Shown piece after piece: positions 1 to 34,353 of a stretch of 34,353 nt of DNA (within the stretch, counting starts at the first letter, position 1; every line of letters starts with the position of its first letter). Where the stretch lies: assembly GCA_022340485.1 (NCBI GenBank), contig JAJDNX010000006.1:1-34353 (forward strand). The letters are read 5' to 3'. The notes beneath the pieces are model-generated. The model was not told where the DNA came from and made no database searches. It was given only the letters and a program-made list of their open reading frames with translations. This DNA is from Gammaproteobacteria bacterium. GTDB taxonomy: Bacteria > Pseudomonadota > Gammaproteobacteria > UBA9214. The translations under genes were made by a program, and so were the position numbers.

Positions 1-513
1 CAGGAGCAGCAGTTACATCAGGGTGCGGTCAAGGCGGTTGCCATTGCCCCGGGTGCCACACGCTATGCCTCCAGCAGTAGTGACGGCAGTGTGGTGTTAT
101 GGACGGATAGTGGCGTGCAACGACAACTTGACAGGCCGCCCGCCGATGCCTGGACGCTGGTGTTTTCACCTGACGGGCAAACCTTGTCCGGTGGTAGCTG
201 GTTTCTTCTGTATCGTTGGAATCTTCATGACGGTACGCTCACGACGATGACCACCGAACATCACGGGATCATAAAGTCCATACAATACATAGACGACGGC
301 AGTGAACTGGCAACCATCAGTCGTCAGACAGATAGCGCGGTCTATTTCCTGGACGCGGAGAGTGGCGAAGTAAAGCGTCGCTTCCAGCGACATGACTTGT
401 GTGGGGCGGATATCGCCGTCTCCGCAGATGGACGTTACCTGGCGACGACCAGTGATGATGCAAGTGTCCGTTTCTGGCTGTTGCAGGGTGGCAGTGGTGA
501 GGTAAAACAATAA
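1..513 (+). CDS. WD40 repeat protein, 3' part only
   Basis: The reading frame is open from the first base, so the gene starts upstream of the window and only its last ~170 residues are visible. They show about four WD40-type blades: one ending in SVVLW, one with a VFSPDGQTLSGG-like core and YRWNL, one ending AVYFLD, and a last one with AVSADGRYLATTSDDASVRFWLL. WD40 repeats form beta-propellers that scaffold protein-protein contacts; the partner and any N-terminal domain (such as a kinase or caspase-like domain) cannot be seen. The gene ends at 513 and is followed by an inverted repeat rather than a clear terminator. The family call is sure, the function unknown. Confidence 0.85.
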   Translation, partial: QEQQLHQGAVKAVAIAPGATRYASSSSDGSVVLWTDSGVQRQLDRPPADAWTLVFSPDGQTLSGGSWFLLYRWNLHDGTLTTMTTEHHGIIKSIQYIDDGSELATISRQTDSAVYFLDAESGEVKRRFQRHDLCGADIAVSADGRYLATTSDDASVRFWLLQGGSGEVKQ

Positions 514-592
514 GGTTTATCGCACTTGCCTCCGTTTCATCGCCAGGCATGAAAATCGCTCTTGTGTGAATGGCTATCACTGGAGATTCCGA

Positions 593-661
593 CCACGGAA
601 GCACACGGAAATATTTATTTAGACAATTTTTTCTTCCGTGTTTTTCCGTGTGCTTCCGTGG
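593..661. repeat. Palindromic intergenic repeat, copy 1
   Basis: The arms 593-610 and 644-661 are perfect 18-bp reverse complements (left arm CCACGGAAGCACACGGAA), separated by 33 bases that hold one further CTTCCGTG. A related copy lies at 18391-18462. The structure, intergenic position and recurrence suggest a REP/MITE-like element. It lies between the WD40 gene and the 3' end of rpiA, and the hairpin could also end transcription from either side, though there is no clean T-tract. Confidence 0.8.
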
Positions 662-773
662 CTGATGCAACGTTGTATGATGATGCAACCTAAGCTTGCA
701 CCATTGGATTATGCCGTCACCGATACACCTGCAGGAGCGGGTCGTGAACCCCGATCCCCAGGAATTTGACTGG

Positions 774-1430
774 CTAGGTCAGCGTGCGCACTCCATCCTC
801 GGTCCCCAGCAACAATACATCTGCAGGCCGGATGGCGAACAGGCCAACGGTCACAATACCGGGCAGGTTGTTGAGCTCCTGTTCCAGCTTTACCGGTTCC
901 ATGATCTCGAGGTTGTGTACGTCGAGAATGACGTTGCCATTGTCGGTGGTAAAACCTTCGCGGTAGACGGGCTGGCCGCCGCGCTTGACCAGTTCCCGGG
1001 CAATCATGCTACGGGCCATCGGAATGACCTCGATCGGCAGCGGGAATTTGCCCAGCACATCAACCAGCTTGCTGCCATCGGCAATGCATACGAACTTGTG
1101 GCTGCAGGCGGCAACGATCTTTTCCCGTGTGAGTGCACCACCGCCACCCTTGATCAGGTGCAGGTAATGGTTGGATTCGTCAGCACCGTCAACATAGACG
1201 GATAGCTCACTGACAGAGTTCAGGTCAAGCACCGGTATACCATGGTCCTTGAGGCGCTTTGCGCTCGCATTGGAACTGGCCACCGCGCCATCGATCTTGT
1301 GCTTGATGGTTGCGAGGCTGTCGATAAAGTGGTTTGCCGTCGAGCCGGTTCCTATGCCGATGACCGTGCCGGCTTCGACGTAGTCCAGCGCCGCTTCGGC
1401 GACCATCTTTTTCATTTCATCCTGTGTCAT
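774..1430 (-). CDS. rpiA: Ribose-5-phosphate isomerase A
   Basis: A 218-residue cytosolic enzyme, the usual RpiA length, which interconverts ribose 5-phosphate and ribulose 5-phosphate in the pentose phosphate pathway. Family motifs are in order: [11 protein letters not shown] near residue 25 (phosphate loop), DGADE around residue 80, and [12 protein letters not shown] about residues 93-105, which carries the catalytic acid/base region and the conserved lysine. The ATG at 1430 has a GGGAG Shine-Dalgarno about 7 bases upstream. It is divergent from ilvA, the same pairing seen in Pseudomonas and other gammaproteobacteria. Nothing is missing or truncated. Confidence 0.96.
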
Positions 1431-1459
1431 ACGCTGCTCCCTGGCAATAATATCTGTCG

Positions 1460-1468
1460 ATCATACCA
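1460..1468 (-). promoter_or_regulatory. Candidate extended -10 promoter for rpiA
   Basis: On the minus strand the sequence TGG-TATGAT (1468 down to 1460) fits an extended -10 element (TGn plus five of six bases of TATAAT). It places the start near 1453, giving a ~23-base leader before the rpiA ATG at 1430. No good -35 is present, as is common for extended -10 promoters. Pattern-based only. Confidence 0.4.
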
Positions 1469-1543
1469 GCTAGACACTATCCGCGACCAGATAGCAGCAG
1501 TTGCCACTCGTCACAGATTAAGTGAACTGGTAATGTACGCGTC

Positions 1544-3064
1544 ATGCTGGATCGCTATATGAAAAAGGTGCTGGAGTCGCATGTCTATGACGTGGCACAG
1601 GAAACGCCACTGCTGCAGTCCGGTCGCCTGTCGCTGCGCACGGGAAACCGGGTGTGGATGAAGCGCGAGGATCTGCAGTCCGTGCATTCGTTCAAGTTGC
1701 GCGGTGCCTATAACAAGATTTCAGGGCTTTCGAAGGAGGAATGCGAGCGCGGCGTCATTGCGGCCTCTGCCGGGAATCATGCCCAGGGGGTCGCCCTGGC
1801 GGCGCACAAGCTGGGGGTCAAGGCGCTGATTGTCATGCCGCGCACCACGCCGTCCATCAAGGTTGAGTCGGTCAGGGATCTGGGTGCGCGCATCAAGCTC
1901 ACAGGCGATACCTATGATGATGCCTACGTCTATGCGGCAGGCGAGGCAGAGAAGCAGGGTATGGTATTCATTCATCCCTACGATGATCCGGATGTGATTG
2001 CCGGGCAGGGAACGGTTGCGCTCGAAATTCTGAAGCAGCACACAGAGGATATCCATGCCATCTTTGTCCCTGTCGGAGGTGGTGGCCTGATTGCAGGTAT
2101 TGCTGCGGTAGTGAAGTCCATGCGCCCTTCAATCAAGGTCATCGGTGTGGAACCGGATGAGGCACCCTGCATGTACGAGGCCCTGAAGCGGGGTCGTCGG
2201 GTAACCCTGAAGCAGGTCGGTATATTTGCTGACGGTGTTGCCGTGCGCCAGGCTGGCAAGGAACCGTTCCGGATTGCCCGTCAGTATGTCGATGATGTCA
2301 TGCTGGTCAGTACCGACGAGATCTGTGCGGCGATAAAAGATATCTACGATGACTGTCGTGCGATTCTGGAACCGGCGGGTGCCCTGGCCATTGCCGGGTT
2401 GAAGCGTTACGTCGACGAGAGCGGTGTTCTGGACAAAAACCTGGTGGCTATCAACAGTGGTGCCAATATGAATTTCGACCGCCTGCGGCATGTGGCAGAA
2501 CGTGCGCAGATTGGCGAGCAGCGCGAGGCGCTGCTGGGTGTGACGATTGCGGAAGAACCGGGAAGTTTCCGCAGATTCTGTCGCTCGATTGGTAATCGCG
2601 GAATTACCGAATTCAATTATCGCTATGCAGATCCGAGGCAGGCACATGTGTTTGCGGGGGTGCAACTGCAGCACGGTGATCGCGAGCGGCATGAACTGGT
2701 GCAGGCATTGCGTGATGAGGGTTACCCGGTTACGGACCTGACGGATAGTGAGCTGGCCAAGCTGCATATTCGTCACATGGTGGGTGGCAGAGTACCGGGA
2801 CTGCGGGACGAGTTGCTGTATCGTTTTCAGTTCCCCGAGCGACCGGGTGCCTTATTGAACTTCCTGGTGTCGATGGGCAAGCGCTGGAATATCAGTTTGT
2901 TCCATTACCGCAACCACGGAGCGGACTACGGGCGTGTGCTGGTTGGAGTGCAGGTCCCTGGAAGCAGTCGCGGGGAATTCAGGAAATCACTCGACAAGCT
3001 GGGATATGCCTACTGGGAGGAGACAGATTGTCCTGCCTACAAGCTGTTCCTCGGTAACAGTTAG
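1544..3064 (+). CDS. ilvA: Threonine ammonia-lyase (biosynthetic threonine deaminase)
   Basis: A 506-residue PLP enzyme that deaminates threonine to 2-oxobutanoate, the first step of isoleucine synthesis; E. coli IlvA is 514 residues. The N-terminal catalytic fold-type II domain has the PLP lysine in HSFKLRGAY (K51), SAGNHAQGVA, and the phosphate-binding loop VPVGGGGLIAG. The C-terminal ~180 residues are two ACT-like regulatory domains (EEPGSFRRFC and FPERPGALLNFL), so feedback control by isoleucine and valine is expected from the family. The ATG at 1544 has no clear ribosome binding site; an in-frame ATG at 1559 is an alternative start. The gene stands alone, closed by the terminator at 3117-3152. 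Confidence 0.96.
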   Translation: MLDRYMKKVLESHVYDVAQETPLLQSGRLSLRTGNRVWMKREDLQSVHSFKLRGAYNKISGLSKEECERGVIAASAGNHAQGVALAAHKLGVKALIVMPRTTPSIKVESVRDLGARIKLTGDTYDDAYVYAAGEAEKQGMVFIHPYDDPDVIAGQGTVALEILKQHTEDIHAIFVPVGGGGLIAGIAAVVKSMRPSIKVIGVEPDEAPCMYEALKRGRRVTLKQVGIFADGVAVRQAGKEPFRIARQYVDDVMLVSTDEICAAIKDIYDDCRAILEPAGALAIAGLKRYVDESGVLDKNLVAINSGANMNFDRLRHVAERAQIGEQREALLGVTIAEEPGSFRRFCRSIGNRGITEFNYRYADPRQAHVFAGVQLQHGDRERHELVQALRDEGYPVTDLTDSELAKLHIRHMVGGRVPGLRDELLYRFQFPERPGALLNFLVSMGKRWNISLFHYRNHGADYGRVLVGVQVPGSSRGEFRKSLDKLGYAYWEETDCPAYKLFLGNS

Positions 3065-3116
3065 GGTAATTCCGGAGAAGTTGCTGCTGCGGCGAAGCTC
3101 GTGTCCCATGCCCAAG

Positions 3117-3152
3117 AAAAAAGCCCGGGCTGCTTGGCCCGGGCTTTTTTTA
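3117..3152. terminator. Bidirectional intrinsic terminator
   Basis: A perfect 9-bp GC-rich stem, AGCCCGGGC (3122-3130) with GCCCGGGCT (3137-3145) and a 6-base loop, has an A-tract on its left and a T-tract on its right. It can stop ilvA on the plus strand and the convergent histone-like gene on the minus strand. Confidence 0.93.
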
Positions 3153-3198
3153 TCGCGGGTAATCTGGCAACCCGGATAGTTGTTGACTGGCGGTATTT

Positions 3199-3570
3199 CT
3201 ACCGGGCAGCCACTTTACGTGCTACTGCTTTTTTCTTTGTAGCTACCTTCTTCTTGACAGCTACCTTACGCTGTACTGCTTTCTTCTTTGCAGCTACCTT
3301 CTTCTTGACAGCTACCTTACGCTTTACTGCTTTCTTCTTTGCAGCCACCTTCTTCTTGACGGCTACCTTACGCTTTACTGCTTTCTTCTTTGCAGCCACC
3401 TTCTTCTTGACGGCTACCTTACGCTTTACTGCTTTCTTCTTTGCAGCTACCTTCTTCTTTGCAGCTACCTTCTTCTTTGTTGCTACCTTCTTCTTTGTTG
3501 CTACCTTCTTCTTTGTTGCTACCTTCTTCTTGGTAGCAGTTTTCTTCGTTACCTTCTTTTTAGCAGCCAT
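3199..3570 (-). CDS. Histone H1-like Lys/Ala-rich DNA-binding protein
   Basis: A 123-residue, extremely basic protein composed almost only of K, A, V, T and R. After MAAKKKVTKKTATKKK it has six 6-residue units (KKKVAT/KKKVAA), then about four and a half copies of a 17-residue unit, AVKRKVAVKKKVAAKKK. It has no globular domain. Low-complexity proteins of this type (AlgP/AlgR3 C-terminus, bacterial H1-like proteins) bind DNA non-specifically and compact the nucleoid. I chose the ATG at 3570 because GGAGG sits 8 bases upstream; a GTG at 3585 would bury that site. It has its own candidate promoter at 3605-3633 and shares a bidirectional terminator with ilvA. Copy number of the repeats may vary between strains. 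Confidence 0.88.
   Translation of the reverse strand: MAAKKKVTKKTATKKKVATKKKVATKKKVATKKKVAAKKKVAAKKKAVKRKVAVKKKVAAKKKAVKRKVAVKKKVAAKKKAVKRKVAVKKKVAAKKKAVQRKVAVKKKVATKKKAVARKVAAR
3214..3468. repeat. 51-bp tandem repeats inside the H1-like gene
   Basis: Unit starts recur exactly every 51 bases at 3265, 3316, 3367 and 3418, with a degenerate unit before them (from about 3214). Each encodes 17 residues on the minus strand. Neighbouring copies differ at only a few positions, which points to recent duplication or homogenisation. Confidence 0.9.
3433..3540. repeat. 18-bp tandem repeats inside the H1-like gene
   Basis: Six units of 18 bases of the form CTTCTTCTTTGNNGCTAC (plus-strand reading) begin at about 3433, 3451, 3469, 3487, 3505 and 3523. 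Three of them are identical. They encode the KKKVA(A/T) hexamer on the minus strand. Confidence 0.9.
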
Positions 3571-4138
3571 ATTTACAACCTCCACATATAGTTAGCCCAA
3601 CGTGAGTATAAACAACTGTTAACAAATTACCAGTTTTTTTTAGTGGAATTGTTTACGTAACACAACGACTGTGTTAGCGGCTGTGTGTGTATTTCATTAA
3701 CAAAAAAAGCAATACAACTCGCACATCACGATGCACGTTACGCGGTATGTCTTAGCAAAAAAATAAAACTGATTGGTTAACGTGATTGATGCTCACGGTA
3801 GCACTACAAGACCGGCAGCAATCATTGTGCAGGCTAAGGACAATGAAATTTTTACAATGCAACCGGCTGTCTGCGTGTTCAGGTTTGCATGATGTATGTC
3901 TGTCATCGATCGTGGTGATGCAGCAAGTTGGGTTTCGTTTCATCAACAGTATGAACGGCTATGGTGCGTGCAAAGTACCTCGCGCTACTTGTTGGCGATG
4001 CAATTTATTTACTTTACAAACATGTGCTTATGTTGCATTGGCAAGTGTGGCTGCAGTGAGGTTGAGAGCTGCGTCGACAGTGCTTGTCTTCGCAAACAAC
4101 AGTGGCATGCAAGGCAAAAACTTTTTTACAGCGCCTTG
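3571..4138. other. AT-rich gene-free stretch
   Basis: About 570 bases lie between the starts of the H1-like gene and the end of the EVE gene. The stretch is richer in A and T than most of the window, with runs such as a T8 tract near 3634 and A-tracts near 3700 and 3760. It includes a 7-bp inverted repeat TAACACA/TGTGTTA (3658-3664 and 3670-3676). Open frames on the plus strand here run antisense into the EVE gene and look like chance. I recognise no gene or RNA. Confidence 0.6.
3605..3633 (-). promoter_or_regulatory. Candidate promoter of the H1-like gene
   Basis: On the minus strand TATACT (3610-3605) is five of six bases of the -10 consensus, with a weak -35 CTGGTA (3633-3628) and a 17-base spacer. 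The start would be near 3598, giving a ~28-base leader that contains the GGAGG site. Confidence 0.4.
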
Positions 4139-4597
4139 TTATTCGAGTGAAAGAATAAAATTCCAGTGCGTCTTACTGATTGGCATCACGGATAAACGGT
4201 TGCCACGTCGAACCAGTGGCAAGTCGGATAACTCGCGGTGTGATTTTAATTCGTTCAAGGTAATGATGCGTTTCAGTGTGCGCACGTGTTGTACATCGAC
4301 CATGTACCAGCGTGGGTTCTGTGAATCGCTTTTGGGATCAAAATATTTTTCTTTCGAATCGAATGCCGTGTGATCCGGGTAACCTTCACGAACGATTTTC
4401 ATGATCCCTGCAATACCCGGTTGCTTGCAATTCGAATGATAAAAAAAAGCCAGGTCCCCTTTCTTCATTTCATCACGCATCATGTTTCTCACCTGGTAGT
4501 TGCGTACACCGTCCCAGGGCTCGGTTTTTCCCGGGCACCCTTCCAGATCTGCAATACCAAAAACATCCGGTTCCGATTTCATTAGCCAGTACTTCAT
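4139..4597 (-). CDS. EVE domain-containing protein
   Basis: A 152-residue single-domain protein with the classic EVE start MKYWLMKSEPDVFGI, then WDGVRNYQVRNMMRDEMKKGDLAFFYHSNC and GIAGIMKIVREGYPD. EVE domains belong to the PUA-like superfamily and are thought to bind modified bases in nucleic acids; the human relative is thymocyte nuclear protein 1. It usually sits beside the 5-FTHF cyclo-ligase gene in gammaproteobacteria, as here (94-base gap, same strand). Its base composition is more AT-rich than its neighbours. The substrate is unknown. Confidence 0.92.
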   Translation of the reverse strand: MKYWLMKSEPDVFGIADLEGCPGKTEPWDGVRNYQVRNMMRDEMKKGDLAFFYHSNCKQPGIAGIMKIVREGYPDHTAFDSKEKYFDPKSDSQNPRWYMVDVQHVRTLKRIITLNELKSHRELSDLPLVRRGNRLSVMPISKTHWNFILSLE

Positions 4598-4691
4598 TCG
4601 AAAGATACCTGTTGTGTGTTGTTAAAAAGATACAGAGACAGGGGTAAATGCAGAGCTAAGCGCAAAGGCTGTTGTTAGTGCAGGTGTCTAG

Positions 4692-5276
4692 TCATCGTGT
4701 TACCTGGTAGACGTGCGCTTCGGTTGCGACCGCATCCAGGGGGATGTCCCAGTCATTCGGAATAATAGCGGTTTGCTTCTGCAATTCGTAGGCAAGCCCG
4801 AGAAGGCGTGGCTTGTGCCAGTGCCGGCGCCTGCGCAGGAAGGCAAAACTGCGATCGTAATAGCCACCTCCCATACCGATACGGTGACCACTGCAATCGA
4901 AGGCAACCAGCGGTGTCAGTACCAGGTCCAGTGCCCTGGGTTTGATCAAGCGGCGGCGCACGGGTTCAGGAATGCCGAAACGGTTGTATGCCAACTCATC
5001 CGACGGGTCGAATTCCGCAAACCACAGCTGTTGCCTTGAAAACGTAACCAGCACGGGAAGGTAAATGGTCTTGCCCAGTCTCCACAGTGATTGCATCAGC
5101 GGGTAGGGATCGATCTCGCCATCTGTTGCCAGGTACGAAGCGATTCGCTGGCTTTGTAACACAAGAGAATGCCGTGCCGTGCGCTGTGCCAGTTGTTCGG
5201 CACAGTAAGCGGCCTCGGCGCAGCTGAGTGATCGCCGTTGCTGGCGGATACTCTGGCGCAGTCGACGAGATGACAT
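4692..5276 (-). CDS. fau: 5-formyltetrahydrofolate cyclo-ligase
   Basis: A 194-residue cytosolic enzyme (also called ygfA) that uses ATP to convert 5-formyl-THF to 5,10-methenyl-THF, clearing a folate storage form that inhibits folate enzymes. The diagnostic C-terminal motif RIGMGGGYYDRSFAFL is present, with basic residues RRLRQSIRQQRRSL at the N-terminus that form the nucleotide site in the family. 5-formyl-THF arises from serine hydroxymethyltransferase side activity with glycine, so the gene links to the glycine cleavage operon downstream. It lies just after the 6S RNA gene, the conserved ssrS-ygfA order, and may be co-transcribed with it. Confidence 0.94.
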   Translation of the reverse strand: MSSRRLRQSIRQQRRSLSCAEAAYCAEQLAQRTARHSLVLQSQRIASYLATDGEIDPYPLMQSLWRLGKTIYLPVLVTFSRQQLWFAEFDPSDELAYNRFGIPEPVRRRLIKPRALDLVLTPLVAFDCSGHRIGMGGGYYDRSFAFLRRRRHWHKPRLLGLAYELQKQTAIIPNDWDIPLDAVATEAHVYQVTR

Positions 5277-5319
5277 GAGTGGGTCCGCTGGGATTGGGTG
5301 TGGTCAGGTGAAAGGGAGA

Positions 5320-5507
5320 GGAGGGCATCCTCCGTACATACCGTTGCAGCTGTTGCCCTTGAACCGAGGGTTCAAGAGGGGGACGGTACTGCTACCTCAG
5401 GCTTTCCGCACATGGCGGACATGCACACCGGTAACAGTTAGGTCCCCTGGATTGGTGATTAGGCTCAAGGAGATCTCAGCCACTATCGAATACAACAGGG
5501 GATGCCC
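5320..5507 (-). ncRNA. ssrS: 6S RNA
   Basis: The gene lies in the gap between zapA and fau on the same strand, the conserved site of 6S RNA in gammaproteobacteria. On the minus strand the terminal arms GGGCATCC (5507-5500) and GGATGCCC (5330-5323) pair, giving a molecule of ~188 bases; E. coli 6S is 184. The internal hairpin CTTGAACC...GGTTCAAG (5376-5358) followed by GGCAACAGC matches the conserved 3' segment of E. coli 6S. 6S RNA mimics an open promoter and sequesters sigma-70 RNA polymerase in stationary phase. The ends are judged from the stem and may be off by several bases. Confidence 0.88.
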
Positions 5508-5510
5508 AAA

Positions 5511-5540
5511 TTTAATCAGTAATGACGGCTATCGCGTCAG
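5511..5540 (-). promoter_or_regulatory. Candidate promoter of 6S RNA
   Basis: On the minus strand CTGACG (5540-5535) and ATTAAA (5516-5511) form a -35/-10 pair with an 18-base spacer just before the predicted 6S 5' end. The -35 overlaps the last codons of zapA. Moderate match only. Confidence 0.35.
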
Positions 5541-5854
5541 TTCAGTACGTTTTTCCTGTGCTTGTTCAGTGTTTCTTCAATGCGTGTATTCAGTTTTTCG
5601 AGTCGTTCGGCGGTTGACTGCGTGTGCTCGCTGTCCAGGTAGCCTGCGCGGATGGCATCATGCGCCAGGTTTAGACCCGCCATCACCGCAATTCGATCGA
5701 TGCCGACAACCTTGCCGCTGCTGCGGATTTGTGACATTTTGGCGCTGAGATGCTTTGCAGATGCGATCAGCTCGTCTCGCTCTTCATCCGGGCAGGTGAC
5801 TAGGTATTCCTTGTCCAGGATCTGAATCTTGATGGCATCGGCCTGCTTGTTCAT
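5537..5854 (-). CDS. zapA: Cell division protein ZapA
   Basis: A 105-residue cytosolic protein that binds and bundles FtsZ and stabilises the Z-ring. The N-terminal globular part (KIQILDKEYLVTCPDEERDELIASAKHLSAKM) and GIDRIAVMAGLNLAHD are typical of the family, followed by a coiled coil over the last ~40 residues used for tetramerisation. The ATG overlaps the stop of the upstream zapB-like gene by four bases (ATGA), so the two are translationally coupled. The order zapB-like - zapA - 6S RNA - fau is the standard gammaproteobacterial arrangement. Confidence 0.94.
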   Translation of the reverse strand: MNKQADAIKIQILDKEYLVTCPDEERDELIASAKHLSAKMSQIRSSGKVVGIDRIAVMAGLNLAHDAIRAGYLDSEHTQSTAERLEKLNTRIEETLNKHRKNVLN

Positions 5855-6084
5855 GTGCCTGTCTCCAGAGATTTAAGGCGTGTCACAATCGCGTCGACAC
5901 GGCTGCGTACCTGGTCGTGTTTTTCCAGCAGGTTGGCTCGTTCACTTGCGGTTGTATCCTGCTGGATACGCAGGGAGCGGTTTTCCTGACTCAGGCGTTC
6001 AACCATTTCCAGCAGGGCGGCGACCAGCTCTTCAAGTCGGGAGAGTTCTGCATCAATCAGTGAGGGTGTCGTTTTAGTTGTCAT
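5851..6084 (-). CDS. ZapB-like coiled-coil division protein (TIGR02449-type)
   Basis: A 77-residue protein that is almost wholly a leucine-rich coiled coil (LSRLEELVAALLEMVERLSQENRSLRIQQ), like the small proteins encoded just before zapA in many gammaproteobacteria. A role as a ZapA partner at the Z-ring is inferred from position and from similarity in form to ZapB. It has no Shine-Dalgarno before its ATG, and the ATG lies only 6 bases after a good -10 box, so its mRNA may be leaderless. No other start codon occurs in the first 26 codons. Its stop overlaps the zapA start. Confidence 0.85.
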   Translation of the reverse strand: MTTKTTPSLIDAELSRLEELVAALLEMVERLSQENRSLRIQQDTTASERANLLEKHDQVRSRVDAIVTRLKSLETGT

Positions 6085-6090
6085 GCGGCC

Positions 6091-6119
6091 AATATAGTGC
6101 GGTTGCCCTGCGCGGTCAA
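6091..6119 (-). promoter_or_regulatory. Strong sigma-70 promoter, zapB-like/zapA operon
   Basis: On the minus strand TTGACC (6119-6114) and TATATT (6096-6091) are each five of six bases of consensus with an exact 17-base spacer. The expected transcription start falls at or within a base or two of the A of the ATG at 6084, leaving no room for a leader or ribosome binding site. Confidence 0.72.
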
Positions 6120-6235
6120 TGCCATGATGGAGAGACGTGAGGCAACGGGGTTCGATGTCAGTGTGGTAACCTACCCATGGTTAAGCCGCATGGCTGCGGC
6201 GCTGCAGCCTCTATCACTATTGACAGCGAGGAATT

Positions 6236-6799
6236 ATGTCGCAGGATACATTGCCGGTCAGCCACGATGAGCTGCAGCAGATGTTGCTCGCGGTGAATGC
6301 AGAAGGGGGCGCCAGTGAAGCGCATGGTCTGCTTGCCGGTATTATTTGTGCTGGCGGCAAGCCGGCAGCAGAGCTCTGGCTGGAATATCTCCTGGGTGAG
6401 AATACCCTCAGCGCTGCAGCCGTTAAAATCCGCAAACAGTTGATGACACTGCATGATGATATATTGCGCCAGTTCAACGACGATGCATTCGGTTTTGAGC
6501 TGTTGCTGCCCGGTGATGATGCGCCCCTGTCCCTGCGTACCGAGGGCCTGAGCCAGTGGTGCGGCGGTTTTCTCTACGGTCTTGCACTGGGCGGCTTTCG
6601 CGAGGGGACTGCCATGCCGGAGAATGTCAGTGAAGTCATGAAGGATTTTTATGAAATCTCGCATGCACGCTTCGCCTACGAGACGACCGATGATGCGGAC
6701 GAGGCAGCCTATATGGAAATCGTTGAATATGTTCGCATGAGCGTGCTGCTGCTGCATGAAGAGCTGCAGCCGCTGCCGACTGGCGCGCGCTTGCAATAG
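6236..6799 (+). CDS. ygfB: UPF0149 family protein YgfB
   Basis: A 187-residue cytosolic protein with the YgfB pattern: SHDELQQMLLAVNAEGGASEAHGLLAGIICAG at the N-terminus, LLPGDDAPLSLRTEGLSQWCGGFLYGLALGG in the middle and EAAYMEIVEYVRMSVLLLHEE near the end. The fold is a helical bundle of uncertain biochemical role; in Pseudomonas a YgfB protein has been reported to affect regulation of AmpDh3 and beta-lactam resistance, which need not hold here. GAGGA precedes the ATG at 6236. It leads the run ygfB-pepP-ubiH-ubiI, with pepP beginning 14 bases after its stop, and is divergent from the zap genes. Confidence 0.93.
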   Translation: MSQDTLPVSHDELQQMLLAVNAEGGASEAHGLLAGIICAGGKPAAELWLEYLLGENTLSAAAVKIRKQLMTLHDDILRQFNDDAFGFELLLPGDDAPLSLRTEGLSQWCGGFLYGLALGGFREGTAMPENVSEVMKDFYEISHARFAYETTDDADEAAYMEIVEYVRMSVLLLHEELQPLPTGARLQ

Positions 6800-6813
6800 G
6801 CTTGGGGATTGCC

Positions 6814-8130
6814 ATGATTACACGCAAGGAATTCAGCCGCCGCCGCAAGCAGCTGATGCGCATGATGGGCAAGAACTCGATCGCCATTATTCCAACTGCC
6901 ACGGAGCAGGTACGCAACAGGGATGTGGAGTTTCCGTTCCGGGCTGACAGCGACTTTTATTACTTGACCGGCTTTCGTGAACCGGATGCAGTGGCTGTAT
7001 TGATACCGAAGCGCCCGCACGGCGAGTACTTGCTGTTTTGTCGTGAACGGGATCCCGAGATGGAGACCTGGACCGGCCGGCGTGCCGGTACCCTTGGGGC
7101 CATCGACAGCCATGACGCTGATGACGCCTTTCCTTTCAGTGACATTGATGAAATTCTTCCCGGGCTGATGGAAAGTTGTGACCGCGTTTACTACACCATG
7201 GGATCGCGACCGCAATTTGACCAGCGTGTCATGGAATGGATCAACCGTCTGCGCGAGGGTGCACGTACCGGCATGCGCACGCCTGACAAGTTCGTGTCGC
7301 TGGAGCACCTGCTGCATGACATGCGACTCTACAAGAGCCGCTCGGAGATTCGGGTTATGCGTACCGCTGCGAAGGTGGCCTGCAGTGCACACAGGCGTGC
7401 CATGCAGGCCTGTCGTGCGGGGATGAAGGAGTATGAAATAGAGGCGGAACTGCTGCATGAATTCCGCCGTGCCGGTATGGTGCCGGCCTACACAAGTATC
7501 GTTGGAGGCGGTGCCAACGGCTGTGTACTGCATTACACCGAGAACAGTGCGCCATTGAACGACGGTGATTTACTATTGATAGACGCCGGTGCCGAGTACG
7601 ATTGCTATGCCTCGGATGTGACCCGCACCTTTCCGGTCAATGGCCGCTTCAGTGCGGTGCAGAAGGCATTGTATGAGGTGGTGCTGGCCGCACAGACCGC
7701 TGCTATCAAAAAGGTCCGCCCCGGCAATCACTGGAATGATCCGCATGAAGCCGCGGTTCGGGTACTGACCCGGGGACTGCTGAAGCTGGGTATCCTGAAA
7801 GGCAAATTGGCGGAGCTGATACGCACAGATGCCTACCGGCGTTTTTATATGCACCGTACCGGCCATTGGCTGGGCATGGATGTTCACGACGTCGGTGACT
7901 ATAAAGTAGGAAATGAATGGCGCGTGCTGGAGCCGGGCATGGTGCTGACGGTTGAGCCCGGTCTGTATATTCCCGCAGGCAGTCGCGGGGTTGCGAGGAA
8001 ATGGTGGAATACCGGCATACGCATCGAGGATGATGTCCTGGTGACCAAAGATGAGCCGGAGATATTGAGTGATGCGGTACCCAGAACGGTTGCCGGTATC
8101 GAGGCCTTAATGACAAATGCCACAGTATGA
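6814..8130 (+). CDS. pepP: Xaa-Pro aminopeptidase P
   Basis: A 438-residue cytosolic metalloprotease that removes the N-terminal residue ahead of proline; E. coli PepP is 441. An N-terminal creatinase-like domain (to ~170) is followed by the pita-bread catalytic domain. All five dinuclear manganese ligands are seen: D257 in LLIDAG, D268 in YASDVT, H351 in GHWLG, E381 in LTVEPGLY and E405 in IRIEDD, close to E. coli D260, D271, H354, E383 and E406. I chose the ATG at 6814, which has GGGG six bases upstream, over a TTG at 6802. Its 3' end overlaps ubiH by 14 bases. Confidence 0.96.
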   Translation: MITRKEFSRRRKQLMRMMGKNSIAIIPTATEQVRNRDVEFPFRADSDFYYLTGFREPDAVAVLIPKRPHGEYLLFCRERDPEMETWTGRRAGTLGAIDSHDADDAFPFSDIDEILPGLMESCDRVYYTMGSRPQFDQRVMEWINRLREGARTGMRTPDKFVSLEHLLHDMRLYKSRSEIRVMRTAAKVACSAHRRAMQACRAGMKEYEIEAELLHEFRRAGMVPAYTSIVGGGANGCVLHYTENSAPLNDGDLLLIDAGAEYDCYASDVTRTFPVNGRFSAVQKALYEVVLAAQTAAIKKVRPGNHWNDPHEAAVRVLTRGLLKLGILKGKLAELIRTDAYRRFYMHRTGHWLGMDVHDVGDYKVGNEWRVLEPGMVLTVEPGLYIPAGSRGVARKWWNTGIRIEDDVLVTKDEPEILSDAVPRTVAGIEALMTNATV

Positions 8131-9334
8131 CGTAATCATTATTGGCGGTGGCATGGTCGGCGCCAGTCTTGCCTGTGCCTTGTCAGGACACGGTCTGCGC
8201 ATTGCACTGATCGAGGCGATTGAGCTGGAGACACGCAGTGAGACCGGCTATGACGAACGCGCCATTGCGCTGGCCTATGGTACCCGGCGCATCTTTGCCG
8301 GACTGCAGTTATGGGATGAACTGGCCGCGGATGCCACGCCGATCCACCGCATCCATGTATCGGATCGCGGTCATTTCGGCATGGTGCACATGGACCGTGC
8401 CGAAGAAGGGTTGCCTGCGCTTGGCTATGTGGTGCCGGCCCGTGCCATTGGTCGGGTCCTGGCGGAAGCCACGAAAGGCATCAAGGAACTGGACAGTTTT
8501 TGTCCGGCCACGGTCACGACAGTAAAGCGGACAGCCGCCGCCATGGAAGTTGAACTGTTCCATGAGGGCATCAGGATGACCCTGAGTGGACGCTTGGTCG
8601 TTGCCGCCGATGGTGCAGACTCACCGGTCCGGGAACAGTTTGGCATCAAGAGCAGCATAATCGACTATCAGCAAACGGCGATTGTCACCAATATTACCCC
8701 GCAACTGGCGCATAACCATGTTGCCTATGAACGGTTTACCGAGTCCGGACCGCTGGCATTGTTACCAATGACCGAACAGCGCTGTGCCGTGGTGTGGACC
8801 GTCACTTCCAGTCAGGTCGAGTCCATCATGGCGCTGGATGATGCCGGCTTCGTTGCCGCACTCCAGGCCCGCTTCGGCTATCGACTGGGGCGGCTCGAGC
8901 GGGTCGGGCGCAGGCAGGCGTGGCCCTTGCGACTGGTACAGGCAAGGGAAACGGTACGCGAGCGACTGGCGCTGGTGGGCAATGCCGTGCATACCTTGCA
9001 TCCCATTGCGGGACAGGGTTTTAACCTGGGCGCTCGTGATATTGCGGCACTTGCCGAGGTACTGGTGGATGCGGTCAACGGGGGCGAGGATCCCGGTTCA
9101 CTGCAGGTGCTGCAGCGTTATGCAGACTGGCGGCAGCATGACCACAGAAATGTCACCGTGTTTACCGACGGCCTGGTACGCCTGTTTTCACTGCCGCTGC
9201 CGGCGCTGGATATGGCACGCGGCGCCGGCATGCTGGCACTGGATCTGCTGCCCCCGGCGAAGCGTCTGCTGACGCGCATGACAATGGGTCGTACAGGGCG
9301 TACGCCGCGACTGGCGCGCGGTTTGCCGTTGTAA
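8117..9334 (+). CDS. ubiH: 2-octaprenyl-6-methoxyphenol hydroxylase UbiH
   Basis: A 405-residue FAD-dependent monooxygenase that hydroxylates the ring of the ubiquinone precursor (C1 position in E. coli), acting with the aerobic Ubi complex at the membrane. Seen motifs: the FAD Rossmann glycines GGGMVGASLA at the start, the mid-protein ADGADSPVR motif, and GNAVHTLHPIAGQGFNLGARD, the second FAD motif in its UbiH form (GN rather than GD). It is translated from an ATG inside the end of pepP, so the two are coupled. The next gene encodes a paralogue, the ubiH-ubiI pairing of E. coli. Confidence 0.94.
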   Translation: MPQYDVIIIGGGMVGASLACALSGHGLRIALIEAIELETRSETGYDERAIALAYGTRRIFAGLQLWDELAADATPIHRIHVSDRGHFGMVHMDRAEEGLPALGYVVPARAIGRVLAEATKGIKELDSFCPATVTTVKRTAAAMEVELFHEGIRMTLSGRLVVAADGADSPVREQFGIKSSIIDYQQTAIVTNITPQLAHNHVAYERFTESGPLALLPMTEQRCAVVWTVTSSQVESIMALDDAGFVAALQARFGYRLGRLERVGRRQAWPLRLVQARETVRERLALVGNAVHTLHPIAGQGFNLGARDIAALAEVLVDAVNGGEDPGSLQVLQRYADWRQHDHRNVTVFTDGLVRLFSLPLPALDMARGAGMLALDLLPPAKRLLTRMTMGRTGRTPRLARGLPL

Positions 9335-9402
9335 GCCGATGGTTTTCATTGTATCCGCAACCCTGCAGCCGGCCGTGATCTCTTCGTCATGGGCTGATTG
9401 CT

Positions 9403-10644
9403 ATGCATTCCCTGGCCATGTCCCGTTCTGACGTCATCCTCATCGGTGGCGGCATCGTTGGTGCAACGGCTGCCTGTGCACTGGGTCGATCCGGTGTGCG
9501 CGTGGCCCTGGTAGAAGCACGTGCACCGCTCGACCCCGAGGTACAGCCACCTGACCCGCGGGTATTTGCCATTACACGTGCATCAGAAAGGATCTTCCGG
9601 TCGCTGGGGGTATGGGATGCAATGCAGCAAAAGGGTGCCTTTGCATTCAGTGAAATGGAAGTCTGGGATTCTGGCGGTGAGGGGATTACCCACTTTGACT
9701 GTGCCGAGATCGGGGAACCCTGTCTTGGACATATTATCGAACCGCGTTTTATTCAGGCGGCACTCTGGCAGCAACTGCAGTCAATCGATGCCGTGTCATT
9801 GTATTGCCCGGCACGCTTTCAGAGCATCCATGTGCTCGACGACAGGGTTGAAGTAAGCCTGGAGGACTCACGGCAGCTCAGCGCCCGGTTGCTGATTGCC
9901 GCGGATGGCAGCCGTTCGCCGGTGCGCACGATGCTCGGCATGAAAACGCGTCGCCATGACTATCGGCAAAGCAGTCTGGTCGCGCTGGTGAAGACCTCTG
10001 AGCCACACCGGAATACCGCCTGGCAACGCTTCTTGCCGGGTGGACCGCTGGCGTTTCTGCCGATGGCCGATGGCTGGAGTTCCATTGTCTGGACCATGCC
10101 GTCAGAACAGGTCGAGCGTCTGCTGAGCGCAGACACGGAAGTGTTTCACGAAGAACTGGCTGCGGCTTTTGAGTATCGACTCGGCAGGATCATCGCTTCG
10201 GGTGAACGGCAAGCCTGGCCGCTGCAGCGCCTGCACGCACATCAGTACGTCAAGCCCCGCGTTGCCCTGATCGGAGATGCCGCCCATGCCATCCACCCCC
10301 TGGCGGGGCAGGGTGTGAACCTCGGGTTGCTGGATGCGGCATCCCTGGCCGAAGTCCTCATCGACGCAGGACAGCGTGGCAGGGATCCAGGCAGCCTGGC
10401 GGTGCTGCGGCGTTATGAGCGCTGGCGCCGTGGCGACAACCTGTTAATGATGATGGCCATGGACGGTATCAACCAGGTTTTCAGCAAACCCCGATCGCTA
10501 CTGCACCGGGCGGCCAACCTGGGGCTGTCGCTGGTCAACCGCTCCGCTGCGGCCAGACGGCAGTTGATGCGACACGCCATGGGACTCGGTGGTGACTTGC
10601 CGGCGCTTGCGACAGTGTCTGAGGAAGTGCCCTCATCTGATTGA
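9403..10644 (+). CDS. ubiI: UbiI/VisC-type ubiquinone biosynthesis hydroxylase
   Basis: A 413-residue FAD monooxygenase paralogous to the preceding UbiH. It has GGGIVGATAACALG near residue 15, AADGSRSPVR around residue 168, and GDAAHAIHPLAGQGVNLGLLDAASLAEVL near residue 290. In E. coli UbiI hydroxylates C5 of the ring; related UbiF/UbiM/Coq6 enzymes act at other positions, so the exact carbon is inferred from gene order. An in-frame ATG at 9418 is a possible start instead of 9403; neither has a clear ribosome binding site. It is the last gene before the glycine riboswitch. Confidence 0.88.
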   Translation: MHSLAMSRSDVILIGGGIVGATAACALGRSGVRVALVEARAPLDPEVQPPDPRVFAITRASERIFRSLGVWDAMQQKGAFAFSEMEVWDSGGEGITHFDCAEIGEPCLGHIIEPRFIQAALWQQLQSIDAVSLYCPARFQSIHVLDDRVEVSLEDSRQLSARLLIAADGSRSPVRTMLGMKTRRHDYRQSSLVALVKTSEPHRNTAWQRFLPGGPLAFLPMADGWSSIVWTMPSEQVERLLSADTEVFHEELAAAFEYRLGRIIASGERQAWPLQRLHAHQYVKPRVALIGDAAHAIHPLAGQGVNLGLLDAASLAEVLIDAGQRGRDPGSLAVLRRYERWRRGDNLLMMMAMDGINQVFSKPRSLLHRAANLGLSLVNRSAAARRQLMRHAMGLGGDLPALATVSEEVPSSD

Positions 10645-10861
10645 TCTTTTCTATCTTAAAAAGCATTAGAAACAGGGCGCCGCTGGTCGCTGCCAGGCCG
10701 GATGGTGACAGCAGCGGATTGTTTTGCTGGCCGTAGCCCAGTAAAAAACCTCGCCATGGTCAGCTGCGCATGCGGAACTTTCGTTCCTGGCGCCCTTGAG
10801 TCCCGGCTCGAAAGAGGCTGTCTGTAGGGAATGGATGCTGCCCGTACAAACAGTCAGGCAT

Positions 10862-10891
10862 CTGGCACTCTCTGGCAGTCAGGAGTATATT
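10862..10891 (+). promoter_or_regulatory. Candidate promoter of the gcv operon
   Basis: TATATT (10886-10891) is a five-of-six -10 box, with CTGGCA (10862-10867; four of six) as -35 and an 18-base spacer. The start near 10898 would fall ten or so bases before the riboswitch, as expected. Confidence 0.45.
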
Positions 10892-10908
10892 TGCCCCTCA
10901 ACTTACAC

Positions 10909-11100
10909 ACTGCTGCGGGAGAGAGTTCCAGGTTGCCAGGCGCCTGGAAACGCCGAAGGCGCAACACGCTCGGAAACGCTCAGGCAAATGGACCGTAGCA
11001 GCAGTTGACTCTGGAGAGCGGTTGCAATGCGACCCACCGAAGGGGACAGGCGCGTCACTGAAGACGTGGCCACTCTCTCAGGTCACCGGACAGAGGGGCG
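10909..11100 (+). ncRNA. Tandem glycine riboswitch
   Basis: Two adjacent aptamers lie in the leader of gcvT. In aptamer 1 (about 10909-11002) P1 pairs TGCTGCGG (10911-10918) with CCGTAGCA (10993-11000), and it carries GGGAGAG, CGCCGAAGGCGCAA and ACGCTCAGGCAAA. In aptamer 2 (about 11007-11097) P1 pairs CTCTG (11009-11013) with CAGAG (11091-11095), and it carries GGAGAGCGG, CACCGAAGGGGACA and CACTCTCTCAGGTCACCGGACAGA. These match the glycine class consensus. Such switches usually turn on glycine cleavage genes when glycine is plentiful. A short linker joins the aptamers, as in known cooperative pairs. Confidence 0.95.
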
Positions 11101-11131
11101 ACGGTTCGCGCAGGCTGCCGTCGCCCTTTTT
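11096..11131 (+). terminator. Riboswitch-controlled intrinsic terminator
   Basis: GGGCGACGG (11096-11104) pairs perfectly with CCGTCGCCC (11118-11126) and is followed by five T's. It directly abuts the 3' P1 strand of aptamer 2 (CAGAG, 11091-11095). Extending the hairpin downward would use those P1 bases with the T-tract, so aptamer folding and full terminator formation compete. This fits an ON switch working by transcription attenuation. Confidence 0.85.
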
Positions 11132-11171
11132 CATTTCTGCCGACAGATGGTTACAGAGAAAACACAAAGAT

Positions 11172-12263
11172 ATGAGCAACAAGACCCCCCTGTATGAAGA
11201 GCACCTGGCTGATGGTGGCAAGCTGGTCGACTTCGCCGGCTGGGAGATGCCGATCCATTACGGTTCCCAGATCGAGGAACACAACAACGTGCGCCAGGAT
11301 GCCGGCATGTTCGATGTCTCGCACATGACTGTGGTTGACCTGAACGGCGCGCGTACCCGTGAATTCCTGCGCTACCTGCTGGCAAACAACGTGGATCGCC
11401 TCAAGGACAGCGGCAAGGCATTGTACAGCTGCATGCTGAACGAGGACGGTGGCGTCATTGACGACCTGATCGTTTATTTCCTGCGTGATGATTATTTTCG
11501 CATGGTGGTCAATGCCGGTACCCGCGACAAGGACCTCGCCTGGCTCAACAAGCAGGCAGCGGCCTTTGAGGTTACGGTCAGCGAGCGCCCGGAGCTGGCC
11601 ATGATCGCGATACAGGGTCCCAATGCCCGTGAGAAGACGCTGCCATTGCTGAGCGCCGCGGCACGCACAGCGGCGAGCGAGTTACCGCCTTTCTTCGGTG
11701 TCTTTGACGGGGACTGGTTTATCGCGCGCACCGGCTATACCGGCGAAGACGGGTTTGAGATTGTATTGCCGGCCACGGATGCCGTGGGTTTCTGGCGGCA
11801 ATTGCGTGCGGCCGGGGTGCGGCCGACCGGGCTGGGCGCGCGTGACACCCTGCGACTGGAAGCGGGTATGAATCTGTACGGTTCTGATATGGATGAATCC
11901 ATCAGTCCACTGGAGGCAGCGCTTGGCTGGACAGTCGCCTGGGAGCCCGCTGAACGGAATTTTATCGGGCGCACTGCTCTGGAAAAGCAGCGCCAGCAGG
12001 GGGGCTCGCAGAAACTGGTTGGATTGATACTGGAAGGCAAGGGCGTACTGCGCAATCACCAGAAGGTGATTACCGCGGGTGACGGCGAGGGCGAGATCAC
12101 CAGCGGCAGTTTTTCACCGACCCTGCAGCGCGCGATTGCCTTCGCACGTGTGCCCAGGGCGACGGGTGATCACTGCCAGGTGGAGGTACGCGGCAAGCTG
12201 CTGCCGGCGCGGGTAGTGAAACCACCGTTTGTACGCAACGGGGAAGCACAGATCGAACTTTGA
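11172..12263 (+). CDS. gcvT: Glycine cleavage system T protein (aminomethyltransferase)
   Basis: A 363-residue cytosolic protein (E. coli 364) that takes the aminomethyl group from lipoyl-GcvH, releases ammonia and makes 5,10-methylene-THF. It opens with [26 protein letters not shown] and has GMFDVSHM and [11 protein letters not shown]97 corresponds to the catalytic aspartate of E. coli. [13 protein letters not shown] lies in the folate-binding region and the C-terminal barrel carries [11 protein letters not shown]. The ATG at 11172 gives the family start; an earlier in-frame codon at 11022 would translate the riboswitch and is rejected. First gene of the glycine cleavage operon. Confidence 0.95.
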
Positions 12264-12299
12264 ACAAGGCACATTACCAGCAAATCAAGTGAGGAAGTC

Positions 12300-12695
12300 A
12301 TGAGCAACATACCGGTTGAACTGAAATATGCGAAGACGCATGAATGGGCCCGCGGCAATGATGACGGTTCAGTAACCGTGGGCATTTCGGACAATGCCCA
12401 GGATCAGTTAGGCGACATGGTTTTTATTGAATTGCCGGAAGTCGGCCAGACGGTCGCCGTCAATGAGGCCTGCGCCGTGGTGGAGTCGGTGAAGGCGGCC
12501 TCCGATGTCTATGCTCCTGTGGGCGGCGAGATCCTCGAGGTCAACGAGGCCCTGACCGACAGCCCGGAAACCGTGAACCAGGATGCCTATGGTGAGGGCT
12601 GGCTGTTCCGGTTACAGCCTGCGGACCCTGCTGAAATGGAGGCTTTGATGGGCGGTGAGGCCTACGAGCTGTTTCTCGCCTCCGAGGCACATTGA
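12300..12695 (+). CDS. gcvH: Glycine cleavage system H protein (lipoyl carrier)
   Basis: A 131-residue lipoyl-domain protein, the swinging arm that carries the aminomethyl group among the P, T and L proteins. The lipoylated lysine is K65 in [14 protein letters not shown]. The N-terminal [41 protein letters not shown] and C-terminal [20 protein letters not shown] are standard. GAGGA precedes its ATG. It sits 36 bases after gcvT, with gcvPA 109 bases downstream. Confidence 0.96.
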
Positions 12696-12804
12696 GATCA
12701 CGACTCCTTTGATGACGGCACGCTGCCCGCACGTCCTGGTGCGAGCTGACAGTTGCAGCCGCTGTTTTCAGGATTCATAACCCTACACAGACCATAACAC
12801 TGCC

Positions 12805-14205
12805 ATGCCTTTTATACCGCACTCAGAATCTGATATCCGCAAAATGCTGGCCACCATCGGTGTCGACAATATCGAGGCGCTGTTTGACGAGATTCCGGCC
12901 AACCTGCGCATGGGCAAACTGTCCGGTGTGCCGGAGGGTTTGATTGAGCAGGATATTGCGCGCCTGATGATGGAGCGTGCCGAGGCCGATGGCCGGCCGT
13001 TGTGTTTCATGGGTGCCGGTTCCTACGATCACCATATACCGGCGGCTGTCTGGGAGATCACCACGCGGGGTGAATTTTACAGTGCCTATACGCCCTACCA
13101 GGCAGAGGCAAGCCAGGGCACGCTGCAATTGATCTATGAATTCCAGACCATGATGGCGCAGCTGACCGGGCTGGATGTGTCCAATGCCTCGCTCTACGAC
13201 GGGGCCTCCGGACTCGCGGAGGCGATATTGATGGCGGTGCGTGCCAACCGCAAATCGAAGTCACACCGCATCCTGATGCCTGTCACGGTACACCCGGATT
13301 ACCGCAGAACGGCAAACACCATTGTCAAAAATCAGAATATAGAACTGCTCGAGGTGCCGTATTCTCCCGAGGGCGGGCATATCCTGACAGACTCGCTCAA
13401 GGCCTACGAGGGTGAGGACATCGCCGCACTTGTCATCCAGCATCCGAATTTCTTCGGTATTCTCGAAGATGTCGACTTGCTGACCGACTGGGCGCATCAA
13501 CAGGGCGCACTGGTGATTGCCGTCGCCAACCCCATTGCCATGGCGCTGTTGAAACCACCCGGCGCCTGGGGCGAGAGCGGTGCCGATATTGCCTGTGGTG
13601 AGGGTCAGCCGCTGGGCGTTCCGATGATGGGTGGCGGGCCCTATTTCGGATTTATGTGCTGTAAAAAGGATTACGTCCGCCAGATGCCTGGTCGCATTGT
13701 CGGTCGCACTCTGGATCGTGACGGGCGTGTTGGTTACACCCTGACCTTGCAGGCACGTGAGCAGCATATTCGTCGCTCCAAGGCCACCTCCAACATCTGT
13801 ACCAACCAGGGATTGCTGGTCACGGCAGCAACCATCCACATGGCCTTGCTGGGCGCTGAAGGCCTGAAGCGCGTCGCGCAGGCCTGTCATGCCAATACCC
13901 GCAAACTGGTCGCCGCATTAACCGCCAGCGACTGCGTCGAAACGATCTTCAACCGGCCCTATTTTCACGAGGCTGCGTTGCGCATTTCGCTGCCACTGGA
14001 TAATGTGTTGCGGCCGTTGCATGCACAGAACATCCTGCCGGGCTATGCCCTGGCGAAAGACTATCCGGAGCTCGGAGATGCCTTGCTGGTTTGTGCCACC
14101 GAATTGCGCAGCGATGCAGACATCGACACCTTTGCCGGCCACCTTGGGCGGGTGATTGAAAAGCAAACGGCGGCAGGCCGCCCGGTAAAACCGAAGATGG
14201 CCTGA
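12805..14205 (+). CDS. gcvPA: Glycine dehydrogenase (decarboxylating) subunit 1
   Basis: A 466-residue N-terminal half of the split P protein. Motifs: [15 protein letters not shown] at the start, [13 protein letters not shown], the stretch around residues 91-107 from [11 protein letters not shown] to SQGTLQ, and the C-terminal [10 protein letters not shown]. With subunit 2 it forms the PLP enzyme that decarboxylates glycine and loads H protein. The PLP lysine is on the other subunit. The two halves are usually adjacent, but here tpx lies between them. The ATG has no strong Shine-Dalgarno (the upstream bases are ATAACACTGCC). Confidence 0.95.
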
Positions 14206-14242
14206 GGCCATCCACATTCATACAGCTAATCGGAGACCAATT

Positions 14243-14740
14243 ATGGCTACAGTGACCTTGCAGGGGAATGAATTCCATACCAGTGGCGAGCTGCCGGCAG
14301 TCGGCAGTACAGCGCCTGATTTTCACCTCGTGGACGGCAAGCTGAAGGATGTCCACCTCGCCGATTACAGTGGCAAGAAGCGGCTGCTGAATATCGTTCC
14401 CAGCCTGGATACACCGACGTGCGCCACGTCGACCCGCAAGTTCAATGAAAAGGTAGCCGGTCGTGATGATGTCGTGGTGCTGGTCGTGTCCGCTGATCTG
14501 CCATTCGCACAGGGACGTTTTTGCGAGGCCGAGGGGATTAGCAATGTGATTCCTCTCTCCCTGATGCGAAGCCGGGAATTTGCCAAGGAGTATGGTGTAC
14601 TCATGACCGACGGTCCGCTGGCAGGGATTACCGCACGTGCCGTGGTAGTTATCGATGAGCATGACAAGGTGATTCATACCCAGCTGGTGCCCGAGATTGG
14701 AGATGAACCCGACTATGCGGCGGCGCTGGCGGTCTTGTAA
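14243..14740 (+). CDS. tpx: Thiol peroxidase Tpx
   Basis: A 165-residue atypical two-cysteine peroxiredoxin that reduces hydrogen peroxide and lipid or alkyl hydroperoxides with thioredoxin. The peroxidatic cysteine is C60 in [12 protein letters not shown] and the resolving cysteine C94 in GRFCEAEGI, the normal Tpx spacing. The start is well marked by CGGAGACC upstream. It lies between gcvPA and gcvPB, 37 bases after the first and 106 before the second, so it is probably co-transcribed and under glycine riboswitch control. It has no known part in glycine cleavage; protection of lipoyl or folate chemistry is speculation. Confidence 0.96.
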
Positions 14741-14846
14741 ATAATTCTTCTGCAGGGGTGTTTCGCAACCGCAAGGCATCGATTCCCTGAAGAGATACAC
14801 GGATGCAAGCCGCTGCTGCAGAAAAAATTGCCGGATAACAAAACCC

Positions 14847-16292
14847 ATGCTGATCTTTGAACACTCACACAGCGGTCGTCGCGCACAGGCGCAGGCACCG
14901 CAGTCGAATGCCGATGTCTCCGACATTCCGGAGGATTTCCTGCGAGCCATGCCGCCCGGTTTGCCGCAGGTATCCGAGTTGCAGGTAGTGCGTCACTACA
15001 CGCGCCTGTCGCAGAAGAATTTCTCCATCGATACCCAGTTCTACCCGCTGGGATCCTGCACCATGAAATACAACCCGCGCGCGTGCAACACCCTGGCCAT
15101 GCTGCCGGGTTTTCTGGCACGCCACCCGCTGGCGCCGGTCTCCATGGGACAGGGATTTCTTGCCTGCCTGTATGAGTTGCAGGAAATGCTCAAGGAGGTC
15201 ACAGGCATGAAGGCCGTGACCCTGACACCGGCAGCAGGCGCGCAGGGTGAATTCACCGGTGTTGCCATGATTCGTGCCTACCATGATGCGAATGGTGATA
15301 CGGCACGCAACGAGATCCTGGTGCCGGATGCAGCGCACGGTACCAATCCGGCGACTGCCGTGATGTGCGGCTACAAGGTGCATGAGATCCCCACCGACCG
15401 GCAAGGCGATGTGGATATGGAGGCACTGCGTATCGCCGTGGGCCCACAAACGGCAGGTATCATGCTCACCAATCCGTCAACGCTGGGTGTGTTTGAGCGC
15501 CGCATCAAGGAGATCGCGGACCTGATCCACGAAGCCGGTGGCCTGCTGTATTACGATGGCGCCAACCTGAACGCCATCCTCGGCAAGGTACGTCCGGGTG
15601 ACATGGGTTTTGATGTCATCCACATGAACCTGCACAAGACCTTTTCCACGCCGCATGGTGGTGGCGGTCCGGGTGCGGGACCGGTTGGCGTCAGCAAGCG
15701 GCTTGAGCCCTTTATGCCGCTACCCATCGTCGGTTACGACGGGAACGAGTACGACTGGATCACGGAAGACGTGCGTCCGCAAAGCATTGGACGCCTGTCT
15801 GCCTTTATGGGTAATGCAGGGGTGCTGATGCGTGCCTATATCTATGGCCGCATGCTGGGCCGTGAAGGTATGCACCGGGTGGCCGATTTTGCCACCCTGA
15901 ATGCAAACTACCTGATGGCGCGGCTCACCGAGGCCGGTTTTGATGTGGCGTTCCCGGGTCGCCGCGCCACCCACGAGTTCATTATCACCCTGAAGCGCCA
16001 GGACAAGGAGCTGGGGATTACCGCCATGGATTTTGCGAAGCGGCTGCTGGATTACAATTTCCATGCACCAACCACCTACTTCCCGCTGCTGGTTCCCGAG
16101 TGCCTGCTGATTGAGCCGACCGAGACGGAAACCAAGGAAGAACTGGACGCCTTCGTGGAGGCCATGATCAAGATCAAGCAGGAGGCGGAAAACAGCCCGG
16201 AACTTCTGAAGGAAGCGCCGCATACCCAGCCGGTGCGGCGTCTCGACGAGGTACGCGCGGCCAAACAGCTTGACCTGACCTGGAGCGCCTGA
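14847..16292 (+). CDS. gcvPB: Glycine dehydrogenase (decarboxylating) subunit 2
   Basis: A 481-residue C-terminal half of the split P protein, carrying the cofactor site. The PLP lysine is K264 in [18 protein letters not shown], with a glycine-rich loop after it. Other conserved stretches are [26 protein letters not shown] and [11 protein letters not shown]. With GcvPA it releases CO2 from glycine and passes the aminomethyl group to GcvH. No L protein gene is in the window; the lipoamide dehydrogenase is presumably shared from elsewhere. The ATG at 14847 has a weak ribosome binding site. Confidence 0.95.
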
Positions 16293-16326
16293 CTGCCTGC
16301 GCTGCCGTTATCACTGCGACCTTTGC

Positions 16327-16689
16327 ATGGCTACAGATCCGAATAATGGCGGTATCCGCAGGCTGATCAAGGCGACCGGGTACTCACTGCAGGGACTGGC
16401 AGCCAGTTATCGCCATGAGACGGCCTTCAAGCAGGAAGTCGCGGCAAGCGTGGTGCTGATACCACTGGCCCTGTGGCTTGGAAACACCGGGCTGGAACGG
16501 GCCATGCTGGTCACGGCGTGGGTGCTGGTGCCTTTGTTCGAGCTGGTTAACTCCGCGGTCGAGGCAGTGGTGGATCGTATTGGCCCGGAGTTGCACGAGT
16601 TGTCCGGGCGTGCCAAGGACATCAGCTCCGCTACCGTCATGATTGCCTTGATCAATGCAGCCGTGGTGTGGCTGCTGGTGCTGTGGTGA
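16327..16689 (+). CDS. dgkA: Diacylglycerol kinase DgkA
   Basis: A 120-residue inner-membrane enzyme with three transmembrane helices (about 37-52, 57-76 and 102-120) that phosphorylates diacylglycerol, recycling it to phosphatidic acid. The signature ELVNSAVEAVVDRIG (71-86) and GRAKDISSATVM (94-105) hold the catalytic and ATP-site residues: E72 and E79 match E. coli E69 and E76, and E31 matches E28. It begins 34 bases after gcvPB and may be read from the gcv transcript. Complete. Confidence 0.94.
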   Translation: MATDPNNGGIRRLIKATGYSLQGLAASYRHETAFKQEVAASVVLIPLALWLGNTGLERAMLVTAWVLVPLFELVNSAVEAVVDRIGPELHELSGRAKDISSATVMIALINAAVVWLLVLW

Positions 16690-16738
16690 TCCGTCCTTGT
16701 TAACTGAAGCTGGAAACTACTGAAGCGGGAATCATTCT

Positions 16739-17674
16739 ATGTCAGCACTCATCTGTGGATCCCTCGCCTACGACACCATCATGGTGTTCAAGGACAAGTT
16801 CAAGAACCATATCCTGCCAGACAAGGTGCATATCCTGAATGTGGCCTTTTATGTGCCCGAGATGCGTCGTGAATTCGGCGGCTGTGCCGGTAATATCGCC
16901 TACAATCTGAAATTACTGGGTGGCGAGCCCCTGCCCATGGGTACGGTCGGCAGCGATTTTGGGCCCTATGCCGCGTGGATGGACGTGATCGGAATTGACC
17001 GCACGCATGTCACGCTGATCGAGGATCGTTTTACCGCCCAGGCCTACATCACCACGGACACCGACGACAACCAGATCACCGCCTTTCATCCGGGTGCCAT
17101 GGATGATTCACATGAAAACCGGGTCACAGATGCCAGCGGTGTCCAGATCGGTATGGTGTCTCCCGATGGCCGCCAGGGCATGATCGATCATGCCAGCCAG
17201 TTCGTGGATGCCGGTATTCCCTTCATCTTCGACCCCGGCCAGGGGTTGCCGATGTTTGATCGCGAAGACCTGAACGCCTTCATTGACCAGGCCAGCTGGG
17301 TCAGTGTCAACGACTACGAATTACAATTGCTGCAGGAGCGCACCGGCTTGTCACCGCACGAAATCGCCGAACGCGTAGAGGCGCTCATCGTGACCCTCGG
17401 GGGCGAGGGTTCGCATATCTATACCGACAAACAGCGCATCGATATCCCGACTGCGCCAGTCACCCGACTGAATGACCCTACAGGATGTGGCGATGCCTAT
17501 CGGGGAGGCCTGCTGTTTGGATTGATGAACCAGCTGGACTGGGAAACAACGGGGCGGATTGCAGCGCTCATGGGTGCAATCAAGATTGAACAGCACGGTA
17601 CCCAGAACCATAGCTTTACACTGGATGAATTCAGGACTCGCTACCGCTCAAGTTTTGGGGTGTCGCTCGACTAG
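16739..17674 (+). CDS. PfkB-family sugar/nucleoside kinase
   Basis: A 311-residue cytosolic ribokinase-fold kinase. It opens with ICGSLAYDTIMVF, has the first PfkB signature region EFGGCAGNIAYNLKLLGGEP (residues 45-64) and the second, DPTGCGDAYRGG, in which D252 is the catalytic base. The form of the signature and the conserved KFKNHILPDKVHILNVAF stretch match proteins often called adenosine kinase or carbohydrate kinase in proteobacteria. The substrate is not decided by sequence; adenosine, ribose or another furanosyl compound are possible. It starts 50 bases after dgkA on the same strand. Confidence 0.88.
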   Translation: MSALICGSLAYDTIMVFKDKFKNHILPDKVHILNVAFYVPEMRREFGGCAGNIAYNLKLLGGEPLPMGTVGSDFGPYAAWMDVIGIDRTHVTLIEDRFTAQAYITTDTDDNQITAFHPGAMDDSHENRVTDASGVQIGMVSPDGRQGMIDHASQFVDAGIPFIFDPGQGLPMFDREDLNAFIDQASWVSVNDYELQLLQERTGLSPHEIAERVEALIVTLGGEGSHIYTDKQRIDIPTAPVTRLNDPTGCGDAYRGGLLFGLMNQLDWETTGRIAALMGAIKIEQHGTQNHSFTLDEFRTRYRSSFGVSLD

Positions 17675-17926
17675 TCCACAGGGTTTCCAGACAAAATGAT
17701 CATATCTATCAATAAAATATAGGGATTGATTCGATGTTGTAGCCGACCCGTGCAAGGATTTATCTTGATTGGTTGTTGCGAGGCCAGAGATTCGCTGCCA
17801 GCTCATCCTGCAGCCGCCTGCGCACCCGAGGCCTGTCTCCGGTGTAGGGTAACGTCTCCGGTTTCTGAACTCCTTTTCGGCAGGCAGGTCTAGGCTGGTG
17901 TCGAGCCATGCTGAAGGAATGTTGTC

Positions 17927-18349
17927 ATGAATGGAAAGCCAGTGCGTCATGTCCCCGGGCGCATCCTGCAGGTATTGCTGCTGTGGTTGCTTGTGGCCCC
18001 GCTCGTGGCCAGCGCCGAAGGGCTGGTCGCCAAGACGATCTTCCTGGTGGATGAAGACGATAAGGTGGTTGCTGCGAATTCCGCGACCGGGCAGTTCTTT
18101 GATCTTCCTTTGCACGCCAAGGAGAAGATCCTCGATCGCTATGTGGCGAATGCGGTTGCCATCCTGGTGACCAACCAGCGCTTCGCCGGTGTCGGTAGCT
18201 ATCCCTCCGGCTGGAGCAGCCTGCGGCGTATTGCCGACGAGAAACTGGTGAGTGCCGAGGTGGTCGATACCTCGGCGCTGCTGGTCACCTCGGACCGCAT
18301 ACTGACCTTTAATGGCGACAACGGCTCATGGTTCGAGAAACGGCGCTGA
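17927..18349 (+). CDS. Uncharacterised exported protein
   Basis: A 140-residue protein I do not recognise. It has a signal peptide: basic start, hydrophobic core LLLWLLVAPLV and likely cleavage after ASA at residue 30. The mature part of ~110 residues is mixed, with FLVDEDDKVVAANSATGQFFDLPLHAKEKI, a middle part AILVTNQRFAGVGSYPSGWSSLRR and ALLVTSDRILTFNGDNGSWFEKRR, which reads like two or three beta strands of a propeller-like repeat. AAGGA lies 8 bases before the ATG. It stands alone between pfkB and the inverted repeat; no cysteines are in the mature protein. Confidence 0.75.
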   Translation: MNGKPVRHVPGRILQVLLLWLLVAPLVASAEGLVAKTIFLVDEDDKVVAANSATGQFFDLPLHAKEKILDRYVANAVAILVTNQRFAGVGSYPSGWSSLRRIADEKLVSAEVVDTSALLVTSDRILTFNGDNGSWFEKRR

Positions 18350-18390
18350 TAAATTCGGCTTTACCTCAATAGCGCAGACTGAATAAGCCT

Positions 18391-18462
18391 GCCACGGAAA
18401 CACACGGAAGGACACGGAACCATTTCTGCTAAGGCTGTTATTTTTCCGTGTGTTTCTATGGC
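18391..18462. repeat. Palindromic intergenic repeat, copy 2
   Basis: The arms 18391-18409 (GCCACGGAAACACACGGAA) and 18444-18462 are reverse complements apart from two mismatches, with a 34-base middle that includes a third GACACGGAA. The arms and spacing match copy 1 at 593-661, though the central sequence differs. It separates two convergent genes. Confidence 0.78.
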
Positions 18463-18492
18463 CAATTATAGGTTTATATCAATAACGCGGCT

Positions 18493-18876
18493 TTAGCTGT
18501 CTTTCTTCAGTAATTCAGCCAGCCCTGCTAGCGGGTTATGGGTGGCCTTCTGGCGGCTCTTGTTTGCGGCATCGGTGTCGCCGACACTCTCGCCATCCAG
18601 GTAACGGGCATGCTCGTTATCATGGCAGTACAGGCACAGCAATTCCCAGTTACTGCCGTCCTCCGGGTTGTTGTCGTGATTGTGATCACGGTGATGCACG
18701 GTCAGCTCGTGGACATTTGCACGGGTAAATTCACGCGAGCAACGGCCACATATCCAGGGATACATCTTCAGCGATTTTTCTCGGTAGCCCTGTTCGCGCT
18801 CTGCCTGTTTACGCCGTGCCTCGGCCACGATGGCATCGAGTCGGCTGTGTTTTGATGGGGGGGGCTTTTGTGTCAT
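18493..18876 (-). CDS. yajD: YajD family HNH nuclease-like protein
   Basis: A 127-residue protein closely matching E. coli YajD in order and motifs: GYREKSLKMYPWICGRCSREF, then ELTVHHRDHNHDNNPEDGSNWELLCLYCHDNEHARY. The paired CxxC/CxxCH cysteines bind zinc and the HH...N...H residues form an HNH (beta-beta-alpha metal) site. Nuclease activity is inferred from the fold; the cellular substrate of YajD proteins is not known. The start at 18876 lacks a good ribosome binding site. The C-terminal ~35 residues (LAGLAELLKKDS end) are similar in form to E. coli but less conserved. Confidence 0.9.
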   Translation of the reverse strand: MTQKPPPSKHSRLDAIVAEARRKQAEREQGYREKSLKMYPWICGRCSREFTRANVHELTVHHRDHNHDNNPEDGSNWELLCLYCHDNEHARYLDGESVGDTDAANKSRQKATHNPLAGLAELLKKDS

Positions 18877-18918
18877 AGGTGTAAAGGATAGGTGTGAAAC
18901 GGGTTCCCGGCAAGACGC

Positions 18919-19323
18919 TCAGCCCTTCTTGATGTGCTTGATATAGCGCGGGTGCGCAATCTGGTCGACCTTGAGCGAATCGCCTGAAATGCTAAAGCAT
19001 GCGTTGCTACCGGCTACACACAGTTTGCAGGCGACTGTGCCGCGCCAGCTGATGGGTAACGGGGCGTGATCGCGATAGGTAAAGATGTTATCGGTGAGAT
19101 CGCCGCCCTTGATCTCACAGGGGCATTGCGGCAGTTCACCCTCGATCTCGATGCCCTTGAGGCTCAGGTCGAGCGCCTGTGTCCAGAGCGAGTCTTCGAT
19201 GGCATTTTCCATTTCCTGCACCAGCTGCACCTGTGAAAAGTGCAGCGTGATATCGTCCTCGCCCTGTTCAATACTGGCCAGTTGCGCACCATGTAGTTGC
19301 AGTATTTGAGTAATGTCGCTCAT
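18919..19323 (-). CDS. Uncharacterised small Cys-containing protein
   Basis: A 134-residue soluble protein I cannot assign. The first 60 residues look alternately helical and beta ([36 protein letters not shown]). The second half has C67-x-C69 and C99-x-x-C102 with C109, which could hold a metal or form disulfides. The ATG overlaps the stop of the upstream DUF255 gene by four bases and has AAGGA 6-7 bases before it, inside that gene. The coupling suggests a shared function with the DUF255 protein. No signal peptide. Confidence 0.75.
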
Positions 19324-21407
19324 GGGTGTTCCTTTGTATCCGTTCCTGTGATCAGGGTTTTGAAGCTGTCGATATCCGTTAGCGGTGCACTGCAGGTGTG
19401 GCCGCTACACACGTAGGCCACGGCCACTCCCCGGGGAGCACGCTCTCCGAGTTGCCCGGGCAACGGCTCGGCTGTGTCGGGAATGGTAAGTGTCAATCGT
19501 CTTGGTGCATAGGGGCGGGTGGCCAGTGTCCGCCAGTCCGCGGTTGCCGCGTCTGCACCGCGAATGATGATGGTCTGCAGCGGGAACAACGATTCCTCCA
19601 GTGCCAGCAGCAGACTGGCGTGTCCATGCGGCATGCTGCAGATTTCCCTCCAGCTCGCTTTCAGGGCGTTTTCTGCTGCTTGCAGGTAGCGGCTTTCACC
19701 CAGCAGGTGCCCGAGGCGAGCCAGTACCTTGGCCGCAATCCCGTTGCCGGAGGGGGTCGCATCGTCATGATTGGGCTTGGGACGCTGGATGAGCGTTTCG
19801 TGGTCATCCGAGGTAAAGAAAAATCCTCCTGCCGGGTCCTGAAAGTGCTGCAGTACCACCTCGGCCAGTTCCATCGCAAACGACAAGTCCCGTGCTCGCC
19901 AGCGCACCTGCAGCAGTTCCAGTATGCCGTCGATCAGGTATACATAATCATCGAGATAGGCGTTCAGATGGGCGCGACCGTCCTTGCAAGTGGCAAGCAG
20001 GCGGCCTTCTTTCCACAGTGTCTGGTAGATGAAATCCAGTGCGCGTTCCGCCGAGGCCGTCCATTCCGGCCGCTCGAGGTGACGCCCGGCAATGGCCATG
20101 CCGCGAATCATCAGGCCGTTCCAGGAGGTCAGTATCTTGTCATCCCGGCCCGGAGGAATACGATGTCCGCGTTCCTCCAGCAGGGTGGCGCGTGCGCGCC
20201 GGTCGAGTGGTTCGATGTCGGCCTCAGCGAGGGAAAATTCCCTCGCAAGTTCCGCCCGGGTGCGGAACACGTGCAGGTGCCACTGTCCCTCAAAGTTGGC
20301 GGTACGGTCCAGGCCATAGCGCCGCGCAAACACCGCATAGTCATCCTCGCGCAGCAACGCCTTCACTGTGGCCGGTGTCCATACGTAGTACTTGCCTTCC
20401 TCGCCTTCAGCGTCGGCATCGAGGCTGGAGTAATAACCGCCTTCGGGTGCCTGCATGTCACGCATCACCCAGTCTGCGGTCTGCTGACAGATGCGATGGA
20501 ACAGGGGGTTGCCGGTCGCCGCCCAGGCCTCGGCATAGAGTGCCAGCAGCGCGCCATTGTCATAGAGCATCTTTTCGAAGTGCGGGATCATCCAGTGATC
20601 ATCCACCGAGTAACGGTAGAAGCCGCCGCCGAGCTGGTCGAAGAGTCCGCCGCGCGCCATTCTCTCCAGGGTAAACACGGCCATGTGCAGGGCGCGCTGG
20701 TCGCGGGTCCCCGCTGTGGTACAAGTACCTGCCCAGTGACGCAGCAGTCGCTCGATATTGGTCGGGTGCGGGAATTTCGGCGCACTGCCGAAGCCGCCAT
20801 CCCGTTCATCGAAGGCGCGTTCAAGTTGCTGGCGCGCGGTATCCAGGGGTAATGGATTCAGCGAGGTGGCCGGGTCAGTCTGCTGCATGGACTGCAGGGC
20901 CTCTACGAGGGTGCTGTTCTGCTTGCGGATGTCGGCCTCGTTTTCGGCAAGGTAATCGTGCACGCGTTGCAGCAGGTCACGAAAGGAAGGCAGGCCATGA
21001 CGCGGTTCACTCGGGAAGTAGGTGCCGGCAAAAAACGGCACCCTGTCATCCGGGGTCAGGAACACCGTCAATGGCCAGCCGCCGGAGCGCTGCGTCAACA
21101 GTGAATGCGCGGTCTGGTAGATCTTGTCGATGTCCGGACGTTCTTCACGGTCGACCTTGATGTTGACGTACAGCCGGTTCATCAGCTCGGCCGTCCCCGG
21201 ATCCTCAAAGGACTCGTGTGCCATGACATGGCACCAGTGGCAGGCAGAGTAGCCGATGGACAGCAGGATCGGCTTGTTTTCCCTGTGAGCCTTTTGCAGT
21301 GCAGCGGTTCCCCACGGATACCACTCTACCGGGTTACGGGCATGCTGTAGCAGGTACGGACTGGTCTCGTTGGCGAGGGCGTTGCGAGTATCGCTTTGCT
21401 GATTCAT
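19320..21407 (-). CDS. DUF255 thioredoxin-domain protein (YyaL/SPATA20 type)
   Basis: A 695-residue protein of the widespread YyaL/SPATA20 family. The N-terminal DUF255 domain starts [21 protein letters not shown] and has the thioredoxin-like C56-HW-C59 in [20 protein letters not shown], then [10 protein letters not shown] and [12 protein letters not shown]. The rest is a six-hairpin (alpha/alpha) toroid like glycoside hydrolases and GlcNAc 2-epimerases, with [25 protein letters not shown]. The molecular activity is not established. I chose the ATG at 21407 (AAGGA just upstream, family start); a longer frame would run into the divergent glycosyltransferase gene at 21511. Coupled to the 134-residue unknown downstream. 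Confidence 0.93.
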
Positions 21408-21441
21408 GGCATCCTTTTCGTACTGTCGTGTGCTGCAGTGT

Positions 21442-21470
21442 ACTATAGACGCCGCATCAAACCCTGTCGC
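21442..21470 (-). promoter_or_regulatory. Candidate promoter of the DUF255 operon
   Basis: On the minus strand GCGACA (21470-21465) and TATAGT (21447-21442) have a 17-base spacer. The predicted start near 21435 leaves a ~28-base leader before the ATG at 21407. Confidence 0.5.
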
Positions 21471-21479
21471 TGGCGTCTC

Positions 21480-21485
21480 TATAAA
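21480..21485 (+). promoter_or_regulatory. Candidate -10 box of the glycosyltransferase operon
   Basis: TATAAA at 21480-21485 is a five-of-six -10 match whose start would fall near 21492, ~19 bases before the GTG at 21511. No good -35 is seen at the right distance. Confidence 0.3.
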
Positions 21486-21510
21486 TACCTGATCGGAGTA
21501 GGGAAATCGA

Positions 21511-22227
21511 GTGGAGCTGAGCATCGTCATCCCGGTATTCAATGAAGTGGAGACCATTGCTGCACTGCTGGATGAAATCGGCGGCTGCTTCGGGGCCGTG
21601 ACCGGTTATGAAATTATTGTGGTTGATGACGGCAGCATCGACGGTACAGCGGCGGTGTTGCAGGCGGCCCGTCAGTCACACCCGCAGTTGAGGATCTTGC
21701 GACACCGTGAGCGCTGCGGGCAGAGTGCCGCGATTGCCTCGGGGGTGAAGGCCGCACGCACGCCGTGGATCGCGACCCTGGATGGTGATGGCCAGAATGA
21801 CCCTGCCGACATTCTGAAACTGTACCGCGTCATGGACGAGTCACCCGATGATGTGCAGCTGGTCTCCGGCTATCGCAGGCAACGTATGGATGGCTGGGTG
21901 CGACGGGTTACATCACGCGTTGCAAACGCGGTCCGGGCCGCGGTATTGCATGACCATGTTCCGGATTCGGCCTGTGGCCTGAAAGTCCTTGCACGGGCCA
22001 CGTTTCTGGACCTGCCGCAGTTCGATCATATGCACCGTTTCCTGCCGGCGCTGGTACAACGCCAGGGTGGCAAGGTGCTGTCTGTCGAGGTGAATCATCG
22101 CAAGCGCCTGACCGGGCAGTCAAAGTACGGCATTCACAACCGCCTCTGGGTCGGTCTGATCGATACGCTTGGGGTGTTGTGGCTGCTGCGACGCGGCAAA
22201 CTGCCGGTTGTCACTGAAGTCCCGTAG
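21511..22227 (+). CDS. GT2 family polyprenyl-phosphate-sugar synthase-like glycosyltransferase
   Basis: A 238-residue GT-A fold enzyme like dolichyl-phosphate-mannose synthase and ArnC. It has [13 protein letters not shown] at the start, the nucleotide site [14 protein letters not shown], the metal-binding [11 protein letters not shown] (about residues 91-101) and [17 protein letters not shown] near the end. The family moves a sugar from UDP- or GDP-sugar to a polyprenyl phosphate on the inner face of the membrane. Unlike ArnC it has no C-terminal transmembrane pair. The GTG start at 21511 is supported by GGAG upstream. Its stop shares a base with an alternative GTG start of the next gene, and the third gene encodes a matching transferase. 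Confidence 0.87.
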
Positions 22228-22232
22228 TGTGT

Positions 22233-22925
22233 ATGGAGGCGCGATTGATCTTCCGTGGCCTGCTGGTGATCGTCATCCTCGTGCTCGCCAGCTACCTGGT
22301 GAAGGATCTACTGGACCAGGGCTGGGTGGATGCACAGGTGCGGGACCAGGGCCCTACCGGCGTACTGCTGTTTGTGCTGGTCAGTTGCCTGCTGGGCAGT
22401 GTCGGCTTGTCACGCCAGCTGATTGCCTTCCTGGGCGGTTATGCCTTCGGTTTTTTACAGGGCTTTGTGTTCTCCATGCTGGCGGTGGTGGCAGCTTGCG
22501 TTACGACCTTTATTATTGCCCGCAGCCTGCTGCGTTCCTTGCTGGAGAAACGCTTCACGCTGCGCATTCAACAGGTCGACCGGTTCCTGCATGAGAATAC
22601 CTTCACCATGGCCCTGCTGGTGCGCCTGTTGCCACTCGGCAGCAACTGGATGATCAACATTGCAGCGGGCGTTTCCAGTGTCAGGAAGTGGCCGTTCTTT
22701 CTGGGTTCGGCGCTGGGTTATATACCGCAAATGCTGATCTTCTCGCTGGTCGGCAGTGGTGCGCGCATCGACCAGTTCTGGCAGGTCGCCATTGCCATGG
22801 CCCTGCTGGTGCTGGCAACGGTTCTGGGCCTGGTACTGTATCGACGCGCCGGGCATGGCAGAGCGCCCGGCCAGCCGCCGGCCTTGTCAGTGGCCCGAGA
22901 CTCCCCGGGCGTGACACAAGAATGA
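22233..22925 (+). CDS. TVP38/TMEM64 (VTT domain) membrane protein
   Basis: A 230-residue inner-membrane protein with about six hydrophobic segments and the VTT-domain pattern: RQLIAFLGGYAFGFLQGFVFSML, then LVRLLPLGSNWMINIAAGVSSVRKWPFFLGSALGYIPQ (spread over residues 130-168). VTT proteins include the DedA family; some DedA members have recently been shown to recycle undecaprenyl phosphate across the membrane. Here it lies between two lipid-linked-sugar genes, so a flippase role is a fair inference, not shown. The ATG at 22233 is preferred; a GTG at 22227 is an alternative. Its stop overlaps the next start (ATGA). Confidence 0.85.
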   Translation: MEARLIFRGLLVIVILVLASYLVKDLLDQGWVDAQVRDQGPTGVLLFVLVSCLLGSVGLSRQLIAFLGGYAFGFLQGFVFSMLAVVAACVTTFIIARSLLRSLLEKRFTLRIQQVDRFLHENTFTMALLVRLLPLGSNWMINIAAGVSSVRKWPFFLGSALGYIPQMLIFSLVGSGARIDQFWQVAIAMALLVLATVLGLVLYRRAGHGRAPGQPPALSVARDSPGVTQE

Positions 22926-24517
22926 ATTCACGCGATCGCTCCTGGGCCGGATTGCTTGCGCTCTGGCTACTGGTGTTGCTGACGGCGTTATTCACGCGGC
23001 CATTACTGCCTGTCGACGAGACACGTTATGCCAGCGTTGCCTGGGAAATGTGGTCGCGTGGCGATTTTCTCGTCCCCTACCTGAATGGCGAACCCTACAG
23101 TCACAAGCCACCGCTCTATTTCTGGCTGGTTCATGCCGGCTGGTGGCTGTTTGGAGTGCATGAATGGGTATTGCGCTGCATCTCGCCGCTGATCGCGCTG
23201 TTCGTGCTTGTTGCCAGCGCAAGCCTGGCGCGGCAACTGTGGCCGCGGGACACCGGCACGGCAGAGCGGGTCCCGTGGCTGGTATTTGGCAGCCTCTTCT
23301 TTACCGCCTTTGCCACCTGGGTGCAGATCGACCTGTTACTGGTGCTGATGACGCTGCTGGCCATGAACGGCATTATCCATGCGGCACACGGCGCACGCAG
23401 CGGCTGGCTGCTCGCGGCTGTTGCCATTGGTCTGGGTATCCTCTCCAAGGGGCCGGTGATGCTGCTGCAGGTCCTGCCGGTTGCTTTACTGGCGCCATTG
23501 TGGCGGCGTGATGTCGATACGCCCCTGTGGTGGCGCTGGTATGCCGACCTGGCCGGCGCCGTGATGCTTGGTGCGGTGATTGCACTGGCCTGGGCGTTAC
23601 CGGCTGCGCAGGCAGGTGGCGAAAGCTATCGGGAGGCCATACTCTGGGGGCAGACGGCCCACCGCATGGTGCAGTCCTTTGCCCATGCGCACGCTGTGTG
23701 GTGGTATGTGCCGTGGCTATTGCTGTTGTTTGCTCCCTGGATACTGTTACCCGAGTGCTGGTCGGCCCTGCGGCATCCCGGTATGGCCTCGGACCAGGGG
23801 GTGCGTTTTTGCCTGACCTGGCTGGTTACGGTGTTTGTGCTGATGAGCCTGGTCAGCGGCAAGCAGCTCAAGTATCTGCTGCCGCTGCTACCCGCATTTG
23901 CCTTGCTGCTGGGGCGGCTATGGAGTCGCAGGGGTGGGCCGGCAAGAACACAGCGCCCCTGGCTGCTGATAGGGGTGCTGCTGCTGGCGGGCGGGCTGCT
24001 GGTGTTGCTGCCCTTCGTCATGGATACGGCGGCATGGATCAACAACATCCACCCGCTGTGGGGTGGCTTGCTGGTGGCCGCAGCGGTCGTGCTGTTGCTG
24101 CAGCGGCCTGTGCCACTGGCAGACTATCCGCACCGTCTGACGCTGCTCTCCGTGTGGGTGGTGATGGTGCTCCACTTCGGGGTGTTCACAACCGCCACAC
24201 CGGCCTACGATCTGCAGTCTGCCAGTCGCGTGATCGCCAGTGCACAGGCGCAGGGTCATGAGGTTGCAGTGGTATCCCGTTATCACGGCCAGTTCGGTTT
24301 TGAGGGCCGGCTGCTACAACCGTTGTTGCAACTGCAGGCAGATGACGTGCACTCGTGGGCTGCACAGCATCCACAGGATTACCTGGTCGTCATTACCCGG
24401 TCTGCAGCGCCCGTTGAAGAGTACCCAAAGGCGGTATTTACCCAGCCCTACCGCAGCGGGTACCTTGTCATCCTGACGGGCGATGCACTGGTAAAGAACC
24501 CTGCTGTGCTGCACTGA
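22922..24517 (+). CDS. ArnT-like GT39 family glycosyltransferase
   Basis: A 531-residue polytopic inner-membrane enzyme with about 11-12 hydrophobic helices. The first periplasmic loop carries the catalytic signature LPVDETRYASVAWEMWSRGD, followed by NGEPYSHKPPLYFWLVHAGW, as in ArnT and protein mannosyltransferases; the DE of this loop is the catalytic region. These enzymes transfer a sugar from a polyprenyl phosphate carrier to a lipid A, protein or glycan acceptor on the periplasmic side. The acceptor is unknown. A longer frame from 22688 overlaps the VTT gene in another frame; the ATG at 22922 is right. It ends 30 bases before rlmI. Confidence 0.88.
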   Translation: MNSRDRSWAGLLALWLLVLLTALFTRPLLPVDETRYASVAWEMWSRGDFLVPYLNGEPYSHKPPLYFWLVHAGWWLFGVHEWVLRCISPLIALFVLVASASLARQLWPRDTGTAERVPWLVFGSLFFTAFATWVQIDLLLVLMTLLAMNGIIHAAHGARSGWLLAAVAIGLGILSKGPVMLLQVLPVALLAPLWRRDVDTPLWWRWYADLAGAVMLGAVIALAWALPAAQAGGESYREAILWGQTAHRMVQSFAHAHAVWWYVPWLLLLFAPWILLPECWSALRHPGMASDQGVRFCLTWLVTVFVLMSLVSGKQLKYLLPLLPAFALLLGRLWSRRGGPARTQRPWLLIGVLLLAGGLLVLLPFVMDTAAWINNIHPLWGGLLVAAAVVLLLQRPVPLADYPHRLTLLSVWVVMVLHFGVFTTATPAYDLQSASRVIASAQAQGHEVAVVSRYHGQFGFEGRLLQPLLQLQADDVHSWAAQHPQDYLVVITRSAAPVEEYPKAVFTQPYRSGYLVILTGDALVKNPAVLH

Positions 24518-24547
24518 TCGTGGCTCACAAGGACTGACACAAACTTC

Positions 24548-25747
24548 ATGACAGCAACCAATCTTCCCATCCTCCTGCTGAAACGCAACGAGGAGCGTCG
24601 CCTTGCTGCCGGTCATCTGTGGGTGTACAGCAATGAAGTCGACAGCCGCAAGACACCGCTGAGCGCTTTTGAGCCAGGCACGCTGGCAGTGATACAGTCA
24701 GCGGTCGGAAAGACACTGGGTAGCGGCTATGTAAATCCACACTCGCTGATCTGTGCACGCCTGCTGACGCGGCGTCCGCGTGCCGTGGTCGATGCCGGTT
24801 TTATTGAGCGTCGTTTGCAAAGTGCCTTGCGGTTGCGGGAGTCGCTGTATGATCATCCGGATTATCGCCTGGTGTACGGGGAGAGTGACGGTCTTCCGGG
24901 TCTGGTGATTGACCGTTACGGGGATGTGCTGGTCGTGCAAATTACCACGGCAGGCATGGAGACCCTCCGTGACCTGTTGCTGGAGGTGCTGGAGCGAGAG
25001 TTTGCGCCCAGGGGTATCTTGCTGCGTAATGACACCGTGGTACGCGCCCTTGAGGGCCTGTCGCAGGAGCCGCAGGTCATTGGCAACGTCCCGGAGACCG
25101 TGAGCCTGGAAGAGGGCGGGGTGCAATTTGAGGTGCCGCTGGCTGGCGGCCAGAAGACCGGCTGGTTCTATGATCAGCGCAGCAACCGCAGCGCCATGCA
25201 TAAATATGTTCACAACAAACGGGTGCTGGATGTATTCAGTTATATCGGCGCCTGGGGTCTGCAGGCGGCAGTGGCCGGCGCCAGCGAGGTATGCTGTGTG
25301 GATGCCTCTGCGGCCGCACAGTCGATCATGCAAAGAAATGCCATAGCCAATGGGCTGCAGGAAAGGGTATGTTACGAGACCGGTGATGCCTTTGAGGTAC
25401 TCAAGGCGATGCAGGCAAGCGCGCAGCGCTTCGATGTGGTCATTGTCGATCCACCCGCCTTCATTAAACGCCGCAAGGAAATCAGGACCGGCGAGCAGGG
25501 TTACGCTCGCCTGAATCGCCTTGCGATGCAGGTGCTGGCGCCCGACGGGATACTGATATCCTGTTCCTGCTCCATGCATCTGCCGGCAGAGCGGCTGCAA
25601 TCTATCCTCTATCAGTCGGCACGCAAGCTGGGGCGGCAAATGCAGATACTTGAACGCGGCTTCCAGTCCATGGATCATCCGGTACACCCGGCAATTGCGG
25701 AAACCGCCTACCTGAAAGCGCTATTCTGCCGGGTACCGGCGACCTGA
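24548..25747 (+). CDS. rlmI: Class I SAM-dependent 23S rRNA methyltransferase RlmI-like
   Basis: A 399-residue cytosolic enzyme with an N-terminal PUA domain (LLLKRNEERRLAAGHLWVYSNEV), a central EEHD-type segment (YGESDGLPGLVIDRYGDVLVVQ) and a C-terminal Rossmann methyltransferase domain with VLDVFSYIGAWGLQAAVAGA, DVVIVDPPAFIKRRKE and ISCSCSMHL. It fits RlmI, which makes m5C1962 in 23S rRNA of E. coli. Other PUA-RFM enzymes (RlmK, RlmO) have related architecture, so the target base is inferred. Starts 30 bases after the GT39 gene. Confidence 0.9.
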   Translation: MTATNLPILLLKRNEERRLAAGHLWVYSNEVDSRKTPLSAFEPGTLAVIQSAVGKTLGSGYVNPHSLICARLLTRRPRAVVDAGFIERRLQSALRLRESLYDHPDYRLVYGESDGLPGLVIDRYGDVLVVQITTAGMETLRDLLLEVLEREFAPRGILLRNDTVVRALEGLSQEPQVIGNVPETVSLEEGGVQFEVPLAGGQKTGWFYDQRSNRSAMHKYVHNKRVLDVFSYIGAWGLQAAVAGASEVCCVDASAAAQSIMQRNAIANGLQERVCYETGDAFEVLKAMQASAQRFDVVIVDPPAFIKRRKEIRTGEQGYARLNRLAMQVLAPDGILISCSCSMHLPAERLQSILYQSARKLGRQMQILERGFQSMDHPVHPAIAETAYLKALFCRVPAT

Positions 25748-25810
25748 GCAGGAGTGAATACCTGCTATCAGGTTCACGGCAAACAGGAATAAACTACCAA
25801 CAGGATCATT

Positions 25811-26608
25811 ATGCTGACCTACCCCGATATCAATCCGGTTGCCATTGCCATCGGTCCCTTTGAAGTACACTGGTACGGACTGATGTACCTGGTCGCATTT
25901 ATGACAGGCTGGTGGCTGGGTACGATACGCACCCGCCGTGTCGGCACCGAATGGAAAGCGGCCGAGATCAGTGACCTGGTATTCTATTTTGCACTGGGTG
26001 CCGTACTGGGCGGACGGATTGGCTATACCCTGATGTACAACTTCAGTGGCTTTGTTGAGAACCCGTCGGTGATTTTCAAGATCTGGCAGGGCGGCATGTC
26101 CTACCATGGCGGCATGATCGGTGTGTTTGTTGCCATGTGGTTGTATGGACGACATACCGGCCGGACCTTTTTCCAGGTCACCGATTTTCTTGCCCCGCTG
26201 GTACCACTGGGACTGGGGGCCGGCCGACTGGGTAATTTTATTAATGGCGAGTTATGGGGCCGCCCGACAACCCTGCCCTGGGGTATGGTGTTTCCGTTTG
26301 TCGACAACCAGCCACGTCATCCGTCCATGCTCTACGAGTTCTTCTTCGAAGGCCTGGTGTTCTTTGCCATACTGTGGATATTTTCGAGCAAGCCACGGCC
26401 GACCATGGCCGTATCCGGTTTGTACCTGATCTGCTACGGTGTGTTCCGCTTCGCGGTTGAATTTGTACGGGTCCCGGATGCGCAGATTGGCTTCCTTGCC
26501 TTTGACTGGCTGACCATGGGGCAGCTGTTGTCGTTCCCGATGATCATCATCGGGCTCGCCTTTTTCATTTATGCCTATCGCCGCAGCGACGGCAAGGTCA
26601 GCTGGTAA
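25811..26608 (+). CDS. lgt: Prolipoprotein diacylglyceryl transferase
   Basis: A 265-residue inner-membrane enzyme with about seven helices that attaches diacylglycerol from phosphatidylglycerol to the lipobox cysteine of prolipoproteins. It has VHWYGLMYLVAFMTGWWLG, MSYHGGMIGVF (with the conserved histidine) and the Lgt signature GAGRLGNFINGELWGRPT near residues 137-153. Essential in most Gram-negative bacteria. It precedes thyA and folA, the same order seen in E. coli (lgt-thyA). Confidence 0.96.
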   Translation: MLTYPDINPVAIAIGPFEVHWYGLMYLVAFMTGWWLGTIRTRRVGTEWKAAEISDLVFYFALGAVLGGRIGYTLMYNFSGFVENPSVIFKIWQGGMSYHGGMIGVFVAMWLYGRHTGRTFFQVTDFLAPLVPLGLGAGRLGNFINGELWGRPTTLPWGMVFPFVDNQPRHPSMLYEFFFEGLVFFAILWIFSSKPRPTMAVSGLYLICYGVFRFAVEFVRVPDAQIGFLAFDWLTMGQLLSFPMIIIGLAFFIYAYRRSDGKVSW

Positions 26609-26665
26609 ACCGGCCATGGCTTCGTTGGTGCCCAGCTGCTCATCCGGGGAATATACGCAATATCC

Positions 26666-27460
26666 ATGAAACAGTACCTCGACTTGATGCGCCACGTGCG
26701 CGATCACGGCACACGCAAGGAAGACCGTACCGGCACCGGTACGGTCAGTGTATTCGGCTACCAGATGCGCTTTGATCTGGCGGCTGGCTTTCCGCTGGTT
26801 ACCACCAAGAAATGCCACCTGCGATCCATCCTGCATGAACTGCTATGGTTCCTGAAAGGGGATACCAATCTGCGTTACCTGCATGACAACAAGGTGACCA
26901 TCTGGGATGAATGGGCTGATGAGGAGGGCAATCTGGGGCCGGTGTATGGTTATCAGTGGCGCTCCTGGCCAACCCCGGATGGTGGCAGTATCGACCAGAT
27001 CAGCCAGGTGATCGAACAACTCAGGAAGAATCCTGATTCGCGCCGCATTATCGTCAGTGCCTGGAACGTCAGTGATATCGAGAACATGGCATTGCCCCCG
27101 TGCCATGCCTTTTTCCAGTTTTATGTTGCGGAAGGCAGGCTATCCTGCCAGTTATACCAGCGCAGCGCCGACATCTTCCTAGGGGTGCCGTTCAATATTG
27201 CCTCCTATGCGCTGTTGACCATGATGATGGCACAGGTGACCGGTCTGCAGGCGGGTGATTTCGTGCATACCTTCGGTGATGCCCACCTGTATCTCAATCA
27301 CCTCGAACAGGCTAACCTGCAGCTGTCACGTACACCGCGTCAACTGCCGGTGATGCGGCTCAATCCGGACGTGGATGACCTGTTTGCCTTTCGTTACGAG
27401 GATTTTGAACTGCAGAATTACGATCCGCATCCTCATATCAAGGCACCGGTCGCGGTATAA
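26666..27460 (+). CDS. thyA: Thymidylate synthase
   Basis: A 264-residue cytosolic enzyme, the E. coli length. It converts dUMP to dTMP with 5,10-methylene-THF, producing dihydrofolate. The active-site cysteine is C146 in [14 protein letters not shown]; other conserved motifs are [36 protein letters not shown] and [23 protein letters not shown] (the last spread over residues 167-189). Its one-carbon donor is supplied in part by the glycine cleavage system upstream. Followed after 8 bases by folA, which regenerates its product. Confidence 0.97.
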
Positions 27461-27468
27461 GGCCCGCC

Positions 27469-27963
27469 ATGAAGATTTCTATTGTTGTGGCCATGGCGGC
27501 CAACGATATCATCGGGAGGGACAACCAGTTACCCTGGCACCTGCCGGCCGACCTGAAGCATTTCAAGCAGACGACCATGGGCAAGCCGATGCTGATGGGG
27601 CGTAAGACCTGGGAATCCATCGGGCAGCCGCTACCGGGGCGGACCAGTATCGTGATTACCCGTGACCGCAGCTATACAGCGGAAGGTTGCAAGGTGGTCC
27701 ATTCCATTGATGCCGCCATGGCAGCCGCTGCCGGGCAGGAGGAGGTGATGGTCATCGGTGGCGCGGACCTCTATCGCCAGCTATTACCACGCACCGACAC
27801 CATTTACCTGACGCGCGTGCACGAGGCATTTGAGGGTGATACCCATTTCCCGGAGATCAGTCAGCGTGAGTGGCACGAGGTGGAGCGCAGCGATCATGAA
27901 GCCGACGAAAAGAATCCCTATGACTACAGCTTTATTCGCCTCGAACGTGTGCATGCTGGTTGA
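27469..27963 (+). CDS. folA: Dihydrofolate reductase
   Basis: A 164-residue cytosolic enzyme that reduces dihydrofolate to tetrahydrofolate with NADPH, and the target of trimethoprim. Seen are IVVAMAANDIIGRDNQLPWHLPADL with catalytic D28 (E. coli D27), TMGKPMLMGRKTWESIGQPLPGR for NADPH binding, and MVIGGADLYRQLLP. Starts 8 bases after thyA, so the two are co-transcribed; this pair closes the thymidylate cycle. Confidence 0.96.
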   Translation: MKISIVVAMAANDIIGRDNQLPWHLPADLKHFKQTTMGKPMLMGRKTWESIGQPLPGRTSIVITRDRSYTAEGCKVVHSIDAAMAAAAGQEEVMVIGGADLYRQLLPRTDTIYLTRVHEAFEGDTHFPEISQREWHEVERSDHEADEKNPYDYSFIRLERVHAG

Positions 27964-28645
27964 ACTCGGCTGCCCGTAAACCGCATGAGTACGAACCATT
28001 CTGCGGCTGTTGGCCAGTAAAGAGACAGTAAGCCTAAAGAGCAGGGCGCGCTTTCATCGATCTGTTGTGCCTGTGGTAGCGGTGCCTGATTCCTGGCATT
28101 GGCGACACAACCATGGTGGAAACCTCAAAACCTGGCTATAAAGGACATCACGCCGTTACGGTGTCGGGATGCCGCCCATTTCACGCACGATCGACTGATA
28201 CTCTGCCGATCGGTGCATAAGCCGGGCTGAAACTTCACGCAGCCTGTCGATGTCCTCACCAAGCTGATCGAACTGTAAGTAACGCCTGTTTGTCAGATCG
28301 ATCTGACAGCATCAGTAAACCCCTTGCCTTTAGCTGTACTCCAGAGCCACCAGCTTTAGCCGGGGACTGTTTGCTCGATTCCGTGCGCTTCGCCACCACG
28401 CCTGGCAAACCGGTGGGCGAGCTGAGCCGTGGTTGCGAGAGAGACCTCGGTGTAGTTGTTTCTCGGCACGCCCTGCATCGGCAACATTTACTCCAAGTGT
28501 CGCGTTGGCGGCTCCCTCAGGATCTTAGATGCTCGATAAATCTGGTGAAGGGTATCTGTGCCGCTTATACTCTGTGGTCTTTGATAAGGATTAAAGACCC
28601 TTTCAAGATAATCGATAAAACTAATCTTCATTCTGGAGGAACATC
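27964..28645. other. Gene-poor stretch before the kbp-like gene
   Basis: About 680 bases without a convincing gene. It holds a perfect 18-bp palindrome at 28291-28308, a minus-strand open frame of 51 codons without a start (28156-28311) that may be the 3' remnant of a gene, and a 7-bp hairpin GGTCTTT/AAAGACC (28576-28582 and 28593-28599) just before the kbp-like gene. No tRNA or terminator was recognised. Confidence 0.6.
28291..28308. promoter_or_regulatory. Perfect 18-bp palindrome, possible operator
   Basis: TGTCAGATCGATCTGACA is its own reverse complement with no spacer, so it is a poor RNA hairpin but a good dimer-binding DNA site. Its length and symmetry resemble LuxR/TraR-type boxes (TraR box is an 18-bp palindrome with a central AGATCT), but no luxI or luxR homologue lies in the window. 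The nearest gene on the plus strand starts 338 bases downstream. Confidence 0.4.
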
Positions 28646-29083
28646 ATGGGTTTATTTGATTTCGCCAAAGATATGGGTAAAAAGCTGTTCGGGGAAGACG
28701 ATGATCCGGCAGAAAAGATAAAAGCAAGCATTGAAGCAGACAATCCGGGCATTACCGACCTCGACGTTGCCTATCACGATGGCTCCGTTGAGCTCAGTGG
28801 TAAAGCAGACTCGGCTGAAGCAGTCGAAAAAGCTGTGCTGATGGCAGGCAACGTGAAGGGAGTTACCGACGTGAAAATTGACAGTATGGAAGCACCTGCT
28901 CCGGCGCCAGAGGTCGAGTACTACACCATCGTCAGTGGTGACAGTCTCTCGAAGATTGCCAAGAAATACTATGGCAATGCGATGGATTACCCAAGATTGT
29001 TTGAAGCCAATCGTGAAGTAATCAAGGATGCCGATCTCATCTACCCTGGCCAGAAAATTCGCATTCCACCGAAAAGCTGGTAG
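28646..29083 (+). CDS. kbp: BON-LysM protein, Kbp/YgaU-like
   Basis: A 145-residue soluble protein with the E. coli Kbp (YgaU) plan: a short MGLFDFAKDMGKKLFG start, a BON domain (about 20-85, with ITDLDVAYHDGSVELSGKADSAEAVEKAV and GVTDVKID) and a C-terminal LysM domain (91-143, YYTIVSGDSLSKIAKKYYG and IYPGQKIRIP). E. coli Kbp is 149 residues and binds potassium. It has no signal peptide. A strong GGAGGA site precedes the ATG. Likely stress-related by family, but regulation is not visible here. It converges on apaH. Confidence 0.92.
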   Translation: MGLFDFAKDMGKKLFGEDDDPAEKIKASIEADNPGITDLDVAYHDGSVELSGKADSAEAVEKAVLMAGNVKGVTDVKIDSMEAPAPAPEVEYYTIVSGDSLSKIAKKYYGNAMDYPRLFEANREVIKDADLIYPGQKIRIPPKSW

Positions 29084-29279
29084 CACTTAATGTGAACTTG
29101 AAGCAGGGGCTAGTCGTTTTCCTGCTGATGCGGATAGCGACTGCTAGCCTGCAGCCCGAACCGTATTGCTTATCCCGGCAAGTTCGGCCGCGGCGCATCG
29201 TACATGTGTAAAGAGGTGTTGCAGTGGCCGGTAAATTCCCGGCTGTGCCTCACTGGATAAAACAAAAACAATAGTGAGC

Positions 29280-30107
29280 CTAGCCCGGTATCTGCTGGCC
29301 TGTACAAGGCAGGGTAAAACGCTGCGGTGTGCCATCGAGGCGTAGCGCGGTCAATTCACCGCCCCACAGACAGGCCGTGTCCAGTGGGTAAATGCCCGGC
29401 TCATCCGATGGCCCCAGCGTGGACCAGTGACCAAAGACAATATCCAGTTCCCGGCTCTTGCGGCCCGGCAGTTTGAACCAGGGCAGATACTCCGGTGGCT
29501 GGCTGCCCGGTGGCCCCTTGTACTTAAGCTTCAGGCAGCCGTCTGCATCACAAAAACGCAGCCGTGTAAAACAGTTCACAATGAAACGCAGGCGTTTCCA
29601 ACCGGAAAGCTCACTGGACCAGCATTTTGGTTGGTTGCCGTACATGTGCCGGATAAGGGCGGGGAACTCCTCGCTCTGCAGTACTGCCTCGACCTCCTGT
29701 GCGCATTGTTGGGCGAGTGCCAGGTCCCATTGCGGTGGCAGCCCGGCATGGATCATGGTGAAGCCAAGTGTTTCATCGTGGTGTAACAGCGGTTGCTGTC
29801 GCAACCAATGGATCAATTCATCGCAGTCAGGAGCGGCGAGGATGGCATCCAGTGTATGGTCGTCCTTGCTGAGCGGGTGTCCCTGTGCGGCTGCGATCAG
29901 GCTCAGGTCGTGATTGCCCAGTACGCTGACAGCGCGTTCACCCAGGCCACGAACGAAACGCAGGGTCTGCAGTGATTTCGGACCGCGGTTAACCAGGTCA
30001 CCCGCAAACCACAGACGGTCATCAGCTGGACTGAACTCAATGAGTTCGAGTAGCGCCTGCAATTCATCAAAGCAGCCCTGAATATCCCCGATGGCATAAA
30101 CAGCCAT
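29280..30107 (-). CDS. apaH: Diadenosine tetraphosphatase (symmetrical) ApaH
   Basis: A 275-residue metallophosphoesterase that splits Ap4A into two ADP, and in E. coli also removes Np4 caps from RNA 5' ends. The metal-site motifs are YAIGDIQGCFDEL (GDxxG), WFAGDLVNRGPKS (GDxVxRG) and SVLGNHDLSLI (GNHD), followed by the distal histidine MIHAGLPPQWD. Length and order match E. coli. It starts 11 bases after apaG, forming the usual apaG-apaH pair, but rsmA, the common upstream partner, is 3 kb away. Confidence 0.95.
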   Translation of the reverse strand: MAVYAIGDIQGCFDELQALLELIEFSPADDRLWFAGDLVNRGPKSLQTLRFVRGLGERAVSVLGNHDLSLIAAAQGHPLSKDDHTLDAILAAPDCDELIHWLRQQPLLHHDETLGFTMIHAGLPPQWDLALAQQCAQEVEAVLQSEEFPALIRHMYGNQPKCWSSELSGWKRLRFIVNCFTRLRFCDADGCLKLKYKGPPGSQPPEYLPWFKLPGRKSRELDIVFGHWSTLGPSDEPGIYPLDTACLWGGELTALRLDGTPQRFTLPCTGQQIPG

Positions 30108-30118
30108 GTTGTTGCCGA

Positions 30119-30502
30119 CTAGTGGAGGGTTCGTGGAATAGCGAGTGTAAAGGGCGGGATTTCCGCGTCAAACTCATTGCCGTCGTCGCCCACCATCTGG
30201 TAGCTTCCGCGCATGCTGCCAACTGGCGTGGATATCATTGCACCACTGGTATATTGAAAGCCTTCACCCGGGTTAAGGTGCGGTTGCTCACCAACTACGC
30301 CATCGCCCTTTACTTCCTGAATGTTGCCGTAGGCGTCCGTGATGATCCAGTGTCGTGATAACAGTTGTGCAGGCTGGCCACCTTCGTTGCGGATGGTGAT
30401 CGTGTAGGAGAATACATAGCGCTCGTTGTCAGGTTCGGATTGCCCTTCAACATAGCTGGTCACGACTTCGACTACGATGTGGTGATTGTTTTCGGTTTCC
30501 AT
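30119..30502 (-). CDS. apaG: ApaG (DUF525 beta-sandwich protein)
   Basis: A 127-residue immunoglobulin-like protein (E. coli ApaG 125). It has VEVVTSYVEGQSEPDNERYVFSY, YTITIRNEGGQPAQLLSRHWIITD, GDGVVGEQPHLNPGEGFQYTSGA and MRGSYQMVGDDG. ApaG proteins bind pyrophosphate and share the fold of the F-box-associated domain; the physiological role is unclear. The ATG at 30502 matches the family start; an upstream frame to 30568 has no support. No clear Shine-Dalgarno is before it. Leads the apaG-apaH operon. Confidence 0.94.
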   Translation of the reverse strand: METENNHHIVVEVVTSYVEGQSEPDNERYVFSYTITIRNEGGQPAQLLSRHWIITDAYGNIQEVKGDGVVGEQPHLNPGEGFQYTSGAMISTPVGSMRGSYQMVGDDGNEFDAEIPPFTLAIPRTLH

Positions 30503-30864
30503 AGTTAAGAAAGTGCGGGTTGTACAGGTCGTGAGTAGAAGCATACCCTTTCCAGCACGGGGAGACAAAATACTGGCCGACTGTTTTTGCTAGCCAGGTC
30601 ACGACTGTGGTTGCCATCTGATGATCGCTTGCCAGGAAGTTTCGGGGAGTGGGTTTAGAATATATCTTTTTGAAATACATCAATATTGTACTTTCTTGGC
30701 GAAGGGGCGGGTCGATTTTGACCCCTGCAGCGAAAACTTGAGGCCGAATCGCTGAAAATGTGACTTGATGAGCGGAAATGATCGGCACATGGGTGCACGA
30801 TGATGACAAGCCTGTGGCAGTTAATGGCCTGAAATCAAACCTGCTATCCGTACCGAGGTCCGCC
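30503..30864. other. Gene-free stretch between apaG and a small exported protein
   Basis: About 360 bases between two divergent genes. Part of it (about 30650-30695) is AT-rich and could hold promoters for either side, but I found no clear -35/-10 pair. A short hairpin GGGTC/GACCC (30709-30713 and 30720-30724) is present. No RNA or gene recognised. Confidence 0.5.
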
Positions 30865-31179
30865 ATGTTTAAACACAAGCACAGCTATCGCAAGCCGGAT
30901 CCCTTGATGCTACTGGTCTTGTTCACAGTCCTGGCCGTATTGATGACCTCGGCAGTAGTTGCAGGTGAACCGGTCCTCAATACCATGAATCTGGCAGACG
31001 TAGGGAATGGAGACCTGGTCATTGCACCGGTAGGCAGGCAAGGCGCCGGCCTGCATCTCTCCTACCAGATCAGTTCCTGCCAGTGTCAAGCATCCAGTGA
31101 ATCCAGCACTCGTAGCGTGTCTTCACGATCAGCACCATCCTCCCCGGCCCTGTTTCTGTCCCTGAAAATTCCCTGGTAG
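30865..31179 (+). CDS. Small exported or membrane protein of unknown function
   Basis: A 104-residue protein. A basic start MFKHKHSYRKPDPL is followed by a hydrophobic segment (14-33, LMLLVLFTVLAVLMTSAVVA) that may be an anchor or a signal peptide cut after residue 33. The rest is small and serine-rich, with C72-x-C74 and ends in LSLKIPW, an aromatic C-terminus like that of short outer-membrane beta strands. The ATG at 30865 has GAGG upstream and is preferred to an earlier in-frame ATG at 30778. Not recognised; it lies just upstream of ppx on the same strand. Confidence 0.65.
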   Translation: MFKHKHSYRKPDPLMLLVLFTVLAVLMTSAVVAGEPVLNTMNLADVGNGDLVIAPVGRQGAGLHLSYQISSCQCQASSESSTRSVSSRSAPSSPALFLSLKIPW

Positions 31180-31441
31180 TTTTCAGCATAATGGCGGATC
31201 TGCGATAACAACTGTCCGCCCTCCCTGATGAGCCAGGGTGCTGCAGTCCTCGGACATATTCATTTCCAACAAGGCCCTCATTATTTTTTCATCAAGTCCC
31301 CTTGGTGAACAGGTGACTGTCATCGTGCCCCGGGTGGCGGGCAGTTTCAAATTGGAGACTTTCAAGATAATCGGTAGAATCACTCGCTACAGGTAGAACC
31401 CTGCGCTCACGCAGACATGGAAGAGACGAACAATTCCCGTA

Positions 31442-32953
31442 ATGACTGATTCTGATTTCCTCTCCGAGACACCTTTCATCGCTGCCGTCGATCTGGGTTC
31501 TAACAGCTTCCATATGAAAGTGGTGCGCGTTGCCGGCGAGGAGCTGGAAGTCATTGACCGTATTCGCGAGATGGTGCGGCTGGCCTCCGGCCTGGATGAT
31601 AATGTAAATCTCACCGAAGAGGCGATACAAAGGGCGATTGCCTGCCTGTCACGTTTCGGCGAGCGCCTGCGCGATATCCCCTCGGAGCAGGTGCGTGTAG
31701 TGGGTACCAACACCTTGCGACGTGCGGGAAATGCAAGACAGTTCATAAGACTTGCCCAGCTGGCACTGGGACACCCCATCGAGATCATCGGTGGACAGGA
31801 AGAAGCACGCCTGGTTTACCTGGGCGTTTCCCACAGTGTTCGAAACACCGAAGGGCGTATGCTGGTGGTCGATATTGGCGGTGGCAGCACCGAACTGATT
31901 ATTGGCCGGGGTTACCAGTCACTGCATCTTGAGAGTGTCTTCATAGGCTGTGTCAGTTTGAGTCTGAAGTTCTTCAGGGATGGCTCGATCACGCGCAAGC
32001 GCATGCAGCGGGCCATTACAGAGGGACGACTGCATCTGGAACCGCTTGAGAAGGCCTATCGTAGTATTGGCTGGGAACAGGCGATAGGTTCCTCAGGCAC
32101 AATCCGCGCCATCGAGAAGGTCGTCATTGCCCACGGCTGGAGTGACGATGGCATTACCCCGGAGGCACTGGCCAGGCTGCAGGATGAGCTGGTCAAGGCG
32201 GGCCATGTTGATGCCATAGAGTTGAAGGGACTCGGGAAGGACCGGGCGCCGGTGTTTCCGGGTGGTGTGGCGGCATTAAGCGCTGTCTTCGAGGGTTTGA
32301 AGATAGAGCGCATGTGGGCGTCCGATGGCGCCTTGCGTGAAGGTCTGTTGTATGACCTGGTGGGCAGAACCGAGCATGACAGTGTTCGCGAACAGGCGGT
32401 CGCCACTCTCATGAGTCGTTACCAGGTTGACCTGGAACAGGCCGCACGGGTTGAACAGACTGCCCTTGACTGCTTTTCACAGTTGGCGGAGTGCTGGCAA
32501 CTGGACCGCCATGATATCTACAGGCAATGTCTGATATGGGCCGCTCGTTTGCATGAGGTAGGCCTTGCCATCGCGCATAGTAAATACCAGAAGCGTGGTG
32601 AATACATCATTCGGCATTCCGACATGCTGGGCTTCACCCGCAACGAACAGCAGATTGTGGCCACGCTGATACGGGCCCACCGCTACAAGTTCCCATCCAC
32701 GGTACTCGGTGAGCTCAGCGAGTCGCTGCTGGAGCCGGTTACCTATCTGTGTATTGTGCTGCGTATTGCCGTATTGTTGCGTCGCGGTCGAAGTGACGAA
32801 CAGCTGCCGGAAATATCGATAAAGGCAAAAAACAGCAAGATACAACTGAAGTTCCCGGAAGGCTGGCTGAAACAGCATGCCCTGACACAGGCTGACCTGA
32901 AACAGGAGAAGAAGTATCTGCGCGCCTGCAAGATGCGCCTTGCATACAAGTAA
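31442..32953 (+). CDS. ppx: Exopolyphosphatase (Ppx/GppA family)
   Basis: A 503-residue ASKHA-fold enzyme that removes terminal phosphates from polyphosphate. Seen: AAVDLGSNSFHMKVVRV (phosphate-1 loop), VVGTNTLRRAGNARQFI, GGQEEARLVYLGV, VVDIGGGSTELIIG (phosphate-2 loop), GSSGTIRAIE and, near residue 295, SDGALREGLLYDL. The C-terminal HD-like domain (about 310-500) is typical of the long Ppx form. GppA (pppGpp hydrolase) is the main alternative in the family; the length favours Ppx. No ppk lies in the window. It sits inside the usual rsmA-apaG-apaH neighbourhood. Confidence 0.94.
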   Translation: MTDSDFLSETPFIAAVDLGSNSFHMKVVRVAGEELEVIDRIREMVRLASGLDDNVNLTEEAIQRAIACLSRFGERLRDIPSEQVRVVGTNTLRRAGNARQFIRLAQLALGHPIEIIGGQEEARLVYLGVSHSVRNTEGRMLVVDIGGGSTELIIGRGYQSLHLESVFIGCVSLSLKFFRDGSITRKRMQRAITEGRLHLEPLEKAYRSIGWEQAIGSSGTIRAIEKVVIAHGWSDDGITPEALARLQDELVKAGHVDAIELKGLGKDRAPVFPGGVAALSAVFEGLKIERMWASDGALREGLLYDLVGRTEHDSVREQAVATLMSRYQVDLEQAARVEQTALDCFSQLAECWQLDRHDIYRQCLIWAARLHEVGLAIAHSKYQKRGEYIIRHSDMLGFTRNEQQIVATLIRAHRYKFPSTVLGELSESLLEPVTYLCIVLRIAVLLRRGRSDEQLPEISIKAKNSKIQLKFPEGWLKQHALTQADLKQEKKYLRACKMRLAYK

Positions 32954-33144
32954 TACTGAATAAATCGATATCCCCATTGTTTCTTGTCCCGGACCTAACC
33001 AACGCGCAGCAATTGCCTGCACATTTTATTTTCTTTGCCCTGAGCAGGCCTGTACAAGCCGTGATGATCCCGGGGAATTTTATACAGCGGTCTAGGGGTG
33101 TTTTGCTGTGCTGATGTGTTACGCCAGCATTGGGAGAGATGTGC

Positions 33145-33160
33145 AGTGATGCGCATCACA
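33145..33160. promoter_or_regulatory. CRP/FNR-like binding site
   Basis: AGTGATGCGCATCACA contains the perfect 14-bp palindrome GTGATGCGCATCAC (33146-33159). It matches the CRP-type pattern TGTGA-N6-TCACA at nine of ten defined bases. It lies 65 bases before the ATG of the glycine-zipper gene and ~190 bases after ppx, with a TTGACA hexamer (33170-33175) just downstream. Confidence 0.5.
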
Positions 33161-33224
33161 GTATTCCAGTTGACAGGTGAGACAATGAATACTGATTGCT
33201 CACCCTGACAGGAGTACAGGTCTC

Positions 33225-33560
33225 ATGAAAATACAGCATATCGTAATGGTAATAGGGCTCATGGCTTTTGAAGTACATGCAGACAGTTCTACACTGGATG
33301 CGGCAGTTGGCGGTGGTATCGGTGGTGCTGCCGGGGCAGCCATTGGTAACGAGGTCGGTGGTCGTGATGCGGCAATTGTTGGTAGTGCGCTCGGTGCGGC
33401 GATTGGAACAGCCATCAATACTGACGAACAGCATCATCATTCCGGTTCACATGATCAACCGGATTTTCGCGATGTTCGCTATTACGACAGACGCGAATAT
33501 GACCAACCATCGAACTATCGATTCTGTCCGCCAGGACAGGCGAAAAAAGGGCATTGCTGA
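33225..33560 (+). CDS. Exported glycine-zipper protein
   Basis: A 111-residue protein with a signal peptide (residues 1-19, likely cut after VHA) and a Gly/Ala-rich zipper, LDAAVGGGIGGAAGAAIGNEVGG and AAIVGSALGAAIGTAIN, of two membrane-compatible helices related by repeat. The tail is polar and aromatic (EQHHHSGSHDQ, YYDRREYDQPSNYRFCPPGQAKKGHC). Glycine-zipper proteins of this kind are envelope proteins, often stress-linked, of unclear mechanism. GGAG precedes the ATG, and a CRP-like site lies upstream. Converges on rsmA with a 14-base gap. Confidence 0.82.
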   Translation: MKIQHIVMVIGLMAFEVHADSSTLDAAVGGGIGGAAGAAIGNEVGGRDAAIVGSALGAAIGTAINTDEQHHHSGSHDQPDFRDVRYYDRREYDQPSNYRFCPPGQAKKGHC

Positions 33561-33574
33561 TTCTTTAAAAATGC

Positions 33575-34353
33575 TTATATCCTGCGCTGCCGGATTTCTT
33601 GTAGCCGGTTGGCGAGGGCCGCGAACTCCGCGATGCCAAGTGACTCGGCTCTTGCCGAGGGGTCTATCGCCAGACTGGAAATGAGATCTGCATCCAGCAA
33701 TCCGCGCAGGGTATTTCGCAGCGTCTTGCGACGCTGCGAAAAGGCCTGTCTGACCAGTGTCTCAAATGCATCTTCATTGGAAACCTGCACCATGGGCCTG
33801 GCATAAGGCTCCAGCCGGACAAAGGCCGATTCCACTTTGGGTGGTGGCTTGAAGGCTCCGGAGCCGATGGTAAACAGCGGTGTAACGCGACAACGGTACT
33901 GCAACATGATCGAGAGACGGCCGTACTGGCCGCAGCCCGGGCCGGCGGCCATTCGTTCCACGACCTCTTTCTGCAACATAAAGTGCATGTCTCGAATGCA
34001 CTGGTGCTGGTCGAGCAAGTGAAACAATAGTGGCGTGGAAATGTTGTATGGCAGGTTGCCTATGACGCGCAAGGGCTGTTGAGAGGCGAGCTGGCAGAAG
34101 TCGAAGCTTAGTGCATCAGCACTGTAAACGGTCAATTCACCGATACTAGCGCAACGAGCCTGTAAAGGGCCAATCAGGTCACGATCCAGTTCTATAACAG
34201 TGAGCTTTCCTGCAGCTTCCAGCAATGGGCAGGTAATGGCACCCTGTCCCGGACCAATTTCCAGCAAGGCATCTGATTGCTTTGGGCGAATGGTGCTGAT
34301 GATCCTGTCGATGATCACCGGGTCATGTAGAAAGTTCTGGCCGAACCTTTTCC
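33575..34353 (-). CDS. rsmA: 16S rRNA (adenine1518/1519-N6)-dimethyltransferase, 5' end beyond the window
   Basis: About 259 residues are visible; the frame stays open to the right edge, so the N-terminus (about 10 residues) is missing. It opens in the KRFGQNFLHD motif at the edge, followed by ALLEIGPGQGAITCPLL (SAM site), VIELDRDL, VIGNLPYNISTPLLFHLL (the catalytic NLPY) and FKPPPKVESAFVRL. RsmA (KsgA) dimethylates two adjacent adenines in helix 45 of 16S rRNA; loss gives kasugamycin resistance. The GTG at 34318 is internal, not the start. Convergent with the glycine-zipper gene. Confidence 0.95.
   Translation of the reverse strand, partial: KRFGQNFLHDPVIIDRIISTIRPKQSDALLEIGPGQGAITCPLLEAAGKLTVIELDRDLIGPLQARCASIGELTVYSADALSFDFCQLASQQPLRVIGNLPYNISTPLLFHLLDQHQCIRDMHFMLQKEVVERMAAGPGCGQYGRLSIMLQYRCRVTPLFTIGSGAFKPPPKVESAFVRLEPYARPMVQVSNEDAFETLVRQAFSQRRKTLRNTLRGLLDADLISSLAIDPSARAESLGIAEFAALANRLQEIRQRRI

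Follow-up and report, generated by a model that had tools for sequence, protein, structure and literature searches.

The operon described here raises the question of which protein carries a sugar-charged polyprenyl phosphate across the membrane, since a small VTT-family membrane protein is encoded exactly between two glycosyltransferases. The window, meaning the whole stretch of DNA that was analysed, comprises 34,353 nucleotides of a gammaproteobacterial contig (JAJDNX010000006.1, assembly GCA_022340485.1), and the genes that matter for the argument are the following.

19320..21410, minus strand: DUF255/thioredoxin-domain gene (PF03190), a left flank conserved by synteny and outside the pathway
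21511..22227, plus strand: GT2, polyprenyl-phosphate-sugar synthase-like (ArnC/Dpm1-type), GTG start, TAG stop, 238 aa
22233..22925, plus strand: VTT/DedA-superfamily membrane protein, proposed polyprenyl-phosphate-sugar flippase, ATG start, TGA stop, 230 aa
22922..24517, plus strand: GT39/PMT_2 GT-C glycosyltransferase, ArnT-like, ATG start, 531 aa
24548..25747, plus strand: RlmI-like methyltransferase, a right flank conserved in many carriers
25811..26608, plus strand: Lgt-like gene, named by eye, a right flank conserved by synteny
26666-27460, after the Lgt-like gene: ThyA-like gene, named by eye

GT2, VTT and GT39 form a tight operon. The initial annotation had described three genes with almost no space between them, the last two overlapping by ATGA, and its coordinates were correct on re-checking; VTT could alternatively start from a GTG at 22227. 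Its family assignments held as well, with Pfam scores above the cut-offs for all three proteins (GT2, PF00535, 101.5 bits; VTT, PF09335, 80.2 bits against a gathering cut-off of 33.9; GT39, PF13231, 44.2 bits). A simple hydropathy scan gave six hydrophobic segments in VTT, ten in GT39 and none in GT2, in line with the earlier description of a GT2 free of membrane helices. We consider it fairly probable, from sequence comparison, that the three genes encode a three-component periplasmic glycosylation system in which VTT is the polyprenyl-phosphate-sugar flippase. As judged from its family, GT2 would transfer one sugar from a nucleotide sugar to polyprenyl phosphate at the cytoplasmic face; VTT, as its position and swapping suggest, would move the product to the periplasmic leaflet; and GT39, again by family, would pass the sugar to a periplasmic acceptor and release polyprenyl phosphate.

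Both enzymes are most similar to components of the arn pathway. The closest PDB entries to GT2 are ArnC (9hwj, E 8.5e-23) and sll0501, and by family it is probably a polyprenyl-phosphate-sugar synthase of the ArnC/GtrB/Dpm1 type. GT39 matches ArnT (5ezm, E 5.7e-20), and the ArnT-type active-site motifs D32-E33, K62, D137 and K176 are retained in 61 or 62 of 62 rows. With ArnC and ArnT as the closest solved structures, the operon could be read as a second arn system that adds aminoarabinose to lipid A, a reading that we find scarcely credible. The closest NCBIfam models are indeed ArnC and ArnT, but the scores fall far short of the cut-offs (98.6 bits against 529 for GT2, 108.7 against 567 for GT39), and no ArnA, ArnB or ArnD was found among the flanking genes scanned. 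Elsewhere the genome has an arn-like operon that encodes ArnB, ArnC, halves of ArnA, ArnD and an ArnT carrying the Arnt_C domain, together with its own small EamA/SMR-like gene; lipid A aminoarabinosylation is therefore an unlikely job for the GT2-VTT-GT39 operon, and it was set aside. Accordingly the label 'ArnT-like' stands for the family and active-site motifs of GT39 and for nothing further. GT39 falls below the ArnT equivalog score, and a Pfam scan gave no Arnt_C match. Compared with the arn pathway (ArnC, ArnE/ArnF, ArnT), the operon shares an ArnC-like GT2 and an ArnT-like GT-C enzyme, whereas its GT2 lacks the two C-terminal helices, its GT39 lacks the Arnt_C match, VTT stands in place of an SMR flippase and no sugar-making genes adjoin.

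The gene order is widely conserved. Our genome scan confirmed 104 VTT loci, of which 80 were kept for counts and 24 left out; the 80 had been selected with the peptide patterns RLLP[LV]GSN[WF] and GS[AM]LGY[IVL]PQ. Several of the 80 appear to duplicate genomes of a separate set of 303 genomes of the class, and they were therefore kept out of the class counts. A GT2 of this type lies directly upstream of VTT in 63/80 loci, and 36 of these 63 (36/80 overall) have the full GT2-VTT-GT39 order. The trio recurs in this order in the genus, in the family and beyond, and the GT2-VTT adjacency extends over three proteobacterial classes and the Thermodesulfobacteriota. Among the culturable carriers, Marinobacter santoriniensis (L162) and M. 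sediminum (L161) have GT2, VTT and a GT39-like gene as consecutive genes. Because the adjacency is found in 63/80 loci, the operon is not strain-specific, and the make-flip-transfer module that had been proposed from this one locus gains support from comparative sequence data. There are also departures from the pattern. An intact adjacent GT2 is absent at 14/80 loci (one at a contig edge, one with a broken GT2), and GT39 does not adjoin many of the alphaproteobacterial GT2-VTT pairs. VTT is located away from GT2 in four genomes of the class set (G138, G156, G234, G253), and in a fifth (G022) it stands beside partial or broken GT2 and GT39 matches. A further genome, G016, has an intact VTT at the locus and no GT2 or GT39 match genome-wide at the thresholds used.

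The main result, which goes further than the initial annotation, is the replacement of VTT. In sister operons, a LAB_N protein (PF07578) of about 95 residues is encoded where VTT would stand. Among the 303 sampled genomes of the class, 52 bear the GT2, and of these 35 have LAB_N, 12 have this type of VTT, 5 have neither and none has both; co-occurrence of the two types was likewise absent from all 303. LAB_N lies immediately downstream of GT2 in 32 class genomes and VTT in 8. Fisher tests, uncorrected for kinship, gave p 3e-8 for the exclusion and p 6e-8 for the association of VTT with GT2. A concatenated GT2+GT39 tree of 36 rows, chosen from those fetched, contains five changes of middle-gene type (bootstrap 5-95% range 5-5). 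At least four of the five are forced by well-supported branches, and two fall inside one conserved chromosomal block, DUF255-GT2-X-GT39-...-Lgt, where X is the swapped gene. On this tree three LAB_N genomes (G013, G017, G019) are placed inside a VTT clade, and a fourth (G226) is the sister of a VTT genome of the same genus (G102). A GT2-only tree of 105 rows, many of whose branches are weak, has ten changes.

The repeated swapping of VTT with an unrelated small membrane protein suggests that VTT serves the flipping step. LAB_N, too, is only presumed to be a flippase. By sequence it may bear a weak, distant likeness to SemiSWEET/PQ-loop transporters, its PDB matches to SemiSWEET-type proteins being weak (E 0.15-0.21). 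The PQ-loop group includes MPDU1, which is required for dolichol-phosphate sugar use according to the available text of PMC3281891. An identity of LAB_N with FlmX was considered and dropped, as the literature cites FlmX within the SMR family.

An alternative is that VTT works in the opposite direction, bringing the used polyprenyl phosphate back from the outer leaflet to the inner one while another protein flips the charged carrier. The initial annotation had left the choice between a dedicated flippase for the charged carrier and a recycler of the spent one. Excerpts of PMC12893004 describe DedA-superfamily proteins as undecaprenyl phosphate (Und-P) flippases and report that aminoarabinosylated lipid A is undetectable in P. 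aeruginosa without the DedA protein PA4029. However, our VTT protein groups with E. coli YdjX/YdjZ (78 bits) and not with YqjA (21 bits). We take YdjX/YdjZ to belong to COG0398 and YqjA to COG0586, and by these scores the VTT clade appears COG0398-like. Among eukaryotes, the scramblases TMEM41B and VMP1 are related to COG0398-type VTT proteins. The AlphaFold model of VTT (pLDDT 87.6) has helix pairs at 40-56/61-72 and 123-132/138-147, both of which may be read as re-entrant hairpins, with sequences VGLSRQ in the first and RLLPLGSN in the second. The predicted tips are located as follows.

22401..22418, plus strand: tip of the first predicted VTT re-entrant hairpin, residues 57-62, with clade-specific Arg61-Gln62
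22629..22646, plus strand: tip of the second predicted VTT re-entrant hairpin, residues 133-138, with Gly136 and Asn138

The Und-P-recycling DedA proteins of COG0586 are described, in the available part of PMC10127716, as having acidic residues and paired arginines. We looked for this UptA-type signature in VTT and found no acidic residue at hairpin 1 and one Arg, not two, at hairpin 2. In addition, four further VTT-domain proteins are encoded in the same genome, and VTT replaces LAB_N in an organism where genome-wide searches for the carrier families LAB_N and GtrA (PF04138) found neither, leaving none of these for the forward step. Recycling by VTT is on balance unlikely. Flipping of the charged carrier is favoured because VTT lacks the acidic and paired Arg residues of the Und-P type, and because it is swapped in place with a half-size LAB_N of the group that holds MPDU1. 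The word 'dedicated' is not universally apt, given G016, G022 and the many alphaproteobacterial pairs that have no adjoining GT39.

The residues at the tips also set this clade apart from its relatives. R61 and Q62, which fall outside both capture patterns, are present in 79/79 clade members, whereas 11 paralogues mostly have Gly and Ser there. The Gly136 and Asn138 positions are mostly Phe and Phe in paralogues, and conservation at residues 131-139 and 158-166 is inflated because these two stretches are the ones covered by the capture patterns. Among 13 members from a whole-protein search, R61 was found in 13/13, Q62 in 12/13, G136 in 10/13, N138 in 12/13 and Q166 in 12/13. The clade shares with the DedA/VTT superfamily (COG0586 UptA-type and COG0398) the PF09335 domain and, in the model, two re-entrant hairpins, and differs from it in Arg-Gln at hairpin 1, Gly/Asn at hairpin 2, a specific GYxPQ motif and the tie to a polyprenyl-phosphate GT2. 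Foldseek, given the VTT model, returned no PDB relative at E below 0.001, and a sequence profile search matched nothing useful; both results are uninformative and neither points to a new fold.

These differences also bear on whether VTT could be nothing more than a COG0398 phospholipid scramblase whose gene happens to be co-transcribed with glycosylation genes. Its relationship to COG0398 fits such a role, phospholipid scrambling is the presumed job of COG0398 proteins in the available text of PMC10127716, and G016 retains VTT without GT2 or GT39. Against this, the hairpin tips of the clade differ from those of other VTT proteins, 11 loci of such proteins had neither a GT2 nor a GT39 of these kinds over a distance of about 1.5 kb or as far as the contig end, and the GT2 adjacency is common to the three proteobacterial classes and Thermodesulfobacteriota. 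We regard a bystander scramblase as very unlikely.

Another possible role for VTT, and for LAB_N, is as an anchor or scaffold that tethers GT2, itself without a helix, to the membrane and passes the GT2 product to GT39. Indeed, no membrane segment was found in 112/117 scanned copies of this GT2 type (duplicates included), and such a role is proposed for Rv3789 in the accessible portion of PMC7389260. At three loci (L101, L119, L132), however, VTT adjoins a different GT2 that has its own two C-terminal membrane segments, and the exchange of unrelated families together with conserved polar hairpin tips suits transport better than docking. Anchoring is thus distinctly improbable, and flipping remains our preferred role for VTT.

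As a flippase, VTT would complete a familiar scheme. The GtrA/GtrB/Gtr, GtcA/CsbB/YfhO and Citrobacter undP-ribofuranose systems share three parts: a polyprenyl-phosphate-charging GT, a GT-C transferase and, in the flippase slot, a membrane protein. The slot is filled by VTT or LAB_N here, compared with GtrA, SMR or MATE proteins in known three-component systems as covered by excerpts of PMC11127046 and PMC7389260. In sister genomes LAB_N takes the operon position that VTT has here, but the two are separate Pfam families, LAB_N being the shorter and its SemiSWEET link weak by sequence. A more specific proposal, which we advance tentatively as a serious possibility, is that a COG0398-type VTT clade turned into a specific polyprenyl-phosphate-monosaccharide flippase, interchangeable in place with LAB_N, a half-size, PQ-loop-like protein which would then be the bacterial counterpart of MPDU1.

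Proteins that flip monosaccharide-phosphate-polyprenols are mostly presumed. According to the available text of PMC11127046, the SMR and MATE candidates lack direct evidence, and that of PMC7389260 says the same of flipping by GtcA. The VTT family was not previously known for lipid-linked sugar flipping, and among open-licence PMC papers we found none linking VTT/TVP38 to a polyprenyl-phosphate GT operon. If the proposal is true, one step is shared by two unrelated families, and nature has done the complementation experiment at least four times by swapping them. Should VTT and LAB_N both flip, they would be a pair of small proteins open to testing, with the swap itself as a control, and they would provide one branch of COG0398 with a function and the role of MPDU1 with a bacterial model.

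The three genes form a tight, co-directional operon, as the initial annotation had described, with a 5-base gap before VTT and an ATGA overlap after it in the window sequence.

Features of the operon
21511-22227, + strand: GT2, polyprenyl-phosphate-sugar synthase-like, Pfam PF00535
22233-22925, + strand: VTT, TVP38/TMEM64 protein of the DedA superfamily, Pfam PF09335
22922-24517, + strand: GT39, ArnT-like GT-C transferase, Pfam PF13231

ArnC and ArnT are the closest solved structures to GT2 and GT39, and also their nearest NCBIfam models, with scores far under the cut-off. A hydropathy scan found no membrane segment in GT2, bearing out the annotated lack of helices; it counted six hydrophobic segments for VTT, ten for GT39. 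In a 62-row alignment that includes duplicates, the GT39 residues D32-E33, K62, D137 and K176, which we take to be the active-site residues of the ArnT type, are kept in 61 or 62 rows.

Surveying genomes for this adjacency, as had been proposed, showed that it is not strain-specific. Searching 57 relatives and mapping by tblastn placed all three genes together in two genera of the window's family, its own and one more, and in G056, a genome of a different family. Scanning named genomes with the VTT alignment confirmed 104 loci, 80 of which were kept for neighbour counts: GT2 lies directly upstream of VTT in 63 and directly downstream in 3, while GT39 directly follows VTT in 38, and 36 of these have GT2 upstream too. 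Carriers, as labelled, include Ectothiorhodospiraceae and Thiohalobacter MAGs, Magnetospirillum, Blastochloris, Roseomonas, a Gallionellaceae MAG, Marinobacter and Desulfovibrio MAGs. By contrast, other VTT proteins, at eleven loci (L002, L003, L020-L027, L029), have no GT2 or GT39 of these types within ~1.5 kb or to the contig end. Locus L098, labelled 'Halobacteria archaeon', bears this gammaproteobacterial operon and is probably from a mislabelled or mixed MAG. In genome G007 (L042:3300-3570), ~270 bases part VTT from GT39, with stretches on both strands that look repeat-like by eye. A Desulfobacteraceae MAG (L138:2172-7019) has a GT2-VTT pair with a PMT_2 protein upstream and, downstream, a 614-aa protein without Pfam match, possibly another GT-C.

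In four genomes of the window's family (G013, G017, G019, G014), the place between GT2 and GT39 is taken by a ~95-residue protein instead of such a VTT. All eight such proteins scanned matched LAB_N (PF07578), seven at 111-115 bits and that of genome G034 at 70 bits. The best three PDB matches of the LAB_N profile are weak (E 0.15-0.21); one entry is named SemiSWEET, and the others, 4qnd and 4x5m, are presumably SemiSWEETs as well. We searched 303 genomes of the class with VTT, LAB_N and GT2 alignments and then recounted. GT2 occurs in 52. LAB_N occurs in 40: it immediately follows GT2 in 32, in 3 GT2 is on a different contig, elsewhere or on the opposite strand, and 5 have no GT2. Of the 15 genomes with VTT, 8 (3 in the window's genus) have it right after GT2, 4 have GT2 elsewhere and 3 lack GT2. 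VTT and LAB_N were found together, by these thresholded searches, in none of the 303. Fisher tests, which ignore kinship, give p 3e-8 for exclusion of VTT versus LAB_N and p 6e-8 for VTT with GT2. In five GT2 genomes neither VTT nor LAB_N passes the threshold; in one of them (G089) the contig ends just past GT2, and in another (G172) a divergent VTT (103 bits) adjoins it.

A concatenated, unrooted GT2+GT39 tree of 36 rows requires the VTT/LAB_N label to change five times, in either direction (bootstrap 5-95% range 5-5), with at least four changes forced by starred branches. The LAB_N genomes G013, G017 and G019 fall inside their family's VTT clade (support 96/92 and 100/98), and within one genus the LAB_N genome G226 and the VTT genome G102 are sisters (96/93). 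These cases stand out because the surrounding chromosome is unchanged: in both, the same block is bounded by DUF255 to the left and Lgt to the right (ThyA too where the stretch extends that far), and G226 and G102 additionally share a methyltransferase. The middle gene was therefore swapped with GT2 and GT39 left in place, unless near kin traded whole operons.

The simplest account is make, flip and transfer: GT2 would make a lipid-linked sugar, VTT would flip it, and GT39 would transfer the sugar. The flippase role, one of two first suggested for VTT, is supported and sharpened by its exchange with LAB_N in the GT2-GT39 slot. Alternatively, VTT could recycle the spent carrier, a reading with real support since aminoarabinosylation in P. 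aeruginosa requires a DedA Und-P flippase, according to PMC12893004; it leaves unexplained, however, both the exchange with LAB_N and the residues particular to the VTT clade. R61, Q62 and Q166 are present in 79 of 79 clade members, G136 in 75 and N138 in 78, conservation that owes something to the way in which the loci had been picked out; among members obtained by another route, R61 is in 13/13 and N138 in 12/13. In 11 paralogues, R61 and Q62 are mostly Gly and Ser, G136 and N138 almost all Phe, and Q166 mostly Gly. In an AlphaFold model (pLDDT 87.6), residues 57-60 and 133-137 lie in turns between helices, which we read as the tips of two hairpins; an Arg-Gln pair opposite Asn across these tips would be a good match for a phosphate-sugar head group. 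Against E. coli proteins, the clade reaches 78 bits with YdjX and YdjZ and 21 with YqjA, and its search did not report YqaA; by these scores it is COG0398-like. COG0398 proteins are described in PMC10127716 as unlikely Und-P flippases and possibly phospholipid scramblases. A third possibility, that VTT anchors GT2, is weakened by three loci (L101, L119, L132) in which VTT adjoins a GT2 with two membrane segments of its own.

VTT also occurs apart from its partners. G016, 100% complete by table, has an intact VTT at the conserved locus (L096/L011), and searches of its genome gave no hit for GT39 at 1e-10 or for GT2 at 1e-20; G022 likewise keeps an intact VTT there (L099/L013), with partial or broken GT2 and GT39 matches. 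Twelve further kept loci lack an adjacent GT2, one of which (L156) begins at a contig edge. Several alphaproteobacterial GT2-VTT pairs have no adjoining GT39 but an AccA-like gene beside them, or a BON-domain-like or GroES/GroEL-like gene after (names by eye). VTT may therefore partner with two or more transferases, or do something else as well. Six alphaproteobacterial loci (L103, L106, L125, L135, L145, L155) share the AccA-like gene upstream of the pair, and this neighbourhood is a second conserved genomic home. In L053:1-4149 and L054:1-4114, a clade VTT lies upstream of a large gene, which in L053 (985 aa) matches GH18, polysaccharide deacetylase and GT2 models. More distant members (L056:3291-5653, L057:1803-4039) adjoin Amidohydro_3 genes, not glycosyltransferases, and in a proteobacterial MAG (L160:5165-6367) a DegT/DnrJ-type aminotransferase closely follows a member without GT2.

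The system is of a known kind; as far as our literature searches show, a VTT protein has not been described in its flippase slot. The window's genome has five VTT-domain genes, and neither GtrA nor LAB_N was found in it. Another of its contigs holds an arn-like operon (L173, 3234-12091) with ArnB-like, split ArnA-like and ArnD-like genes, an ArnC-like gene with two C-terminal membrane segments, two tandem GT39 genes, the second with an Arnt_C domain, and a 123-residue EamA/SMR-like gene (EamA 28.9 bits, cut-off 28.2), the only gene seen in the usual place of ArnE and ArnF. Each of the cell's two polyprenyl-phosphate pathways thus seems to have a carrier gene inside its own operon, that gene in one and VTT in the other.
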